In this document: positions 1 to 64,000 of the stretch, in pieces
Numbering within the stretch: the stretch's first letter is position 1
Layout of the letters: each line of letters begins with the position of its first letter
NCBI RefSeq assembly: GCF_016904885.1
Contig: NZ_JADWYI010000001.1
Location: forward strand, 1-64,000
DNA length: 64,000 nucleotides
DNA from: Archangium primigenium
Lineage (GTDB): Bacteria > Myxococcota > Myxococcia > Myxococcales > Myxococcaceae
Direction: 5' to 3'
The notes under the pieces: generated by a model
Seen by the model: the letters and a program-made list of their open reading frames with translations, nothing else
What the model was told of the DNA's origin: nothing
Databases searched by the model: none
Program-made: the position numbers and the translations under genes

Positions 1-10
1 GGCCGCGGGG

Positions 11-1669
11 CTACTCGGCCTTGCGCGGCGCGCGCACCGGCTCCACCACGCGGTGCACCGGGAAGAGCTCGCCCACGGTGAGCTGCTCGTCGAGGAAGCG
101 CCAGCGGCAGAAGCCGTCGTCCGAGTGCGGCTCGAGCAGGTACACCGCGAGCGTGCCGGCGCGCTGCGCGGTGGGCACGAGCAGCGTGTCCGCGGGGAAC
201 TCGCGCGTGGAGCGCTCGGGGGCCACGGTGAGCACCGTCTCGAAGCGCACGGGCTTGGGCTTCTGGCTCAGCGGCACCTCGGCCTGGCCGGGCGGGGGCA
301 CGTTGGCGGCCACGTCCGGGCTGAACGTCTCCTCGCGCCGCGCCACCCGGTAGCTGTCCACGGTGAAGCGCCGGGCGGCGGAAAGGCGCTCGAAGCGGAT
401 GCCGTGCCCCTCCAGCCGGGCGGCCAGGGACGCCGGCACGAGGTAGCCCGCGGGCGTGCTCACCGCCTGCGTGGGCACGAAGGTGCGGTGGTGCGGCACG
501 CGGTAGCTCTTCGCGCGTTTGCCCGGGTAGCGCCGCGCGGTGATGCTCGCCTCGTCGAAGGACTGGAGCACCGCCTCGTCCCCGGGCCTGGCGTGGGCCG
601 GGTACTCGAACACGAGCTTGCCCTCCGCGTCGCGCGTGGCCACGCCGTAGTTGATGCCCACGAGCGTGGACACGTCGGGCGTCTCGCCGCGCGCCACGAT
701 GCGGGCCTCCTCGGCGGAGGTGATGGCCAGGTACGAGCCCGCGTTCTTCGCCGCGTCCCGCAGCAGCTCCAAGAGCCACGCGCGCATCACCGCGCAGCGG
801 CGCGGGAAGTCCAGGTAGCTGTAGGTCTCCAAGAGCACGTCGATGCGCCCGAGCAGGCCGCGGTAGTGGCTGCCGAAGCGCGGCAGCGCCGGGTAGGTGT
901 GCCAGCCCGAGCGCGGCTCGCCCTCCTCCTTGTAGTTGCCGTACCAGAAGCTCTCGAAGCCGTGGCGCTTGCTCACCGCCTGGGCCACGCGCTCGAGCAG
1001 GACGCGGTTGAAGTGGCGCAGCTCCTGGAACAGGGGCTCGTTGGAGTGCGAGGTGTCGTAGGTGAGATCGAAGGCGTGGATGCTGCCGTCGGTGGTGTGG
1101 CAGTCGATGAAGACATGGGGCCACCAGCGCTGGTGCAGCGCCGCGAGGGCACGCGTCTCGGGCGCCTCCTGCTTCATGTTGTCGCGGTTGAGGTTCCACC
1201 CCTCGCCCGTGTAGCGCGTGCCCACGCCGCCCTCGGGGTTCACCTGGCCCTCGAGGTTCTTCAGGTCGAGCTCGCGGTTGTTCGGGCTGATGCGGTCGTT
1301 GCCGTCGGGGTTGAAGTTGGGCACCAGCACCAGGCACAGCTTGTCGAGCAGCTTCGCGCCCAGCTTGGTGAGGGTGAGATCGCGCGCGAGCGCGAGCACG
1401 GACTCCTTGCCCTCCACCTCGCCGGCGTGGATGTTGGCCTCCACCATGACGATGACCTTCTTCTGCTTGCGCGCCAGCTCCGGCGTGAAGCAGTTGCGGT
1501 CACTCACCACGAGCGCGGCGAGGGGCTGGCCCTCACCGCTCTGGCCGAAGTCCACCCGCCGGGCGAGCTTCGTGCGGGCGCACAGGGCATCGACGAAGGC
1601 CAGCACGTCGGTGCTGCGCGAGGTCTGCGTGTACTGAGAGGCTTCGGCGCGGGTGAGCGGCTCGGTCAT
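11..1669 (-). CDS. M14-family zinc carboxypeptidase
   Basis: The 552-residue product has the M14 metallocarboxypeptidase signature. The HxxE zinc motif lies at about residues 81-84 (NIHAGEVEGKES), followed by NFNPDGNDR near 118-126, GWNLNRDN near 158-165, and the third zinc ligand in FIDCHTT (His191). The catalytic Glu is probably in LLETYSY. The family removes C-terminal residues or cleaves murein-type peptides. There is no obvious signal peptide, so the location is unclear. I chose the ATG giving MTEPLTRAE; the open frame runs 10 codons further, but those codons look non-coding. It is the third gene of a same-strand run (P450, CotH protein, this gene) with a 42-bp gap to the CotH gene. The substrate cannot be read from the sequence. 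Confidence 0.88.
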   Translation of the reverse strand: MTEPLTRAEASQYTQTSRSTDVLAFVDALCARTKLARRVDFGQSGEGQPLAALVVSDRNCFTPELARKQKKVIVMVEANIHAGEVEGKESVLALARDLTLTKLGAKLLDKLCLVLVPNFNPDGNDRISPNNRELDLKNLEGQVNPEGGVGTRYTGEGWNLNRDNMKQEAPETRALAALHQRWWPHVFIDCHTTDGSIHAFDLTYDTSHSNEPLFQELRHFNRVLLERVAQAVSKRHGFESFWYGNYKEEGEPRSGWHTYPALPRFGSHYRGLLGRIDVLLETYSYLDFPRRCAVMRAWLLELLRDAAKNAGSYLAITSAEEARIVARGETPDVSTLVGINYGVATRDAEGKLVFEYPAHARPGDEAVLQSFDEASITARRYPGKRAKSYRVPHHRTFVPTQAVSTPAGYLVPASLAARLEGHGIRFERLSAARRFTVDSYRVARREETFSPDVAANVPPPGQAEVPLSQKPKPVRFETVLTVAPERSTREFPADTLLVPTAQRAGTLAVYLLEPHSDDGFCRWRFLDEQLTVGELFPVHRVVEPVRAPRKAE

Positions 1670-1711
1670 GACGCGGCATCCGAGCCGCCCCACCCCCACA
1701 CCGTCAAGTCC

Positions 1712-3631
1712 TCACTCGCCCTGGGTCGCGGCCGCCTTGGGCGGGGGCATGGGGAAGAGGGTCTTGTCGATGCCCACCTGGAGCTGCTCGGGCTTGAGCG
1801 CGCCCCCGGCGGCCTCGGGCGAGGCGTCGTACCAGCGGCCAAAGCCCTGCACGAGCTCGTCGCGGGAGATGCGGCCGTCCTTGTTCGTGTCCAGCGCGGG
1901 GACGATCATCGGGCCGAAGAACAGGCCCGGGCCCATGGGGGCGTGCTTGATGACCATGCCGGACTCCTTGCCCGCGAGCTGCGCGGTGATGGAGCGCCCG
2001 CGCGCCTCGATGAACGGCTTGATGGGCCGCACCTGCTCGTTGCCGAACGGCGTCTGCGGCGGCGCCGCGCCGTCCGCGCCCGCCTTCTGGCCCATCGCCT
2101 TGAACTTCTCGGCGGCCTCCTCCGAGCCGGGCGTGCGCAGGGGCAGCTGGTCCACGCGCTCGCCGGCCACCAGCTTCTCGAAGCGCGCGAGCTTCTCCTC
2201 GGACTCGTCCTTCACCGCGGGCCGGATGGCCGCGGCGGTCTCGTCCACCAGCGCCTTGACGCGCTCGGGCTTGAAGGGGCCCTTCTGCAGCTCCGCGAGC
2301 CGCGCGCGGTAGAGCTTCTGGAACGCCGGGGTCTGGAACAGCCGCGAGAAGAAGCGCTTCTCGCCCTGCCAGGGCTTGGCGATGCTCAGCTCCTCCATGA
2401 GCTTGTTGGTGAACATGTTGAGCTGGCCGAAGGAGTGGTCCAGGTCCCACGGGATGATGGAGAACTTCTGCGTGCGCGAATCCAGGTGCACGTAGAAGTT
2501 GTGGCCCAGGGCCAGGGGGCTGTCCATGGTGGACAGGGACACGGTGGCCGCCATGTAGCGGGCGAAGCCGTCCAGGTCGATGTACTGGTTGATCTTCGCG
2601 GCGAAGTCCTTGTCGCTCGCCTGGTTCACCCACTTGCTGAAGGCGATGAGGCGCGCGCGCTGCTTCTCGGTCACCTTGCCCTTGGGGTAGTAGACCTTCT
2701 CGTAGGCGGCCCAGTCATCGCCCAGGTCCGCGAACAGGTCGGGCAGCACGGGCTTGAAGAGCGCGCCGGCCTCGTCGCGGTAGTGCATCCGCTCGAAGAC
2801 CGAGTCGATGTTCTCCACCACCGAGTACAGGCCCACGTAGTGCTTCGTGTACACGCCGGGCACGGTGATGGACACCCGCGCGTACGTCGTGCGCGGCGCC
2901 ACCACGCCCGCCTCCCGGTAGAGCCGGTGCGAGAGCACCTCGTTCATCCAGCTCGTGTCCGTGACGTTGCTGTGGAAGTTGATCTTCTCGAGCCCCCCCA
3001 ACCGCGCGTCCTGGGACAGGCCCTCCAGGTCCACCTTGAGCGAGCGCTTGAGGTCCTTGTGCGACTGCATGTACGAGAAGTTGCCCTTGTAGCGCAGCTC
3101 CACGTTCTTGAACGTCTGGCCCTCGAACTCCAGGTCCGCGTGCGTGGTCTCGAACTGCACGCCCATCATCGAGGCCATGTCGTCCGCGCGCGTCTCCTCC
3201 TCGCCCTCCTTGGGGCGCATGGACTTGAGCTCGAACAGATCATTGAGCCCGTCGCGCAGGTTCTGCGGCGACAGCGCGCCCTGCTTCTCCTCGTCCCAGA
3301 GCGCGAACCAGCGCTCGGCCAGCGCCTGGAGCTCCGCCTTGGACAGGGTGCCGGACTTGTCGCTGTCCGCGTCGGCCACGATCCGGCCCGACAGCATCCG
3401 CCCCGGCGTGAAGTGGCGCAGCATCTCCTTGGGGTCGCGCAGCGTCTTGGGCTCCAGCCCCGCCCACTGCTCGGGCGTGAAGCGCAGGTGCGCGTTCCAC
3501 GGCGTCGTCCGCGCGAACAACTGCTCCGCCGTCAGCGGCGCGGCGGGCGCCTTCTCCTCGGCCAGGGCCATCGAGGCGGTCAATCCCCCACCCAGCATCG
3601 CCAACACCACCGCATTCCGTTTCGCGCTCAT
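1712..3631 (-). CDS. Secreted CotH-kinase-family protein with EF-hand-like loops
   Basis: The 639-residue protein starts with a signal peptide (MSAKRNAVVLAMLGGGLTAS, then Ala-rich to MALAEE). It carries the CotH fold, known from atypical spore-coat protein kinases. The metal-binding DxD appears in IIPWDLDHSFGQ and the lysine-rich kinase N-lobe in ELRYKGNFS. Calcium-loop-like segments flank the CotH domain: DADSDKSGTLSKAEL near residue 90 and DTNKDGRISRDEL near the C terminus. I started at the ATG before the signal peptide, not at the 35-codon upstream extension, which would run into the upstream region. It lies between a P450 and an M14 peptidase on the same strand. Whether it phosphorylates anything is inference from the family; many bacterial CotH proteins are uncharacterised. 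Confidence 0.85.
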   Translation of the reverse strand: MSAKRNAVVLAMLGGGLTASMALAEEKAPAAPLTAEQLFARTTPWNAHLRFTPEQWAGLEPKTLRDPKEMLRHFTPGRMLSGRIVADADSDKSGTLSKAELQALAERWFALWDEEKQGALSPQNLRDGLNDLFELKSMRPKEGEEETRADDMASMMGVQFETTHADLEFEGQTFKNVELRYKGNFSYMQSHKDLKRSLKVDLEGLSQDARLGGLEKINFHSNVTDTSWMNEVLSHRLYREAGVVAPRTTYARVSITVPGVYTKHYVGLYSVVENIDSVFERMHYRDEAGALFKPVLPDLFADLGDDWAAYEKVYYPKGKVTEKQRARLIAFSKWVNQASDKDFAAKINQYIDLDGFARYMAATVSLSTMDSPLALGHNFYVHLDSRTQKFSIIPWDLDHSFGQLNMFTNKLMEELSIAKPWQGEKRFFSRLFQTPAFQKLYRARLAELQKGPFKPERVKALVDETAAAIRPAVKDESEEKLARFEKLVAGERVDQLPLRTPGSEEAAEKFKAMGQKAGADGAAPPQTPFGNEQVRPIKPFIEARGRSITAQLAGKESGMVIKHAPMGPGLFFGPMIVPALDTNKDGRISRDELVQGFGRWYDASPEAAGGALKPEQLQVGIDKTLFPMPPPKAAATQGE

Positions 3632-3674
3632 TCGTGCACTCCCCGCGTGTGCGAGCCCATCCGGCCCGTGAAAT

Positions 3675-3691
3675 GTCACAACTGCGTCACA
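3675..3691. promoter_or_regulatory. Candidate operator: GTCACA direct repeat, 11-bp period
   Basis: GTCACA occurs at 3675-3680 and again at 3686-3691 in the 88-bp gap between the P450 stop and the CotH start. The repeats are exactly 11 bp apart, one helical turn, as for boxes bound by OmpR/PhoB-family regulators. This is inference from spacing and position only. Confidence 0.3.
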
Positions 3692-3719
3692 GGGCGAATA
3701 CCGCTCTCCGCCTGGAGGG

Positions 3720-5117
3720 TCAACGAGGCGCGGCACGCCGGGTCGCCACGACCCGCAGGCCGTGGCGGGGACGCAGGGTCACCAGGGCCTGGGGCTCCAC
3801 GGGGTGGCCGGGCACGGGCTGGAAGTGGTAGCGCCGCGCGAGCATCGCCAGCACCAGCTGGCCCTGGAGCAGCGCCAGCCCGCTGCCCACGCACATGCGC
3901 TGGCCGCCCCCGAAGGGCAGCCAGGCGAAGCGGGGACGCGTGGCGGCGCGCTCGGGCAGGAAGCGGTCCGGGTCGAACACCTCGGGCCGCTCCCAGAAGG
4001 CCGGGTGGCGGTGGATGACGTAGGGCAGGAAGACGACGATGGTGCCTGCGGGCAGGGGGTAGCCCCCGAGCACGTCGTCCGCCAGCGCCACGCGGCTGAT
4101 GAGCCAGGCGGGCGGGTAGAGCCGCATGGACTCGTCGAGCACGCGGGACGTGTAGCCCAGGGTGGGCAGCTCCCGCAGCGTGGGCGTGCGCTCGCCGAGC
4201 ACACGGGACAGCTCCGTGACCAGCCGCGCCTCGGCCTCGGGGTGCTGGCCGAGCAGGTGGAAGGTCCAACCGAGCGCGTTGGCGGTGGTCTCGTGCCCGG
4301 CGAGCACGAGCGTCATCACCTCGTCGCGCAACTGCCGATCGCTCATGCCCTCGCCGGTGTCCGCGTCGCGCGCCTCCATCAGCAGATCGAGCAGGTCCGC
4401 GCTCGGGTGCTCGCTCTGGTGGCGCGCGTCGATGATGCCGAAGACGATGCGATCCAACACCCGGATGGCGCGGCGCAGGCGCACATGGCCGGGCAAGGGC
4501 AGCGCCGCGGGCAGCGGCACCACGGCGAGCACCTGCCGGTTGATCTCCTCCAGCACGGTGGTGACCGCCCGCGCCACCTCGCGCGCGGCCCCGCTCAGGT
4601 CCGCGCCGAACAGCACCCGGCCGGTGATGGCCAGCACCAGGCCCATCAACTCGGCCGACAGGTCGAAGGGCTCGCCCCGCGCGGCGAGCGCGTCCCAGTG
4701 CGGCAGCGCGTCCTCGACCAGGCCGGTGATGTCCCGCGCCATGCCCGCCAGGCGCTCCTTGTGGAAGGCGGGCTGGGCGAGCCGCCGCTGGCGCCGCCAG
4801 AACCCGCCCTCGCTCAAGAGCAGGCCCTCGCCGAGCACGGGCCGCAGCCGCTGCATCAGCGCGGTCTTCTGGTAGTTCTGCGCGTTGTCCACCAGCACCC
4901 GCTTCACGTCGTCCGGGTGGCTGATCTGGTGCATCAGGAAGGGGCCCATCGGGTAGCGGACCACATCGCCATACCGCTCGCGGCCCCGGAGGAAGAGGCC
5001 CAGGGGGTCCGAGCGGCGCTCGGGGAGGTTTCCGAGGAGCCAGTGGCCCTGGGGCCCGGGCGGGAGGCGGCGTGCGGGGTCTCGTGTCGTGCGCAAGGCG
5101 GTGTCTTCCCAGGACAT
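3720..5117 (-). CDS. Cytochrome P450
   Basis: This is a full-length 465-residue P450. It has the proline-rich N terminus (RLPPGPQGHWLLGN), the I-helix oxygen-binding motif AGHETTANAL, the K-helix ExxR in ESMRLYPPAW, and the haem-thiolate loop FGGGQRMCVG that supplies the axial cysteine. It resembles bacterial fatty-acid or terpene-type P450s with eukaryote-like motifs and has no membrane anchor. A paralogue at 58605-60020 shares the same N-terminal arrangement (DPLGLFLRGR). It is the first gene of the minus-strand run and is divergent from nudC across 65 bp, which should hold both promoters. No redox partner gene is adjacent. The substrate is unknown. Confidence 0.93.
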   Translation of the reverse strand: MSWEDTALRTTRDPARRLPPGPQGHWLLGNLPERRSDPLGLFLRGRERYGDVVRYPMGPFLMHQISHPDDVKRVLVDNAQNYQKTALMQRLRPVLGEGLLLSEGGFWRRQRRLAQPAFHKERLAGMARDITGLVEDALPHWDALAARGEPFDLSAELMGLVLAITGRVLFGADLSGAAREVARAVTTVLEEINRQVLAVVPLPAALPLPGHVRLRRAIRVLDRIVFGIIDARHQSEHPSADLLDLLMEARDADTGEGMSDRQLRDEVMTLVLAGHETTANALGWTFHLLGQHPEAEARLVTELSRVLGERTPTLRELPTLGYTSRVLDESMRLYPPAWLISRVALADDVLGGYPLPAGTIVVFLPYVIHRHPAFWERPEVFDPDRFLPERAATRPRFAWLPFGGGQRMCVGSGLALLQGQLVLAMLARRYHFQPVPGHPVEPQALVTLRPRHGLRVVATRRAAPR

Positions 5118-5182
5118 TCCAAAAACGGCGAGCGGGGGGCGTCCCCTGCCCCAGCGTAGCGGGTCCCGCTAAGGTGTCGCGC

Positions 5183-6019
5183 GTGAGCCCGCCCCGCTTC
5201 GTTCCAGGATTCGACGCCCCCGACCGCCCCCGCGACGCGGCCCTGCTGTTCGCCGTGCGCGGCTTCGAGCTGCTCGTCACCGAGGGCACGACGGGCCTCG
5301 CGCTCGTGCCCACCGCTGCCCGGCTGCCCGACCTGGCCGCCCAGGCACAGTACCTCGGCACGCTCGACGGCCAGGACTGCTACGTCACCGCCCTGCCCAA
5401 GGAGAGCGCGGCCCCCGAGGGCCTGCGCTTCATGCCCGCGCGCGACCTCTACCCCGTGGTGGACGAGGTGCTCTTCGGCCTGGGCGGCCGGGCGCTCGCC
5501 ATCGCCGAGTGGGACGTGCAGCACCGCTTCTGTGGCCGCTGCGGCCAGCCCACCTCGGTGACCCCGGGCGAGCGGGCGCGCCGCTGCACCGTGTGCCGCA
5601 CCCCCTTCTACCCGCGCATCTCCCCGGCGGTCATCATGCTCATCACCCGGGGGGACCGGATGCTGCTGGCGCGCAACGCGCGCTTCCCCGGGGCCTTCTT
5701 CAGCGCCCTGGCGGGCTTCGTGGACGTGGGCGAGTCCCTGGAGGAGACGGTGGCGCGCGAGGTGAAGGAAGAAGTCGGGCTGGAGATCCAGACCCCGCGC
5801 TACTTCGGCAGCCAGCCGTGGCCCTATGGGCGCTCGCTGATGGTGGGCTTCACCGCGGAGTACGCGAGCGGGGACATCCAGGTGGACGGCGAGGAGATCG
5901 CCGAGGCGGCCTGGTTCGGGGTGGACGAGCTGCCCCGGATTCCGCCCCCCCTGAGCATCGCGCGGCGCCTCATCGACGGCTTCGTGGCCCAGGTGAAGGC
6001 CCGGACGCCTCCGCGCTGA
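5183..6019 (+). CDS. nudC: NAD(H) pyrophosphatase / Nudix decapping enzyme NudC
   Basis: The 278-residue protein carries a four-cysteine zinc ribbon (FCGRCGQ and CTVCRTPFYPR, about residues 119-140). A complete Nudix box follows (GFVDVGESLEETVAREV then KEEVGLE). The NudC-specific SQPWPYGRSLM motif lies just downstream and separates NADH pyrophosphatases from other Nudix enzymes. The family hydrolyses NAD(H) to NMN(H) and AMP and removes NAD caps from RNA. I chose the GTG eight bases after AAGG (5171-5174); an in-frame GTG at 5174 and a longer extension exist but are less likely. It is divergent from the P450 and is followed by queE after about 100 bp. Confidence 0.92.
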   Translation: MSPPRFVPGFDAPDRPRDAALLFAVRGFELLVTEGTTGLALVPTAARLPDLAAQAQYLGTLDGQDCYVTALPKESAAPEGLRFMPARDLYPVVDEVLFGLGGRALAIAEWDVQHRFCGRCGQPTSVTPGERARRCTVCRTPFYPRISPAVIMLITRGDRMLLARNARFPGAFFSALAGFVDVGESLEETVAREVKEEVGLEIQTPRYFGSQPWPYGRSLMVGFTAEYASGDIQVDGEEIAEAAWFGVDELPRIPPPLSIARRLIDGFVAQVKARTPPR

Positions 6020-6120
6020 GTCCGCTCCCCTGGAGGGCGGGCGGCCCTCGGGGCTCCGCTCGGCCCTTGCATCGTCCGCCCGAGTGGGGTTGAAGCGAGG
6101 CTTCCCCCGGACTCGCGCCC

Positions 6121-6813
6121 ATGCCCCTCGCCCGCCCCCAGATCGAGCCCCGTCGTAGTCCCACCGCTGACTCGGTGGTGGTCAAGGAGATCTACCTGTC
6201 GGTGCAGGGCGAGTCGACCCACGCGGGACTGCTCTGCTCCTTCATCCGGCTCACCGGCTGCCACCTGCGCTGCAGCTATTGCGACAGCGAGTTCGCCTTC
6301 CACGGCGGCGCGCGGCGCAAGAACGCGGACGTGGTGGCCGAGGTGAAGGCGCTCGGGGCCCGGCGCGTGGAGGTGACCGGTGGCGAGCCCCTGCTCCAGC
6401 CCGGCGTCTACCCGCTCATGGAGGCGCTGCTGGCCGAGGGAATGACGGTGCTGCTGGAGACGAGCGGCGCCATCGACGTGCGGCTGGTGCCCCCGGCGGT
6501 GCACAAGATCGTGGACATGAAGACGCCCTCCTCGGGCGAGAGCGATCGCAACGACTACCGCAACCTCACCTCGATGAACGCCAACGACGAGCTCAAGTTC
6601 GTCATCGGCGGCCGCGAGGACTACGAGTGGAGTCGGCGGCTCATCATCGAGCACGGGCTGCTCGACAAGCCCTACGAGCTGCTGTTCTCCACGGTGTACG
6701 GCAAGCTGTCCACGAAGGACCTGGCCGAGTGGGTGATCGCCGACCGGCTGCCGGTGCGCTTCCAGTTGCAGATGCACAAGTACATCTGGGCGCCGGACGA
6801 GCGCGGCGTGTGA
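6121..6813 (+). CDS. queE: 7-carboxy-7-deazaguanine synthase QueE (radical SAM)
   Basis: The 230-residue radical SAM protein has the CxxxCxxC cluster motif in CHLRCSYCDSEF (about residues 44-51). The preceding EIYLSVQGES segment is typical of QueE, and VEVTGGEPLLQ binds SAM. QueE rearranges 6-carboxytetrahydropterin to 7-carboxy-7-deazaguanine on the queuosine/preQ0 route. No other que gene is in this window. The ATG at 6121 lacks a strong ribosome site; a GTG near 6175, just before VVKEIYLS, is a possible alternative start. It converges with a small membrane protein gene that ends 10 bp downstream. Confidence 0.92.
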   Translation: MPLARPQIEPRRSPTADSVVVKEIYLSVQGESTHAGLLCSFIRLTGCHLRCSYCDSEFAFHGGARRKNADVVAEVKALGARRVEVTGGEPLLQPGVYPLMEALLAEGMTVLLETSGAIDVRLVPPAVHKIVDMKTPSSGESDRNDYRNLTSMNANDELKFVIGGREDYEWSRRLIIEHGLLDKPYELLFSTVYGKLSTKDLAEWVIADRLPVRFQLQMHKYIWAPDERGV

Positions 6814-6823
6814 GGCGCGCGGG

Positions 6824-7312
6824 CTAGCGGCCGAACAGGCCGAGCACGAGCCGCGCCACGAGCAGGCCCTGGACGAGCACGAAGCCGAGGTTGGCCGCCG
6901 CGAGCCCCCGGGTGAGCCGCGCGAGGACGCGGGCCCAGGAGGGCAGCGCGCCGTGCACGAGCCGCTGGAGCTCGCGCGCGCCGACGGGCCACCCCACGCC
7001 GAACGCGAGGAGCTGGAGCACGGGCAGGCGCCGCAGCAGGGGCAGGACGATGGTGCCGTGGCCCGGCTCCACGCGCGCCTCGAAGGGCAGCAGCAGGAGC
7101 AGCGGCGCGGCCACCAGGGCGATGCACTGCAGGCCGAGCGCCCCGGTGAGGGACCAGGAGGGCGTGCCCTCGCGCCGCACGAGGGCGAGGCAGTCCGGAC
7201 ACAGGGCGGCGTCCCCGAGCAGCTCCGTGCAGTCGCCACACAGGAAGGTGCCGCAGCGCGCGCAGGTGGCGACCGCCATGCGGCGATGCGCGGGGCAGTG
7301 GGCGGCGTCCAC
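6824..7312 (-). CDS. Small membrane protein with N-terminal B-box-like zinc finger
   Basis: The 162-residue product starts with a Cys/His-rich segment of about 45 residues (CPAH, then CARCGTFLCGDC, then CPDC). This looks like the B-box zinc finger that myxobacteria often place before membrane segments. Three or four hydrophobic helices follow, including LQCIALVAAPLLLLLPF and LGFVLVQGLLVARLVLGLF. The start is GTG with no clear Shine-Dalgarno. It follows the small membrane gene at 7326-7607 by 13 bp on the same strand, so the two probably form an operon. The function is unknown; an inner-membrane location is inferred. Confidence 0.7.
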   Translation of the reverse strand: MDAAHCPAHRRMAVATCARCGTFLCGDCTELLGDAALCPDCLALVRREGTPSWSLTGALGLQCIALVAAPLLLLLPFEARVEPGHGTIVLPLLRRLPVLQLLAFGVGWPVGARELQRLVHGALPSWARVLARLTRGLAAANLGFVLVQGLLVARLVLGLFGR

Positions 7313-7325
7313 GGCGGGCGGGGGC

Positions 7326-7607
7326 TCAGAAGCCGGAGGACGTCGCGCGCACCATCCCCTGCTCCAGGCCGTGGGCCCCCAGACCGAGGAACACGGCGGT
7401 GAGCACGGTGCCGCCGAAGAAGCCCGCGAGGATGAGGTTCTTGCGCGGGTGCTCGAACTGGCTGAACGCGTACACGAGCGGGTAGAAGGGCACGAGCAGC
7501 ACCATCATCCCCGTGCCCAGACTGCGCCGGAAGGCGTGGACGAGGAGGAACAGGGCGCACACGAAGGTGATGACGCCGAACACGGCGGCGAGCGGAAGGA
7601 GCGGCAC
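7326..7607 (-). CDS. Small integral membrane protein, unknown
   Basis: The chosen frame gives about 94 residues with three hydrophobic segments (PLAAVFGVITFVCALFLLVH, GTGMMVLLVPFYPLVYAF, LILAGFFGGTVLTAVFLGLG). I placed the start at GTG 7607, because the longer open frame would overlap the plus-strand gene at 7681 by about 150 bp. No good ribosome site is visible, so the start is uncertain. It is upstream of and probably co-transcribed with the zinc-finger membrane protein (13-bp gap). The function is unknown. Confidence 0.6.
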   Translation of the reverse strand: MPLLPLAAVFGVITFVCALFLLVHAFRRSLGTGMMVLLVPFYPLVYAFSQFEHPRKNLILAGFFGGTVLTAVFLGLGAHGLEQGMVRATSSGF

Positions 7608-7680
7608 GGGATGGGAGATAACACGTGGCCGGGCGCGTGCTAAAGCTCGCTCCCACGACTCCTGCCCGAGGACCCGGACG

Positions 7681-7998
7681 ATGGCCACCCTGAAGACACT
7701 GCTGACCTTCCTCCTGGCGGGCGCCTTCCTGGGGCTGGCCTCGGCGTCGTGGCTGGGGCCCAAGTGGCTCGAGTGGGACAACACGCCCCGCTTCCAGGCG
7801 ACCCAGATGATGTGCGACCTGCCCAAGATCATCCGGGACGTGAGCGCGCAGCTGCTCAGCTATCAGATCACGGGCACGCTGGTGGGCGCGGGCGTCATGC
7901 TGGTGCTGGGCATCGTGTACGTGGTGGCGCGCGCGAAGAAGCAGCGGCGCGCGGCCCAGCCCCCCGTGGCGCCGCCCCCGGCCAGCCCCGCGGCCTGA
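7681..7998 (+). CDS. Small membrane protein, unknown
   Basis: The 105-residue protein has an N-terminal hydrophobic stretch (LLTFLLAGAFLGLASASWLG) and a second one near residue 65-85 (GTLVGAGVMLVLGIVYVVA). It ends in a basic then Pro/Ala-rich tail. The topology suggests two membrane helices with a loop of about 45 residues that contains one cysteine. It is divergent from the membrane-protein pair at 6824-7607, with a 73-bp gap. It is followed by the nuclease-like gene after 36 bp, but codon use differs there, so co-transcription is not assured. I do not recognise a family. Confidence 0.65.
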   Translation: MATLKTLLTFLLAGAFLGLASASWLGPKWLEWDNTPRFQATQMMCDLPKIIRDVSAQLLSYQITGTLVGAGVMLVLGIVYVVARAKKQRRAAQPPVAPPPASPAA

Positions 7999-8034
7999 AC
8001 AGCGCCAGCGCGCCTCTCCCCCGCCTCGCCAACC

Positions 8035-8850
8035 ATGCGCCTCTTGCTCGCACTCGCCGCCATGGTCTGGCTGGGTCCAGCCTGTGCGACCGATCCCCAC
8101 AGGACAGGCGGCGTCGGTCCTCGCGGAAATTGGAACCGTTGGAACCCGGGCGCCCCCACTCGATTCCATCAGTCCTGTGGCGCGGCATGTGGTGCTCCGG
8201 TCAGTGCGAGCACTGGAGAGGTTCTCGTGCCGGCCACGGTCCGTGTCGCTCCAGCCGCCGAGAAACTCGTTCAGGTCGCCGAGGCGCTCCAAGGACTGCT
8301 CACCGTGAGCAGGTTTCTCGACGGGTCCCAGAAAAAGGCCGTCGAGACCATCCTCGTGACCTGTGTGCGAGAAGCCAACACGCAGGTGGACAATGAACTC
8401 TTCGGCCAGGGGCGCTCCCTCCCAGATTCCGAGTGCGGAAAGGAGCCCATCGCCAAGGAGAAACGCGCCCCGACCTGGCGGAGACACCTGGGAAAGCTCA
8501 AGCACGAGGCCGCCTTCGCCTGCATCCAGCAGCGGCTCTCCGCGCGGTTCCCCGACAACTTCTCCATCGAACCCCGGCTCCGGCGTGACGGCATCACCCA
8601 GGACGTGATGCTCACCGATCGGTGGGGAGGTTCACTGCAACCCGACATTGTCGTCCACTTCGCACGCAACGCCACCCGGATTCAGTGCATCTACGACCTC
8701 AAGTTTCCTTGCGGCTACGAGGTCGGCACCAATCCCTGGACCCCCGCGGTCGTCTCTCAGATGAACGCCTATGGGCGCCTGGGAGGAGAATGTCCCCCCG
8801 CCCTCGTCACGCCTCAACTGGCCATCCTCCGCCAATCTCGTACGCCATGA
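8035..8850 (+). CDS. Exported PD-(D/E)xK (VRR-NUC/RecB-like) nuclease, putative toxin
   Basis: The 271-residue protein begins with a signal sequence (MRLLLALAAMVWLGPACATD), possibly a lipoprotein signal with a weak lipobox. The C-terminal third shows the ordered motifs of PD-(D/E)xK nucleases: Pro-Asp at 203-204 (QPDIVVHF), Asp-Leu-Lys at 221-223 (IYDLKFPC), then QxxxY at 242-246 (QMNAY). This is the RecB/VRR-NUC arrangement. The next gene starts inside its stop codon and encodes a DUF3396 protein, the immunity family paired with VRR-NUC type VI effectors. From the motifs and pairing I infer a DNA-cleaving toxin delivered outside the cytoplasm. Codon use is less GC-biased than in neighbouring genes, which fits lateral acquisition. 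Nuclease activity is inferred, not shown. Confidence 0.65.
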   Translation: MRLLLALAAMVWLGPACATDPHRTGGVGPRGNWNRWNPGAPTRFHQSCGAACGAPVSASTGEVLVPATVRVAPAAEKLVQVAEALQGLLTVSRFLDGSQKKAVETILVTCVREANTQVDNELFGQGRSLPDSECGKEPIAKEKRAPTWRRHLGKLKHEAAFACIQQRLSARFPDNFSIEPRLRRDGITQDVMLTDRWGGSLQPDIVVHFARNATRIQCIYDLKFPCGYEVGTNPWTPAVVSQMNAYGRLGGECPPALVTPQLAILRQSRTP

Positions 8851-9863
8851 CGCCGCTCCGCCCCCGCATCCGGCTCTCGGGACCCGTCCCCTATACGTCG
8901 TGGACACCCGAATCGGGAGAGTCAGTGGAGTACTGGGACCGACTCCTCGTGCGGGACATCGTGCGCATGGTCTTCTTCGTGCCGCACGACCACTTCGACA
9001 TCGCCGTGGGTGTGACCCACGCGCTCGACAGCTATGTGCGCGCGGTCAATGACTGCCCGGATGCGCTGGTCCAGTACACCTGCTGCGATTGGGAGCCCGC
9101 CCCGCTCAATGACAGGGGATGTGAACTCATCCGGGCCACGTTGAACCCACGCGTGCGCCACTTCGCGGAGGACTACATGGGGCAGGAGGTCTCCGCTGAC
9201 GTGAAGGATGGCGCGGAGCCTTTTTTCGGGCTCTATGGCAAGCAAGACAGCGGATTCAGTTTCGAGTACCACGCACGGACTCCCTGGCGGGAGGAGCCAG
9301 TCGAAGCAGTGAGCGTCCTGCGCGCGACCCTCCCTACGGAGTACCTCGACGAGCGCGGCGCCAGCGCCGTGAGTGAACTGGCAATCGCGCTGGCTTCACG
9401 CCTGCCCTTGGCGTCCGGACATGCAGGGCTGGCCCTGGAGGTTGCCCCTCCCCAGCTCGAACGGCTCGACGTCCTGCGTCCGCTTCTCTCACGTCATCCC
9501 GGCTTCGACGTACGCGATGCCGGCATTCTCGACGAGGTGGGCTTTCGGATCGATGGCGTCCACTGGATGAACTTCCTGGGCCCTCCGGTACTCACGGAAC
9601 TCGGCGGTGCCGCGGGTCTGCGCGCCCGACTTCGTCCCACCCTGGGCCTTCAAGCACTCGGGGACAACCACGCCCTCGTGACGCTGGGTCCAGAACCCGA
9701 CGCGGGAGACCTGCTTCGTGGCGAGACCCTGACGTCCTACCGCGAGTTCGCGCATGTGCTGGAACCGTGGTTGGAGCCCTTCGCCTGGGGCCATCTCGAC
9801 ACACAGGGCAAGGCAGCCGACGCGGTGGCGTGGCGGACCTGGTGGCATCGGTTCCGCAGGTGA
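8847..9863 (+). CDS. DUF3396 (TsiV-type) immunity family protein
   Basis: The 338-residue protein looks like the DUF3396 family, annotated as type VI immunity proteins. It has an N-terminal segment with IVRMVFFVPHDHFDIAVGV and DSYVRAV, a middle WMNFLGPPVLTELGGAAGL, and a C-terminal YREFAHVLEPWLEPF. It has no signal peptide, so it is probably cytoplasmic. The ATG at 8847 overlaps the upstream nuclease stop (ATGA), so the two are translationally coupled; the open frame extends further upstream inside the nuclease gene but that extension is not credible. The likely role is to neutralise the partner nuclease. It ends 22 bp from the convergent histidine kinase gene. Confidence 0.75.
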   Translation: MTPLRPRIRLSGPVPYTSWTPESGESVEYWDRLLVRDIVRMVFFVPHDHFDIAVGVTHALDSYVRAVNDCPDALVQYTCCDWEPAPLNDRGCELIRATLNPRVRHFAEDYMGQEVSADVKDGAEPFFGLYGKQDSGFSFEYHARTPWREEPVEAVSVLRATLPTEYLDERGASAVSELAIALASRLPLASGHAGLALEVAPPQLERLDVLRPLLSRHPGFDVRDAGILDEVGFRIDGVHWMNFLGPPVLTELGGAAGLRARLRPTLGLQALGDNHALVTLGPEPDAGDLLRGETLTSYREFAHVLEPWLEPFAWGHLDTQGKAADAVAWRTWWHRFRR

Positions 9864-9885
9864 CCGTTGCCCGCGGCCTGAAGTC

Positions 9886-11175
9886 TCACACCGCCGGCAG
9901 GTCCACGATGAAGCGCGCGCCGCCCTCGGCGCGGTTCTCCGCGTGCAGCGTGCCGCCGAAGGACTCCACGTACTCGCGCGAGAGCGCCAGCCCCAGCCCC
10001 GTGCCCTTCTCCGGCGCCTTCGTGGTGAAGAACGTGGTGAACAGCTTCCCCAGGTGCTCGTCCCGGATACCCGGGCCGTTGTCCTCCACCAAGAGGCGCA
10101 CCCGCTCGGCCGCCACCTCCACCTTCAACATCACCCGCCCATCCCGCACCTTGCCGTCCTCGATGGCGTCCGCCGCGTTGAGCAGGAGGTTGAGCAGCAC
10201 CTGCCCCAGCCGCCGCGGCTCGGCCTGCGCCGCCGGCGTGCCCGGCACCTCCACCGCCAGCTTCACCAGTGACTTGAGCCGCACGCTCGCCAGCCGCACG
10301 CTCGCGTCGATGACGGGCGCCAGCTCGCACCGGCCCACAGGCGCCACCACGTCCTCCGCCCGCGACAGCACCGTCAGGTCCTTCACGATCTGATGGATGC
10401 GCTCCACGCCCTGCATCGTCTCGCTGAGCGCCTCGGAGAACTCCACGTCGTCCCCGCCCTCCGTCTTCTGCCGCCACTCCTCCAGGAGGTAGCGCAGGTT
10501 GGCCTGCACGTAGGCCAGGGGGTTGCGCACCTCGTGCGCCACGCCCGCCGCCAGCCGCCCCACCTGCGCGAGCCGCTCGGCCCTCAACGCCCGCTCCTGC
10601 GAGGCGCGCAGGGCCTGCGTCGCCTCGCGCTCGACCTCGCGCGAGCGCGCCCACGCCAGGCGCAGCCGCTGCTGGTACCGGCTGAGCATCATCCCCATCG
10701 TTCCGGAGGACACCAGCATCAATCCCCACGCGGCCACCTTCGACCACGGCGCGCCCTCGGCGAGCAGCACCGCGCTGGCGCCCACCACGGGCAGGCCGAT
10801 GCGCAGCGCCGCTTCCCACGGGCGCTTCCAGGGCAGCATCAGCGCGAACAGCGGCAGCACGCACAGGCTCGCGAACACCGGGTTGGCCGAGCCTCCCAGC
10901 CGCGAGCAGATGAGCGGCAGGAACACGTTGGGCAACACCACGCCCACGATGAAGCGCACCCGCTCACGACCCAGGCCCGGCACTACCGTCGCGGCCCAGG
11001 CCACGCCCAGCATCACCCCGGCCCACAGTCCCCGCAGCATCAAGGTGTCCCAGGTCCAGTGCATCACCGACAGCACGTCCAGCCCCCAGAACAGCAGCGA
11101 GCGCATCGCCAACACGCGCAGGATCCGACCTTCCTCCGGCGCCAGCGCGTCCCGGTCCTGCTGTCCCATGACCAT
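9886..11175 (-). CDS. Membrane sensor histidine kinase
   Basis: The 429-residue kinase has about five or six N-terminal membrane helices (residues 25-165) and no extracytoplasmic sensor domain of size. A short coiled region follows, then the HisKA phosphoacceptor in AAGVAHEVRNPLAYVQ. The ATPase boxes are NLLLNAADAI, VEDNGPGI and GTGLGLALSREYV. It resembles the quinone- or membrane-state-sensing kinases common in myxobacteria. No response regulator is adjacent. Two nearly adjacent ATGs (11175 and 11169) are possible starts. It converges with the immunity gene. Confidence 0.88.
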   Translation of the reverse strand: MVMGQQDRDALAPEEGRILRVLAMRSLLFWGLDVLSVMHWTWDTLMLRGLWAGVMLGVAWAATVVPGLGRERVRFIVGVVLPNVFLPLICSRLGGSANPVFASLCVLPLFALMLPWKRPWEAALRIGLPVVGASAVLLAEGAPWSKVAAWGLMLVSSGTMGMMLSRYQQRLRLAWARSREVEREATQALRASQERALRAERLAQVGRLAAGVAHEVRNPLAYVQANLRYLLEEWRQKTEGGDDVEFSEALSETMQGVERIHQIVKDLTVLSRAEDVVAPVGRCELAPVIDASVRLASVRLKSLVKLAVEVPGTPAAQAEPRRLGQVLLNLLLNAADAIEDGKVRDGRVMLKVEVAAERVRLLVEDNGPGIRDEHLGKLFTTFFTTKAPEKGTGLGLALSREYVESFGGTLHAENRAEGGARFIVDLPAV

Positions 11176-11259
11176 CCCGTCTCACACGATTCCACGGGGA
11201 ATCGGGGGTTACGGGACTCAACTTGACACACTTCGGGGTCAGGCGGAACCCAGCCCGGG

Positions 11260-11517
11260 TCAGGGTCGCACCCGCGCCACGAGTCTCAGTTTCTCCGCGC
11301 GCGGCAGTCGCTTGAGAGCGGCCTCGCGGCGCAGAGCGGCCCCTCGATCGGCTGCCTGCTCACTCCACACCAACGTCACGGGCAGACGGGCCCGGGTGTA
11401 CGCGGCGCCCCGGCCGCGGTTGTGGGTGGCCACGCGGCGCTCGAGATCATTGGTGGCACCGGTGTAGAGGCTGCCGTCGCGGCAGCGCAGCATGTAGACA
11501 GTCCAGGAAACCGACAC
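11260..11517 (-). CDS. GIY-YIG nuclease-superfamily small protein (UPF0213-like)
   Basis: The 85-residue protein is a stand-alone GIY-YIG domain. It starts with WTVYMLRCRDGSLYTGATN (the YML...YTG pair), has a conserved Arg in LERRVATHN, and Gly-rich GRGAAYTRARLPVTLVW. The length and lack of extra domains match the UPF0213/YhbQ group, whose cellular role is poorly defined. I took GTG 11517 as the start because the family begins at the first beta strand; the open frame extends 18 codons further. It lies 72 bp downstream of the CBS gene on the same strand. Confidence 0.8.
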   Translation of the reverse strand: MSVSWTVYMLRCRDGSLYTGATNDLERRVATHNRGRGAAYTRARLPVTLVWSEQAADRGAALRREAALKRLPRAEKLRLVARVRP

Positions 11518-11589
11518 GGCGCCCCGCAGGATAGCCCAAGCGCTTCCCACCCGGTCGCCGCGATTTCCCACCCGCGCCCTCCCGGGCGC

Positions 11590-11877
11590 TCACCCCGCCA
11601 CGGGGCTGAGCGCCGGCACGGGGTAGAGCGCCGGCCGGAGCGAGCGCTCGCACGCGGCCATCACCAGCGACACCGGCAACAGCGGATCCATCGCCCACGC
11701 CGCCAGCACGTGCGACCGGCTGAGCAGCCCGAGCAGACGGCCCTTCTCCCCCACCACGGGCAGCAGCGGCACCCCGTGGCGCTCCATCATCCCCAGGGCC
11801 CTCAGCAGGGTGTCCGTGGGCAGCAGGGTGACCTCTTCCGACGACAATTTTTCCGCAACATTCGGCTTTTGCCGCAT
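11590..11877 (-). CDS. Single CBS-domain protein
   Basis: The 95-residue product contains one CBS motif (VTLLPTDTLLRALGMMERHG, then VPLLPVVGEKGRLLGLLSR), with a short Pro/Ala tail. CBS motifs normally work in pairs, so it may dimerise and bind an adenosyl ligand. The ATG is preceded by GGGAGG with good spacing. A frame running back to 13026 is only the antisense of the hydrolase gene. It is divergent from the alpha/beta hydrolase at 11992. Regulatory role unknown. Confidence 0.75.
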   Translation of the reverse strand: MRQKPNVAEKLSSEEVTLLPTDTLLRALGMMERHGVPLLPVVGEKGRLLGLLSRSHVLAAWAMDPLLPVSLVMAACERSLRPALYPVPALSPVAG

Positions 11878-11991
11878 CTCCGAGCCTCCCGGCTTGAACG
11901 GGTGGGATGCTCTGCAACCACCTTGCCGACCTGTGGGACGAGTTGATTTTGAACAAAGCGGTCCTTGGGCCCGGCGCGTTAGACTCCCGGC

Positions 11992-13041
11992 GTGACGAAC
12001 CGAAACGGTCAGCGACTCACGCGCATGGCGGACCTCTTCTCGCGAACGGTGAACCGCGAGGGCGCCGGCCTGCTCACCCTGCCCTTCAAGCCGGACGAGC
12101 TGTACCGGGTGCCCACGGACGATGGGGCGGCGGTGGCGCTCGGGCGCTACCATCCCCGAGGAGAACGGCGCCACGCCGAGCCGGTGATCCTCTGCCATGG
12201 CCTGGGCGTCAACCGCTTCCACATGGACTTCGATGAGCGCTACAGCCTGGCGCGCTATCTGGCCCGGGCGGGCTTCGAGACGTGGGTGATGGAGCTGCGC
12301 GGCCGGGGCCTGTCCGGGCCCTGTCACGAGAACACCTTCGACGATCAGGCCGAGTACGACGTGCGCGCCGCGTTGCGCACCGTGGTCTCCACGGGAGCCA
12401 AGGAAGTGCTCTGGGTGGGGCATTCCAAGGGTGGGTTGACCCTGTACGGGCACCTGGCCCGCAACCCCCAGGCGCCCGTACGGGCCGCGGTGGCGCTGGG
12501 CAGTCCGTTCACCTTCGCGGTGCAGCCGGGCTTGAAGATTTTCATCCAGCGCGTCGAGCCGCTCCTGCGGCTCAAGGCCATCCCCGCGCGCCGCATCACC
12601 GGCATCGCCCTGTTCGGCGCGCCCCCGGGGCCGCTCACCCGCTACATGATGCTCGCGGAGAACATGGAGCTGGACGTGGTGCGCCGCGCCCTGGCCAACC
12701 TGCCCTCGGACATCTCCGGGGGCGTGGCGCGCCAGTTCGCCCAGTGGATCGCCCAGGACTCCTTCTGCATGGTGGATGGCACCTGCTACCGCAAGCCCCT
12801 GGCGGGGGTGAAGCTGCCCGTGCTGCTCGTGGCGGGAAGCAAGGACCTGCTCGCTCCCCCGCTCGCCGTGGCGCGGGCCCAGGAGTACCTGGGGGGTCCG
12901 GTGAAGCTCGTGGTGGCGGGACAGGCGCACGGCTTCGCCGCGGACTACGGCCACGCGGACCTGATGCTCGGCCGGCGGGCGCCGGACGAAATCTTCCCCC
13001 TGGTGGAGGCGTTCCTGTCGAGTCACGCGACCCGGGCCTGA
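11992..13041 (+). CDS. Alpha/beta-fold hydrolase
   Basis: The 349-residue protein has the oxyanion segment CHGLGVNRFHMDFDE, the nucleophile elbow VGHSKGG (Ser of the G-H-S-K-G motif), an acidic residue in VAGSKDLLAP, and the catalytic His in AGQAHGFAADYGH. It resembles the lipase/esterase or acyl-hydrolase group that begins with a cap-bearing N-terminal extension. It has no signal peptide. It starts at GTG 11992 (an internal ATG at MADLFS is possible). It is divergent from the CBS gene. The substrate cannot be assigned. Confidence 0.85.
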   Translation: MTNRNGQRLTRMADLFSRTVNREGAGLLTLPFKPDELYRVPTDDGAAVALGRYHPRGERRHAEPVILCHGLGVNRFHMDFDERYSLARYLARAGFETWVMELRGRGLSGPCHENTFDDQAEYDVRAALRTVVSTGAKEVLWVGHSKGGLTLYGHLARNPQAPVRAAVALGSPFTFAVQPGLKIFIQRVEPLLRLKAIPARRITGIALFGAPPGPLTRYMMLAENMELDVVRRALANLPSDISGGVARQFAQWIAQDSFCMVDGTCYRKPLAGVKLPVLLVAGSKDLLAPPLAVARAQEYLGGPVKLVVAGQAHGFAADYGHADLMLGRRAPDEIFPLVEAFLSSHATRA

Positions 13042-13105
13042 GCCGCCCCGCCGCCCCGTTGTCCGCGCGGTGTCCCCGTGCTACCCACGACGTCCCGCGC
13101 CCGCC

Positions 13106-14134
13106 ATGCCCTCCGCCCTCCGCCTCGTCCCCCTCGCCGTGCTCGCCCTCGTGGGCTGTGAGCGCGGCGCGCTTCCGGGCCAGGCCGTGGTGGATTTCCG
13201 CCACACCCGCGCCCCCGGGGGCACCCCCGTGGCCTCGTGGACGGGGGATCGGGTGACGGCCGAGGAGCTGCGCCGGCTGCTCGAGGAGATGAGCCCCGCC
13301 CTGCGCGAGCGCTACCAGACGCTGGAGCAGAAGCGCGAGTACGTGGAGGGCCTGGTGCGCTACGAGCTCTTGGTGCGCGAGGCGCTCGCGCGCGGGCTCC
13401 AGGACGACCCGGACGTGGTGGCGGGCACCAAGCGCGCGCTCGTGTCGCGGCTGATGCGCGACGAGCTGGAGGGCGCCGCCCAGCGCGTGTCCGAGGAGGA
13501 CGTGGCGGCCGCCTACGCGCGCCAGCGCGAGGACTACGTGCGGCCCGAGCAGGTGCGGCTCTCGCACATCTTCCTCGCGGCCCCCCGCGCGGACGCGGCC
13601 CGGGTGGCCGCCGCGCGCCGGGAGGCCGAGGCCCTGCGCGCCCAGGCCCGGGCGCTGCCCGCGCGGGACTTCGCCGCCTTCGGACGGCTCGCGCGCGCGC
13701 ACAGCCAGGAGCCGCGCACCCAACCCCTGGATGGGGACCTGCGCTTTCGCTCCCTGGAGGTGCTCGCCCAGGACCTCGGGCCCGAGGTGGCCGACGCCGC
13801 GCGCGCGCTCGTGGCCGAGGGCGTGGGCGCCCTGAGCGGCGTGGTGCAGACGGACGCCGGGCTGCACGTGCTGCGGCTCACCGGACACCAGCCCGCGCTC
13901 GACCAGTCCCTCGCGGACGTGCGCGAGCGGATCGCCGGTCGGCTCGCCCAGGAGCGGCGCTCGCGCGCCTGGGAGGAGCTGCTCGCCGGGCTCGCCACCC
14001 GCGCGGACGTCACCCTGGACACGGCGGCGCTCGCGCGCGTGCACGTGGACGCGCTCACCCCTCCCCGGGCCCCCACCCTGCCCGCGCCGGGCTCCCTGCC
14101 CGCGCCCCCCTCGCCCCCGTCGGAAACGCCATGA
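13106..14134 (+). CDS. Lipoprotein parvulin-type peptidyl-prolyl isomerase
   Basis: The 342-residue protein starts with a lipoprotein signal (ending LALVGC). A SurA-N-like helical segment follows (about residues 45-140), then a PpiC rotamase domain around 150-260 (EQVRLSHIFLAAP, QPLDGDLRFRS). The C-terminal helices return to the N-terminal fold, and there is a Pro-rich tail. The domain has weaker PpiC hallmarks than its two neighbours, so chaperone rather than isomerase activity is possible. I chose the ATG just before the signal, not the upstream frame start. It is the first gene of a four-gene run ending in pdxA; its stop overlaps an in-frame ATG of the next gene. Confidence 0.82.
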   Translation: MPSALRLVPLAVLALVGCERGALPGQAVVDFRHTRAPGGTPVASWTGDRVTAEELRRLLEEMSPALRERYQTLEQKREYVEGLVRYELLVREALARGLQDDPDVVAGTKRALVSRLMRDELEGAAQRVSEEDVAAAYARQREDYVRPEQVRLSHIFLAAPRADAARVAAARREAEALRAQARALPARDFAAFGRLARAHSQEPRTQPLDGDLRFRSLEVLAQDLGPEVADAARALVAEGVGALSGVVQTDAGLHVLRLTGHQPALDQSLADVRERIAGRLAQERRSRAWEELLAGLATRADVTLDTAALARVHVDALTPPRAPTLPAPGSLPAPPSPPSETP

Positions 14135-14154
14135 CCCTCCCCCGGAGACCGCCC

Positions 14155-15144
14155 ATGCGCCTGGTGTCCCCCCGCCTCGCCGCCCCGCTGCTGCTCGCCC
14201 TGGGGCTCGCCGGCTGCGCCCCCAAGGACAAGCAGGAGCCCGACGCCCAGGTGGTGGCCACCGTGAACGGCGAGGCCATCTCCCGCGCCGACTTCGAGCA
14301 GGAGCTGGAGCGCGAGTTCATCGCCTCGAGCAACGAGTCCGGCCAGCCCTCCCCCGAGGAGGTGGAGCCCTACAAGCGCGCCCTGCTCGACACGCTCGTC
14401 GCGCGGCTGGTGCTCCTGCAGGAGGCGCGCGCCCACAACGTCACCGTCACCCCGGACGAGGTGGACCGGGGCGTGCTCCGGCTGTCGAGCGACTACCCCT
14501 CGGGCAACTTCAACGACGTGCTCGCCGAGGGCCAGCTGTCCATGGCCCAGCTCAAGGCGAACGAGGCCGCGCGCCTCACCATCGAGAAGCTCTTCGCCAC
14601 CCAGGTCTACCCGCGCGTGGGCGTGACGGAGGAGGAGCTGCGCGCGGACTACGCCGCGCACGAGGCCGACTACACCACCCCCGAGCGCGTGCGCGCCGCG
14701 CAGATCGTCGTCAAGGGCATGGACGAGGCCCGGCGGGTGCAGGCCCAGCTGCGCTCGGGCAAGAAGTTCGCGGACCTCGCGCGCAAGTACTCCCTGAGCG
14801 CGGATGCGCGCGTGGGCGGGGACCTGGGCTTCTTCCCCCGGGGCCAGATGCCGCCCGCCTTCGACGCCGTCGTCTTCACGCTGCAGCCCGGCCAGGTGTC
14901 CGACGTGGTGGAGACGGAGTACGGCTACCACCTGTTCCGCGTGCTGGAGAAGAAGCCGGGCCGCAAGCTGGAGTTCACCGAAGTGCGCGACCAGGTGGAG
15001 GCGCGGCTGCTGGCGCGCGGGCGCGCCGAGGCCCAGGCGAAGTATGAACAGGACTTGCGCGGCAAGGCCCAGGTGTGGGTGAACGAGGCCACGCTGCAGG
15101 CCATCCGCGGACGGCCCGTCACCCACACGGCGGCGAAGCCTTGA
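14155..15144 (+). CDS. Lipoprotein SurA/PpiC-like peptidyl-prolyl isomerase
   Basis: The 329-residue protein has a lipoprotein signal ending in LGLAGC. A SurA-N chaperone region follows (VVATVNGEAISRADFEQEL), then a clear PpiC domain (RVRAAQIVVKG, KYSLSADARVGGDLGFFPRG, ETEYGYHLFRVLEKK). The family assists outer-membrane protein folding in the periplasm. GGAGA lies six bases before the chosen ATG at 14155; an ATG at 14131 overlapping the previous stop is the alternative. It is the middle of three consecutive isomerase genes, followed after 14 bp by the surA-like gene with its own strong ribosome site. Confidence 0.87.
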   Translation: MRLVSPRLAAPLLLALGLAGCAPKDKQEPDAQVVATVNGEAISRADFEQELEREFIASSNESGQPSPEEVEPYKRALLDTLVARLVLLQEARAHNVTVTPDEVDRGVLRLSSDYPSGNFNDVLAEGQLSMAQLKANEAARLTIEKLFATQVYPRVGVTEEELRADYAAHEADYTTPERVRAAQIVVKGMDEARRVQAQLRSGKKFADLARKYSLSADARVGGDLGFFPRGQMPPAFDAVVFTLQPGQVSDVVETEYGYHLFRVLEKKPGRKLEFTEVRDQVEARLLARGRAEAQAKYEQDLRGKAQVWVNEATLQAIRGRPVTHTAAKP

Positions 15145-15158
15145 AGGAGAGACGCATC

Positions 15159-16127
15159 ATGAAGAAGTGGCTCGGGACGAGGTGGCTGGGAGCGGTCGGC
15201 GTGGCGGTGCTGCTCGGGCAGGCCGCCCCGGCGCGCGCGGAGCTGGTGGACCGGGTGGCCGCGGTCGTCAACCGCGACATCATCACCCTGTCCGAGGTGG
15301 AGAAGCGCGCCGCGCCGGAGCTCGCGCGCGTGGGCCGCGACGCCGAGGCGCGCGAGCGCATCCTCAAGCAGGCCCTGGACACGCTCATCGGCGAGAAGCT
15401 CATGGAGGAGCAGATCCAGGAGCTGGGCCTGGCGGTGACGGACTCCGAGCTGGAGGCGGCCGTCTCGGACGTGAAGCGGCAGAACAACATCACCGACGAG
15501 GCCCAGTTCGACCGGCTCCTGTCCGGCGAGGGCTTCAGCGTGGCGGCCTACAAGGAGTTTTTGCGCAAGCAGATGTCGCGCATGAAGCTCGTGCAGATGA
15601 AGGTGAGCACCAAGGTGAAGGTGTCCGAGGAGGACCTCAAGGCCGCCTACACCCAGTACAACAAGCTGGAGTCCGAGGACGCCGAGGTGCACGCGCGGCA
15701 CATCCTCGTGCAGGTGGACGCCAAGGCGACGCCCGCCCAGGTGGAGACGGCGCACAAGAAGGCGCTCGTGCTCGCCCAGGAGGCGCGCCAGCCGGGCGTG
15801 GACTTCGCGGAGCTGGCCAAGGCCAAGAGCGAGGGCCCGAGCGCCTCGGACGGCGGGGATTTGGGCTTCTTCCGGCGCGGGGTGATGGTGCCCGCCTTCG
15901 AGCGCGTGGCCTTCGCGCTCCAGGAGGGCGAGGTGAGCGAGCCGGTGCGCACCCAGTTCGGCTGGCACGTGCTCAAGGTGGAGGAGAAGCGCGCGGTGAA
16001 CGTGGCGCCCTTCGAGCAGGTGAAGGCCGAGCTGGAGTCGCGGCTCAAGCTGCAGAAGACGGAGAAGTACGTCGAGCAGTACGTGCAGGAGCTGCGGCAG
16101 AAGGCCTCCGTGGAGACGAAGATCTGA
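15159..16127 (+). CDS. surA: SurA-like periplasmic chaperone / peptidyl-prolyl isomerase
   Basis: The 322-residue protein has a Sec signal (MKKWLGTRWLGAVGVAVLLG, cleaved near ARAE). The SurA N-domain opens with LVDRVAAVVNRDIITLSEVE, the classical SurA start. A PpiC domain follows (VHARHILVQVD, GGDLGFFRRGVMVPAFERVA, TQFGWHVLKVEEKR). The length is close to single-parvulin SurA proteins. AAGGAGA sits eight bases before the ATG. It overlaps pdxA at its stop, matching the surA-pdxA order known from other proteobacteria. The role is folding of outer-membrane proteins in the periplasm. Confidence 0.88.
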   Translation: MKKWLGTRWLGAVGVAVLLGQAAPARAELVDRVAAVVNRDIITLSEVEKRAAPELARVGRDAEARERILKQALDTLIGEKLMEEQIQELGLAVTDSELEAAVSDVKRQNNITDEAQFDRLLSGEGFSVAAYKEFLRKQMSRMKLVQMKVSTKVKVSEEDLKAAYTQYNKLESEDAEVHARHILVQVDAKATPAQVETAHKKALVLAQEARQPGVDFAELAKAKSEGPSASDGGDLGFFRRGVMVPAFERVAFALQEGEVSEPVRTQFGWHVLKVEEKRAVNVAPFEQVKAELESRLKLQKTEKYVEQYVQELRQKASVETKI

Positions 16128-17104
16128 GGGCGCGCCCCGTCGTCGGCATCTCCCTGGGCGACGTGTCGGGCATCGGTCCCGAGGTGACGGTGGCCGCCCT
16201 GGCCCGGCCCGCGGTGCGCCGGGCCCTGGTGCCGGTGGTGTTCGGGGACGGGCCCACGCTCGAGCGCTTTCCCGCCCTCGCCCGTTGGGCCCGCACGACG
16301 CCGGACGCGCTCGCGCGGCCCGAGGGCCCCACGGTGTGCGTGGTGAGCCAGCTCGCGGAGAAGGATCGCGAGCCCGGTCGGCCCACGCGCCGGGGCGGCC
16401 AGGCCCAGTACGCCTACGTCCAGGCGGCCATCGCCGCGGCGCGCGCCGGCCACGTGGACGCGCTGTGCACCGCGCCGGTGTCCAAGGAGCAGATCTCCCG
16501 CGCGGGCATCCCCTTCATGGGCCACACGGAGGTGCTCGCGGAGGCGTTCGGCCGCGAGGTGCTCATGCTCATGGACGGGCCGCGCGTGCGCGTGGCGCTC
16601 GCCACCAACCACGTGCCCCTGGTGGAGGTGTCCCGCCTGCTCACCGTGGAGCGGCTCGTGGCCCAGCTCCAGCTGCTCTCGCGCGGCATCGCCCCGCTGG
16701 TGAAGGCCGAGGGCCGCGCGCCGCGCCTGGGCGTGTTGAGCTTCAACCCCCACGCGGGCGAGGGCGGCCTGCTCGGCCGCGAGGAGGTGGAGGTCATCAC
16801 CCCCGCCATCCGCCGCGCGCGTCGGCTGCGCGTGGACGCGCACGGGCCGCTCGCCGCGGACGGGCTCTTCGCCCGGGTGAAGGACTTCCCCTACGACGCG
16901 GTGCTGGCCATGTACCACGACCAGGGCCTCATCCCCGCCAAGGCGCTGGACTTCGAGCGCACGGTGAACGTCACGCTCGGCCTGCCCGTGCCGCGCACCT
17001 CGCCGGACCACGGCACCGCCTACGGCCTCGCGGGCAAGGGCGAGGCGAGCTGCGTGCCCATGATGGAGGCCCTGCTCAAGGCCGCCCGGCTCGCCGCCCG
17101 CTAG
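16124..17104 (+). CDS. pdxA: 4-hydroxythreonine-4-phosphate dehydrogenase PdxA
   Basis: The product of about 326 residues matches PdxA. It starts RPVVGISLGDVSGIGPEV, then FMGHTEVLAEAFG, the metal-binding LSFNPHAGEGG, MYHDQGLIPAKALDF and SPDHGTAYGLAGKG. It oxidises 4-phosphohydroxy-threonine in the DXP-dependent pyridoxal phosphate pathway and acts as a cytosolic dimer. No ATG, GTG or TTG fits the N terminus. The best start is a CTG at 16124 overlapping the surA stop (CTGA), with GGAG eight bases upstream. Length and N-terminal homology support this. It ends in a CTAG shared with the convergent gene. Confidence 0.9.
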   Translation: MRARPVVGISLGDVSGIGPEVTVAALARPAVRRALVPVVFGDGPTLERFPALARWARTTPDALARPEGPTVCVVSQLAEKDREPGRPTRRGGQAQYAYVQAAIAAARAGHVDALCTAPVSKEQISRAGIPFMGHTEVLAEAFGREVLMLMDGPRVRVALATNHVPLVEVSRLLTVERLVAQLQLLSRGIAPLVKAEGRAPRLGVLSFNPHAGEGGLLGREEVEVITPAIRRARRLRVDAHGPLAADGLFARVKDFPYDAVLAMYHDQGLIPAKALDFERTVNVTLGLPVPRTSPDHGTAYGLAGKGEASCVPMMEALLKAARLAAR

Positions 17105-18327
17105 TACACCAGCGGAAAGCGGATGGGCTCCGTCCCCGGCACGCGGTGCTTGGGGAAGGTCAACGAGCGCATCAGGTCCTGCAGGCAGAAGGCCAGCGGC
17201 GTGCCCCGCACCTCCTTGTCCTCCACCTGCACGTGGGTGACGCTCCCGCTCGGGCGGATGTTCAGGCGCAACATCACGCGCTGCGCCTCGCTGCCCGCGG
17301 CCCGCTTGGGCGCGTAGCGCAGCACGCACGCGAGCAGGCTGTCGCGCTGGGCGCTCACCACCTGGAGGATGTCCAAGCGGCTCAGCGTCTCCTGCGTGCG
17401 CGGGCCCGGCTCGGGCGGCACGTAGGCGGTGCGCGGGGTCGGCGGACGCGCGGCCCGGGTCCGGGAGGACGCCTCCGCGTCGAAGCCCAGCTCCCGCTCG
17501 AAGGCCTTGTCCAACAGCGCCTCGTACTCGGCGCTGTTCACGGAGAAGGCGGGCCGCACGGCCGACTTGGGGCAGCGCGCCGTGCACGTCTCCGACGCGA
17601 GCACCACCCGGCCCCCCGCCTGGCCCCACCACCCGCCGCGCCACACCGAGGCGCGCACCTCGTCCAGCCCCTCCGCCGTCGCCGGGCCCGGCACGAACCG
17701 GGGCGGCCGCGCGGCCGGCGGGAAGACGAACTCCACCCGGGACGGCGGCGCGTCCTCGGGCCACGCCAGCACCGCGCGCAGCAGCGACTCCGCGCGCGCG
17801 GGCAGCGAGGGCGCGGGCACCCACACCAGCAGCGCGCTCAGCGTCAGGCCCAGCAGCACCGGCCCCATGAGCGCCGCGGCCAGCAACAGGACGCCACGCC
17901 GCGAGCGCCCCACCGCCTCCAGCTTCAAGGTGGGCCGCGCATCCGCCGCGTCCCGCCACCCCGGAGCCGCCGCCACCCGGCGCACCCGCGCCTTCATCTC
18001 GCGCATCTGCCGCAGCCAGGCCTCCTCCTCGGAGGCGAGCGAGGGCAGCGGCGGGAAGGTGTTGCCCCGCGCCCTCGCCGCGCCCGCGGGCACCGGCGCC
18101 GACGGCGCGGCCGGCCCCCGCGCCCCGGACAGCTCCGGCACCAGACACACCGGCTTCCAATACGGCCACTCGCCGCACCAGACGAGCGAGTGCGCGTCCA
18201 GCCCTCCGTGCCGCCACAGCTCGCGCAGCTGCCCCAGGCTCAGCGGCCCGTGCGGTCGCGCATCCCGCCCGCGGTACCAGTACCCGCCCTCGACCGTGGA
18301 CGCCGGCGCGCTCGCCCGCGTCGACAC
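17101..18327 (-). CDS. GYF_2 domain / AgmX-PglI C-terminal domain membrane protein
   Basis: The 408-residue protein has an N-terminal GYF_2-type domain (about residues 15-65: GYWYRGRDARPHGPLSLGQL, then WPYWKPV). A Pro/Ala linker follows, one membrane helix near 165-190 (GVLLLAAALMGPVLLGLTLS), a periplasmic part, and a C-terminal TonB-like segment (VMLRLNIRPSGSVTHVQVED). That segment resembles the AgmX/PglI C-terminal domain of Myxococcus gliding proteins. GTG 18327 follows a strong GGGGAAGGG; the frame extends 51 codons upstream without support. A role in envelope or motility is inferred from domain type only. Its stop codon overlaps that of pdxA. Confidence 0.75.
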   Translation of the reverse strand: MSTRASAPASTVEGGYWYRGRDARPHGPLSLGQLRELWRHGGLDAHSLVWCGEWPYWKPVCLVPELSGARGPAAPSAPVPAGAARARGNTFPPLPSLASEEEAWLRQMREMKARVRRVAAAPGWRDAADARPTLKLEAVGRSRRGVLLLAAALMGPVLLGLTLSALLVWVPAPSLPARAESLLRAVLAWPEDAPPSRVEFVFPPAARPPRFVPGPATAEGLDEVRASVWRGGWWGQAGGRVVLASETCTARCPKSAVRPAFSVNSAEYEALLDKAFERELGFDAEASSRTRAARPPTPRTAYVPPEPGPRTQETLSRLDILQVVSAQRDSLLACVLRYAPKRAAGSEAQRVMLRLNIRPSGSVTHVQVEDKEVRGTPLAFCLQDLMRSLTFPKHRVPGTEPIRFPLVY

Positions 18328-18567
18328 GACAGACCCTTCCCCAACCCCCACCCGATGACCGTCCACCCAGCCCCCCCAGCCCCTGCCGTCCCGACACCCG
18401 AAACAGCGCGTGTGCCGACAACGTAGCGAGACACGCCACCCCCACCAGCGCTCTCGCCTCGCGGGGCGAGCCGTCTCCATCCGTTTCTCAACGCCACTCG
18501 GACTGGAAAGTTCCAGGCGTGACGGACACGGCGCCCGCCGGTGAACAGCGCGGGGGGAACGGTGTCC

Positions 18568-18927
18568 TCAGGGCTCTTCCAGGGCCGGGCCCCGGAGGTG
18601 TGCGACAAGTTCCACACCATCCTTCATGGGATCAATCCCTCCCACCTCGGAGGCGGTGGGTCCCCCCAACCAGCGGACACTCACGCGACCCTCGGGGCAC
18701 AGGCCCATGCACCCGGTGAGGCTCACCGCCACCGAGTTCGTGGGGGAATGAGGCCCGAGCGTCTCGCGCAGTCGGCGCGGCAGGTCCACGCTTCCGGCGC
18801 GCGGAGGCAGTCGCATCAGGCAGCGGTGGCAGACCTGCAGCCAGGGTTCACGGCCCTTGCTCACAGGCGCCCCCAGCGGGCGGCCGAGCAGGGGCGCCCC
18901 CAGTGCCTCCAGCGCTCGGATGTGCAT
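18568..18927 (-). CDS. Thioredoxin-fold [2Fe-2S] ferredoxin-like protein
   Basis: The frame encodes up to 119 residues. Cysteines are arranged CHRCLMRLPP (near residue 33) and SLTGCMGLCPEGRVSV (near 73-77), as in thioredoxin-like [2Fe-2S] ferredoxins. In these, C-x3-C before PEG closes the cluster. The true start may be a GTG at 18864 (VSKGREPW), which still keeps all four cysteines. Neither start has a good ribosome site. It is on the opposite strand to and divergent from the KaiC gene. I read an electron-transfer role from the family; no partner is adjacent. Confidence 0.6.
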   Translation of the reverse strand: MHIRALEALGAPLLGRPLGAPVSKGREPWLQVCHRCLMRLPPRAGSVDLPRRLRETLGPHSPTNSVAVSLTGCMGLCPEGRVSVRWLGGPTASEVGGIDPMKDGVELVAHLRGPALEEP

Positions 18928-18966
18928 CCTTCACCGCGGGTAGCGGACAGAACAGGGGCCTCGTGC

Positions 18967-20526
18967 ATGAAGGGGAGCGAGACGGATCGGGACGAAGCCA
19001 AGGGAAGGGTTCCGCGGTTTTCCAGTGGAACGCCCCACCTGGATGAAATCCTCCACGGAGGGTGGCTCCGGGGCGGGACGTACATCCTGTCGGGACCGCC
19101 AGGCACGGGCAAGACCACCCTGGCCAGTCAGATGTGCTTCGCCGCCGCGGACCGGGGGGACAACGCCCTCTACGTCACGCTGCTGGCCGAGACGCACTCG
19201 CGCATGATGCTGCACCTGCGTTCCCTGTCGTTCTTCCGGCCCGAGCACGTGGGCAGCCGGGTCGTCTATCTCAGCGGCACGGCGACGCTCAAGGAGAAGG
19301 GCCTGCCGGGCATGCTGGAGCTGCTCACGCGCACGGTGCGCGAGAAGAAGAGCCGACTGCTCGTCATCGACGGCTCGTCGCTCCTGCGCGAGCGCGCGGA
19401 GACGCCCCTGGCGCTGCGCGAGTTCCTCCAGGGGCTGTCCGTGCTGGGCGGGCTGGTGGACTGCACCACCCTCCTGCTGAGCACGGACGAGCACAAGTCC
19501 ATGGACATCGAGTCCGCCATGGTCGACGGCATCCTGGCGCTGAGCGCGGACCTCATGGGCCTCAAGGCCATCCGGGGCGTGGAGGTGCTCAAGTTCCGGG
19601 GCAGCAACAACATCCCCGGCCGCCACACCTTCCTCATCGACGACCAGGGGGTGAGCATCTACCCGCACTGGGAGGCGGTCTACCGCCGCACCCCGGAGGT
19701 CATCCCGGACGCGGACCGGCGCGTGCCCTTCGGGGTCCCCACCGTGGACGCCATGTGTCACGGGGGCCTCGTCTCCTACTCCTCCACCCTGCTGTTGGGC
19801 AGTCCGGGCAGTGGCAAGACGCTGCTCGGCCTGCACTTCCTCGCGGAGGGCTGTGCCCGGGGCGAGAAGGGGCTGTACTTCGGCTTCGCGGAGAGCGGCG
19901 AGACGCTCATGCGCAAGATGACCAAGGTGGGCCGCGACATCACCACCGAGGTCGAGCGCGGGCTCATCCGCCTGGAGGTGCGCGCGCCGGTGGAGACCCT
20001 GCCGGACGCCATGGCCCAGGAGCTCATCGGGATGATCGACACGCACCACTACACGCGCGTCTTCATCGACGGCCTGGAGCCCTTCGCCAAGGAAGCCATC
20101 GATCCCGAGCGCACCACGCGCTTCATCTCCGCGCTCATCAACGCCATGCGCGACCGCCACGTGACGATGATCCTCACCGAGCAGACCAACACGCTCTTCG
20201 GGCCGGATCTGCACTCCCCCATCCGCGGGGCGGAGGCCATCCTCGACAACCTCATCTTCCTGCGCTTCGTGGAACTCAATGGCCGGCTCAGACGGCTCCT
20301 GTCGGTGCTGAAGATGCGCGACAGCGAGAACGATCCGTTCCTGCGCGAGTTCGTCATCTCCAACACGGGACTGAGCGCGCGCGAGACCTACGCCACGCTG
20401 GATGGGATGCTCACGGGCCTGCCCCGCCACCGCGCCCAGGCCCCGCTTCCCAAACGCACGGTCTCCCGGACGAAGAAGAAGAAGGTACCGGAGCGCCGCG
20501 CTCGCAAATCGGCGGCACGCAAATGA
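18967..20526 (+). CDS. Double-domain KaiC-like RecA ATPase
   Basis: The 519-residue protein has two KaiC/RadA-type ATPase domains. The first Walker A is GPPGTGKTT at residues 43-51, the second GSPGSGKTL near 279-287. Each has a hydrophobic Walker B strand (RLLVIDGSSLL and RVFIDGLEPF). The C terminus is a lysine/arginine-rich tail (TKKKKVPERRARK) not seen in clock KaiC. No KaiA or KaiB is present. I chose ATG 18967; the open frame extends 142 codons upstream across the antisense ferredoxin gene. Its stop overlaps the next start, so it is coupled to a receiver-domain regulator. Such KaiC-response-regulator pairs suggest signalling rather than timing. Confidence 0.85.
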   Translation: MKGSETDRDEAKGRVPRFSSGTPHLDEILHGGWLRGGTYILSGPPGTGKTTLASQMCFAAADRGDNALYVTLLAETHSRMMLHLRSLSFFRPEHVGSRVVYLSGTATLKEKGLPGMLELLTRTVREKKSRLLVIDGSSLLRERAETPLALREFLQGLSVLGGLVDCTTLLLSTDEHKSMDIESAMVDGILALSADLMGLKAIRGVEVLKFRGSNNIPGRHTFLIDDQGVSIYPHWEAVYRRTPEVIPDADRRVPFGVPTVDAMCHGGLVSYSSTLLLGSPGSGKTLLGLHFLAEGCARGEKGLYFGFAESGETLMRKMTKVGRDITTEVERGLIRLEVRAPVETLPDAMAQELIGMIDTHHYTRVFIDGLEPFAKEAIDPERTTRFISALINAMRDRHVTMILTEQTNTLFGPDLHSPIRGAEAILDNLIFLRFVELNGRLRRLLSVLKMRDSENDPFLREFVISNTGLSARETYATLDGMLTGLPRHRAQAPLPKRTVSRTKKKKVPERRARKSAARK

Positions 20527-20888
20527 GCCATATCCTCATCGTCGAGGACGAAGAGGTCCTCGCCGACTCGCTCCGGGACATCCTCACCAGCGAGGGCCAC
20601 GAAGTGCGCGTGGCCCGCACGGGATTCGAGGCGCTCGAGCAGCTGGCCCAGCGGGCGCCGGACGTGCTCGTGCTGGACGTGATGCTGCCCGGGGTGGACG
20701 GCACCAAGGTGCTCGACCAGTTGCGCGGCAGCGCGCCCCACACCCGCGTCGTCATCGAGACCTCGTGCAGCCGCGAGGCCTTGAAGGGCCGTCCCGTGGA
20801 GGCCTACCTGCGCAAGCCCTTCTCCCTGGACGATCTGCTCAGCGCGATCGCGGGCGCGCTGCAACCGGTGTCGAGCCCGGCGGGCTGA
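20523..20888 (+). CDS. Single-domain response regulator
   Basis: The 121-residue product is one receiver domain. It has the acidic pair in LIVEDEE, phospho-acceptor Asp52 (VLVLDVMLPGVDG), a switch residue in VVIETS, and Lys in YLRKPFSLDD. It has no output domain, so it must act by protein contact. Its ATG overlaps the KaiC stop (ATGA), which makes the KaiC ATPase the likely partner. No cognate kinase is next to it. Confidence 0.88.
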   Translation: MSHILIVEDEEVLADSLRDILTSEGHEVRVARTGFEALEQLAQRAPDVLVLDVMLPGVDGTKVLDQLRGSAPHTRVVIETSCSREALKGRPVEAYLRKPFSLDDLLSAIAGALQPVSSPAG

Positions 20889-20905
20889 GCCCTCCGGGGA
20901 GCGTG

Positions 20906-20997
20906 GAATGGGCCTGTCCCGTCAGCATGCGAACGGGCGGCGGGCCCACGGACCGGGCCCGGTCCACGGATGACGGTCACGAGGACAGGGCCCATTC
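20906..20997. repeat. Nested inverted repeats downstream of the kaiC-like operon
   Basis: The arms GAATGGGCCTGTCC (20906-20919) and GGACAGGGCCCATTC (20983-20997) are complementary apart from one extra C. Between them, 20950-20965 is a perfect 16-bp palindrome (GGACCGGGCCCGGTCC). It could form a cruciform or RNA terminator structure, or be a regulator site for the small gene at 21024. No T-run follows. Confidence 0.5.
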
Positions 20998-21023
20998 TTC
21001 CAGAGGACAAGGAGGGCACCGCG

Positions 21024-21254
21024 ATGCGCGATCCCATGGACAAGCTGCACCAGCGTGAACGGGACCAGGAGCGACTGCGGCTCAAGGAGCAGGAGGCGCG
21101 GGATCTGGAAGTGGAGGCCGCCCGAGGCGATCGTCCCCTGGAGGGCTACGCCGGTGGACACACCACCTGGTCCAGTCAGCAGGACGACGAGGCGGCCGCG
21201 GAGGTCTTCGGAGACGACGAGGAAGAGGCGGCGGCGGCGCGACGCGAGCCCTGA
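21024..21254 (+). CDS. Small charged protein, unknown
   Basis: This is a 76-residue highly charged protein. The first part is a predicted helix/coiled coil (MDKLHQRERDQERLRLKEQE). The end is acidic (QQDDEAAAEVFGDDEEEAAA). It has no signal or membrane segment. AAGGAGG is eight bases before the ATG, the strongest ribosome site in this part of the window, which supports real expression. I do not recognise a family. It sits alone between the KaiC operon and a convergent gene. Confidence 0.65.
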   Translation: MRDPMDKLHQRERDQERLRLKEQEARDLEVEAARGDRPLEGYAGGHTTWSSQQDDEAAAEVFGDDEEEAAAARREP

Positions 21255-21261
21255 GGCTCGC
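21244..21261 (+). terminator. Hairpin spanning a stop codon
   Basis: GCGAGCC (21244-21250) pairs with GGCTCGC (21255-21261); the 4-nt loop holds the TGA stop of the small gene. No T-run follows, so termination is only a possibility. Confidence 0.35.
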
Positions 21262-21455
21262 GCGAGCGATAAAAGGAGCGCGTCCAGCACGGGCATCCCA
21301 CGACGCCACCCCATCCCACCAGTACGACCCCCGTCACGCACCGGACACCCACTGCCTGTCCGTGCCAGCCACGCACCTCTAAGCTAGGGGGGCGCGGCAC
21401 GGATGCCAGGGGCGGGGTCCGGGCCCGGCGGCCCGGCGAACGGGAAGGCGGGGGC

Positions 21456-21956
21456 TCAGTCCTCGAGCTGCGACTCGAAGACGAGTTCGCCGCGCAGGTT
21501 GAGCACCAGGCCCGTGCCCAGCTCGCCTTCCTCGTCATCGCGGCCCACGTCCAGGATGTGCTCGTCCTCGTCCCACTGGCCCGAGTAGTACTCGCCGCCC
21601 GCGGACATCCACGCGCGGTCCTCGGTGACGAGCGTCTCCACGGTGTCGCCCTGGTCGCTGGTGAGCCGGTAGAGCGTCCACTCCTCCACGCCGTCTTCCT
21701 TCATCTGCGCGAGCAGCTCGGTGAGCTCCTCGTCCTGGGGCGCGCCCTGGGGCTGGGCGGGGGCGTCCTTCCACTGGCGCGTGTCCGCCGCCGGCTTCTG
21801 CCCGTTCCACCCCTTGACCAGCGCGTGCAGGGCCTTCTCCGCCGTGTCGCTCAGCGACTTCATGCTCGCGGGCAGACCGACCTCCTGCAACGCCAGCACC
21901 GCGGTCTCCAGCTGGATGGCCTTGAAGGCCCACTCGTTCATCGCCGACTTCAGCAT
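21456..21956 (-). CDS. Hypothetical acidic protein
   Basis: The 166-residue product begins MLKSAMNEWAFKAIQLE and is rich in Asp/Glu, with a central segment (EWTLYRLTSDQGDTVETLV) and an acidic C terminus (DEDEHILDVGRDDEEGELG). It has no signal or membrane helix, so it is probably cytoplasmic. GAGGAG lies six bases before the ATG at 21956; an ATG two codons upstream abuts the ribosome site and is less likely. It is divergent from the ABC transporter across 180 bp. I do not recognise the family. Confidence 0.65.
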   Translation of the reverse strand: MLKSAMNEWAFKAIQLETAVLALQEVGLPASMKSLSDTAEKALHALVKGWNGQKPAADTRQWKDAPAQPQGAPQDEELTELLAQMKEDGVEEWTLYRLTSDQGDTVETLVTEDRAWMSAGGEYYSGQWDEDEHILDVGRDDEEGELGTGLVLNLRGELVFESQLED

Positions 21957-22136
21957 CGCCATCTCCTCGGGGACCCGTGCGGCCCGCCCGCCATGCCACG
22001 GACTGCCCGGGCCCGGCGCGCGGCTGCCTATCACGTTCCCGTGACAGGTGGGGCCTTCCCGTTGGCGTCCGGGCCGCTAGACTCGCGCGCCTTTCATCGC
22101 CTCCCCGCCTCCTCCCACCTTCATGAGGACCGTCCC

Positions 22137-23705
22137 CTGAACAGAGCCTTGTGTCTCGGCCTGCTGCTCGTCTGTCTTCCCGCGCTCGCCCAGTCCGAAG
22201 AGACGGCCGAGGCCGCCGACGCCGCGCTCCCCGATGGACTCGCCGCGCTCAAGGCCCGGGGCGAGCTGCTCTGGGGCGCCGACTCCCAGGGCGGCGCGCC
22301 CTACGTCTTCCAGGATCCCATGGACCCCAACCGTCTGGTGGGCTTCGAGGTGGACCTGGCGGACGCACTCGCCGCGAAGCTGGGCGTGCGCGCGCGCATG
22401 GTGCGGGGGCCCTATGACTCGCTGCTCGAGTTGCTCGCGCGCGGCGACTTCGACGTGGTGCTCAACGGCATCGAGGTGGCCGAGGAGAAGAAGCGCGTGT
22501 GCCTGCTCACGCGGCCCTACTACGCCGCGGCCGAGCGGCTCACCGTGCGCCGGGGCGACAAGAACGCCCCCCATGCCCTGGGCGAGCTCAAGGGCCGGCC
22601 CGTGGGCACGCTGCCCGGCACCCTGGCCGAGCGCGTGCTGCGGCGCGAGGGCGCCGACGTGAAGACGTACGACGGCGGCCAGGACGACATCTACGCGGAC
22701 CTGAAGCTGGGGCGCACGGACGCGGTGCTCCTGGACGACCCCATCACCCAGTACTACGGCGCCATCGAGCCGGAGCTGGAAGTGGTGCCGGGCACCTTCG
22801 GCCACGTGGACTACGCGGTGGCGGTGCGGCTCGGGGACGAGCCCCTGCGCGAGGCCCTGAATCAAGCGCTCGAGGCGCTGGCGCGCGAGGGCGAGCTGCG
22901 CCGCATCTACGAGCGCTGGGGGCTGTGGAACGCGCCCACCGCGGAGCTGCTGGGCGACCCGGACCCGGTGCCCCACGGCGTGCCCGAGGCCTGGGAGTCG
23001 TGGCGGGCGGCGGTGGGCAAGATTCCGCCCTTCCTCGATCGCGTGCGCGACCGCTACCCGGCCACGCTCGGGGTGTTCGCGCGCGGGGCGGTGATGACGC
23101 TGGTGGTGTCGCTCCTGTCCATGGCGCTGGCCATCGCGGTGGGCCTGGCGCTGGCGGTGGCGCGTGTCTTCGGGCCGCCCGCGCTGCGCTGGCCCGCCAT
23201 GGCCTTCATCGAGGCGGTGCGCGGCACGCCCCTGCTCGTGCAGCTCACGCTCGTGTACTTCGGCCTGCCGCAGCTCGGGCTGAAGCTCGCGCCGCTGGCC
23301 GCGGGCGTGCTGACGCTCGGCATCAACTACGCGGCGGCCGAGGCGGAGAACTACCGCGCGGGCCTGTCCGGCGTGCCCGCCGCCCAGTACGAGGCGGCCA
23401 AGGTGCTCGGCCTGTCGCGCTGGCAGACGCTGCGCCACATCGTCTTCCCCCAGGCGCTGCGCATCTCGCTGCCGCCCATGACCAACGACTTCATCGCCCT
23501 GCTCAAGGACAGCTCGCTCGTGTCCATGGTGACGCTCACCGAGCTCACGCGCACCTATCTCAACCTGGCCAATTCCATGCGCGACCACCTGGGCCTGGGG
23601 CTCGTGGTGGCCGCGCTCTACCTGCTGCTGGGCCTGCCCTTCGCGCACCTGGCGCGCACGGTGGAGGCGCGGCTCGGGCAACACCTCAAGGGGGTGCCGC
23701 GATGA
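22137..23705 (+). CDS. Fused amino-acid ABC transporter binding protein and permease
   Basis: The product of about 522 residues joins a periplasmic solute-binding domain (residues about 30-270: GELLWGADSQGGAPYVFQD, LVGFEVDLADALAAKLGV, DVVLNGIEVAEEKK) to a HisM-type permease. The permease (about 300-515) has EAVRGTPLLVQLTLVYFGLP and the EAA loop EAAKVLGLSRWQTLRHIVFP. It should import a polar amino acid with the ATPase encoded next. A signal peptide (NRALCLGLLLVCLPALAQ) leads. The best start is CTG 22137, with GAGGA about eight bases before; no ATG or GTG gives the signal peptide. A five-codon frame ending at the same place precedes it. The next gene overlaps its stop. Confidence 0.85.
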   Translation: MNRALCLGLLLVCLPALAQSEETAEAADAALPDGLAALKARGELLWGADSQGGAPYVFQDPMDPNRLVGFEVDLADALAAKLGVRARMVRGPYDSLLELLARGDFDVVLNGIEVAEEKKRVCLLTRPYYAAAERLTVRRGDKNAPHALGELKGRPVGTLPGTLAERVLRREGADVKTYDGGQDDIYADLKLGRTDAVLLDDPITQYYGAIEPELEVVPGTFGHVDYAVAVRLGDEPLREALNQALEALAREGELRRIYERWGLWNAPTAELLGDPDPVPHGVPEAWESWRAAVGKIPPFLDRVRDRYPATLGVFARGAVMTLVVSLLSMALAIAVGLALAVARVFGPPALRWPAMAFIEAVRGTPLLVQLTLVYFGLPQLGLKLAPLAAGVLTLGINYAAAEAENYRAGLSGVPAAQYEAAKVLGLSRWQTLRHIVFPQALRISLPPMTNDFIALLKDSSLVSMVTLTELTRTYLNLANSMRDHLGLGLVVAALYLLLGLPFAHLARTVEARLGQHLKGVPR

Positions 23706-24385
23706 TCCGCGTCGAGAACCTGTCCAAGCGCTTTCCCGGCGCCGCCACGCCCACCCTGGACGACGTGTCCTTCACCCTGGAGACGGGCCAGCTCGCGGCG
23801 GTGCTCGGCTCGAGCGGCGCGGGCAAGTCCACGCTCCTGCGCTGCGTGGTGGGCCTGGAGAAGCCCGATGGGGGGCAGTTGCACCTGGGCGGGCGCGCCG
23901 GGCTCGTCTTCCAGTCCTTCGAGCTCTTCCCCCACCTGACCGCCCTGGGCAACTGCGTGCTCGCGCAGCGGCTCGTCGCGGGCCGCTCGCGCGCCGAGGC
24001 CGAGGCCCGGGCGCGCCAGCTGCTCGGGGACCTGGGGCTCGGGGACAAGCTGGAGGCCTATCCGGAGCGCCTGTCCGGCGGCCAGCGCCAGCGCGTGGCC
24101 ATCGCGCGCGCGCTCGCCATGGACCCCGCCGTGCTGCTCTACGACGAGCCCACGAGCGCGCTCGACCCGTCCCTGCGCCGCGAGGTGGCCGAGACGCTGC
24201 GCCGCGTGAGCGCCCTGGGCATGACCCAGCTCGTGGTCACCCACGACGTGCGGCTCGCACGCGCCTCGGACGTGGTGATGGTGTTGGATCACGGCCGCGT
24301 CGTGGAGCGAGGCCCCCCCCGCGAGGTGCTGGACGCGCCCCGGCACGAGGCCACGCGCCGGCTCGTCGCGCAGGAGCAGGGCTGA
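23702..24385 (+). CDS. Amino-acid ABC transporter ATP-binding protein
   Basis: The 227-residue ATPase has Walker A GSSGAGKST (near residue 37), a Q-loop in VFQSFELFPHLT, the signature LSGGQRQRVAIARAL, Walker B VLLYDEPTSALD and the H-loop VVTHD. Its similarity to GlnQ/HisP-type subunits agrees with the HisM-type permease encoded upstream. The ATG overlaps the permease stop (ATGA), giving coupled synthesis. It completes a two-gene importer at the inner membrane. It is slightly shorter than typical GlnQ (about 240). Confidence 0.92.
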   Translation: MIRVENLSKRFPGAATPTLDDVSFTLETGQLAAVLGSSGAGKSTLLRCVVGLEKPDGGQLHLGGRAGLVFQSFELFPHLTALGNCVLAQRLVAGRSRAEAEARARQLLGDLGLGDKLEAYPERLSGGQRQRVAIARALAMDPAVLLYDEPTSALDPSLRREVAETLRRVSALGMTQLVVTHDVRLARASDVVMVLDHGRVVERGPPREVLDAPRHEATRRLVAQEQG

Positions 24386-24395
24386 GCTCCGGCCG

Positions 24396-24737
24396 TCAGC
24401 AGTCCAGGACCGGGTCGTACCGGGGGGCCAGCAGCGCGGGCAGGACCTGCTCGGTCACGTCCTTGCCGCCGGTGAGGTTGGTGCGCACGCACCGCGGCGT
24501 GTAGATGATGCCCCAGGGCACGCCCCACCAGCCGAAGAACAAGGACAGCATGGTGTAGCCCAGGCTCAGGCCCAGCGTCCCCTGGCCGGCACGCACGAAG
24601 TACACGTCCGACCAACGCCGCTTCGTGGTCAGGAAGAACGACACGCAGTATTCGAAGACGACGAATCTTCCACCGCGATCGAGCTCTTCCTGGACCTGCA
24701 CAGGCGACAGGCCTTCAATGCCGAGGATGCCAGCCAT
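24396..24737 (-). CDS. Small membrane protein, unknown
   Basis: The 113-residue protein starts MAGILGIEGLSPVQVQEEL. It has an aromatic middle (FVVFEYCVSFFLTTKRRWSD) and a Gly/Trp-rich hydrophobic stretch (LGLSLGYTMLSLFFGWWGVP, then WGIIYTP). It ends with two cysteines. One or two membrane passes are likely. GGGGGAA precedes the ATG at 24737 with good spacing; the longer open frame is not supported. GC bias is a little lower than in the flanking genes. It converges with the ABC ATPase. I do not recognise a named family. Confidence 0.65.
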   Translation of the reverse strand: MAGILGIEGLSPVQVQEELDRGGRFVVFEYCVSFFLTTKRRWSDVYFVRAGQGTLGLSLGYTMLSLFFGWWGVPWGIIYTPRCVRTNLTGGKDVTEQVLPALLAPRYDPVLDC

Positions 24738-25074
24738 TTCGAGTTCCCCCAAGACTGCGCGGCGGTCAGGAACCGCCACGAACTGAAGGCAGCCTACCTG
24801 GGGCAATGGCCGATGCACAGATACGCCGAGCGAGAAGTTCTCATTCTCACGACAAGCAAATATCGCCCTGACGCCGCGCATGGAATGCACCGGGCGGGTC
24901 TCATGAGCGGCGCCGCATGCGCCACGTCTTCCGTTGGGACCTGCACGTGTTGCCTCCGGCGCAACACCCCCCCGCGAGGCCTTCCCCGAGGAGCGGGCGG
25001 GGAGGCACGGTCCGGCGCGTGTCCCCTGCCCTCCTCACCGGCCCTGCTTAACGTGATGTCTCGGGAGGCAGGGA
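24738..25074. other. 337-bp gene-free stretch
   Basis: This lies between divergent genes and should hold both promoters. It is less GC-rich than its surroundings near 24840-24870. A plus-strand frame is open through it (a start at 24813), but it continues out of frame into the next gene and has no ribosome site. I see no gene here. Confidence 0.5.
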
Positions 25075-25605
25075 ATGACCACGAAAAAGACCGACACGAA
25101 GAAGGACGCCATCGCGCACCTCGGCGAGCTCATCCAGGACATCAAGGTCACGATGATGACCACCGTCGAGGCGGATGGTTCCATCCGCAGTCGTCCCATG
25201 TGGACGCACAATGAGAACTTCAACGGTGAATTGTGGTTCTTCACGAATGAATCGGCCCCCAAGTGCGACGAGGTCCGGGACGATCATCACGTGAACCTCG
25301 CCTACTCGGATGCCAGCCGGGACCGCTATGTGTCCGTGAGTGGAATGGCGCGCATCGTGCGCGACCGGCAGAAGATCCACGCGCTGTGGGATCCCTCGCT
25401 CAAGGCCTGGTTCCCCAAGGGCGTGGACGACCCGGACATCGCCCTCATTTGTGTCTCGGTGGACAAGGCCGAGTACTGGGATACGCCCAACAAGCACATG
25501 GTGCAGCTCGTCGGCTTCGTGAAGAGCGTGCTCACGGGTGAAAAATACACGCCGGGTGATCATCAGAAGATCGATCTCGGCCAGGGCTCCGGCGCCGCGC
25601 ACTGA
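25075..25605 (+). CDS. Pyridoxamine 5'-phosphate oxidase-fold (general stress protein 26-like) protein
   Basis: The 176-residue protein resembles the split-barrel flavin-binding family. It starts with a helix (DAIAHLGELIQDIKV), then MMTTVEADGSIRSRPMWTHN (flavin-contact RSRPM), LWFFTNESAPKCDEVRDD, and VNLAYSDASRDRYVSVSGMARIVRD. A tryptophan-rich end follows (LKAWFPKGVDDPD). These features match the general stress protein 26 group, which binds FMN or FAD rather than acting as a true PdxH. The ATG follows GGGAGGCAGGGA. It is monocistronic, ending before a strong hairpin. Confidence 0.85.
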   Translation: MTTKKTDTKKDAIAHLGELIQDIKVTMMTTVEADGSIRSRPMWTHNENFNGELWFFTNESAPKCDEVRDDHHVNLAYSDASRDRYVSVSGMARIVRDRQKIHALWDPSLKAWFPKGVDDPDIALICVSVDKAEYWDTPNKHMVQLVGFVKSVLTGEKYTPGDHQKIDLGQGSGAAH

Positions 25606-25715
25606 CAGCCGGACTGGATTCCTCTCATGAGGAATACCAAGACGTGAGAAGACCCCCCTCAGGGAGTCTCAATGTCTGGCACTGGATGTCTGGCGGCGGC
25701 GACTGACGTGTCAAT

Positions 25716-25753
25716 GACAGGGCCCTGGTCGACAGGGCCCTGGTCGACAGGGC
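25716..25753. repeat. 15-bp tandem repeat, about 2.5 copies
   Basis: The unit GACAGGGCCCTGGTC occurs at 25716-25730 and 25731-25745, with a partial third (GACAGGGC) at 25746-25753. Each full unit contains the palindrome AGGGCCCT. Its role is unknown. Confidence 0.7.
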
Positions 25754-25779
25754 AAGGCAGGCCTGGACCCAAGGACAAG

Positions 25780-25824
25780 CACGGGCCGTGAAGGCGGGGA
25801 AGGGTCCCGCGTTCACGGCCCGTG
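25780..25824. terminator. Long GC-rich hairpin, likely bidirectional terminator
   Basis: CACGGGCCGTGAA (25780-25792) pairs perfectly with TTCACGGCCCGTG (25812-25824). After one mismatch, inner GCGGG/CCCGC continues the stem around a 7-nt loop. Its place between convergent genes suggests bidirectional termination. Confidence 0.65.
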
Positions 25825-25918
25825 TCGCGTGCGGGCCCCGCACGGCCGGAGGACCCAGGAGGGCGGGTGACACCGACTTCTCCCATCGGGTAGGCGGAGC
25901 CTCCCCGACGCGGCGGCC

Positions 25919-26320
25919 TCAGCGGGTGAGCGCGGTGGCGATGACGTTGAGGACCTTGAGCTGCGCGGGGGAGAGGTTGCGCAGGGAGCGCGCGAGCCGC
26001 CGCAGATCCGGGGAGCGCTCCTCGCGCGCCGGCAGCGAGTCCACCCAGGCGGTGACCTCGGTGTGGCTCAGGCTCAGGAGCGTGTCCGAGGGAATCTTGA
26101 GCGCGATGCTCAGGCGGCGCAGCGTGGGGACGCTGGGCATCATGCCGCCGCGCTCGATGCGTCCGTAGACGCCCGGCGCCAGGCCCACCTTGCCGGCCGC
26201 CTCCGCCTGAGTGAGCCCCGCGCGCAGCCGAGCGGCCCGCGCCGCGGCCCCCAGGGCCAGGGCCAACTTGTCATCCATGCGCTGCTGAGAGGGAGGGGGA
26301 GGAGTCCGTTTCGGTGCCAT
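25919..26320 (-). CDS. XRE-family helix-turn-helix regulator
   Basis: The 133-residue protein has a Pro-rich N terminus. An XRE/Cro-type HTH follows at about residues 25-80 (LRAGLTQAEAAGKVGLAPGV, then YGRIERGGMMPSVPTLRRLS). The C terminus holds a helical segment (LRRLARSLRNLSPAQLKVLN). It should bind DNA as a dimer. It is divergent from the secreted low-complexity protein, and the 260-bp gap between them is the obvious place for an operator. An imperfect inverted pair GTCCT/AGGAC lies at 26331-26352. The target is not proven. Confidence 0.82.
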   Translation of the reverse strand: MAPKRTPPPPSQQRMDDKLALALGAAARAARLRAGLTQAEAAGKVGLAPGVYGRIERGGMMPSVPTLRRLSIALKIPSDTLLSLSHTEVTAWVDSLPAREERSPDLRRLARSLRNLSPAQLKVLNVIATALTR

Positions 26321-26580
26321 GGTGCCTGACGTCCTAAGAGACGTTGGAGGACATTACCCGAGAGGCCAACCCGCGCCTAGGGACTTGCGGCATCTCTTTC
26401 TCCTCCGGGCGACCCCCCTGGGCCGCTTTCGGGCGCATGACCCCGGGCGTCACCCCAGGGGTGCCTGGACGGGTGGCAGGGGAAGCGGGGGAGCGGGCCC
26501 TTCATGCAGCAACGACCCCGCCGGTCCCAGCTTTGGTTCAGCAGGACACCACTCCAAAAAATCCAAACAGGAGCAGCGCC

Positions 26581-27189
26581 ATGACCATGAAGAACACGAC
26601 CCGACTCGCCCTGGTGGGAATGCTCGCGGGAGCCCTGAGCCTGGGGGGCACCGCCCTGGCGCAGTCCACCAGCGCCACCGGCAGCGTGCAGAGCACCCCA
26701 CCGGGTGGCAGCGCCGGCCAGGCGGGGCAGCTGGGCACGGGCTCCGGCACCAGCCAGGGCACGGGGACCGACAGCCTCCAGAACGGTCAGGCCCTTCCGC
26801 CCGCCACGGACTCGCTGGGCACGCCGGGCACGGGCGGCTCGGGCACGGGCGACCTGCCCCAGGCGGGTGACGCCCTCGACCCCTCCCGCGGCACGGGCAG
26901 CAACACCACCCTGAGCCCGGGCACCACCGAGCCGGGGACCACGGAACAGGGCACCACCGGGCAAGGCACGACCCAGCCCGCGCCCCTGACGCCGGACTCC
27001 AACTGGGGCGGCACGGGCGGCTCCGGCTCCGGCTCCGACCTGGGCACGGGCTCGGGCACCCAGGACGACAGCATGGTCACCCCGGGCCAGGGCACCATCG
27101 AGACCACCCCGCCCAGCCGACAGTCGGACCTGAACTCGAACCAGGCCGGCCAGGTCAACCCGGGCACCACGCCCGACACCACGCGCTAG
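26581..27189 (+). CDS. Secreted Gly/Thr/Ser/Pro-rich low-complexity protein
   Basis: The 202-residue protein has a Sec signal peptide (MTMKNTTRLALVGMLAGALS, cleaved after ALAQ). The rest is a disordered region dominated by Gly, Thr, Ser, Pro and Gln. It has short irregular repeats such as GTGSGT, TTEPGTTEQGTTGQGTTQ and GSGSDLGTGSG. There is no globular domain or cysteine. AGGAG lies seven bases before the ATG. It is probably an exported matrix or envelope protein, but no function can be assigned. Its stop TAG directly abuts the stop of the convergent CapA gene. Confidence 0.7.
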   Translation: MTMKNTTRLALVGMLAGALSLGGTALAQSTSATGSVQSTPPGGSAGQAGQLGTGSGTSQGTGTDSLQNGQALPPATDSLGTPGTGGSGTGDLPQAGDALDPSRGTGSNTTLSPGTTEPGTTEQGTTGQGTTQPAPLTPDSNWGGTGGSGSGSDLGTGSGTQDDSMVTPGQGTIETTPPSRQSDLNSNQAGQVNPGTTPDTTR

Positions 27190-28491
27190 CTAGCGCACCT
27201 CGGCCCGGGCCCCGGCCTTCCCCCGACGCTCCTTCGGAGCCGGGGGGGCCGCGGGGGCCTCCATCGGCTGGGTGAGCCGCAGGATGAGGGCGCGCCGCCG
27301 CTCCGCCAGGTCCAACTGGCGCTCGAGCAGGGCGCGCTCCCCGCGGCGCCGCGTGTCCCCCCGCGTCTCGGCGGCGGCGGGCAGCGTCTGGAGCCGCTCG
27401 CGCAGCCGCGTCACCTCCTCGTCCAGCAACACGGGTTGGATGCGGGAGCGCTCCTGGCGCTCGCGCAGCGCCACGGAGTGGTTGTTGTCGATCCACACCG
27501 GCACGAGCGCCGAGCCCGCCAGCGTCACGGGCTGTCCGGGTCCGGCGCGCTCGAGCGACAGGCGCAGGAGCAGCGAGTCGCGCTTGCGGCCTCGCGCCTC
27601 GGCCCCCTTGCCGTGCACGTAGTGCCAGTCCTGGTTGGCCAGGAGGTTGCCCAGCGAGAACGCCACGAGCGTGTCGCGTCCGGCCGGGGTGCGGTAGGAC
27701 TCCACGGGCTGGAGCACGTGCGGGTGGTGGCCGATGACGGCGAGCGCGCCCGCGTCCAGCAGCGCCCGCGCGAGCGCGCGATCCTCCGGGCGCGGGGCAT
27801 GGACGTACTCCACCCCCCAATGCACGCTGACGATGAGCGCGTCACACCGCCGGGCCGCGGCGCGCACCAGCTCCGCGGCGGCCTCGGGCGTCAGCGCCTG
27901 GGGATCCTTCTTGCGCGAATAGGGCACGAACGCCACCTGGGGCGCCACGTCCCACGCGGCCGGGTTGTGCGCGCCGTTGAGCCAGCGGGTGAGGGACAGG
28001 AAGCCCACGCGGATGCCGTGCGACTCCAGGACGAGGGGCTCCCACGCGGCGGCCTCGGTGGGCGCCGAGCCCACGTATTTGAGGCCCGCGCGCTCCAGGT
28101 TCGCCCAGGTGAGGGGGATGCCCGCGCGGCGCTGATCGAAGGCGTGGTTGTTGGCCACCGTCACCAGGTCCACGCCCGCGGCCACCAGGGCGCGCGGCAG
28201 GGCGGGCGGCGCGTCGAAGATGAGCGAGGCGGTGGGGGCGCGCGGGTCGCCGCTCACGGGCGTCTCCAGGTTCACCACGGCCACATCCGCGGCCCGCAGC
28301 ACGGGGGCGATGGGCTCCAGCACGAAGTCCCACCCCTCCAGGGTCCCCGCGCCCGCGCGCGCCCGGGCGGCCTCCTTCACCCCGTCATGGGGGATGACAT
28401 CGCCGCCGAACACCAACTCCACGCGCGAGGCGGCGGGCGCGGCACACACCAGGGAGGCGACGAGGAAGACCGGAACCATCACCCGGCGCAC
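27190..28491 (-). CDS. CapA-family secreted phosphoesterase-like protein
   Basis: The 433-residue protein has a signal peptide (RRVMVPVFLVASLVCAAPAA). The CapA/PGA_cap metallophosphoesterase fold follows: VFGGDVIPHDG (metal-binding Asp), VVNLETPV, TVANNHAFDQR, VSVHWGVEY and VIGHHPHVLQPVE. The family was named for poly-gamma-glutamate synthesis but many members have unknown substrates. The C terminus is charged and helical. The start is taken as GTG 28491; an ATG four codons in is possible. It begins 16 bp after the hybrid kinase stop on the same strand, so it is probably in the same transcript. Confidence 0.85.
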   Translation of the reverse strand: MRRVMVPVFLVASLVCAAPAASRVELVFGGDVIPHDGVKEAARARAGAGTLEGWDFVLEPIAPVLRAADVAVVNLETPVSGDPRAPTASLIFDAPPALPRALVAAGVDLVTVANNHAFDQRRAGIPLTWANLERAGLKYVGSAPTEAAAWEPLVLESHGIRVGFLSLTRWLNGAHNPAAWDVAPQVAFVPYSRKKDPQALTPEAAAELVRAAARRCDALIVSVHWGVEYVHAPRPEDRALARALLDAGALAVIGHHPHVLQPVESYRTPAGRDTLVAFSLGNLLANQDWHYVHGKGAEARGRKRDSLLLRLSLERAGPGQPVTLAGSALVPVWIDNNHSVALRERQERSRIQPVLLDEEVTRLRERLQTLPAAAETRGDTRRRGERALLERQLDLAERRRALILRLTQPMEAPAAPPAPKERRGKAGARAEVR

Positions 28492-28507
28492 GTTAACCGA
28501 GCCCCGC

Positions 28508-31500
28508 TCAGGTGCCCACGGGCTCCTCGGCGCGCGGGGGGAGCGCGCCATCGCCTGGCAGCCACACCGTGAAGGTGGTGCCGGAGCCCTCGGACGAGTG
28601 CACGTCCACCCGCCCGCCGTGCGCCCGGACCACGTGCTGCACGATGAACAGGCCCAGCCCCACGCTGCGCGCGGCGATGTCCGGCCCCTGGACCCCGCGC
28701 TGCAGCGCCTGGAAGAGCCGGGGCAACAGGTCGGCGGGGATGGGGGGCCCGTCGTTGTGGACCTCCAGCACGCACCCCGCCCCCTGCGCGCGCGAGCGCA
28801 CGCGCACGGGCGTCTCGGGCGGGCTGTAGCGCAGGGCGTTGATGACCAGGTTCTGCACCACCTGATGCAGCCGGGCCTCGTCCCAGCGGCCCCGGCCCTC
28901 CCCCACCCGCTCGAAGTCGATGTGGCGGTCCGGGAAGGCCATCTGCACCTCCTCCAGCGTCTGGCCGATGGTGTCGTGGAAGTTCATGGGCGCGCGGCTG
29001 ATGGGAATGCCTCCGCCGAGCCGCGCCTGGGTGAAGTCCAGGAGGTCGCGGATGAGCCGGATGGCGCGGTCCGCGCTGGAGATGATGCGCGCGGCGTTCT
29101 TCGTGGCGCGCTCGCCCAGATCGTCGCGCCGCAGCAGGGCCTGGGCGGACAGGAGGATGGCGTTGATGGGGTTGCGCAGGTCGTGGCTGACGATGCCGAT
29201 GAGCTGCTGCTCGATCTCCGACCGGCCCGCGGCCTCCTGCTCCTGGCGCTTGCGCTCGGAGATGTCCCGCGAGACGGTGGCCAGGCCCACGGGCTCGCCC
29301 GTCTGGGCGTCGTTGAGCACGAAGACGGAGTAATGGATGGGCAGCGTCGCGCCCGTGCCGAAGTGGCGGAAGCGGAACTCCCCTTCCCAGCGGCCCTGGG
29401 CGTGCACCGTGGGGAGGATCCGCTCGCGCACGAAGGCCCGATCCGACTCCGGGAAGAAGTCGAACACCGGCAGCCCCGGCACGGCGTCCGGAGACAGGCC
29501 CACCAGCCGCCGTCCCGCGTCGTTGACGTAGAGCACGTGGCCCTCGAGGTCCGCCATGCCGATGAACTCCGAGGACTGCTCCACCACGGCCGCCAGCTTC
29601 CCGCGCTCGCGCTCGGCCAGGCGCGCCGCCTCCCGCGCGCGCGCGGCGGCGATGTTGCCCTCCACGCGGGCGAGCAGTTCCCGGGCCGAGAAGGGCTTGG
29701 CCAGGTAGTCGTTGGCGCCCTGTCGCAGGCCCTCGACGGTGGACTCCTCGCCCGCCCGGGCCGACAGGAGGATGATGGGCACCTCGCGCGTACGGGGCGA
29801 CTCGCGCAGGCGCCGCACGAGCCCGTACCCGTCCAGGCCCGGCATCATCACGTCGCTGAGCACCAGGTCCGGCACCCGGTGCGCGAGGGCCTCCAGGGCC
29901 GCGAGGCCGTCGGACGCCGTCTCCACCGTGTAGCGCCCCTCCAGCAGGCGGCGCACGTACACGCGCATGTCCGCGTTGTCGTCCACCAGCAGCACGTGTC
30001 CGTCCCGCGCCGGCTCCGCCAGGGGCCCGGGCAACAGCGGAAGCACGGGCACCTCCCGCGCCGTCGCCGGGGGCGGCGCGTCCAGCCAGCCCACCGCGTC
30101 GTTGAGGAAGGCCGCGGCGCTGTCCCCCAGCGCGGAGGGCGTGGGCTCGCGCGCGCGCTGCTCCACGGGCAGGTGCCCCTCGCCCCGGGGCACGGACACG
30201 GTGAAGGTCGAGCCCTGACCCACCTGGCTCTCCGCCTGGATGCTCCCGCCGTGCAACCGCACCAGCTCCTGCACCAGGGACAGTCCGATGCCACTGCCCT
30301 CGAAGCTGCGGCCCCGCGCGCCCTGCACCCGGTGGAAGCGCTCGAAGACGCGCGGCAGCTCCGCCTCGGGGATGCCCACGCCCGTGTCGGACACGCGCAG
30401 CTCCACGTCCGCCTCCCGCTCGCGCAGGCTCACGCGCACCTCGCCCTCGAAGGTGAACTTGAAGGCGTTGGACAGCAGGTTGAGGACGATCTTCTCCCAC
30501 ATCTCCCGGTCCACCCACGGCCACTCCTGCAAGGGCGGGCAGTCCACGACGAAGCGCAGGCCCGCGCGCTCCAGGGTCGAGCGGAAGGTGCTGGCCAGCC
30601 CCTCGGTGAGCGCGGCCAGGTCCGTGGGCGCGTAGGCCGCCTGGGCCCGGCCCGCCTCGATGCGCGAGAAGTCCAGGAGCGAGTTGACGAGCTTGAGCAG
30701 CCGCAGGCCATTGCGGTGGATGGTGTCCAGGCGCTCGCGCTGCTGGGGGCCGAGCGGCTCGTGCGGGTCCTCCAGCGCGTCACGCGAGGGGCCCAAGAGC
30801 AGGGCCAGCGGCGTGCGGAACTCGTGGCTGATGTTGTTGAAGAAGGTCGTCTTGGCGCGATCCAACTGGGCGAGCGCCTCGACCCGGGCCCGCTCCTCCT
30901 CGCGGGCCCGCGCGCCGGACAGGGACGTGGACACGGTGCGCGCCGCGAGCCGCAGGAAGTCCTCGTAGGACGCGTCGAACGCGCGGCGTGGACTGAGGCC
31001 CGTCACCAGCACGCCACTGGCCCGCGCGTGGCCCGACAACATCAGGGGCTGCAGCCACACCGACGAGGCGCCCTCGGGCCAGGGTCCCCCGGGCAGCGGC
31101 CCGAGCGCCGCGGGCACCTCCGGCCCCCGCAGCAGCCGCGCCGCGCCCTCGCGCAACACCGCCCCCAGGGGCCAGGTGTCCCCCGCCTCGTCTCCGAGCA
31201 CCAGCCGCGCGGGCGCCACCGCGCCGCCCACCTCCACGCCACTCGAGCCCGCCAGGCGCGCCGTGCCCTCCGGCTCCACGAGGTACAGCAGGGCGAAGGG
31301 GATGTCGTTCGGGCTCGAGGCCAGCACCCGCGAGGCCTCCCGGCAGGCGTCGTGCACCGTGGCCTGCTCGCCCGAGAAGGCGCTCAGGTCCCGGATGACG
31401 CGCAGGCGCCGCTCGTTGATGATCTGCTCCGTCGTCTCCGTGAGGGCCGCGAAGATGCCGCCCACGCCCCCGGACTCGTCGCGGATGGGCGAGTGGCTGT

Positions 31501-31906
31501 AGGAGAAGTAGCACTCCTCCAGGTAGCCGTTGCGGTCGAGCAGCATCAGCAGGTTCTCGACGCGCACCGGCTCGCCGGTGGCGCGGATGCGCTCCCAGGT
31601 GGGCCCGAGCACGTCGGTCCACACCTCGGGCCAGGTCTCCGCCGCGGCCTGCCCCAGCGCGGCCGGGTGCTTCGTCGCGCCGGAGATGGGCCGGTACGCG
31701 TCGTTGTACATCTGCACGTACTGGGGACCCCAGGCGAGGTAGAGCGGATAGTTGGAGGCGAGCACGATGCCCACCGTCGTGCGCAGGGACTGGGGCCAGT
31801 CCTCCACCGGGCCCACGGGCGTCCGGGCCCAGTCCACCTGGCGCAACAGCTCGCCGCAGGCGCCACCGCCCACGAGCACCTCGTCCACCGCACTGCGTTG
31901 ACTCAC
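28508..31906 (-). CDS. Hybrid sensor histidine kinase with internal receiver and second kinase module
   Basis: This is a 1132-residue cytoplasmic signalling protein with no membrane segment. In order it has an N-terminal PAS-like region (TPVGPVEDWPQSLRTTVG, YNDAYRPISG), a GAF-like region, and HisKA (NISHEFRTPLALLL, His near 359). An ATPase domain follows, then a receiver (LVLSDVMMPGLDGYG, Asp near 685). A PAS domain (EFIGMADLEGHVLYVND), a second HisKA (GIVSHDLRNPINAILL, near 905) and a second ATPase complete it. Two kinase modules around one receiver suggest an internal relay. It is followed by capA after 16 bp. It is a paralogue of the truncated kinase at 61771. The ATG is divergent from the gene at 32105. 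Confidence 0.92.
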   Translation of the reverse strand: MSQRSAVDEVLVGGGACGELLRQVDWARTPVGPVEDWPQSLRTTVGIVLASNYPLYLAWGPQYVQMYNDAYRPISGATKHPAALGQAAAETWPEVWTDVLGPTWERIRATGEPVRVENLLMLLDRNGYLEECYFSYSHSPIRDESGGVGGIFAALTETTEQIINERRLRVIRDLSAFSGEQATVHDACREASRVLASSPNDIPFALLYLVEPEGTARLAGSSGVEVGGAVAPARLVLGDEAGDTWPLGAVLREGAARLLRGPEVPAALGPLPGGPWPEGASSVWLQPLMLSGHARASGVLVTGLSPRRAFDASYEDFLRLAARTVSTSLSGARAREEERARVEALAQLDRAKTTFFNNISHEFRTPLALLLGPSRDALEDPHEPLGPQQRERLDTIHRNGLRLLKLVNSLLDFSRIEAGRAQAAYAPTDLAALTEGLASTFRSTLERAGLRFVVDCPPLQEWPWVDREMWEKIVLNLLSNAFKFTFEGEVRVSLREREADVELRVSDTGVGIPEAELPRVFERFHRVQGARGRSFEGSGIGLSLVQELVRLHGGSIQAESQVGQGSTFTVSVPRGEGHLPVEQRAREPTPSALGDSAAAFLNDAVGWLDAPPPATAREVPVLPLLPGPLAEPARDGHVLLVDDNADMRVYVRRLLEGRYTVETASDGLAALEALAHRVPDLVLSDVMMPGLDGYGLVRRLRESPRTREVPIILLSARAGEESTVEGLRQGANDYLAKPFSARELLARVEGNIAAARAREAARLAERERGKLAAVVEQSSEFIGMADLEGHVLYVNDAGRRLVGLSPDAVPGLPVFDFFPESDRAFVRERILPTVHAQGRWEGEFRFRHFGTGATLPIHYSVFVLNDAQTGEPVGLATVSRDISERKRQEQEAAGRSEIEQQLIGIVSHDLRNPINAILLSAQALLRRDDLGERATKNAARIISSADRAIRLIRDLLDFTQARLGGGIPISRAPMNFHDTIGQTLEEVQMAFPDRHIDFERVGEGRGRWDEARLHQVVQNLVINALRYSPPETPVRVRSRAQGAGCVLEVHNDGPPIPADLLPRLFQALQRGVQGPDIAARSVGLGLFIVQHVVRAHGGRVDVHSSEGSGTTFTVWLPGDGALPPRAEEPVGT

Positions 31907-32104
31907 GCGATCACTCCGCCTGCGCGTCCCGGATGGACGGGGAGGCCATGCGCCCCAGCTTGCCGCCCGGTGTAAAAATTCGTTCGGGTTTCATGAGGGC
32001 ACGTCGCCCGGAAAACAACCCCCCGGGCCCACGGAACCATGCAGGGCGTCCGACATGACTTGAGCGGCCAGTCCACCGGATGCCAGACTGCCTGCTCCAT
32101 TTCC

Positions 32105-32836
32105 ATGCGCTTGCACGCCGCACAAGCCCTGTTGGACGACTGCTTCCAGGGCGTGGAAGAAGGTGCGCCGCGCATGTTCGAGCCCGGGGAACCGCGCTTC
32201 ACGGAGCGCACGAGCGCGGTGTGGCTGGAGTACCGCTGGTACGTCCAGGACCGGGGACTGGCCGAGGTCTTCGTGAAGTGGCGCCGGGTGGAGCCGAGCG
32301 CCTGCGCCCGCGAGGAGGTGTCGGTGCTGCGCCTGCACCTGCTGGGGCACGCCGCCGGGCTCGTCGCGAGTGCCCAGCGGGTGCTCGCCGCCGGGGAGCC
32401 CTCGCCGGGACGGCTGTTGGAGCTGCTGGGCGCGGACGGGGTGCGGCGCGAGTGCAGCGCGGCGGGCCCCACCGGCATCACGCTCGAGCACTGGCCGCCC
32501 CCCACGCCCCAGCCGCTGCTGCCCGAGGCCACCTTCCAGGGGCTCGCCGCAGTGCTGGCGGATGCCGGGGCCTCGTTCGAGGAGCGCCACGAGGCGGTGG
32601 ACCGGCTGTGCCGCGAGCGCAGTCCCCGGGTGGTGGCCACCCTGCTGCGCGCGCTCGAGGTGGGCCCCTCGCTGTCGGCCCTGCGGCGCCTGTCCGAGTG
32701 GGGCGAGACGGACGCCCTGCCGTACGTGGACCAGGCGCTCGCCCACGTGGCGCCCGACAACCCCGGGGACCTCTGGACGCTCACGGCCCTGCGCCGACGA
32801 TTCGAGGCGTGGGGCCGCGTGTCCCGGGTTATCTAG
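32105..32836 (+). CDS. Hypothetical protein with HEAT-like C terminus
   Basis: The 243-residue protein begins [16 protein letters not shown]. Its middle has [20 protein letters not shown]. The C-terminal third looks like short helical repeats ([40 protein letters not shown]), as in HEAT-type scaffolds. It has no signal. The ATG lacks a ribosome site; an in-frame ATG at 32174 with GAAGG eight bases before is an alternative. It is followed by gloA after 5 bp, suggesting an operon. The family is not recognised. Confidence 0.65.
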
Positions 32837-32841
32837 GGCGC

Positions 32842-33237
32842 ATGCGAATCCTGCACACCATGCTGCGCGTGGGCGACCTCGACAAGTCGCTCGACTTCTA
32901 CACCCGCGTCCTCGGAATGCAGCTCTTGCGGCGCCGGGACTACCCGGACGGCAAGTTCACGCTCGCCTTCGTGGGCTACGGCCCCGAGGACACCCACCCC
33001 GCGCTGGAGCTGACCCACAACTGGGACACCTCCCAGTACACGCTGGGCAACGCCTACGGCCACATCGCCCTGGGGGTGACGGACATCCGCGCGAAGTGCG
33101 AGGCCATCCGCCAGGCCGGCGGCAAGGTGGTGCGCGAGCCGGGCCCCATGAAGCACGGCACCACCGTCATCGCCTTCGTGGAGGATCCGGACGGCTACAA
33201 GGTGGAGCTCATCGAGCAGACCACCCAGAAGGACTGA
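32842..33237 (+). CDS. gloA: Lactoylglutathione lyase (glyoxalase I)
   Basis: The 131-residue protein matches glyoxalase I. It starts [20 protein letters not shown] (metal ligand His5), followed by [29 protein letters not shown] (Glu ligand), YGHIALGV (His ligand) and YKVELIE (Glu ligand). It converts the methylglyoxal-glutathione hemithioacetal to S-lactoylglutathione in the cytosol. The length is typical of the bacterial Ni-type enzyme. It follows the hypothetical gene by 5 bp and converges with the CotH lipoprotein gene across a GC-rich 43-bp gap. Confidence 0.92.
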
Positions 33238-33280
33238 GCCCCCCACAGGACCCTCGGGACCCGCGGGGCCCTCGGGGCCC

Positions 33281-34975
33281 TCAGGGCACGCGCTGCTCGA
33301 GCGTGTCCCAGCGGTCGCTCACCCACTGGCGCAGGTAGGCCACCTCCTCGGCGTGGGTGGTGAAGTCGGTGCGATCCCCCCAGCGCTCGAACTCGAGGTA
33401 CTGCTTGCGCCAGCGGGCCTCGTCGCGCGGCCCCACCTGGCGCAGCTCCTCGGCGTAGCCGTCGATGAGCGCGAGCACCTCCGCCTTGCTCCAGGCGCCG
33501 CGCAGCAGGGCCTGGTAGCGCGCGCGCAGGGGCGTGGCGATGCGCGGGTCCGCGAGCAGCCGCGAGAAGATGAGGTTGTCGCTCGAGAAGTCCGGGCGGC
33601 CCGTGGCCCCGATGCGGCGCGTGTCCCAGAGCTGGCCGAAGCTCGCGTCCAGGTCCCAGGGGATGAAGCGCCAGGGGGCGCGCGTGGCCGGGTCGTAATA
33701 GTGGTAGGCGTTCTTGGCGGCCGAGTCCGTGCCGAGGATGGCGGTATTGAAGATCCACCAGTCCTCGTAGTCGGCCGTGTGGAGCCACTCGGCGCGGCGC
33801 GCGAAGAAGGTGTCCGTGTCCGCCTGGGCGATGGACTGGGTGAGCGCGCTGATGGTGTTGTAGGCGCCCGCCTGGCCGTCCTTGGGCGTGCCCTCCTTTT
33901 TCTCGTAGCCCTGGGCGAGGGAGGACTTGGCCGCGCCCGCCTTGGTGCTCGCCGAGAAGTTGGCGTCCGCGTCCACCGCCTTGAACAGATCCCCATCCTT
34001 GGACAGGCCATGGCGGCCCATGAGGTCGTCGTCCACGTGGTCCGCCACGGTGAACAGGCCCCAGAAGCGGCCATTCACATACATGACGGCGCTGTAGGTT
34101 TGAATCTGGACGTGGTCCGGGGACATGCGGTTCCACAGGTCGAACGCGAGCCGGGGCCGCAGGTAGGAATTGTCATTGAAGGGCGAGATGAGCACCAGCC
34201 GCTGCATGTCGCGGAAGGCACCGCCCGCCTTCTCCGGCTCGGTGAAGCGGTCGCCCTTGGGGAACTTGAACGTGTAGTTGCGCTTGGGGAAGACGCTGGA
34301 CGTGGCGCCGCGGTACTTGGCCTCCAGCGTGTAGCGGTGGCCCCGGTAGACGAGCTGCACGGGCCGGTAGCCCCCCGCGGTGAGCGTGCCCTCGAAGGAC
34401 AGGTGGAAGACGGGCAGCCCGTACTCCTCGGTGTACGTCTCCGGCCGCAGGAGCGTCTGCACGCCGCCGGGGTTGCTCAGCTGCACGGCCACGCCCACGC
34501 GCAGCTCCCCCGTCTCGCCCGTGCTCTTCTCGGTGATGGGCAGACGCCAGACGTCCGCCTGTCCCCGCGTCGTCGTCCACGTGAGCGTGCCCGTGGCCTC
34601 GTCGAAGGAGGCGCCCGAGGGCAGCGAGGCCACCGAGAAGCGCAGGTCCGGGGACGTGTAGCCCGTGCCACAGCGCACGGTGGCGGTGACCGACTCACCC
34701 TCCTGCAACCAGTAGGCGCGTGTGCCCGTGGGCGCGCAGCGCGCGGGCCGGGGCGGCTGCGGGGACGGCTCTCCCGGCGCCGACTCGCCCGGAGCCGGGG
34801 GGGCTTGCGTCCCGTCCTCTCCGGGGCCCGGCGTGGGAGGTGTGCCCGAGGCGGGCTCCTCCACGTCCACGGAGGGCACCGAGGCCTCGGGACCGGCCGT
34901 GGGACCACACCCCACGAGTCCCCAGCACACCCCACCGACCAACGCCCACCCCTTCAGCGCGCCCCCGCCCCTCAT
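33281..34975 (-). CDS. CotH-kinase lipoprotein with N-terminal Ig-like domain
   Basis: The 564-residue protein has a lipoprotein signal (KGWALVGGVCWGLVGCGP). A Pro-rich linker follows, then a putative Ig/cadherin-like domain (GTRAYWLQEGESVTATV, DEATGTLTWTT), then the CotH domain (LEAKYRGATSSVFPKRNYTF, IPWDLDASFGQLWD with the metal-binding DxD). GGGGAGGGG is a few bases upstream of the ATG. It is the second CotH protein in the window; the first (1712-3631) has EF-hand loops instead of the Ig domain. It lies downstream of the Ala-rich lipoprotein gene on the same strand (108-bp gap). Surface attachment is inferred. Confidence 0.85.
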   Translation of the reverse strand: MRGGGALKGWALVGGVCWGLVGCGPTAGPEASVPSVDVEEPASGTPPTPGPGEDGTQAPPAPGESAPGEPSPQPPRPARCAPTGTRAYWLQEGESVTATVRCGTGYTSPDLRFSVASLPSGASFDEATGTLTWTTTRGQADVWRLPITEKSTGETGELRVGVAVQLSNPGGVQTLLRPETYTEEYGLPVFHLSFEGTLTAGGYRPVQLVYRGHRYTLEAKYRGATSSVFPKRNYTFKFPKGDRFTEPEKAGGAFRDMQRLVLISPFNDNSYLRPRLAFDLWNRMSPDHVQIQTYSAVMYVNGRFWGLFTVADHVDDDLMGRHGLSKDGDLFKAVDADANFSASTKAGAAKSSLAQGYEKKEGTPKDGQAGAYNTISALTQSIAQADTDTFFARRAEWLHTADYEDWWIFNTAILGTDSAAKNAYHYYDPATRAPWRFIPWDLDASFGQLWDTRRIGATGRPDFSSDNLIFSRLLADPRIATPLRARYQALLRGAWSKAEVLALIDGYAEELRQVGPRDEARWRKQYLEFERWGDRTDFTTHAEEVAYLRQWVSDRWDTLEQRVP

Positions 34976-35083
34976 GGACCCCTCCCCATTCCGAGCGAGA
35001 GGAATAAGCACGCGCTCCCGAAGCCGCAGACGCGTTCAGGACGCTTCCACGCTCCGGGAGCAGGCGGGCGGACGAGCCCTGGA

Positions 35084-36490
35084 CTACTCCAGCTGGAAGG
35101 CGCCCTGGGCCAGGAGCATCAGCTCCACGCTGGTGTTGGCCTTGGAGCCGAAGGCGGAGGAGAGCACGGTGGCCTGGGCGCGCACGGCCGTCGTGTACGT
35201 CTGGTAGGCCGCCGCCGTCTGGGAGGCCAGCAGCGCCACGTCCACGGACGAGGCCGTCACCGCGGCCTTCACCGCCGCGTCCAGGGCGGTGTCCAGCGTG
35301 GCGGCCGCCTGGGCCGTGACCGCGAGCGAGCCCTGGAGCGCGAGCTGGTTGGCCAGGGTGAGGTCCAGATAGTTGCCCAGCAGGGATGACTGGAGGCTGG
35401 CGCCGCCGGAGAGGTTGGCCTGGAAGGTGGTGAAGGCCTGGGCGCTCGCCGAGGCGCTGGTGGCCGCGCGCGCGTCCGCGACGAGCTTCACCGAGGCCGT
35501 GGCGCCCTGCTGCTTCACGTCCTCGGCCGCGCCGGCCGCGGCGAGCGTGGCGTCCAGCGCCGCGCCCGAGGCCCGCGCCTCCAGCACCGCCGATTGGCGC
35601 AGCGCCGCGTCCAGCAGGGGCGCCGCGTCCGCCGACAGGCGCACGTCCAGCGTGGCCCGGAACGAGGCGCTCGCCGCGCGCTCGCTGTCCGCCTGCTTCT
35701 GCGCGCTGGCGCCCGCCTTCTCCGCCGCGGCGCGCAGGTCCGCGTAGAACGTCTCGTACGCCGCCTGGGCGTCCGCGCCCGCGTCCAGCGACGCGTTGAG
35801 CGCCGCGATCGCCGACAACTCCGCCTGGAAGAGGGCCGACTGGCTCGTCTGCACACCGGCGCGGCCATACACCTCCACCTCGGTGCGCTGCGCGGCGCGC
35901 ACGCCGTCGGCCAGCGCCTTCACGCGCGCCTCCAGGGCCGCGCCCGACGCGGAGCCCTGCGACGCGGCCTCCGCCATGCGCGCGTTGATGCGCTCGCGCA
36001 CGTCCACCATGTTCACCGTCTCCGAGGCCGCCGTGTCCGCCCGCGCGCGCAGGTAGACGCTGGCCTCCAGCGAGCTCTCCGAGTCCATGGGCGGCGCGGT
36101 GCTCGTCTCGCCCTGGGCCGCGGCCTCCAGCAGCGACGAGGCCAGCACCTTGCCGGACGCGTCCAGCGCCTGGATGACGAACTGCCCGCCGGCATCCGCC
36201 AGGTCCAGCGTGTAGCGGCCCTGGGCGTCCACCGTGCCCTCGGCGCGCGTGCTCAGCGAGCCATCCGCGGCCACGGCGCTCACGCGCACCGTGGCGGTGG
36301 CCGCCAGCGTGCCCGCGCCACCCGTCTGCGCCGCGCGCACCACCGACTGGGGCTGGGTGCCCTGCCCGTTGGTGACCCGACCCGTCACCCGCGACGAGCC
36401 CGCCATCTCCTCGCCTCCACAGGCCGTGGCCAGCCCCAGCAGGCCCACCGTGGTCCACACCGCGCGCAGCGTCGTCTTGTTCGTCTTCAA
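35084..36490 (-). CDS. Ala-rich helical lipoprotein, unknown
   Basis: The 468-residue product has a signal ending GLLGLATAC (lipobox LATAC, atypical at -3). An Ig-like or carboxypeptidase-regulatory-like domain follows (VTGRVTNGQGTQPQSVVRA, EGTVDAQGRYTLDLAD), then about 300 residues of Ala/Ser-rich helix, probably coiled coil (AEKAGASAQKQADSERAASA). The start is TTG 36490, with TGAGGA seven bases before; no ATG or GTG precedes the signal. A 37-codon upstream extension is not supported. It lies upstream of the CotH lipoprotein on the same strand. Function unknown; a fibrous or envelope-spanning role is possible. Confidence 0.72.
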   Translation of the reverse strand: MKTNKTTLRAVWTTVGLLGLATACGGEEMAGSSRVTGRVTNGQGTQPQSVVRAAQTGGAGTLAATATVRVSAVAADGSLSTRAEGTVDAQGRYTLDLADAGGQFVIQALDASGKVLASSLLEAAAQGETSTAPPMDSESSLEASVYLRARADTAASETVNMVDVRERINARMAEAASQGSASGAALEARVKALADGVRAAQRTEVEVYGRAGVQTSQSALFQAELSAIAALNASLDAGADAQAAYETFYADLRAAAEKAGASAQKQADSERAASASFRATLDVRLSADAAPLLDAALRQSAVLEARASGAALDATLAAAGAAEDVKQQGATASVKLVADARAATSASASAQAFTTFQANLSGGASLQSSLLGNYLDLTLANQLALQGSLAVTAQAAATLDTALDAAVKAAVTASSVDVALLASQTAAAYQTYTTAVRAQATVLSSAFGSKANTSVELMLLAQGAFQLE

Positions 36491-36735
36491 AGTGGAATCC
36501 TCACGCAACAGGTGCCGCGTCCGGCCATCCGGCCCGGGTTCCCGGACGAGCACTCGCCCTCCATTGGTGTCCGAGGTTTTTTTTGGATCCCCTCGCGCCA
36601 TTTATTTATTTCTCATACCCTCGCCTGGCTGCCTGGCTGTGTATGGAATTCCAGGAAGCCAAACCCAGACAGGCGGTGAAGGCGTTGCGCGGCCCATCCA
36701 TTGCGGATGCCGCACTCCGAGAGCACCTTGAGGCC

Positions 36736-37173
36736 ATGCTCTCCTCGCTGCTGTTGGGGTTGCTCATGGCCGCGCCCTTGACCCTGCAAGGACCTGGACG
36801 ACCCGCCCAGGTGCACACGCTGGACGACGCCCGGTGGAACCACCGGGTGCTGCTGGTGTTTCCGAGCGAGGACCGTCACGCCTGGGCCGAGCAGCAGCGG
36901 CTCGTGGACGAGGCCCGGGACGCGCTGGAGTCACGCGACATCCTGGTGGTGATGGTGGGCGACACCCAGGCGCCCGTGCGCCTGCCGGACGCGGCGGCGG
37001 CGCGGGCGCGCTGGAAGGTGGGCGCGCACGAGGGCGCCGCGGTGCTGGTGGGCAAGGATGGGGGCGAGAAGTGGCGCGCTCCGCTGCCCGCCCCGCTCGC
37101 GCCCGTGTTCTCCCTCGTCGACCGCATGCCCATGCGGCAAGAGGAGCTGCGCGAGCAGTCGCTCAAGCCATGA
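36736..37173 (+). CDS. DUF4174-family exported protein
   Basis: The 145-residue protein has a signal peptide (MLSSLLLGLLMAAPLTLQ). It carries the DUF4174 pattern: LDDARWNHRVLLVFPS, ESRDILVVMVGD, and WKVGAHEGAAVLVGKDGGEK (thioredoxin-like fold without the CxxC). The family has no established function. The ATG is in frame with an open upstream stretch that I discard. It is divergent from the Ala-rich lipoprotein, with an unusually AT-rich 245-bp gap (TTTATTTATTTC near 36600). Its 3' end overlaps the convergent response regulator by 11 bp. Confidence 0.75.
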   Translation: MLSSLLLGLLMAAPLTLQGPGRPAQVHTLDDARWNHRVLLVFPSEDRHAWAEQQRLVDEARDALESRDILVVMVGDTQAPVRLPDAAAARARWKVGAHEGAAVLVGKDGGEKWRAPLPAPLAPVFSLVDRMPMRQEELREQSLKP

Positions 37174-37567
37174 GCGGCCCGAGGTCCTCGCCCAACGACA
37201 GGTGCCGGCGCGCCACGCTCGCCAGCGCGTCGATGGACACCGGCTTGCGCACGAACTCCGAGGCCCCCGCTTCCGTCGCGCGCGCCTCCAGGTCCGGCGC
37301 CTTGGCGCCGCTGAGCAGCACGACGGGCACGTCCCGCACCTGGGCATGCTCGCTCGAGCGCACGCGGCGCACGAACTCCAGGCCGTCCATGCCGCCCGGC
37401 ATGTTCACGTCCGCGATCACCAGGTCCACCGACCGCGTCTCCAGCAGCCGCAAGCCCTGCTCCGCGCGATCCGCCTCCAGGAAGTCCAGCTTGAGCTTCA
37501 TCAGGTACACCCGGAGGATGTGGCGGATGGTGTTGCTGTCCTCCACGAGTAGCACGGTGCGTTTCAC
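37163..37567 (-). CDS. Single-domain response regulator
   Basis: The 134-residue receiver-only protein has an acidic pair in LLVEDSN, phospho-acceptor Asp53 (LVIADVNMPGGMDG), a Ser/Thr switch in VVLLSGAK and Lys in FVRKPVS. It is CheY-like with no output domain. The chosen start is GTG 37567 (AAGGGG six bases before); a TTG two codons earlier is possible. It overlaps the DUF4174 gene at their 3' ends by 11 bp. No kinase is adjacent. Confidence 0.88.
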   Translation of the reverse strand: MKRTVLLVEDSNTIRHILRVYLMKLKLDFLEADRAEQGLRLLETRSVDLVIADVNMPGGMDGLEFVRRVRSSEHAQVRDVPVVLLSGAKAPDLEARATEAGASEFVRKPVSIDALASVARRHLSLGEDLGPLMA

Positions 37568-37780
37568 GGACAACCCCTTCGCGCGGATGCGAGCATTCCA
37601 GCCCCGGGCGCTCGAACTCCCCTAGTCGCATTCTCCCGCAAAGTCGGAAGCGACGGGAAACGAACACTCCCGTTGGAGCAAAATCCAAGCATACGGCATG
37701 CGCCCGGGACCCACATGGCACCGGCGGTCACTCGATTTTCACCGAGCGACCGCCCCATCCTACCGCGCGGGCATGACGTC

Positions 37781-39370
37781 TCAGGAGGCGCGGTAGCGGG
37801 CCTGGAAGCGGCTCGCGCCCGGCTCACGCCGGATGCCCGAGGGCGCGTTGGCGCTCAGGTGCTCGAGCACCTTGAACACCGTCTCCACCTCGTCCGGGGT
37901 GCCCAGCGCCTGGGCGAGCTCCTCGGCGGAGTGGGCCCGGGACGGCTCGGCGCGCAGCCGCTCCACCACTTGGCGCTGCACCTGGAGCACCACGCCCGCG
38001 GCCTTCTTGCCCGCCTCCACGCCCGGCTGGTGGTAGGCGTTGATGTTCACCAGCGTGGCGTACAGGCCCACGGCGCGCTCGTACAGGGCGATGAGCGCCC
38101 CGAGCGTGCGCGCGCTCACGTCCGGCACGGTGAGGGTCATCGACTCGCGGCCCTTCTCGAACAGCGCGCGCCGCGTGCCCAGCAGGAAGCCGAAGAGGTA
38201 GTCGCCGCTGGTGATGTCCGGCTCCACCTGGAAGCCCTCGCCCTCGCGGTCCTTGAGCACCTCCACGAAGGTGGCGAAGAAGTTGTTCACCCCCTCGCGC
38301 AGCTGCTGCACGTAGGCGTGCTGATCCGTGGAGCCCTTGTTGCCGTAGACGGCGATGCCCTGGTTGACCACCGCGCCCGCCAGGTCCTTCTCCTTGCCCA
38401 GCGACTCCATGACGAGCTGCTGGAGGTACTTGGACAACAGGAGCAGTCGGTCCTTGTAGGGCAGGATGACCATGTCCTTCTGGCCCTTGCCGCCCCCGGC
38501 GTGGAACCACATGAGCGCGAGCAGCGCCGCGGGGTTCTTCACCGCGTCCCGCACGCGCGTGGCCCCGTCCATGTCCCGCGCGCCCGCGAGCAGCCCGTCC
38601 GTGTCCAGGCCCTGCAGCCGCGCCGGCAAGAGGCCCACCGCCGACAGCACCGACGTGCGCCCGCCGACCCAGTCCCACATGGGGAAGATGCGCAGCCACT
38701 GGCCCTGCTTCGCCGTGCGATCCAGCTCGCTGCCCTCCCCGGTGACGGCCACCGCGTGGGCGCCGAAGGCGAGGCCCCGGCGGGTGTAGGCGCGCTCGGC
38801 CTCCACCATGCCGTTGCGCGTCTCCTTGGTGCCGCCCGACTTGCTGATGACCACGGTGAGCGTCTGGGCGAGCGCGTCGCCCAGCGTGGCGAGCGCCCGG
38901 TCGATGCCGTCCGGGTCCGTGTTGTCCAGGAACGTCACGCGCAGTTTGTCCCCGGGGCCCCCGAGCGCGTCCGCCACGAGCTGGGGCCCGAGCGCCGAGC
39001 CCCCGATGCCCACCAGCAGCACGTGGGTGAAGCGCGCGGCCGTGGGCGGCTTCACCCGGCCCGCGTGCACGTCCGCCGCGAAGGCGTTCACCGCGGCGAC
39101 GGTGTCTTGAATCTCCTTCGTCAGCGCGGGCTCGGGCGCGAGCTCCGGGGCGCGCAACCAGTAGTGCCCCACCCGGCGCTGCTCATCCGGGTTGGCGATG
39201 CCGCCCTTCTCCAGGGCCTCCATGGCGTCGAACGCCCGGGCGAGCGGCGCGGCCATGCGCTCGAGGAAGTCGTCGGCGAAGTTCATTCGCGACACGTCCA
39301 ACGTCAAGCCGACCGATTCCACCGCGCACAGATATTTCTGGTAGCGCTCCCACAACCGACGCTCGCTCAT
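37781..39370 (-). CDS. pgi: Glucose-6-phosphate isomerase
   Basis: The 529-residue protein matches phosphoglucose isomerase. It has [59 protein letters not shown] and [14 protein letters not shown]. It converts glucose-6-phosphate and fructose-6-phosphate in glycolysis and gluconeogenesis. The ATG giving [13 protein letters not shown] is preceded by GGGGAG; the longer frame start is not credible. It is monocistronic and divergent from the HGGFW hydrolase gene. Confidence 0.95.
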
Positions 39371-39542
39371 CTCGACTCCCCGGAAAGGCGGGCCCGAGGT
39401 CCGGGCCTGACGGACGTGTCCTAGCGCTCCGCTCGCGCCCAGAAAACCGTTTTGATGCGAGGGGCGACCACCTCCAGACACCCGGCACGTCCCGGCCGCC
39501 TGCTTGAAACCACGTCCCCCGGGCCCTCATGATCCCCCCCTC

Positions 39543-40349
39543 ATGAGCCAACCCTGGATGCTGGAGACGCCCGCGCCGCCCGCGGACACGCGGATTCCCT
39601 ATGGGGACATCACCCACCAGTTCGGCGACCTGCGCCTGCCGCGCGGGGAGGGGCCGCACCCGGTGGTGGTGATGATCCACGGGGGCTTCTGGCGCGCGCG
39701 CTATGACCTGGAGCACGTGGGCCACCTGTGCGCGGACCTCACGCGCCGGGGCTACGCCACCTGGAGCCTGGAGTACCGGCGGGTGGGCCACCCGGAGGGC
39801 GGCTGGACGGGCACCTTCGAGGACGTGGCCCGGGGCACGGACTACCTGCGCACGCTCGCGCGCCACTACCCGTTGGATCTCAAGCGCGTGGTGCTCATGG
39901 GACACTCGGCGGGCGGCCACCTGGCGCTGTGGCTCGCGGGCCGGGGCCGGCTCGAGGCCGGCGAGCCCCTGCACACCCCGACGCCGCTCGTGCCGCGCGG
40001 GGTGGTGTCGCTGGCGGGCGTGGTGGACCTGGCGCGCGCCCACACGCTGAACCTGGGCAACGGCATCGTCGAGTCCTTCCTCGGAGGCACCCCCGCCCAG
40101 GTGCCCGAGCGCTACCGGCTCGGCTCCCCCGCGGCGCTGCTGCCGCTGGGCGTCAAGCAGGTGCTCGTGCACGGGGTGAAGGACGACATCGTCCCCGTGG
40201 CGCTCAGCGAGGCCTACCAGGCGCGCGCCACGGCGCTCGGGGACACCGCGCGGCTCGTGCGGCTGGAGAACGCCGAGCACTTCGCGGTCATCGACCCGCG
40301 CGCCGCCGAGTGGGCCCAGGTGGTGGAGGCCGTGGGCTCGCTCCTGTAG
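39543..40349 (+). CDS. Alpha/beta hydrolase with HGGFW motif, probable kynurenine formamidase
   Basis: The 268-residue hydrolase has the oxyanion motif MIHGGFWRARYDLEH, the nucleophile elbow LMGHSAGGHLALW, an acid in VHGVKDDIVPVALSE and His in ENAEHFAVID. HGGxW is the hallmark of the arylformamidase-like esterases that turn N-formylkynurenine into kynurenine. The next gene, convergent and 22 bp away, encodes kynureninase, the following enzyme in tryptophan breakdown. This context makes formamidase the best guess, but a general esterase (BD-FAE group) is still possible. Confidence 0.7.
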   Translation: MSQPWMLETPAPPADTRIPYGDITHQFGDLRLPRGEGPHPVVVMIHGGFWRARYDLEHVGHLCADLTRRGYATWSLEYRRVGHPEGGWTGTFEDVARGTDYLRTLARHYPLDLKRVVLMGHSAGGHLALWLAGRGRLEAGEPLHTPTPLVPRGVVSLAGVVDLARAHTLNLGNGIVESFLGGTPAQVPERYRLGSPAALLPLGVKQVLVHGVKDDIVPVALSEAYQARATALGDTARLVRLENAEHFAVIDPRAAEWAQVVEAVGSLL

Positions 40350-40371
40350 GCGCGGGCCGCCCGACGCCCGG

Positions 40372-41652
40372 TCAGCTCCGGGCGTGGCGCTCGAGCACGC
40401 CCACGAAGCGGTGGACGTCCTCGAAGCTGTTGTAGAGCGGCGCGGGCGCGGCGCGGATGACGTCCGGGGAGCGGAAGTCGCAGTGGATGCCCTCGGAGCG
40501 CAGCGTCTCCAGCATGCGCTGGGGCTCCTTGCTGAAGCGCAGGGACAGGTGGGCGCCGCGCTGGGCGGGATTCCTCGGCGTGAGGCTGTGCACGAAGCCG
40601 GGCGGGAGCCGATCCAGCAGGAACTCCAGGTAGCCCGTGAGCTTCACGCTCTTGTCGCGCAGGGCGGGCATGGTGGCGCGCTCGAACTGCTCCAGCGAGG
40701 CGCGCAGCGCGGCGAGCTGGAGGATGGGCGGATTGGACAGCACCCAGCCCTCGGCGCCCGGGGTGGGCTCGTAGTCGGGCTTCATGAGGAAGCGCGTGCG
40801 CTTGTCATTGCCCCACCACCCGGCGAAGCGGTGCAGGGTGGGATCGTTCGCATGGCGCTCGTGCACGAAGGCCCCCGCGAGCGCGCCCGGGCCCGCGTTG
40901 AGGTACTTGTAGGTGCACCACACCGCGAAGTCCGGCCCGTCGTCGTGCAGGGACAGCGCGAGGTTGCCCGCGGCGTGCGCCAGGTCGAAGCCCACGCGGC
41001 AGCCCTGGGCGTGCGCGGCGCGGGTGATGGCCGCCATGTCGAACGCCTGGCCGCTCAGGTAGTTCACGTTGCCAAAGAGCACCAGGGCGATCTCCTGGCC
41101 GTGCCGCTCGATGGTCTCGAGGATGTCCTCGGGGCGCAGCACGCTCTCGCCCTCGCGCGGGGCGAGCGCGATCACCGTCCGGGCCGGGTCATACCCGTGG
41201 TGGCGCACCTGAGAGGCCACCGCGTACTGGTCCGAGGGAAAGGCGCTCGCCTCCATGAGGATCTTCGAGCGCTCGGGGGTGGGCCGGTAGAAGGACACCA
41301 TCATCAGGTGGAGGTTCACCGAGAGGGTGTTCATCACCACGACCTCGGCGGGGCGGGCGCCCATGATGCGCGCCATCTGCTCGCCGAGCCCCACGTGGTA
41401 CTCCATCCACGGGCGCTCGCCCCGGAAGTGCCCGTCCACGCCCAGGGTGGCCCAGGACTCCATGGCCTCCAGGACGTACTGCTTCGCCTTGCGCGGCTGG
41501 AGGCCCAGGGAGTTGCCCAGCAGGTAGAGCTCCGGCTGGTCTCCGTGGAGGGGGAAGAGGAACTCCTCGCGGAAGCCGCGCAGGGGGTCCTCCGCGTCCA
41601 TCTTCCGGACGAACGCCTCGCCGGCCTCGTACCGCGTCACCGCACCGCTCAT
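40372..41652 (-). CDS. kynU: Kynureninase
   Basis: The 426-residue PLP enzyme has YLLGNSLGLQPRKAKQYVLE, EVVVMNTLSVNLHLMMVSFY, the cofactor-Asp region VGFDLAHAAGNL and the PLP-lysine in WCTYKYLNAGPG. A substrate-binding region follows with GWWGNDKRTRFLM. It cleaves kynurenine (and hydroxykynurenine) to anthranilate and alanine. GAGGAG lies eight bases before the ATG at 41652; an ATG three codons earlier is possible. It converges with the putative formamidase. Confidence 0.93.
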   Translation of the reverse strand: MSGAVTRYEAGEAFVRKMDAEDPLRGFREEFLFPLHGDQPELYLLGNSLGLQPRKAKQYVLEAMESWATLGVDGHFRGERPWMEYHVGLGEQMARIMGARPAEVVVMNTLSVNLHLMMVSFYRPTPERSKILMEASAFPSDQYAVASQVRHHGYDPARTVIALAPREGESVLRPEDILETIERHGQEIALVLFGNVNYLSGQAFDMAAITRAAHAQGCRVGFDLAHAAGNLALSLHDDGPDFAVWCTYKYLNAGPGALAGAFVHERHANDPTLHRFAGWWGNDKRTRFLMKPDYEPTPGAEGWVLSNPPILQLAALRASLEQFERATMPALRDKSVKLTGYLEFLLDRLPPGFVHSLTPRNPAQRGAHLSLRFSKEPQRMLETLRSEGIHCDFRSPDVIRAAPAPLYNSFEDVHRFVGVLERHARS

Positions 41653-41788
41653 CGCACGCATCTCCTCGCCCAGGGGCCTGGACGCCCCGAGGCGATCGAA
41701 TAGCACGGGCCTGGACGTCCGACATCCAGGCCCGCCGGCCACTGTCTCCTCATGCCCAGACACCACCCAGCGCAACGCCAGACAGGAC

Positions 41789-42037
41789 CTAGCGGCGCGG
41801 CGCGCGGTTTTTATCGAAAATGGCGAAAAGGATGACGACGAACGCCAGGAGCCGCACGCAGTACGCGACGAAGCGCGTGCCCGGGTCGAGCAGCAGCAGC
41901 CGCTGCAGGGCGATGAGCCAGAAGGCCCCGGCGAAGAACGCGAAGAACCGGTCCTGGGACTTCTTCCAGTAGCGCAGGAAGAACAGCCCCGCCACCCAGC
42001 TCAGGGCGAACAGGCCGCCGGACAGGAACAGCTTCAT
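41789..42037 (-). CDS. DUF5985-like small membrane protein
   Basis: The 82-residue protein has three hydrophobic helices (LFLSGGLFALSWVAGLFFLR, FFAFFAGAFWLIALQRLLLL, FVAYCVRLLAFVVILFAIF). It resembles the DUF5985 family of small membrane proteins. Its ATG overlaps the upstream gene's stop (ATGA). It is the last gene of a three-gene overlapping operon. Function unknown. Confidence 0.75.
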   Translation of the reverse strand: MKLFLSGGLFALSWVAGLFFLRYWKKSQDRFFAFFAGAFWLIALQRLLLLDPGTRFVAYCVRLLAFVVILFAIFDKNRAPRR

Positions 42038-42291
42038 TCGGACTCCCAGACGAGACCGAACACCAACAGCCCGGTGGACACCAACGCCACCGCCTCGCGC
42101 ACCGGCATCTCGGTCCAACCCGGGGACAACACGGGCGCGAACACCAGGAGCAGGTTGTTCACCGCGTAGCCCGCGAAGCACAGCCCGCTCCACAACAGCA
42201 GCCGCACCCGACTGGCCATGTACCCGCGCAGGAGCAGCGCCGCGCACGCGATGCTCGCCACCGCGCACAGCAAGTAGATGGCCTCAGTCAC
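42034..42291 (-). CDS. DUF5985-like small membrane protein
   Basis: The 85-residue protein has two or three membrane helices (IYLLCAVASIACAALLLRGY, LLLWSGLCFAGYAVNNLLLV). It is a distant relative of its downstream neighbour, with which it overlaps by 4 nt. It overlaps the upstream wHTH-like gene by 8 nt. Two small membrane proteins made together probably form a complex; this is inference. Confidence 0.75.
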   Translation of the reverse strand: MTEAIYLLCAVASIACAALLLRGYMASRVRLLLWSGLCFAGYAVNNLLLVFAPVLSPGWTEMPVREAVALVSTGLLVFGLVWESE

Positions 42292-42682
42292 GCTCCCCGC
42301 CTTTCCAGAAGCGGAAGGCGTTGGCGAAGGTGCTGATCTTGTCGGTGGGCTTGGAGAAGATGAGGTTGATGACGGTCACCCGGCGCTCAGCATACGCCGA
42401 GACCAGCCCCCGCACCGCCTCGTCCCGCTCCGCGTCCTCGGGGGCGTACCGGTAGTCGCGTCCCCCGTTCTCCGCCCGCACCACATGCGTGTCCCGGGCC
42501 AGATCCACCAGGCGCTCACCCGCGGACAGCTCCGAGATGCGCAGCTCGCGGCTCGCCTCGTCCGCGCTCCAGGTGCGCTCGGGATGACGGAACAGCAGCA
42601 GGAGGATCTCCAACTGCTCCACCGACTCGATGTGCTCGGCGATGAAGCGCCGGACCCCCTCGGGGAGCTCACTGCCGTGCAA
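42284..42682 (-). CDS. Winged-helix-like small protein
   Basis: The 132-residue protein begins MHGSELPEGVRRFIAEHIES. It has a segment like a winged helix-turn-helix (SVEQLEILLLLFRHPERTWS, ADEASRELRISELSAGERLV) and a charged C terminus (VINLIFSKPTDKISTFANAF). It may be a transcriptional regulator or an anti-regulator of the two small membrane proteins it overlaps. No family name is certain. Confidence 0.65.
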   Translation of the reverse strand: MHGSELPEGVRRFIAEHIESVEQLEILLLLFRHPERTWSADEASRELRISELSAGERLVDLARDTHVVRAENGGRDYRYAPEDAERDEAVRGLVSAYAERRVTVINLIFSKPTDKISTFANAFRFWKGGERD

Positions 42683-42722
42683 ACGTCATCCCCTACTCCG
42701 TCCGTCGTGTGGCCCGCCCCTC

Positions 42723-44291
42723 TCAGGACGGGTGTTCGTGATGCGGCTCCTCGCGCCTCAGGGGCAGGCGGACGTGGAAGGTACTCCCCGCGCCCTCGAC
42801 CCCGGGGGACTCGGCCCAGATCCGCCCCCCATGCTGGGCGATGATGCCCTGGGAGATGGTCAGCCCCAAGCCCAGGCCACCGTATCGCGCGCCGTGCGCC
42901 TGTCCAAAACGTTCAAAGATGAGCGCCAGCTTTTCCGCCGGGATGCCCACGCCCTCGTCCCGCACCCTCAGTGCGAGCTCGTCCGCCTCCGTCCAAACCC
43001 TCATCTCCACCGCCCCGCCATGGGGCGAGTAGCGCACGGCGTTGGACACGAGGTTGGTCACGACCTGCTCGATGCGCCCGGGGTCTCCGCTCATGGGAAG
43101 GCATTCGGGGACGTCCAGGCGCAGGCGATGTTGAGCGGTGAGCGATTGGAGCCGCTCGAAGGAGGTGCGCAGGAGCGGCACCAGGTCGAACTGCTCGACC
43201 TCCAGCGAGAGCCGGCCGGTGACGAGCCGGCTCACGTCCAAGAGGTCCCCCACCAGCTTCGTCATCCGGTCCACCTGGCGGCTCAGGCCATCGAGCGCCC
43301 GGCGGGGCCCGGGCTCCAGGATGGCGCCGTACTGCCGCTGGGCGAGCTGCACCTGCATCTTCGCGGCGGCCAGGGGCGTGCGCAGCTCGTGCGTGGCGGC
43401 GGCGAGGAACGCGTCCTTGGCCTCGCTCGCGCGCTTGGGGTCGTCGATGTCCGTGGCGGTGATGATCCACCCGGTGACGCGGCCCTGGCCATCGCGCTCG
43501 GCCACGGCGCGGCCCAGGAACCAACGGAAGGCCCCATCGGACTGGCGGGACATGCGGAACTGGACCTCGAAGGGCGTGCCGGTGCGCACCGACTCGCCCC
43601 ACGCGGCGTGCACGTCCTCCTGGTCCTCGGGGTGCACGGCGCACGAGCGCCAGAGGTTCTCCACCTCGTGCGCGGGCCGGCCGGACAGCTCCACCCAGGC
43701 GCGGTTGCCCCAGGACAGCCGCCCCTCGGGCGAGGCGACGAAGACACACAGGGGCATGGCGTCGGCGAGCAGGCGGTAGCGGTGGGCGCTCTCGCGCTCC
43801 AGGGCCTCGCGCTCGCGCCGGCGCAGGAGCGCCTCCTGGCGCTTGAGCTGCTGCTCCTTGAGGAACAGCTCCACGAAGACGGACACCTTCGAGCGGAGGA
43901 TCTCCGGCGCGAAGGGCTTGAGCACGTAGTCCACCGCGCCCTGGGCATAGCCCTGGAAGACGTGCGCGGCGTCGCGGTTGTGCGCGGTGAGGAAGACGAT
44001 GGGGATGAAGCGCGAGCGCTCGCGCTCCTTGATGAGCCGCGCCGCCTCGAAGCCATCCATGCCGGGCATCTGCACGTCCAGGAGGATGAGGGCGAAGTCC
44101 TCGCGCAAGAGCCGGAGCAGGGCCTCCGCGCCCGAGTGGGCCTTGACCACCTCGCCCAGGTCATCGAGCGTGGCCTCCAGGGCGAGCAGGTTGGGGGCAT
44201 GGTCATCGACGACGAGGATGCGCGCGCGCGGCAAGTCCGCGCGCACCTCCCGCTGAGCATGTCCGTCCGCCATCCAGGTCGTCTCCATCAT
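42723..44291 (-). CDS. REC-PAS-histidine kinase
   Basis: The 522-residue protein starts with a receiver domain ([31 protein letters not shown], Asp near 69; LKPFAP). A coiled link and a PAS domain follow ([20 protein letters not shown]), then HisKA ([17 protein letters not shown], His near 300) and ATPase boxes ([32 protein letters not shown]). There is no membrane segment. Its ATGATG start overlaps the stop of the poly-HAMP kinase, so the two are translationally coupled. The receiver-first layout suits a relay partner of that kinase. Confidence 0.92.
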
Positions 44292-47200
44292 CGCGGCCCT
44301 CCCGAGGGTGTCACCCAGTGGCACAGCAGCTCCAGCAGACGGTCGGTGTCGACGGGCTTGGACAGGTAGTCGGATGCCCCCGCCTCCAGACACTTCTCGC
44401 GATCGTCCTTGAGGGCCCGCGCGGTGATGGCGATGACGGGCAGCGAGGCCCACCGGGGATCCGCGCGAATGGCGCGCGCGGTCTGGTAGCCGTCCATCTC
44501 CGGCATCATCACGTCCAGCAGGACCACCTCCAGCTCCGGGGTTTTCTCCAGGAGCTCCATGGCGGCCCGGCCGTCCTGGGCGAACGTGACGTGCATGCCA
44601 TGGTTCTCCAGAACACTGGTGAGCGCGAAGATGTTGCGGGCGTCATCGTCCACCAGCAGCACGTGGTGTCCGGCGAGCGCCTGGGTCCGTGCCCGCCACC
44701 GCTCCTCCACGGACGGGCCCTCGTGCGCGCCCGTCGTGGGAGCGGGCGCGGTGGGCGGGTGCAGCAGGGCCAGGAAGCTGGTCTCCGCCTCGGACAGGGG
44801 CTCGCTCGCCCGCTCGGGGCCGGCGTAGCGGCAGGGCAGGAAGAGGGTGAAGGTGCTGCCCGCGTCCCGGGCGCTCTTCACGCGGATCTCCCCGCCCAAC
44901 AGCCGCGCCAGCTCCCGGCTGATGGACAGCCCCAGGCCCGTGCCGCCGTACTTGCGGCTCGTGGTGCCATCGGCCTGCTGGAAGGCCTCGAAGATGAGCT
45001 TCTGCTTGTCCTCGGGGATGCCGATGCCGGTGTCGATGACGGCGAAGGCCAGCACCTGATCGGCCTCCACCAGCTCCGGGGCGGAGAGGCGATCCTCCGT
45101 GTCCGCGCGACGCACGCGCAGCGTCACCTGGCCCTCGCTGGTGAACTTGAAGGCGTTGGACAAGAGGTTCTTGAGGATCTGCTGCAGGCGCTTGGGGTCG
45201 GTGTAGAGCGTGGCGGGCACCTCGGGGCTGACCTCGGTGACCAGGGCCAGGTGCTTCTGCTCGGCCACGGCGCTGAAGGTGCGGCGGGCGAAGTCCACCA
45301 GCTCCATGAGCGCCACGTCCTGGGGCTCCACCTGCATCTTGCCGGCCTCCACCTTGGCCAGGTCGAGGATCTCGTTGATGAGGCTGAGCAGATCACCCCC
45401 CGAGGAGTAGATGGTCTCCGCGTACTCCACCTGCTTGTGGGCGAGCCGGCCGTCGGGGTTGTCCGCGAGCAGCTTGGCGAGCACGAGCATGCTGTTGAGG
45501 GGCGTGCGCAGCTCGTGGCTCATGTTGGCGAGGAACTCGCTCTTGTACTTGGAGATGAGCGAGAGCTGCTCGGCCTTCTCCTCCAGCGAGGAGCGCGCCT
45601 GCTCCACCTCGCGGTTCTTCTCCTCCACCTTGATGTTCTGCTGCTCGAGCAGCTTGGCCTTCTCCTCCAGTTCCAGCGCCTGGGCCTCCAGGGCGGAGTT
45701 GGAGCGGCGCAACTCCTGCTGCTGCAGGGTGAGTTCGCGCGACTGGCTTTGCAGCTCGTTGGCGAGGCTCTGCGATTGGCGCAAGAGCTCCTCGGTGCGC
45801 ATGTTGGCCATGATCATGTTGAGCACCACGCCGATGCTCTCGGTGAGCTGGTCCAGGAAGATCTGATGGATGGTGCTGAAGGGGTGGAAGGAGGCCAGCT
45901 CGATGACGGCCTTCACCGCGCCCTCGAAGAGCACGGGCAGGACGATGATGTTCAGGGGGCTCGCCTCGCCCAGACCCGAGGCGATGCGGATGTAGTCGTG
46001 GGGCACGTCCGTGAGCAGGAGCGTCTTCTTCTCCAGGGCGCACTGGCCCACGAGGCTCTCGCCCAGGCGGAAGCGGTTGGCCACCGTGCGGCGCTCGCGG
46101 TAGGCGTAGCTGGAGGTGAGCTTGGCCACGGGGGCGCCGTCCTCCACGTCCATGAGGAAGAAGGCGCCGTGGTGCGCGGACACCAGGGGCGTGAGCTCGG
46201 ACATGATGAGCCGGGACACGGCCTCCAGGTTCTTCTGGCCCTGCATCATCCCGGAGAACTTGGCCAGGTTCGTCTTGAGCCAGTCCTGCTCGGTGTTCTT
46301 CTGGGTCGTCTCCTTCAGGTTGACGATCATCTGGTTGATGTTGTCCTTGAGGGAGGCCACCTCCCCCTGGGCATCCACCGAGATGGAGCGCGTGAGGTCC
46401 CCCTTGGTCACCGCGGTGGCCACTTCCGAGATGGCGCGCACCTGGGTGGTGAGGTTGCCGGCGAGCTGGTTCACGTTGTCGGTGAGCTGGCGCCACGCCC
46501 CGCGCGCGCCGGGCACCTTGGCCTGGCCCCCGAGCTTGCCCTCGCGGCCCACCTCGCGCGCCACGCTGGACACCTGCTGGGCGAAGGTGCCGAGCGTGTC
46601 CGTCATGCCGTTGATGGTGTCGGCGAGCGCGGCCACCTCGCCCTTGGCGTCCACCACCAGCTTCTGGGTGAGGTCGCCGTTGGCCACCGCCGTCACCACC
46701 CGCACGATGCCGCGCACCTGGGTGGTGAGGTTGCGCGCCATGAGGTTCACGTTGTCCGTGAGATCCTTCCACGTGCCGGCGACCCCGGGCACCCGGGCCT
46801 GGCCTCCGAGCTTGCCCTCCGTGCCCACCTCGCGCGCCACGCGTGTCACCTCGCTGGCGAACGCGTTGAGCTGGTCCACCATGGTGTTGATGGTGTCCTT
46901 GAGCTCGAGGATCTCGCCCTTGGCGTCCACGGTGATCTTCTTGGACAGGTCGCCGTTGGCCACCGCGGTGGTCACCTTGGCGATGTTGCGCACCTGGTTG
47001 GTGAGGTTGCTCGCCATGGAGTTCACGCTGTCGGTGAGGTCCTCCCAGACGCCGCTCACGCCCTGCACCTCGGCTTGACCGCCGAGCTTGCCCTCGGTGC
47101 CCACTTCCTTCGCCACGCGCGTCACCTCGGCGGCGAAGGAGCGCAGCTGGTCCACCATGGTGTTGATGGTGTCCTTGAGCTCGAGGATCTCCCCCTTCAC

Positions 47201-48502
47201 GTCCACGGTGATCTTGCGCGACAGGTCCCCGTTGGCCACGGCCGTGGTGACGAGCGCGATGTTGCGCACCTGGCTGGTGAGGTTGCTCGCCATGGAGTTC
47301 ACGTTGTCCGTGAGGTCCTTCCACGTCCCGCTCACGCCCGGCACGTCCGCCTGGGCGCCGAGCTTGCCCTCCACGCCCACCGTCTTGGCGACGCTCGTCA
47401 CCTGGTCGGCGAAGATGCCCAGCGTCTTGGTCATGCTGTTGAGCGTGTCGGCGAGCGCGGCCACCTCGCCCTTGGCGTCCACCACCAGCTTCTGGGTGAG
47501 GTCGCCGTTGGCCACCGCCGTCACCACCTTCACGATGCCGCGCACCTGGGTGGTGAGGTTGGTCGCCATGAGGTTCACGTTGTCGGTGAGGTCCTTCCAC
47601 ACGCCCGACACGCCCGGCACATGGGCCTGGCCCCCGAGCTTGCCCTCGGTGCCCACTTCCTTCGCCACACGCGTCACCTCGCCCGCGAACGAGCGGAGCT
47701 GATCCACCATGGTGTTGACGGTGTTCTTGAGCTCCAGCACCTCGCCGCGCGCGTCCACGGTGATCTTCCGCGACAGGTCGCCGCGCGCCACGGACGTGGT
47801 GACCTCGGCGATGTTGCGCACCTGGGCGGTGAGGTTGTTGGCGAGCTGGTTCACGCTGTCGGTGAGGTCCTTCCACACGCCCGACACGCCCGGCACCCGG
47901 GCCTGGCCGCCCAGCTTGCCCTCGGTACTCACCTCGCGCGCCACGCGTGTCACCTCGGCCGAGAAGGAACCGAGCTGATCCACCATGGCGTTCACCGTGG
48001 TGCCGATGCGCCAGAACTCGCCCTTCATGGGCTGGCCCGGCTGGTCGAGCGCCATCTTCTGGGTGAGGTCGCCCCGGGCCACGGCGTCCAGCACCCGCGC
48101 CACCTCCGTGGTGGGCTGCACCAGGGAGGCGATGAGCGCGTTGAGGGCGCCGATGCCGCTCGCCCAGCCCCCGCCCACCAGGCCCAGGGACGCCCGCTCG
48201 TCCATCCGCCCCTCGCGGCCCACCACCTGCTCCATGCGCACCAGCTCGTCGCGCATGCGCTGGTGCATGCCCACCAGGCCGTTGAAGGCGTGCGCCACCT
48301 CCTCCATCGCCACCGGACAGTTCTCGGGAGACAGGCGCGCGGAGAAATCCCCCGCCTTGGCGGCCCTCAAGGCCTCCAAGAGGTCATCCAGGGCACGGAC
48401 GGTGGAGACGCGGCGGACCCGGACACTGCGTCCGGCGGACGTGGCGGCGCGCACCTTCTTTCCAGACGAGGGACGCGTGGAGGGACGGGACCGGGGCTTC
48501 AC
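44288..48502 (-). CDS. Poly-HAMP hybrid histidine kinase (HAMP x8, GAF, HisKA, ATPase, REC)
   Basis: This is a very large cytoplasmic kinase of about 1404 residues. The N-terminal half is a chain of about eight HAMP-type units (residues about 60-710). Each is marked by a GDLTQKL/GDLSRKI-like motif followed by [12 protein letters not shown], at a 92-residue period. A GAF domain follows ([16 protein letters not shown]), then a long coiled coil, HisKA ([16 protein letters not shown], near 994), ATPase ([13 protein letters not shown]) and a C-terminal receiver ([15 protein letters not shown], near 1329). The layout matches fungal group III/Nik1-type osmosensing kinases. GTG 48502 follows CAGGAG. 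It overlaps the REC-PAS-kinase start. Confidence 0.93.
46380..48085 (-). repeat. Tandem HAMP-coding DNA repeats, 276-bp period
   Basis: Within the poly-HAMP kinase, about six consecutive units of 92 codons (276 bp) are similar at the DNA level; the first unit is 97 codons. Boundaries are approximate. Confidence 0.8.
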
Positions 48503-48613
48503 GGTGGCTCCTGGGCCGAAGGTTGGCGTTATCCCAACCTCGCAACGCGCCCGGGTTCCTCCCCACCCAGGTGCCCCCATCCACCATGGTGAGCGCCTGG
48601 CTGGACGCCCGCA

Positions 48614-49045
48614 CTACGAGCCGTCGGCCAGGAACTTCGCGCGCAGGGCCGGGCCGGGAATCGGACAGGCCTCGTACTTGCCGATGAGCCGGTAGCGGTT
48701 GCGCGCCACGCGGTCGTAGAACCAGTCCCCGAGCGGCCGGGGCACGAGCCCCATCACCCAGCCCAGGGCCTTCCAGCCACCGCCCAGTTCCCGCAGAACC
48801 GCGCGCACGGCGGCGTACTTCCACAGGAGCCGCTCGTCGGGGGTGTCGCGCCCGATGAGCAGGTACACCCCGTCCAGCGCCGCCGCGTCCTTGCCGTAGC
48901 GCGCCAGGGTCTCGTGGGCCCGGGGGCTCTGCAGGGCGGCGAAGCGGAAGGTGTCGTGCCGGTCGCGCGCGTGGATGAAGTGCACCGAGTGGTCACACAT
49001 CACACAAACGCCATCGAAGAACAGCTCGTGCTTCGGTGCGGGCAT
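48614..49045 (-). CDS. DCC-family thiol-disulfide oxidoreductase-like protein
   Basis: The 143-residue protein has the CxxC motif of the DCC (DUF393/YuxK) family in ELFFDGVCVMCDHSVHF (Cys14 and Cys17). The remaining pattern also fits: FRFAALQSPRAHETL, YLLIGRDTPDERLLWKYAAV, and YDRVARNRYRLIGKYEACP. The family is thioredoxin-like but its role is not settled. AGGGAG precedes the ATG. It is upstream of the poly-HAMP kinase on the same strand with a 111-bp gap that holds a 7-bp stem (48520-48540). It is divergent from allA. Confidence 0.85.
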   Translation of the reverse strand: MPAPKHELFFDGVCVMCDHSVHFIHARDRHDTFRFAALQSPRAHETLARYGKDAAALDGVYLLIGRDTPDERLLWKYAAVRAVLRELGGGWKALGWVMGLVPRPLGDWFYDRVARNRYRLIGKYEACPIPGPALRAKFLADGS

Positions 49046-49146
49046 GCGCGCTCCCTCGAAGGATCCGGGCCACCCATGAGATAACAGGCCAGGAGGCCTC
49101 CCGCACTCGACCATGACCGGGGGCGCCCCAGGGAGGGTGAGTGGCG

Positions 49147-49647
49147 ATGATTCAGCCCATCAGGGAAGCACTGACGGCGGAGGACTTCGCGGCGTATGGC
49201 CAGGTGGTGGAGGTGCCCGACACGGGCGGGCGCCTCATCAACAATGGGACGGCCTGGCGCTACGACGACGTGGCGGAGTTGGCGCTGGACCGCGACGGGG
49301 GCCGGCCCCTGCTCAGCCTCTTCCGGGTGCAGCCCGCGCGCTTCCCACTGCGCTGCACGCAGTTGGAGCGCCACCCCACGTCCAGCCAGCTCTTCCTGCC
49401 GCTCGGGGAGCGGCCCTTCCTCGTGGTGGTGGCCCTGGGCCGGGACGCGCCGGACCCCGCCACGCTGCGCGTCTTCGTCACCAACGGCCACCAGGGCGTC
49501 AACTACGCGCCGGGCACCTGGCACCACCCCACGCTCGCCCTGGAGGTGGAGACGGACTTCCTCGTGCTCGGGCGCGCGGACACGCGCCCCGGGGACAACT
49601 GCGACGAGCTGCCCTTCGAGGGCGACATGGTCTTCGAGCTGACCTGA
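49147..49647 (+). CDS. allA: Ureidoglycolate lyase
   Basis: The 166-residue cupin-fold enzyme has AYGQVVEVPD, GTAWRYDDVAELAL, TSSQLFLPLGERPFLVVVAL and the diagnostic NYAPGTWHHPTLALEVETDF with its double histidine. It splits ureidoglycolate to glyoxylate and urea at the end of purine/allantoin breakdown. ATG 49147 sits nine bases after GGGAGGG; GTG 49141 would be too close. No other allantoin gene is present here. It is divergent from the DCC gene and converges with the anti-sigma gene. Confidence 0.9.
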   Translation: MIQPIREALTAEDFAAYGQVVEVPDTGGRLINNGTAWRYDDVAELALDRDGGRPLLSLFRVQPARFPLRCTQLERHPTSSQLFLPLGERPFLVVVALGRDAPDPATLRVFVTNGHQGVNYAPGTWHHPTLALEVETDFLVLGRADTRPGDNCDELPFEGDMVFELT

Positions 49648-49671
49648 CGGCCCTGGAGGGCTCGCTGGCGC

Positions 49672-50418
49672 CTACCGGGGCGAGAGCGTGAGGGACGTCT
49701 CGGACAGCGCGCGGCCCTGGGCGTCCCGGAAGCGCGCCTGGACCTTCAGGGGCCCCGAGAGCCAGCCGCCCTGGACCGGGGTGCTGTGCGGCAGGGGCAC
49801 GTCCACCCCGGGGGCGAGCGGCGCCCCGTCGCCCTCGGTGGAGAAGAAGCGCAGGGGCTCGCCCGCGGGGCCCGGGGCCTCCACCGTGAGCCGCGCCGCC
49901 TCGGGCGCCGTGTAGCTGAACTGCACTGCGTCGCCCTCGCCGCACACGAGCGCGCCGCCCGGGCCCGCCTCCCCGAGCACCCGGCCCTCCGGCCCCACGC
50001 AGAAGGCACGCAGGCCCCAGGCGCCCGTGGCCGGGCCTCCCCGCGCGCCCCACTCGGACTCCGGCGCGCGCATCCGGGGCACCACCACCACGAGCGCCAC
50101 CGCGGCCACCGCCAGCCCCGCCAACGACGGCAGGACGAAGGAGGGCAGCGTGAAGCGGGCCCGCGCGGGCGGACGGGCCGCCTGGGGCGCCTGGGCCAGC
50201 CGCGCGAACAGCTCCTTCTCCAGGAGCGCCTGGCGGTTCTCCGGGAGGGCACGTCCCTCCAGGGCGGAGTCCACCCGGCTCATCCGCTCGTACACCTCGC
50301 GGCACGCGGCGCACCCGGCCACGTGCTCGCGCAGCCGCGCGTAGCCCTCGGGGTCCAGGCTGCCCTCGAAGAGCGCCCGCAGGGCCTGCTTCGCCTGTCG
50401 GTCCGTGCACTGGGTCAT
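49672..50418 (-). CDS. Zinc-finger anti-sigma factor-like membrane protein
   Basis: The 248-residue protein has an N-terminal zinc-binding anti-sigma motif (His32-x3-Cys36-x2-Cys39 in REHVAGCAACREVYERM). One membrane helix follows near residues 105-125 (FVLPSLAGLAVAAVALVVVV), then a periplasmic domain of about 120 residues of unknown fold (FSYTAPEAARLTVEAPGPAG). Its ATG overlaps the sigma factor stop (ATGA). It should hold the sigma factor inactive until an envelope signal arrives. The downstream secreted caspase operon, on the other strand, is a candidate regulon. Confidence 0.85.
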   Translation of the reverse strand: MTQCTDRQAKQALRALFEGSLDPEGYARLREHVAGCAACREVYERMSRVDSALEGRALPENRQALLEKELFARLAQAPQAARPPARARFTLPSFVLPSLAGLAVAAVALVVVVPRMRAPESEWGARGGPATGAWGLRAFCVGPEGRVLGEAGPGGALVCGEGDAVQFSYTAPEAARLTVEAPGPAGEPLRFFSTEGDGAPLAPGVDVPLPHSTPVQGGWLSGPLKVQARFRDAQGRALSETSLTLSPR

Positions 50419-51065
50419 GACTGGCCTCGTCGCTTGAGGAAACTCCACCCCTTGAGCTCGATGTCCTCGAGGTACCCCTTGGACTGGAGGAACTCGAGCA
50501 GCCGGGTCTTGAGCCCCAGCTCCCGGCGCCGCACCTGGATGCGCGTCATCCCCAGCCGCTCCGCCGCCCCCTCCTGCGCCAGGCCCTCCTCGCCAAAGCG
50601 CAGCTCGAAGAGCCGGCGCTCCTCCGTGCTCAACCCATCCTTGAAGTCCGACAACAGCCCCTCCACCTCTTGGTCCTCCAATATCCGCGCCGACTCCAGC
50701 CCCTCCGCCACCGCCTCCCCACCCACCTCCTCGAAGGGCTCCAGCCCCACCGCCACCTCGCGCTGCCGCGCCTGCTCCAGGAGCACGTTGCGGGCGATCC
50801 CCACCAGGAAGTGCTGATAGGGGCGCACCCCGTCGTAGGCCTGCCGGGTCCTCGGCTCGAACGCCCGGGCGAAGGTCTCCAGGACCGTGTTCTCCACCTC
50901 CAGCGCGCCCTGGAAGGAGGTGCTGCCCCGGGCCCGCCAGACCATGCCCCTGAGCATCCGGGCCAGGCCCTCCGCATGCGCCCGGTACACCCGCCCCATC
51001 GTCGCCGGGTCGCCTTCCCGAAAGGCCTGCAATGTCCGTGTGTCCCACTCCATCACCTCGGCCAC
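50415..51065 (-). CDS. ECF-type (sigma-70 family) sigma factor
   Basis: The product of about 216 residues has a region 2-like segment (GRVYRAHAEGLARMLRGMVW, then RPYQHFLVGIARNVLLEQAR) and a region 4-like end (LSTEERRLFELRFGEEGLAQ, EGAAERLGMTRIQVRRRE). It is longer than a minimal ECF factor and has an insert around residues 105-130. It is co-translated with a zinc-finger anti-sigma factor. The start may be GTG 51065 or ATG 51053; the shorter one has GAGG close by. It is divergent from the caspase operon, and the 200-bp gap holds repeats that could be its promoter or operator. Confidence 0.83.
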   Translation of the reverse strand: MAEVMEWDTRTLQAFREGDPATMGRVYRAHAEGLARMLRGMVWRARGSTSFQGALEVENTVLETFARAFEPRTRQAYDGVRPYQHFLVGIARNVLLEQARQREVAVGLEPFEEVGGEAVAEGLESARILEDQEVEGLLSDFKDGLSTEERRLFELRFGEEGLAQEGAAERLGMTRIQVRRRELGLKTRLLEFLQSKGYLEDIELKGWSFLKRRGQS

Positions 51066-51157
51066 TTAGCGTGCCCAGCCTCCGACGTCATCCATCCCCT
51101 CTCCCTCCAGTTGTCGGGGCCCGGAGGGGTTGGATCCCACGCCGTGAGAAAAACCGT

Positions 51158-51195
51158 GTCTCGGTCGCCCAGAGGACAGAGGGGCGACCTGAGAC
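51158..51195. promoter_or_regulatory. Inverted repeat plus extra GGGGCGACC copy between sigma factor and caspase operon
   Basis: GTCTCGGTCGCCC (51158-51170) pairs with GGGCGACCTGAGAC (51182-51195), 13 base pairs with one bulged T and an 11-nt loop. A further direct copy of GGGGCGACC lies at 51215-51223. It could be an operator or an mRNA 5' hairpin of the caspase operon; the sigma-factor link is inference. Confidence 0.45.
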
Positions 51196-51265
51196 GGGAG
51201 GGGCGGCAATCGACGGGGCGACCCTTGCCCCGCCCCTCGGCTCCCAGGGACACTTGTTGTCTCCT

Positions 51266-52528
51266 ATGCAACTGCTCCGAAGCGCCCTGGTGGTGGCCGG
51301 CTGCGCGGTGTTCCTCGGGAGTGCGTCCGCGGGTGCCGCGCCCGAGCGGCCCGCCTACGCCCTCATCGTCGCCAACAACGTGGGGCTGGAGCCCCAGCAG
51401 GCCCCCCTGCGCTACGCGGACGACGACGGGGCGCGGTACTACGAATTGCTCGCGCCGCGCGTGAAGGAAGCCGTGCTGCTCACGGTGCTGGACGCCGACA
51501 CCCAGGCGCTGCACCCGGGGCTGGCCGGCCGCACCACGCCGCCCACCCGCGCCGCGCTCCAGGAGGCGCTCGGCCGACTCAACACGCGCATGGCGGAGGA
51601 CAAGGCCCGGGGCGCCCAGCCGGTGCTCTATTTCGTCTTCACCGGCCACGGCAAACGCGGGGCCGCGGGCGAGGGCGCGGTGAGCCTGCTGGATGGGGCC
51701 TTCACCCGGACGGACCTCTATACCCAGGTGCTCGCGCCCAGCACCGCCAGCCGCGTGCACCTCATCGTGGACGCGTGCGACTCGTACTTCTTCGTCAACT
51801 CGCGCGGCGCCCTGCCCACCGGCCCCGCGCAGTTGAGCGCGGTGCGCGACACGCTCGCCGCGCGCGAGCTCTCGCGCTACCCGCACGTGGGCGCCGTGCT
51901 GTCCACCACGCGCGAGCAGGAGAGCCACGAGTGGAGCGCCATCCGCTCGGGCGTCTTCAGCCACCAGGTGCTCTCGGCGCTCGCGGGCGCCGCGGACGTC
52001 AACGCGGACGGGCGCGTGGAGTATTCGGAGCTGCAGGCCTTCATCGCCGCGGCCAACCAGGGCGTGGACGACGTGCGCGGCCGGCTGGACGTGTCCATCC
52101 AACCGCCGGAGATGGACCGCACCCTGCCGCTGGTGGACTTGAAGGAGCGCTCGCGCCTGGGCTTCCTCCTGCTGCCGCCGGGGCTGGAGGGCCGGCTGTG
52201 GGTGGAGGACGCGCGGGGCCTGCGCGTGGCGGAGCTGCACAAGGAGCGCGAGCGCCCGGTGGTGCTGGGGCTGCCCCCGAGCGAGCGCTACTTCCTGCGC
52301 ACCCAGGGGCGCGAGGCCCCCTTCCGCTTCGCCCGGGAGGGGGCGGTGGTGGACGCGGGCGGCCTGGGCTGGCGCGACAACGCCTTCGCCGCGCGGGGCG
52401 CCGTGGAGGACGCCTTCCGCGAGCGGCTCTTCTCCGTGCCCTTCGGCCCGCGCTTCTACCAGGGCTACATGGCCAGCATCGGGCAGACGCCCGTGGCGGC
52501 CGAGCTGGAGCCGGACCTCTCGCCATGA
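51266..52528 (+). CDS. Secreted caspase-like (C14) protease
   Basis: The 420-residue protein has a signal peptide (LLRSALVVAGCAVFLGSASA). The caspase fold follows with YALIVANNVG, the catalytic His128 in YFVFTGHGKRG and catalytic Cys171 in HLIVDACDSYFF. The gap between them (43 residues) is normal for metacaspase-like C14 enzymes. An EF-hand-like loop is near residues 232-244 (DVNADGRVEYSEL), suggesting calcium dependence. The C terminus is a beta-rich domain of unknown type. It is the first of three overlapping genes and is divergent from the sigma/anti-sigma pair. Confidence 0.87.
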   Translation: MQLLRSALVVAGCAVFLGSASAGAAPERPAYALIVANNVGLEPQQAPLRYADDDGARYYELLAPRVKEAVLLTVLDADTQALHPGLAGRTTPPTRAALQEALGRLNTRMAEDKARGAQPVLYFVFTGHGKRGAAGEGAVSLLDGAFTRTDLYTQVLAPSTASRVHLIVDACDSYFFVNSRGALPTGPAQLSAVRDTLAARELSRYPHVGAVLSTTREQESHEWSAIRSGVFSHQVLSALAGAADVNADGRVEYSELQAFIAAANQGVDDVRGRLDVSIQPPEMDRTLPLVDLKERSRLGFLLLPPGLEGRLWVEDARGLRVAELHKERERPVVLGLPPSERYFLRTQGREAPFRFAREGAVVDAGGLGWRDNAFAARGAVEDAFRERLFSVPFGPRFYQGYMASIGQTPVAAELEPDLSP

Positions 52529-53265
52529 GCCCGTTCGCGCTCGCGCTCGCCCTGACGCTCACGCAGGCGCCCTGCCAGGGCGAGCGGGTGGTGCTCTTGC
52601 CCCTGCAACCCGTGGCGCTGTCGGCGGCGGAGGCGCGCGGGGTGGAGGAGCGCGTGCGCCGGGCGATGGACACCCTGCCGGGCGTGTGTCTGGAGCCGCG
52701 CGCGGAGACGGTGGCGCGGCTGCGCGCGCGGGGCGGTCGGCTCGCGGGCTGCTCGGACGCGGCGTGCCGGGGCGCGCAGGTGGCGGCGCTCGGCGCCCGG
52801 CGGCTGGTGCGCGGCTCGGCGCTGGGCGTGGGGGGCTCGCACGCGGCGGCGCTCACCCTGGTGGACCGCGAGGGCCACGAGACCCAGGCCACGCTGGAGC
52901 TCGCGTCCGAGGGCACGGCCCCGGCGGACGGCGAGCGGCTGCGCGCGGCCTTCGCGGCGGTGTGGAGCCCGGGCGAGGGCCCCGGCACCGCGCGCGCCCG
53001 GGGCCCCTGGCCCACGGTGCTCTGGGCGGCGGGGGGCGTGGCGCTCGCGGCGGGCGTGGGCTTCGGGCTCGCGTCGCGCGGTGGCCAGTCCGCCCTGTCC
53101 ACCGGGGCCGCGGGCTGCGCGGGCGAGGGCGCCGTCTTCCGCGACTGCGTCACCCAACGGCTGCAGCGCGGGCGGCTCCAGGCGCGCACCGCCAACGCCC
53201 TGTGGGGCGCGGGGGCGCTGCTGGGCGTGGGGGGAACCGTGCTCTTCGTCTGGGAGCTGCCATGA
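52525..53265 (+). CDS. Caspase-operon membrane protein, unknown
   Basis: The 246-residue protein begins with a signal-like segment (MSPFALALALTLTQAPCQGE). A globular part of about 130 residues with several cysteines follows (RGGRLAGCSDAACRGAQVAA). It ends with two membrane helices (TVLWAAGGVALAAGVGFGLA and GAGALLGVGGTVLFVW). Its ATG overlaps the caspase stop, and its stop overlaps the next ATG. Co-translation suggests a complex with the protease. The family is not recognised. Confidence 0.72.
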   Translation: MSPFALALALTLTQAPCQGERVVLLPLQPVALSAAEARGVEERVRRAMDTLPGVCLEPRAETVARLRARGGRLAGCSDAACRGAQVAALGARRLVRGSALGVGGSHAAALTLVDREGHETQATLELASEGTAPADGERLRAAFAAVWSPGEGPGTARARGPWPTVLWAAGGVALAAGVGFGLASRGGQSALSTGAAGCAGEGAVFRDCVTQRLQRGRLQARTANALWGAGALLGVGGTVLFVWELP

Positions 53266-54353
53266 GGCGCGTCGCGTGGGGGGGGATGGGCGGGGTGTTC
53301 GCGCTGGGCGCGTGTGTCTTCGCGCCGGACTTCTCGCGCTACCCCTCGTGTGACACGGCGGGCGCGTGCCCGTCGGGCTTCACCTGCCTCGTGCCCGAGG
53401 GGCTGTGCCTGCCGGACTGCGGCGAGCGCGGCCCCTGCGCGCCGCTCGAGGAGACGCCCGCGCCCCCGGACGCGGGCCCGGGGGCACCGGACGCGGGCAC
53501 TCCGGACGCGGGCACTCCGGACGCGGGGCAGCCGGAGCGACCCCCGTCGCTGGAGCTCGTGGCGACGCTTCCGCCCGACGGCGTGGAGCGGGAGGGCTTC
53601 ACCTTCGCCTTCCAGGCGCGAGGCGGCACGCCCCCCCTGACGTTCTCCCTCGCGGGCGACGCGCCGCCGGGCCTGGGGCTCGACGCCCAGGGCACGCTCT
53701 CGGGCACCCCCACCACGCCGGGCGAGTACACCTTCACGCTCGAGGCACGGGATGCCGCCGCCGAGCCCCAGCGCGTGAGCCAATCGGTCACCGTGCGCAT
53801 CCACCCCGAGCTGCGGCTGGCCGGGCCCCTCATCCTCGCGGACTTCCCGCGCGGCGGGGTCTACGCGGAGCGGGTCCTGGCGCTCGGCGGACGGCCGCCC
53901 TACACCTTCACGCTGCCCGCGGGCAATCCCCTGCCCTCGGGGCTCGCGCTCTATGAGGAGGGCGCCGTGCGAGGCACCTCCAACTCCGCGGGCGCCTCGT
54001 CCTTCGAGGTGCGGGTGACGGACTCCGCCCGGCCGCCGCGCATCACCTCGGGCAGCCTGCAGCTCACCGCCAGCTCCTGCGCCACGCCGCCCTGCATGCG
54101 CACGCGCACCCTGCCCGACGCGCGCGTGGGCGACGCGTACACCTACGCGCTCCAGGCCACCACCGGCACGAGTTCGCCCACCTGGTCCGTCACGGTCGGC
54201 GCGCCGCCCCCGGGCCTCCAGCTCACCTCGGACGGCGTGCTCTCCGGCACCCCCCTCCAGTCGGGCCGCTTCGAGGCCACCTACTGTGTCTCGGAATGGC
54301 TCGGCACGGTGCTCGGCACCCGGAGCGTGACGCTGAGCCTCAAGGTGCTTTGA
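53262..54353 (+). CDS. Lipoprotein with three putative Ig (He_PIG-like) domains
   Basis: The 363-residue lipoprotein has a signal ending LGACVF. A Cys-rich stretch follows (CDTAGACPSGFTCLVPEG), then an Ala/Asp/Pro/Gly repeat (PDAGTPDAGTPDAG), then three putative Ig domains. Each contains a PPLTFSLAGDAPPGLGLDAQ-like motif or PPYTFTLPAGNPLPSGL and the SGTP turn. This domain type binds surfaces or forms adhesive stalks. It is translationally coupled to the preceding membrane protein. It may anchor or present the caspase at the surface; that is inference. Confidence 0.8.
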   Translation: MRRVAWGGMGGVFALGACVFAPDFSRYPSCDTAGACPSGFTCLVPEGLCLPDCGERGPCAPLEETPAPPDAGPGAPDAGTPDAGTPDAGQPERPPSLELVATLPPDGVEREGFTFAFQARGGTPPLTFSLAGDAPPGLGLDAQGTLSGTPTTPGEYTFTLEARDAAAEPQRVSQSVTVRIHPELRLAGPLILADFPRGGVYAERVLALGGRPPYTFTLPAGNPLPSGLALYEEGAVRGTSNSAGASSFEVRVTDSARPPRITSGSLQLTASSCATPPCMRTRTLPDARVGDAYTYALQATTGTSSPTWSVTVGAPPPGLQLTSDGVLSGTPLQSGRFEATYCVSEWLGTVLGTRSVTLSLKVL

Positions 54354-54501
54354 GCTCCGGACTCCGCGTGCGGGAAACCCTCGGGGAAATCTTTATTTAA
54401 TCGGTTTTGATCCAGCCCTCCGGTCCTTTTCCAATAACAGATGAAGGCGCGAGGGAGTCGGAACCCCCTCCGGACCCCGCCCTTCCTACCCGGAGAAGAC
54501 C

Positions 54502-55140
54502 ATGACCCCCCGTTCCCTCAAGAGCATCCTCATTGGCGCCGCCCTCGTTGCTTCCGCCGCTCCTGGTCTGGCGCTGGCGGGCACCACCTGCGTGTATGTG
54601 ATTGGCCAGGCCGGGGGCAAGACGGTCACCACGCCGGCCATCCCCATCGTGGTCCCGGCGAGCGAGGCCCTGACGGAGCCGGTGCGCGTGCACCTGGACG
54701 AGACGGCGCAGAACATCATCGGCTACTCGCTGGCCATCCCGGGCCTGGACGCGGGCACCGAGGGCACGCCGCTCTTCTCCATCCCGGAGATCAACCAGGT
54801 CATCCCGGGCTTCAGCGTCAACATCCCGCTCATCGACCTGACGCGCTACCGCTGCGTGGATGCCTCGGGCGTGACCGTGCCGGCCATCCCCTACTACATC
54901 CCCGGCTCGGCCTTCAGCGTGCCCGGCGGCTTCGTGGACGTGGGCGCCGTCTTCTTCAACCTCACGGGCCGCGAGTTCACCGTGCCGGGCAAGCTGCTCA
55001 CCTTCGACGGCAAGCAGGTCATCATCCCCACCCAGAGCGGCAGCACCTCGAGCACCCCGGTGTCCACGCCGGACTCGAGCGTCACCCTCAACCTCGACAA
55101 CGCCTCCTACTCCATCAGCTACCTGAAGCCCGTGAAGTAG
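54502..55140 (+). CDS. Secreted protein of unknown family
   Basis: The 212-residue protein has a signal peptide (SLKSILIGAALVASAAPGLA, cleaved near LALAG). The remainder is beta-rich and Pro/Ile/Val-rich, with recurring V-P-x-I/A-P turns (TTPAIPIVVPASEALTEP, VTVPAIPYYIPGSAFSVPGG). It has two cysteines (CVYV, YRCVD) and a Ser/Thr-rich spacer near the end. GGAGAAG is a few bases before the ATG. The gap upstream is AT-rich (TTTATTTAATCGGTTTTG near 54392). Two hairpins follow. Function unknown; secretion and structure suggest a surface or matrix protein. Confidence 0.75.
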   Translation: MTPRSLKSILIGAALVASAAPGLALAGTTCVYVIGQAGGKTVTTPAIPIVVPASEALTEPVRVHLDETAQNIIGYSLAIPGLDAGTEGTPLFSIPEINQVIPGFSVNIPLIDLTRYRCVDASGVTVPAIPYYIPGSAFSVPGGFVDVGAVFFNLTGREFTVPGKLLTFDGKQVIIPTQSGSTSSTPVSTPDSSVTLNLDNASYSISYLKPVK

Positions 55141-55171
55141 TCTGGAGTTGAACAGCGCTGAAATCTTTTGA

Positions 55172-55196
55172 GCGGCCGAGATCCCATCCCGGCCGC
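55172..55196 (+). terminator. Hairpin after the secreted protein gene
   Basis: GCGGCC (55172-55177) pairs with GGCCGC (55191-55196). No T-run follows, so it is weak as a terminator by itself. Confidence 0.35.
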
Positions 55197-55225
55197 TCGC
55201 GACAACAGCCAGCAGTCCAGCGAGA

Positions 55226-55253
55226 AGCCCGCGGCGTCCCGGCCGCGGGCTTT
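55226..55253 (+). terminator. Rho-independent-like terminator
   Basis: The perfect stem GCCCGCGGC/GCCGCGGGC (55227-55235 and 55242-55250) has a 6-nt loop, flanking A/T pairs and a following TTT. It ends the upstream secreted-protein transcript just before the S8 protease gene. Confidence 0.65.
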
Positions 55254-55274
55254 CGCGTTCCCGGGAGTCCACCC

Positions 55275-57164
55275 TTGAAGAGCCTCCAGACGTTGGGCCT
55301 CACCCTCACCGCCGCCCTGCTCGCGGGCTGCGGCAGCGCCGATCCCCTCCCCGCCTCCCCGGCCGCGTCCACGCCCGCCGCGCTCCAGGACGGCGCGTCG
55401 GCTGCCATCGTGGGCCCGAGCGCCGCGGGCCAGAGCGCGTGCGCGCAGGCCTACGCGACGCCCGAGGCCCAGGCGGCGCTCACCCAGGCGGTGATGGACC
55501 CGAGCCTCACGCCCGACGGCGGCCTCAAGACGCTCATCCTCTCCTTCAATACCCAGCAGGCGGTGGCCCCGGCGCTCAAGCTGCTGGGCAATCCGCTCGG
55601 GCTCAACCTGGGCAAGGGCAGTCTCGGCGCCCTGCGCACCCTGCCCATGGTGGTCATCAAGGCGCCGGTGACGCCGACGTTCCTCGCGCTCGTGCGCACC
55701 ACGCTGCAGCCGCTCGGCCTCTTGTCCATCTACCAGGACCGGCCGCTGCACTCCTTCCTGGACGAGAGCGTGCGCTACATCCAGGCGGACACGGCGCGCA
55801 CCACCTTCGACGTGACGGGCAAGGGCGTGGGCGTGGGCGTCATCGACTCGGGCGTGGACGGCACGCACGGGGACTTCCCCACCCTGGTGAAGAACGTGAA
55901 GGTGGTGGCCTCGCCCTTGGAGCAGGGCGTGGGCGGAGCGCTCTACCTGGACGTGCCCAACAGCGACCTGACGAGCGGCCACGGCACGCACTGCGCGAGC
56001 ACCATCGCCGGCTCGGGCGCGCGCTCGGGCGGCAAGTACCAGGGCGTGGCGCCCGGGGCGAGCCTGCTCGCGGTGGGCGCGGGCGACGCCATCAGCATCC
56101 TCTTCGCGCTGCAGGGCTTCGACTACCTCACCCACCCGGACATCCGCGAGACGTACAACCTGCGCGTCATCTCCAACTCCTGGGGCACGAGCGGCAGCCA
56201 CTTCGCGCCGTTCGATCCGGTGAGCATCGCCACCAGGCGCGCGTATGACCAGGGCATCGTCGTGGCGTTCGCCGCGGGCAACGACGGCCCGGGCGCCGAC
56301 ACGCTCAACCCCTACAGCGCCTCGCCGTGCGCCCTGTCCGTGGCGGCCGGCGCCGCCAAGGACACCACCGGCGCGAAGAACCCGCTCCTGTCCAAGGGCG
56401 TGCCGGGCGCGCTCGCGGACTTCTCCAGCCGCGGCATCCCGGGCGATGCGCTGCACCACCCGGACGTGACGCTGCCGGGCGTGGCCATCGTCGCCGCGCG
56501 CGCCACCACGGCCACCATCGCCCACCCCTACACGGGCCTGGACGGCCTGCACCCCGAGCCCTTCTACGCGGCGCTGGATGGCACCTCCATGGCCACCCCG
56601 CACGCGGCGGGCGTGGCGGCGCTCATCCTCGAGGCCAACCCCACGCTCAACCTGGACGGCGTGCTGCTGGCCATGACGAGCACGGCCCGGCCCATCCACG
56701 CGCCGGGCAAGAGTGAGCCGCTGGCCGAGTGGGAGGCGGGCGCGGGCTACGTGGACGCCTACGCCGCGGTGCGCGCGGCCACGCGGCTGGGCGGCGGCCG
56801 CACCACCACCACCACCACGGCGCTGCCCGGCTGGACGGGCCACGTGGACCTGGCGGTGAAGGTGCCGGTGGCGGACGTCACCCTGGCCGAGGCCGAGCAC
56901 ACGCACAGCTTCACCGTGCCCGCGGGCAGCAGCGCCCTGCGGCTGGCCACCACCTGGGGCAACCCCGCGTATGACCTGGACCTCTCCGTGTACGACCCCA
57001 GCGGCAAGCTGGTGGGCACGAGCGCCAACGGCACGTCCGTGGCCGAGTCGGTGAGCATCCCCTCGCCCCGCGCGGGCGTGTGGAAGGCCGTGCTCAAGGG
57101 CTTCCTCAACGCGCCCACGGACTACACGGGCACGGCCGAGGTGGACACGGTCGTCGCGCGCTAA
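55275..57164 (+). CDS. Secreted S8 (subtilisin-like) serine protease lipoprotein
   Basis: The 629-residue protein has a lipoprotein signal (LTAALLAGC). An I9-like propeptide region follows (about 80-165), then the S8 catalytic triad: Asp191 (GVIDSGVDGTHGDF), His236 (TSGHGTHCAST) and Ser438 (LDGTSMATPHAAG), with the oxyanion Asn in SNSWG or FAAGND. A C-terminal beta domain resembling PPC completes it (FTVPAGSSALRLATTWGNPA). The start is TTG 55275 with GGGAG seven bases before. It is monocistronic between two terminators. It is probably a periplasmic or surface protease; substrate unknown. Confidence 0.92.
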   Translation: MKSLQTLGLTLTAALLAGCGSADPLPASPAASTPAALQDGASAAIVGPSAAGQSACAQAYATPEAQAALTQAVMDPSLTPDGGLKTLILSFNTQQAVAPALKLLGNPLGLNLGKGSLGALRTLPMVVIKAPVTPTFLALVRTTLQPLGLLSIYQDRPLHSFLDESVRYIQADTARTTFDVTGKGVGVGVIDSGVDGTHGDFPTLVKNVKVVASPLEQGVGGALYLDVPNSDLTSGHGTHCASTIAGSGARSGGKYQGVAPGASLLAVGAGDAISILFALQGFDYLTHPDIRETYNLRVISNSWGTSGSHFAPFDPVSIATRRAYDQGIVVAFAAGNDGPGADTLNPYSASPCALSVAAGAAKDTTGAKNPLLSKGVPGALADFSSRGIPGDALHHPDVTLPGVAIVAARATTATIAHPYTGLDGLHPEPFYAALDGTSMATPHAAGVAALILEANPTLNLDGVLLAMTSTARPIHAPGKSEPLAEWEAGAGYVDAYAAVRAATRLGGGRTTTTTTALPGWTGHVDLAVKVPVADVTLAEAEHTHSFTVPAGSSALRLATTWGNPAYDLDLSVYDPSGKLVGTSANGTSVAESVSIPSPRAGVWKAVLKGFLNAPTDYTGTAEVDTVVAR

Positions 57165-57192
57165 TCATTCACGGCCTTCTCGCGGCACCTCC

Positions 57193-57237
57193 GCCCACGG
57201 CGCCGGGCTCTTGCCCCTCCGGCGCCGTGGGCTTCTT
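57193..57237 (+). terminator. Strong terminator after S8 protease
   Basis: GCCCACGGCGCCGG (57193-57206) pairs perfectly with CCGGCGCCGTGGGC (57219-57232) over 14 bp, followed by TTCTT. It separates the protease from the MFS operon. Confidence 0.75.
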
Positions 57238-57312
57238 CGTGCCCGGCCGCCTCCCCCGCGAGCGACGGGCGGCGGATGGGCGTCCCCCGGGGGTGGGGTA
57301 TAGTGCGCGACC

Positions 57313-58608
57313 ATGTTCCTGAAGACGCGTCACTCGGTGGGGCTCACCCTGCTGTTCTGCTATCTCGTGGCCTGGCTGGACCGCATGGCCATCAACATGA
57401 CCCTGCCGTACATGGCGCAGGAGTTCGGGCTCGGACCGGAGAAGCTCGGCTGGGTGCTCAGCGCCTTCTTCCTGGGCTACGCGCTGTCGCAGGTGCCCGG
57501 CGGGCTCATGGCGGACCGGGTCGGTCCCCGGCGCGTCATCCTCGTGGCGCTCGTCTGGTGGTCCTTCTTCACCGCGGCCACGGGCCTGGTGGGGGGCCTC
57601 GTGAGCCTGCTCGCGGTGCGCTTCCTCTTCGGCCTGGGTGAGGGCGTGTTCCCCGCCGCGGTGTGGAAGGTCATCGGCCAGTTCTTCTCCAAGAAGGACC
57701 GCGGCACCGCCAACGCCATCATCCTGTCCTCGGTGGCGCTCGGGCCCGCCATCTCCATGATGCTGCTGGCGCAGATGCTGCCGGAGCTCGGCTGGCGCAA
57801 GAGCTTCCTCGTGCTCGGCGCCGCGGGGGCCCTGTGCGTGCTGGCCGCGTGGTGGAGCGTGGCGGACGCACCCGAGAAGCACCCGCGCATGGCGCGCGAG
57901 GAGCTGGAGCAGTTCGAGCGCGACACCCGCTCGGAGGCGGCCAACGCCGAGCAGACGCTCGAGCGCGGCAGCTTCGGGGACCTCCTGCGCTCGCCGGCCA
58001 TCTGGGTGCTCTTCTTCGTGGCGCTCATCTACAACCTGACCATGTACGGCTGGCTCAACTGGCTGCCCAAGTACCTCATGGAGGTCAAGGGCCTGAGCCT
58101 GAGCAAGACGGGGGTGCTCGGCTCGCTGCCCTTCCTGTTCGGCGGCGTGGGCTGCATGCTCGCCGGCTACGTGTCGGACCGGTGGTTCCGCGGTCGGCGC
58201 AAGTGGCTGGTGCTGGGCTGCCAGGCGGTGGGCGGCGTGTGCCTCTACCTCTTCACCCGCATCGAGGACCCGGTGCAGTACATGGTGGCCCAGTGCCTCG
58301 CGGGCTTCCTCCTGTTCATGGCCGCGGGCGCCATCTGGGCCCTGCCGATGATCCTCGTGCCCACGCGGCTGATGGGGGCCGGCTCGGGCTTCATCAACAC
58401 GGGCGGACAGATTGGCGGCTTCCTCACCAACATCCTCATCGGCTACGTCATCAAGTGGAGCGACAACAACGCCGCCGCGGGCTTCCAGGTGATGCTGGGC
58501 GCGCTGGTGGTGGCCGCGGTGCTCGTGGGCGTGGGCATCCGCGAGCGCCCCGCCGCGCCGCCGGCCCCCTCGCCCGGCCCGCTGTCGCCCGCGGGGGGTG
58601 GGGCATGA
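57313..58608 (+). CDS. MFS transporter (anion/sugar-phosphate type)
   Basis: The 431-residue protein has about twelve membrane helices. MFS motifs include LADRMAI-like WLDRMAINMTLPYM, the loop 2-3 motif GGLMADRVGPRRV and RFLFGLGEGVFPAAVWKVIG. These place it near the anion:cation symporter/phthalate permease group. The substrate is probably a small organic anion, but that is not certain. It has a short GC-rich tail ending in Pro/Gly. Its stop overlaps the P450 start, so transporter and P450 are likely co-expressed. Confidence 0.88.
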   Translation: MFLKTRHSVGLTLLFCYLVAWLDRMAINMTLPYMAQEFGLGPEKLGWVLSAFFLGYALSQVPGGLMADRVGPRRVILVALVWWSFFTAATGLVGGLVSLLAVRFLFGLGEGVFPAAVWKVIGQFFSKKDRGTANAIILSSVALGPAISMMLLAQMLPELGWRKSFLVLGAAGALCVLAAWWSVADAPEKHPRMAREELEQFERDTRSEAANAEQTLERGSFGDLLRSPAIWVLFFVALIYNLTMYGWLNWLPKYLMEVKGLSLSKTGVLGSLPFLFGGVGCMLAGYVSDRWFRGRRKWLVLGCQAVGGVCLYLFTRIEDPVQYMVAQCLAGFLLFMAAGAIWALPMILVPTRLMGAGSGFINTGGQIGGFLTNILIGYVIKWSDNNAAAGFQVMLGALVVAAVLVGVGIRERPAAPPAPSPGPLSPAGGGA

Positions 58609-60020
58609 AGACGACGTCCCCGCCGCCGCTCGCGCCCATGCCCCCGGGCCACTGGCTGCTCGGCCACCTGCGCGAGCGCGAGACGGATCCCCTGGGCCTG
58701 TTCCTGCGCGGCCGCGCGCAGTTGGGTGACGTGGTGCGCTTTCGCATGGGGCCGGTGTACGTGGAGACGCTCGCGCACCCGGACCACGTCAAGCACGTGC
58801 TCGCCGACGCGAGCGCCCGCTACACCAAGGGCGAGATCTTCGCCAAGACGCGCCCGCTCGTGGGCAATGGCCTGCTCACCGCCGAGGGCGACTTCTGGAA
58901 GCGCCAGCGCCGGCTGTCCCAGCCCGCCTTCCACAAGGATCGGCTCGCCGCGCTCGCGGGGGTGATGACCCAGGCGGCCCAGGAGACACTCGCGGGCTGG
59001 GAGGCCCCGGTGGCCGCGGGCCAGGCGGTGCCGGTGTTCACCGAGATGATGCGGCTGACGCTCACCGTGGTGGTGCGGGCGCTGTTCGGCGCGGACGTGG
59101 GCCAGGAGAGCCTGCGCATCGGCGAGGCCTTCACCCAGGCGCTCGAGGTGACCGACCGGCGCATCATCTCGCCCCTGCCCTACCTGCCGTGGCTCTACCG
59201 GCTGCCCACGCGCGACAACCGCCTCTTCCAGCGGGCCATGGACACGCTGCACGCCTCCGTGGACGGGCTCATCGCCCAGCGCCGCGCCCAGGCCCAGAAG
59301 AGCGGCGAGGGGCCGGGCACGGATCTGCTCGGCATGCTCATGTCGGCGTGTGACGCGGACACGGGCGATGCCTTCGACGACCTGCAACTGCGCGACGAGG
59401 TGATGACGCTCTTGCTCGCGGGCCACGAGACCACGGCCACGTCGCTCGCGTGGACGTTCCACCTGCTGGAGCAGAACCCCGAGCAGGAGGCGCTGCTGCA
59501 CGAGGAGGTGGACACGGTGCTCGGCGGGCGCGTGCCCACGCTCGAGGACCTGCCGCGGCTGCGCTACACGGGGTGCGTCTTCGAGGAGGCCATGCGGCTC
59601 TACCCGCCCATCTGGGCCCTGCCGCGCACGCCCCACGAGGACGACGAGGTGGGGGGCTACCGCATCCCCAAGGGCGACATCGTGCTGCTGGTGCCCTACG
59701 TCACCCACCGCCACCCGGACTTCTGGCCGGATCCCGAGCGCTTCGATCCCACGCGCTTCTTCCCGGAGACGAGCCGACAGCGGCCCCGGTGGGCCTACCT
59801 GCCGTTCGGCGGTGGCCAGCGCCAGTGCATCGGCAACAACTTCGCGATGATGGAGGCGCAGCTCATCCTCGCCCTGGTGACCCAGCGCTTCCGGCTGCGC
59901 GGCGTGCCCGGGGTGCCCGTGGTGCCCGAGCCCCTGCTCACCCTGCGGCCCAAGGGGACGCTGCCCATGCACGTGCACCGGCGGGAGCCCACCCAGGCCG
60001 CGCGCGCCTCGTCCGCCTGA
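58605..60020 (+). CDS. Cytochrome P450
   Basis: The 471-residue P450 has APMPPGHWLLGHLRERETDP, the I-helix AGHETTATSLAW, the ExxR in FEEAMRLYPPIWALPR and the haem loop FGGGQRQCIGNNF. It is a paralogue of the P450 at 3720-5117, with which it shares order and spacing of motifs. Its ATG overlaps the MFS stop. No reductase or ferredoxin is adjacent. The partner transporter suggests the product or substrate is exported or imported. The exact reaction is unknown. Confidence 0.94.
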   Translation: MKTTSPPPLAPMPPGHWLLGHLRERETDPLGLFLRGRAQLGDVVRFRMGPVYVETLAHPDHVKHVLADASARYTKGEIFAKTRPLVGNGLLTAEGDFWKRQRRLSQPAFHKDRLAALAGVMTQAAQETLAGWEAPVAAGQAVPVFTEMMRLTLTVVVRALFGADVGQESLRIGEAFTQALEVTDRRIISPLPYLPWLYRLPTRDNRLFQRAMDTLHASVDGLIAQRRAQAQKSGEGPGTDLLGMLMSACDADTGDAFDDLQLRDEVMTLLLAGHETTATSLAWTFHLLEQNPEQEALLHEEVDTVLGGRVPTLEDLPRLRYTGCVFEEAMRLYPPIWALPRTPHEDDEVGGYRIPKGDIVLLVPYVTHRHPDFWPDPERFDPTRFFPETSRQRPRWAYLPFGGGQRQCIGNNFAMMEAQLILALVTQRFRLRGVPGVPVVPEPLLTLRPKGTLPMHVHRREPTQAARASSA

Positions 60021-60031
60021 CACAGGGGGCC

Positions 60032-60062
60032 GCCCGGAACGGACGTCCGTGCCGCTCCGGGC
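60032..60062. terminator. Bidirectional terminator-like hairpin between convergent genes
   Basis: GCCCGGA (60032-60038) pairs with TCCGGGC (60056-60062). Within the loop, ACGGACGTCCGT (60039-60050) is a perfect palindrome. Lies between the convergent P450 and lipoprotein genes. Confidence 0.5.
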
Positions 60063-60069
60063 CCCGGGC

Positions 60070-61059
60070 TCACGGCGTGCCGCCACCGCAATCCAGGCTG
60101 CAGCTGTCCGCCGTGAAGTCCGGACCGGGACGCTCGCCGGGGTCGCACTTGCCATCCCCGCAGTACTTCACGTCCGCGGGGCGGATGCGCGTGGTGATGG
60201 GCAGGTACGTCCTGCCGTTGTACGTGCACGACGTGTAGTAGCTCCCGCCGGGCGCCAGCGTGCAGTACTTCTCGCACTGGCCCACGCGCTTGATCTCCAG
60301 GCAGGCCGGGTGGCTCACCCTGGCGTCGTTGCCCAGCAGGCCACACGGGCGCAGCGTGCTCTGGGTGGGGTCCAGCGAGCCGCGGTCATTGCCCGCCAGG
60401 AGCACCGGGTTGGGCGAGTGCTGCGAGCTGAAGATGTTGCCGAAGAAGCACGACTCCTGCTGCGGGTAGGCCTGGAGCTCCTCGGAGGAGAAGTCGATGC
60501 TGTCGCCCGAGGCGTTGACGCCCAGCACGGAGATGGGCACGTGCAGCCCATAGTTGTTCACGTGCGCCAGCAGGCACGCGGAGATGACCTGCTCCTCGGG
60601 CTCCGTGGCCGACTTGCCACTGGCCCAGTTGGGCGCCAGGCCCAGGGAGCCCACCCACGTGTGGACCCGGCCGGTGTCCGGGTTGCGGAAGACGTGCGTC
60701 TGGCCCGCGGGCGCCGCGCACCGCACCATGTAGCTCATCAGCGCATCGTGTCCCGTGACGTTGCCGTTGAACCAGTCGGCGAACGCCACCGACCCGAGCC
60801 CGTTGAGCGACAAACCATTGAGCGACAAGCCATTGAGCGACAGGCCGTTGAGCGACAGCCCGTTGTCCTCCTGCTGCGCCTGGCGCTGCAAGGCCGGCGT
60901 CATCACCTCGTCCAGGGAGGACTCCAGCGAGGGATCCACGCCACACCCCACCGCACCGCTCAAAGACAGCAACGACATCAGACTCCACACCACCATGTTT
61001 GACCCCGCCCCACGCCCGGACATCTCGCTCCACAGACCCTTGAATGACGTGAAACCCAT
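60070..61059 (-). CDS. Lipoprotein with SLNGL pentapeptide repeat, unknown
   Basis: The 329-residue protein has a signal ending SLLSLSGAVGC. A run of four SLNGL-type pentapeptides follows near residues 66-85, then a globular part with many cysteines (RPCGLLGNDARVSHPACLEI, GQCEKYCTLAPGG). It ends with a CGDGKCDPGE...SCSLDCGG motif seen in many myxobacterial surface proteins. GGAGG is seven bases before the ATG; the much longer open frame upstream is not real. A surface or adhesive role is inferred. Confidence 0.75.
   Translation of the reverse strand: MGFTSFKGLWSEMSGRGAGSNMVVWSLMSLLSLSGAVGCGVDPSLESSLDEVMTPALQRQAQQEDNGLSLNGLSLNGLSLNGLSLNGLGSVAFADWFNGNVTGHDALMSYMVRCAAPAGQTHVFRNPDTGRVHTWVGSLGLAPNWASGKSATEPEEQVISACLLAHVNNYGLHVPISVLGVNASGDSIDFSSEELQAYPQQESCFFGNIFSSQHSPNPVLLAGNDRGSLDPTQSTLRPCGLLGNDARVSHPACLEIKRVGQCEKYCTLAPGGSYYTSCTYNGRTYLPITTRIRPADVKYCGDGKCDPGERPGPDFTADSCSLDCGGGTP
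60800..60865 (-). repeat. 15-bp coding tandem repeat (SLNGL)
   Basis: Four near-identical 15-bp units start at 60800, 60815, 60830 and 60845 (CCRTTGAGCGACARN-type), with a partial fifth at 60860. They encode SLNGL on the minus strand. Unit number may vary between strains. Confidence 0.8.
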
Positions 61060-61770
61060 GGCGCTACCTCCGGCTCTCGGCCACCTGGGTCTCACCAGGG
61101 CCGTGAAACCAGAATGCGGATGCACGGTCTTCCCTGCATCCACGGAAACTCCAGAAAAGCCTTGGCGGTGGAAGGCCAGACATCCCACGCGTGGGGCGTT
61201 GGACGTTCCCGAGGGAGCGCGTTGAGTGTTGAACGCGCTGTTCACACCCCCACACGTCTCCCGACAGGACATGTCTGGAGTTAGGGGAAAGTGGTTGTCA
61301 GGAATGCGGCCACCCGAGACGGTGTCAGACAGGGCGCGCGGCGCGCTCACATGCCTCGTGGGGAGCGTCACGGGACGGGCGCGCGCGAATAGCGAGACGC
61401 ATGCCGATGCCACACACCGCGACCCGTTCACCCAGAAAGCACTCATCCCACCCACCCCTCGCCCACCGCGCGCTCCAGGTAGGCATGCGGCCTGGCGAAC
61501 GCCAGGGGCGGGCGTGGAAAACCTCCCGCCGCCCGATACAGACAGTGAGAGGAATACCTCCGGGAGTATGCGTGTCCTGTCTGCGATAGGGGCCGTTGCA
61601 ATGCCTGTGCACGCCGGGTCCGCGCGCGCTCACGCCCGGCGCGACGAGAATGTTGATTCTCCGACTTGCGGAATCCGCCGCGCCCCCCCACCTTGGCGGC
61701 TTCGATGCGGTCCCCCGGAAAGGCCTCGGGCGCACCCCCGCGCCCGCCGCATCGACAGGGAGAGCAGGTC
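61060..61770. other. 711-bp gene-free stretch
   Basis: This is the divergent region between the SLNGL lipoprotein and the last kinase. No credible gene is seen. An inverted repeat AGCGCGTT/AACGCGCT (61216-61223 and 61232-61239) with an 8-nt loop and the palindrome GACATGTC (61268-61275) lie upstream of the lipoprotein start and may be regulatory. Confidence 0.5.
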
Positions 61771-64000
61771 GTGAGTGAGCAGGAGCGGGTGTTCGTCGGC
61801 GGAGGCGAGCTGGGGGCGCTCATGCGCGCCCTGGACTGGCGAGAGACCGCGCTGGGGCCCGTCGAGCACTGGCCCGCGGCCCTGCGCATCGGGGTGAGCA
61901 CCCTGCTCGCCTCGCCGCAGCCCATGGGGCTCTACTGGGGGCCGGAGCTCATCCACCTCTATAACGACGCCTACCGCCCCCTCATCGGGGACAAGCACCC
62001 CGCCCTCGGACGGCCCTCGCGCGAGGTCTTCCAGGAGTTCTGGGACCTGGTCGGCCCCATGCTCGCCCGCGTGCGCGAGACGATGCACGCATGCTCGGTG
62101 GAGAACCAGCGCGTGCTGCTCGACCGGCGCGGCTTCCTGGAGGAGTGCTTCTACACCTGGTCCTATGTTCCCACGCGGGACGAGCGGGGGGACTTCGCGG
62201 GCATCGTCGTCACCGGAGGGGAGACGACGCGCCAGGTGCTCGGCGAGCGGCGCTTCACCGCCATCCGCGAGCTGTCCATCCACACCGCGCGCGACACCAC
62301 CCCGGACGCCGTCTTCCAGTCGGTGGAGCGGGCGCTCGCCCCCCACGGCCCCACGGACCTGCCCTTCGTGCTGCTCTACCGCGTGGAGCAGGAGCGGGCG
62401 GCGCTGCGCGTGTGCACGGGGCTCGGGCGGGGAGACGCCCAGGCCCCCGCGCACGTCGCCCTCGCGGACCCGGCGCCGGTCTGGCCCCTGGCGGAAGTAC
62501 TCGCCTCGGGCCAGGAGCGGCTCGTGGAGGCGCCGCCGGGACGGGCGGCGGGGCCGGAGGGCGCCACCCGCGCCCTGCTCCTGCCGCTGAGCCTGGGCGG
62601 CGAGGCGGGGCGCGAGACCGGGGTGCTCTTCACCGCGGTGCTCGTGGTGGGCCTCAGCCCCCGGCTGCCCCTGGACGCGTCCTACCGGGACTTCCTGAGC
62701 CTGCTCGCCCGGCAGGTGGCGGCGGACGTGGCGCGCGCCCGGGCCTCGCAGGAGGAGCGGCTGCGGCTGGAGCGGCTCGCGGAGCTGGATCGCGCCAAGA
62801 CGGCCTTCTTCAGCAACATCAGCCACGAGTTCCGCACCCCGCTCACGCTGATGCTGGGCCCCGTGGAGGACGCGCTCGCCGATCCCGACACGCCGCTGCC
62901 ACTCGTGCACCGCGAGCGCCTGGCGCTCGTGCACCGCAACGGCCTGCGGCTCTTCAAGCTCGTCAACAGCCTGCTCGGCTTCGCGCGGATGGAGGCGGGC
63001 CGGGCCACGCTCCACCCCCAGGCCACGGACCTCGCCGCCTTCACCGCGGAGCTGGTGAGCCACTTCGAGTCGGCCTTCCAGCGCGCGGGGCTCACCCTGG
63101 GCACGCACCTGCCGCCGCTCACCGGGCCCGTCTGGGTGGATCCCGCGGCCTGGGAGACGATCGTCTTCAACCTGCTGTCCAACGCGCTCAAGTACACCCT
63201 CGAGGGCGGCGTCACGGTGCGCCTCGTCCAGGAGGGCGCCGAGGCCGTGCTCACCGTGCGCGACACCGGCGCGGGCATCCCCCCGAGCGCCCTGTCCCGC
63301 GTCTTCGAGCGCTTCCAGCGGGTGGAGGGCACGCGCGCGCGCAGCGACGAGGGCAGCGGCATTGGCCTGTTCCTCGTGCACGAGCTGACGCGGCTGCAGG
63401 GCGGGAGCGTCACCGCGAGCAGCGGCGAGGGCCTGGGCACCACCTTCACCGTGCGCCTGCCGTTCGGCACCGCCCCCCAGACACAGGAGCAGCGGGAGGC
63501 GGGCCGGGACGCCGCCCCGGTGGCCCCGGCCGTCACGCCCTACCTGGAGGAGATCCAGGGCTGGCTCGCCCCGACGCCCCCGCTCCCGCCGCCCGCCGGG
63601 TCCACGCCCCGGGCCCGGGTACTGGTGGTGGACGACAACGCGGACATGCGCGCCTACCTCGCTGGCATCCTCCGGGCCTCCTTCGAGGTGAGCCTCGCGG
63701 AGGACGGCGCGCGGGCGCTGGAGGTGGCGCGCCAAGAGCCCCCCGCGCTCATCCTCTCGGACGTGATGATGCCGCGGCTGGGCGGCTTCGGCCTCTTGCG
63801 CGCGGTGCGCGCCACGCCCGAGCTGCAGGCCGTGCCCTTCCTCCTCTTGTCCGCGCGCGCGGGCGAGGAGGCCTCGGTGGAGGGCCTGGAGGCCGGGGCG
63901 GACGACTACATGGTCAAGCCCTTCGGCGCGCGCGAGCTGCTGGCGCGGGTGCGCGCCCACCTGGACCTGGCGCGGCTGCGGCGCGAGGTGAGCCTGGCCG
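61771..64000 (+). CDS. Hybrid sensor histidine kinase (truncated at window end)
   Basis: This is an open reading frame of at least 743 codons from GTG 61771 (AGGGAGAG upstream) to the window edge. In order it has an N-terminal PAS-like region (TALGPVEHWPAALRIGVS, LYNDAYRPLIGD), a GAF-like region, HisKA (SNISHEFRTPLTLMLG, His352), an ATPase domain (NLLSNALKYTLEGG, VRDTGAGIPP, GSGIGLFLVHE) and a receiver (LVVDDNADMRAYL, phospho-Asp664 in LILSDVMMPRLGG). It resembles the kinase at 28508-31906 closely and probably continues with a second PAS/kinase module outside the window. It has no membrane segment. Confidence 0.92.
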   Translation, partial: MSEQERVFVGGGELGALMRALDWRETALGPVEHWPAALRIGVSTLLASPQPMGLYWGPELIHLYNDAYRPLIGDKHPALGRPSREVFQEFWDLVGPMLARVRETMHACSVENQRVLLDRRGFLEECFYTWSYVPTRDERGDFAGIVVTGGETTRQVLGERRFTAIRELSIHTARDTTPDAVFQSVERALAPHGPTDLPFVLLYRVEQERAALRVCTGLGRGDAQAPAHVALADPAPVWPLAEVLASGQERLVEAPPGRAAGPEGATRALLLPLSLGGEAGRETGVLFTAVLVVGLSPRLPLDASYRDFLSLLARQVAADVARARASQEERLRLERLAELDRAKTAFFSNISHEFRTPLTLMLGPVEDALADPDTPLPLVHRERLALVHRNGLRLFKLVNSLLGFARMEAGRATLHPQATDLAAFTAELVSHFESAFQRAGLTLGTHLPPLTGPVWVDPAAWETIVFNLLSNALKYTLEGGVTVRLVQEGAEAVLTVRDTGAGIPPSALSRVFERFQRVEGTRARSDEGSGIGLFLVHELTRLQGGSVTASSGEGLGTTFTVRLPFGTAPQTQEQREAGRDAAPVAPAVTPYLEEIQGWLAPTPPLPPPAGSTPRARVLVVDDNADMRAYLAGILRASFEVSLAEDGARALEVARQEPPALILSDVMMPRLGGFGLLRAVRATPELQAVPFLLLSARAGEEASVEGLEAGADDYMVKPFGARELLARVRAHLDLARLRREVSLA

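Follow-up and report, generated by a model that had tools for sequence, protein, structure and literature searches.

What caspase homologues do in bacteria has long been an open question. Asplund-Samuelsson et al. reported in 2012 that sigma-70 factors share operons with four of the five metacaspases of M. xanthus DK1622; according to them, sigma-70/metacaspase operons also occur in Anaeromyxobacter, Haliangium, Sorangium, Ralstonia, and Fibrobacter (PMC3501461). Two further systems resemble the locus described here. In the ECF54 group, ECF sigma genes are linked to genes for caspase-related peptidases (CHAT/subtilase; PMC8999054). In the type III-E CRISPR Csx29-Csx30-CASP-sigma system, an ECF-type sigma factor is freed from its inhibitor when a caspase-like protease cuts the latter (PMC10028731).

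The present locus lies in the window, that is, the whole stretch of 64,000 nucleotides analyzed from Archangium primigenium (NZ_JADWYI010000001.1), where five genes were confirmed at 49672–54353 (Table 1). All five were found where a preliminary description had placed them, as a sigma/anti-sigma pair divergent from a caspase-MEM-LIP operon. The operon is overlapping, as described, with MEM and LIP each sharing 4 bases with the upstream neighbor, and the ASF gene overlaps SIG by 4 bases. The statement that no named system has this exact composition must be qualified, as sigma-factor/metacaspase operons were reported in 2012; the divergent form with MEM and LIP is not described in the parts of that account dealing with these operons (PMC3501461). 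SIG matches sigma-70 region 4 (PF04545, E 1.1e-6, 28.5 bits against a cut-off of 24.1) and stays under the cut-offs of PF07638 (19 bits, cut-off 21.1) and TIGR02937 (36.2 bits, cut-off 42.9); PF04542 (region 2) gave no match at E≤1. Its conserved start is probably ATG 51053 (MEWD...), because the orthologue alignments begin at residue 4–6. MEM has invariant cysteines at C55, C76, C81, C198, and C208 (alignment A5, 14 orthologues). Searches of Pfam, NCBIfam, and PDB sequences gave no match for MEM and thus no support for a CsgG/TolB-like domain, a reading that was dropped. LIP matches PF05345 (He_PIG) in three stretches (E 6.3e-25) and carries a lipobox, LGAC, recognized by eye.

Table 1. Features of the caspase locus in the window (positions on the forward strand).
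Feature	Position	Strand	Basis
SIG, probable ECF-type sigma factor	50415..51065	-	PF04545 match; orthologue alignments
ASF, membrane anti-sigma factor	49672..50418	-	PF13490 match; AlphaFold2 model
Codon of ASF R126, proposed P1 residue (W-G-A-R|G-G)	50041..50043	-	column conservation
CASP, caspase/metacaspase-fold protease, putatively secreted, 420 aa	51266..52528	+	dyad, model, Foldseek
Codon of catalytic H128, CASP	51647..51649	+	alignment of relatives
Codon of catalytic C171, CASP	51776..51778	+	alignment of relatives
EF-hand loop D244-E255, CASP	51995..52030	+	column conservation; EF-hand PDB profile matches
MEM, probably exported, C-terminal hydrophobic hairpin	52525..53265	+	alignment A5, 14 orthologues
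LIP, lipoprotein, three He_PIG Ig-like stretches	53262..54353	+	PF05345; lipobox LGAC by eye
Bipartite element, candidate SIG promoter	51111..51135	-	conserved in 18/20 loci

The find is larger than first stated: the locus belongs to a large class of predicted modules in Myxococcota, each made up of an ECF sigma factor, a membrane anti-sigma factor, and an envelope caspase. Among loci of the orthologue type, caspase-MEM-LIP is intact in 20 of 20 and a sigma gene lies within ~5 kb in all 20. A survey of the five-gene neighborhood found the block conserved, which excludes the lack of conservation that the preliminary description had named as one half of the case against itself. Paralogous loci mostly run in the order sigma, anti-sigma, caspase, and variable gene, and the same-strand order of sigma, one gene, and caspase was seen at 79 loci. 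An ECF sigma factor lies ≤5 kb from the caspase at 101 of 119 loci by six-frame search, with a contig end cutting off 3 of the 18 misses; our own gene caller, which missed some sigma genes, gave 94 of 119. The 15 of 116 uncut loci lacking an ECF sigma in the six-frame search, of which L107 and L229 were positive by the gene caller, imply that some caspases act otherwise. Some genomes hold about ten caspase loci, the majority of which come with a sigma and an anti-sigma factor of their own. Anti-sigma-profile matches at E≤1e-10 that reach position ≥178 (the periplasmic domain) were within 2 kb of a caspase match in 27 of 27 cases from ten genomes (one broken), the profile having been built from caspase-linked anti-sigmas. 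Distances among eight systems of one genome agree between SIG and CASP (Mantel r 0.79, p 0.002) and between ASF and CASP (r 0.59, p 0.0025); in a second genome the ASF-CASP agreement is weak (r 0.40, p 0.06).

CASP is a member of peptidase family C14, assigned by fold and dyad and not by profile, with predicted activity. Its start is at ATG 51266, in agreement with the Cys171 numbering of the preliminary description; the longest open reading frame would begin at 51032. The N-terminus is signal-peptide-like by eye, and with the intact His-Cys dyad it bears out the earlier reading as a putatively secreted caspase-like protease. H128, C171, D54, and D169 are invariant in all 114 aligned relatives (114 of 119 caspases, the shorter ones having been dropped). 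In the AlphaFold2 model (pTM 0.86) a beta-rich domain comes after the caspase core. Its best Foldseek matches are AtMCA9, Yca1, and a Candida metacaspase; the match to metacaspase 9n3e has an E-value of 1.5e-6 and TM scores of 0.36 (query) and 0.46 (target). Pfam PF00656 gave no match for the window CASP at E≤1, while it matches 15 other members of the 22 in alignment A1 at E≤0.01 and is above cut-off in 4 of 4 distant-class caspases tested. Membership among the type III-E CRISPR CASP proteins was rejected, as the model shows no helical repeat region and the eight genes at 49141–57164 include no Cas family; PADLOC, run for defense systems, gave no match for the five proteins. The EF-hand-like loop noted previously is real: D244 is conserved in 114, D248 in 112, and E255 in 113 of the 114 relatives, and in a PDB profile search the D244-E255 stretch matches EF-hand proteins and nothing else. 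Orthocaspases have been reported to cleave after positively charged residues (PMC6426788), and in TbMC2, D95 and D211 bind basic substrates (PMC8283722). The acidic D169, two residues before the catalytic Cys, and D54 would fit a basic P1 (Arg/Lys) specificity of the meta/orthocaspase branch, the pocket being judged by sequence.

ASF matches PF13490 (zf-HC2; 28.1 bits, cut-off 22.2). It has an N-terminal H-x3-C-x2-C zinc finger, a single transmembrane (TM) helix, and an extracytoplasmic domain, and its gene adjoins SIG; it is thus a class I zf-HC2 membrane anti-sigma factor by sequence and model, with sigma inhibition predicted. In the AlphaFold2 model (pLDDT 82.3, pTM 0.50) helix 93–115 is followed by a linker modeled as disordered (pLDDT<50 at 116–125 and 127–129) and, with strands from 135, by a beta-sandwich domain beyond the membrane. 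This domain weakly resembles RhoGDI/NPC2-type sandwiches; DUF4384 was rejected as its identity, matching weakly in 2 of 7 members. In alignment A3, R126 is one of eight columns conserved at ≥90%, alongside the zinc-finger residues H32, C36, and C39, and four columns are fully invariant. R126 thus shares the conservation class of the zinc ligands although its linker is modeled as disordered.

In caspase-linked anti-sigmas, the juxtamembrane linker outside the membrane contains a basic residue, R126 in the window protein, with Gly/Ser directly after it. This site in anti-sigmas encoded next to caspases is, at the level of sequence, a new observation of this analysis. [RK]G is present in the linker of 57 of 66 near and 37 of 38 far linked anti-sigmas against 3 of 34 unlinked zf-HC2 TM proteins, counts that are not independent because the linked anti-sigmas are homologous. 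Shuffles of composition, which permute single letters, gave a mean of 27 (maximum 37) for the near and 19 (maximum 25) for the far class. The strict form [WF]x[ASVTP]R[GSAK] is found in 55 of 66 near linked proteins and 0 of 34 unlinked ones; it does not extend to the far class (1 of 38), whose site reads xKG and could be a domain-edge feature. The looser [WFYLM]xx[RK][GSAK] occurs in 4 of 19 unlinked proteins, not above shuffling, and in 9 of 38 far ones. The site lies 2 to 29 residues from the TM helix and 7 to 26 from the domain (40 measured), a variation that would be expected of a short linear motif. Near and far classes were split at 250 bits on our own caspase profile. The 34 controls were zf-HC2-type proteins from ten genomes with no caspase in the fetched flank (1.5–2.5 kb); they include some long proteins (460–540 residues), the kinase-like L166 taken in by the loose pattern, and one gene counted twice (L173/L256), as happened with some linked loci (e.g., L063/L089 and L064/L091). 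Linked proteins without a predicted TM helix (L060, L096, and L110) were omitted. Scored as misses were L077, in which the TM call was wrong and LASRG is visible by eye, and L079, which has no sigma or anti-sigma and was represented by an unrelated neighbor.

These comparisons suggest that the caspase is part of the signaling module itself, probably as a protease on the anti-sigma, and not only its output. The best explanation of the whole, to which we give a little less than an even chance, is site-1 proteolysis, in which the envelope caspase would cut the anti-sigma of its own module at the linker and so release sigma. As in its family, the zinc-finger anti-sigma would keep sigma at the inner membrane. 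The co-encoded caspase, its dyad intact in sequence and model, would be exported by its N-terminus and retained in the envelope, in paralogues through hydrophobic segments fused at the C-terminus or through a barrel-like domain, and in the window perhaps together with MEM and LIP, the Ig lipoprotein. A signal in the envelope, which may be calcium acting through the conserved EF-hand loop, would turn the caspase on, and it would cleave the anti-sigma after the conserved Arg/Lys of the disordered linker, at R126|G127 in the window. An RseP-type site-2 protease would complete the release; at least two candidate loci of this type score above cut-off in the genome. Freed sigma would then transcribe both its own operon and that of caspase, MEM, and LIP, the window's conserved promoter-like element being on the SIG side only. 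Against this cleavage stands the appearance, by eye, of some paralogue caspases as outer-membrane anchored, which would keep them distant from an inner-membrane linker if they are not released. More tentatively, with chances somewhat below even, the modules may form a whole class of parallel transmembrane signal channels, numbering about ten in some genomes. In each channel, the site-1 protease of the co-encoded anti-sigma would be a dedicated envelope caspase, possibly gated by calcium, that cuts after the conserved juxtamembrane Arg/Lys as a specific transcription switch and not as a death or degradation enzyme.

In line with the preliminary description, in which an envelope signal switches on a surface protease complex, the caspase could be output only: another protease would free sigma upon an envelope signal, and sigma would induce a surface caspase-MEM-LIP complex acting on envelope or prey proteins. 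We consider this unlikely, though it draws on a conserved divergent promoter region. There, ATCCA-N15-GACAA reads towards SIG (TTGTC-N15-TGGAT on the + strand) in all but two of the 20 loci (18; shuffles gave a mean of 0.17 and at most 2) and is a candidate SIG promoter. A shared two-way promoter, with the element first read caspase-wards, was dropped because the element remains with SIG in L033 and L034, where insertions part SIG from the caspase. A caspase-side element, GGAT-N16-TGGCA, occurs in 12 of 20 loci; at L034 the caspase retains its own copy 5 kb from sigma, in favor of this reading. It is absent from the window and from L031, L032, L033, and L035, four of the five closest loci. Switching on of a surface caspase by sigma is partly supported by the conserved neighborhood, the export-type start, the intact dyad, and the promoter-like element, and weakened by the SIG-side position of that element and the missing caspase-side one. 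Genome-wide scans with a stricter form, which does not match the window's own element, gave 3 matches in G000 and 3–9 per genome in four others (0–1 for the backwards control), with no regulon apparent in these five genomes. ACC-N17-19-CGT[AT] before paralogue sigma genes was rejected as general evidence (8 of 41 near, shuffle mean 3.5 and maximum 8; 0 of 37 far). Genes for Ig, fn3, FG-GAP, or LRR-like repeat proteins after the caspases of several paralogous loci also favor a role as output, which leaves unexplained the basic-Gly/Ser site of the partner anti-sigmas and the joint occurrence and co-evolution of caspases and anti-sigmas.

It is improbable that the caspases are developmental or cell-death effectors which clear proteins in fruiting or lysis, with the sigma pair merely timing their expression, as raised for the M. 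xanthus metacaspases by Asplund-Samuelsson et al. (2012; PMC3501461). The caspases have signal-peptide-like starts and additions that resemble envelope anchors, which speaks against it, and the loci, about ten in some genomes and most with their own pair, look like parallel signal channels. Anti-sigmas are often cleaved by DegS-like proteases, and the motif precedes a folded domain and is of a different form in the far class, yet a merely structural or topological trait of the anti-sigma domain, or a site cut by a general DegS-type protease, is likewise improbable given a motif in a low-confidence (disordered) linker at variable spacing to TM helix and domain, and the absence of [RK]G from 31 of 34 unlinked zf-HC2 proteins.

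The DegS-RseA and RsiP systems use a PDZ serine protease or a signal peptidase for the site-1 cut. As proposed here, the anti-sigma in DegS-RseA-RseP-sigmaE and RsiP-sigmaP is degraded by a site-1 and then a site-2 cut (RsiP: PMC8844934); the site-1 candidate here is instead a co-encoded caspase. In contrast to ECF54, discussed as working without an anti-sigma (PMC8999054), a zf-HC2 anti-sigma is present, and the present module has the ASF and linker site where the published passages on the M. xanthus operons mention no anti-sigma, linker site, or mechanism (PMC3501461). No description of an envelope caspase acting on an anti-sigma was found in the portions of the open-access literature searched. 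If the caspase does cut its anti-sigma, envelope caspases would have a definite target, cut at a predicted position (R126|G127 in the window's ASF), and could be followed with a simple reporter, and this in a group that includes the laboratory model M. xanthus. Csx29 is an RNA-activated TPR-CHAT protease in a CRISPR locus (PMC10028731), whereas here the N-terminus of the caspase is of the export type and the anti-sigma contains a TM helix. Under the proposal, a caspase would join the short list of site-1 proteases, as an envelope counterpart to CRISPR Csx29/Csx30.

The preliminary description placed an ECF-type sigma factor (SIG) and its anti-sigma factor (ASF) back to back with a secreted caspase operon (CASP, MEM, LIP), and all five genes were found in the window where it had put them. 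Overlaps of 4 bases join SIG to ASF, CASP to MEM and MEM to LIP, and the conserved start of SIG is probably at 51053. Conservation of the neighbourhood, proposed there as a check, was borne out, with caspase, MEM and LIP kept together in 20 of 20 orthologue-type loci (L031-L050). The SIG gene was detected by tblastn in 19/19 of L031-L049 and is divergent from the caspase, with starts at most 190 bp apart, in 17 of them; the separation is about 1 kb in L033 and about 5 kb in L034. Locus L050 carries the same five genes, all co-directional. A family search (E<=1e-10) detected the caspase in 89 of 96 genomes, and a profile search of the phylum recovered it in 152 of 195.

Genes of the sigma/anti-sigma/caspase block in the window
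Gene	Product	Position (nt)	Strand	Basis
ASF	zf-HC2 membrane anti-sigma factor	49672-50418	-	Pfam: zf-HC2
SIG	ECF-type sigma factor	50415-51065	-	Pfam: sigma region 4
CASP	predicted secreted caspase-fold protein	51266-52528	+	AlphaFold2 model; no Pfam call
MEM	protein with hydrophobic hairpin	52525-53265	+	
LIP	Ig-domain lipoprotein	53262-54353	+	Pfam: He_PIG

Several neighbours of the block have also been noted. A 212-residue protein (54502-55140) with no match in Pfam or NCBIfam is kept behind LIP in L031-L035 at 23-73% identity. An S8 subtilase with a PPC domain (55275-57164) lies downstream and may be a loose partner of the locus, since L033-L035 have homologues on the same side as the window, and L042 and L043 have them at the opposite end, adjoining the anti-sigma. 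The minus-strand gene at 44288-48580 encodes a sensor kinase-like protein of very large size; its many repeats are nearly identical, and by eye it looks like a HAMP-repeat hybrid kinase. A long spurious antisense ORF runs across this gene.

The Pfam scan did not call CASP as a caspase. Its AlphaFold2 model (pLDDT 84.8, pTM 0.86, alignment of 22 sequences) has PDB matches that include metacaspases (Arabidopsis MCA9, yeast Yca1, Candida), MALT1 and gingipain R. Relatives were split into near and distant by a score of 250 bits on a caspase profile made here. H128, C171, D169 and D54 are invariant in all 114 aligned relatives (70 near, 44 distant), and the EF-hand loop is kept (D244 in 114, D248 in 112 and E255 in 113 of 114). 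D169, two residues before the cysteine, is the likely counterpart of TbMC2 D211. Paralogous caspases have C-terminal additions; of the 53 near caspases that reach 450 residues, 33 show at least one hydrophobic segment past residue 300 and 20 show none, several of the latter being beta-barrel-like by eye. The sole Pfam outer-membrane barrel match, weak and below cut-off, was in one distant caspase. Ten genes following caspases were scanned; their products include FG-GAP/fn3, Big_6, DUF7151/Receptor-L and M64-peptidase proteins as well as a fatty acid desaturase, and some gave no match; a lipobox pattern occurs in 43 of 91 co-directional genes next to a caspase.

The association extends well beyond the orthologues. 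Paralogous caspases at L051-L070, with 36-46% identity to that of the window, mostly lie in the co-directional order sigma, anti-sigma, caspase, variable gene. A set of 44 further loci, all from genomes that are named or binned, gives examples of the order sigma, gene, caspase in Enhygromyxa (L077), a Polyangia bin (L076), Hyalangium (L094) and Myxococcus xanthus (L084). The same order was found in 33 of 40 further regions from eight genomes, mostly with distant caspases; one of the 33 is L205, which holds the only other caspase found by profile in the window's genome. By six-frame search, 101 of 119 caspase loci have an ECF sigma no more than 5 kb away, and 3 of the other 18 are cut off by a contig end; sigma, one gene and caspase are consecutive on one strand in 79 loci. 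Distances of sigma, anti-sigma and caspase match one another in two genomes with eight systems each, with Mantel r of 0.79 and 0.67 for sigma-caspase, 0.59 and 0.40 (p 0.06) for anti-sigma-caspase, and 0.69 and 0.55 for sigma-anti-sigma, respectively. In ten genomes, 27 of 27 matches (E<=1e-10, reaching the periplasmic domain) to an anti-sigma profile itself made from caspase-linked anti-sigmas have a caspase match no more than 2 kb away. Four of five weaker, seemingly unlinked matches adjoin a caspase after all (L245, L247, L248, L249), and the fifth (L246) is inside a spurious gene call.

Some records are irregular. The caspase gene of L070 (7067-8952) is in two overlapping open frames behind the sigma and anti-sigma genes, a probable frameshift, and a broken caspase with stops inside its pieces (G060:C1:7114698-7116973) lies beside an anti-sigma match without stops. 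Contig L085, filed as Comamonas sp. KCTC 72670, has nearly the module layout of L084 and is probably misassigned or contaminated. The window's genome has only two caspase matches, against 6-12, some of them pieces of one gene, in each of nine other genomes searched; caspase number is markedly reduced in its lineage.

The anti-sigma factors share a basic site just outside the membrane. An alignment of 18 has four invariant columns (C140, C159, G204, F230) and eight reaching 90%, namely the zinc-finger residues H32, C36 and C39 together with Y43, R126, R137, G162 and L209; in another seven anti-sigmas, the equivalent of the R126 site has invariant R113 and G114. The model of the window protein has a TM helix ending at 115, pLDDT below 50 at 116-125 and 127-129, and a folded domain from 135, which would place R126 in a disordered linker on the opposite membrane side from the zinc finger. 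An [RK]G within 30 residues past the TM occurs in 57/66 near and 37/38 distant anti-sigmas beside a caspase, against 3/34 zf-HC2 TM proteins, drawn from ten of the genomes, without a caspase in the fetched flank. Shuffled near windows gave a mean of 27 and a maximum of 37 of 66, and without close copies (n=49) the motif remained in 43 (shuffle maximum 31). The strict pattern [WF]x[ASVTP]R[GSAK] was found in 55/66 near, 1/38 distant and 0/34 unlinked proteins, and the looser [WFYLM]xx[RK][GSAK] in 62/66, 9/38 and 4/19, the last two not above shuffles. Distances range from 2 to 29 between TM and basic residue (65 measured) and from 7 to 26 residues between basic residue and domain (40 measured). 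Orthocaspases cleave after positively charged residues (PMC6426788), and in TbMC2 basic substrates are bound by the acidic residues D95 and D211 (PMC8283722). On the simplest interpretation, the basic residue of the linker is where the caspase would cut its own anti-sigma.

Promoter-like elements have been found on both sides. In 18 of the 20 loci, ATCC[AG]-N15-NNCAA, read towards sigma, begins 56-70 nt upstream of the sigma start, against a mean of 0.17 and a maximum of 2 loci in shuffles. It remains with sigma in L033 and L034, and sigma autoregulation is plausible. Loci L048 and L049 lack this element, and their sigma upstream regions have a common inverted repeat, GCCAGCGCTGGC, in its place. 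On the caspase side, 12 of the 20 loci carry GGAT-N15 to 17-TGGCA. L034 is one of them, with a separate copy next to its displaced caspase, whereas the window, L031-L033, L035 and L047-L049 do not have this element; regulation of the caspase operon is thus plausible in relatives.

An earlier study places four of the five metacaspases of M. xanthus in sigma-70 operons and reports such operons in other genera as well (PMC3501461, 2012). Because the open-access literature searched gave no paper describing the action of an envelope caspase on an anti-sigma, the module would represent ECF/anti-sigma signalling in a new form, with a mechanism that is unproven and sharply testable. A comparable case is Csx29/Csx30/CASP-sigma, where, in a CRISPR setting, a caspase-like protease cuts the inhibitor of an ECF-type sigma and so frees the sigma (PMC10028731).
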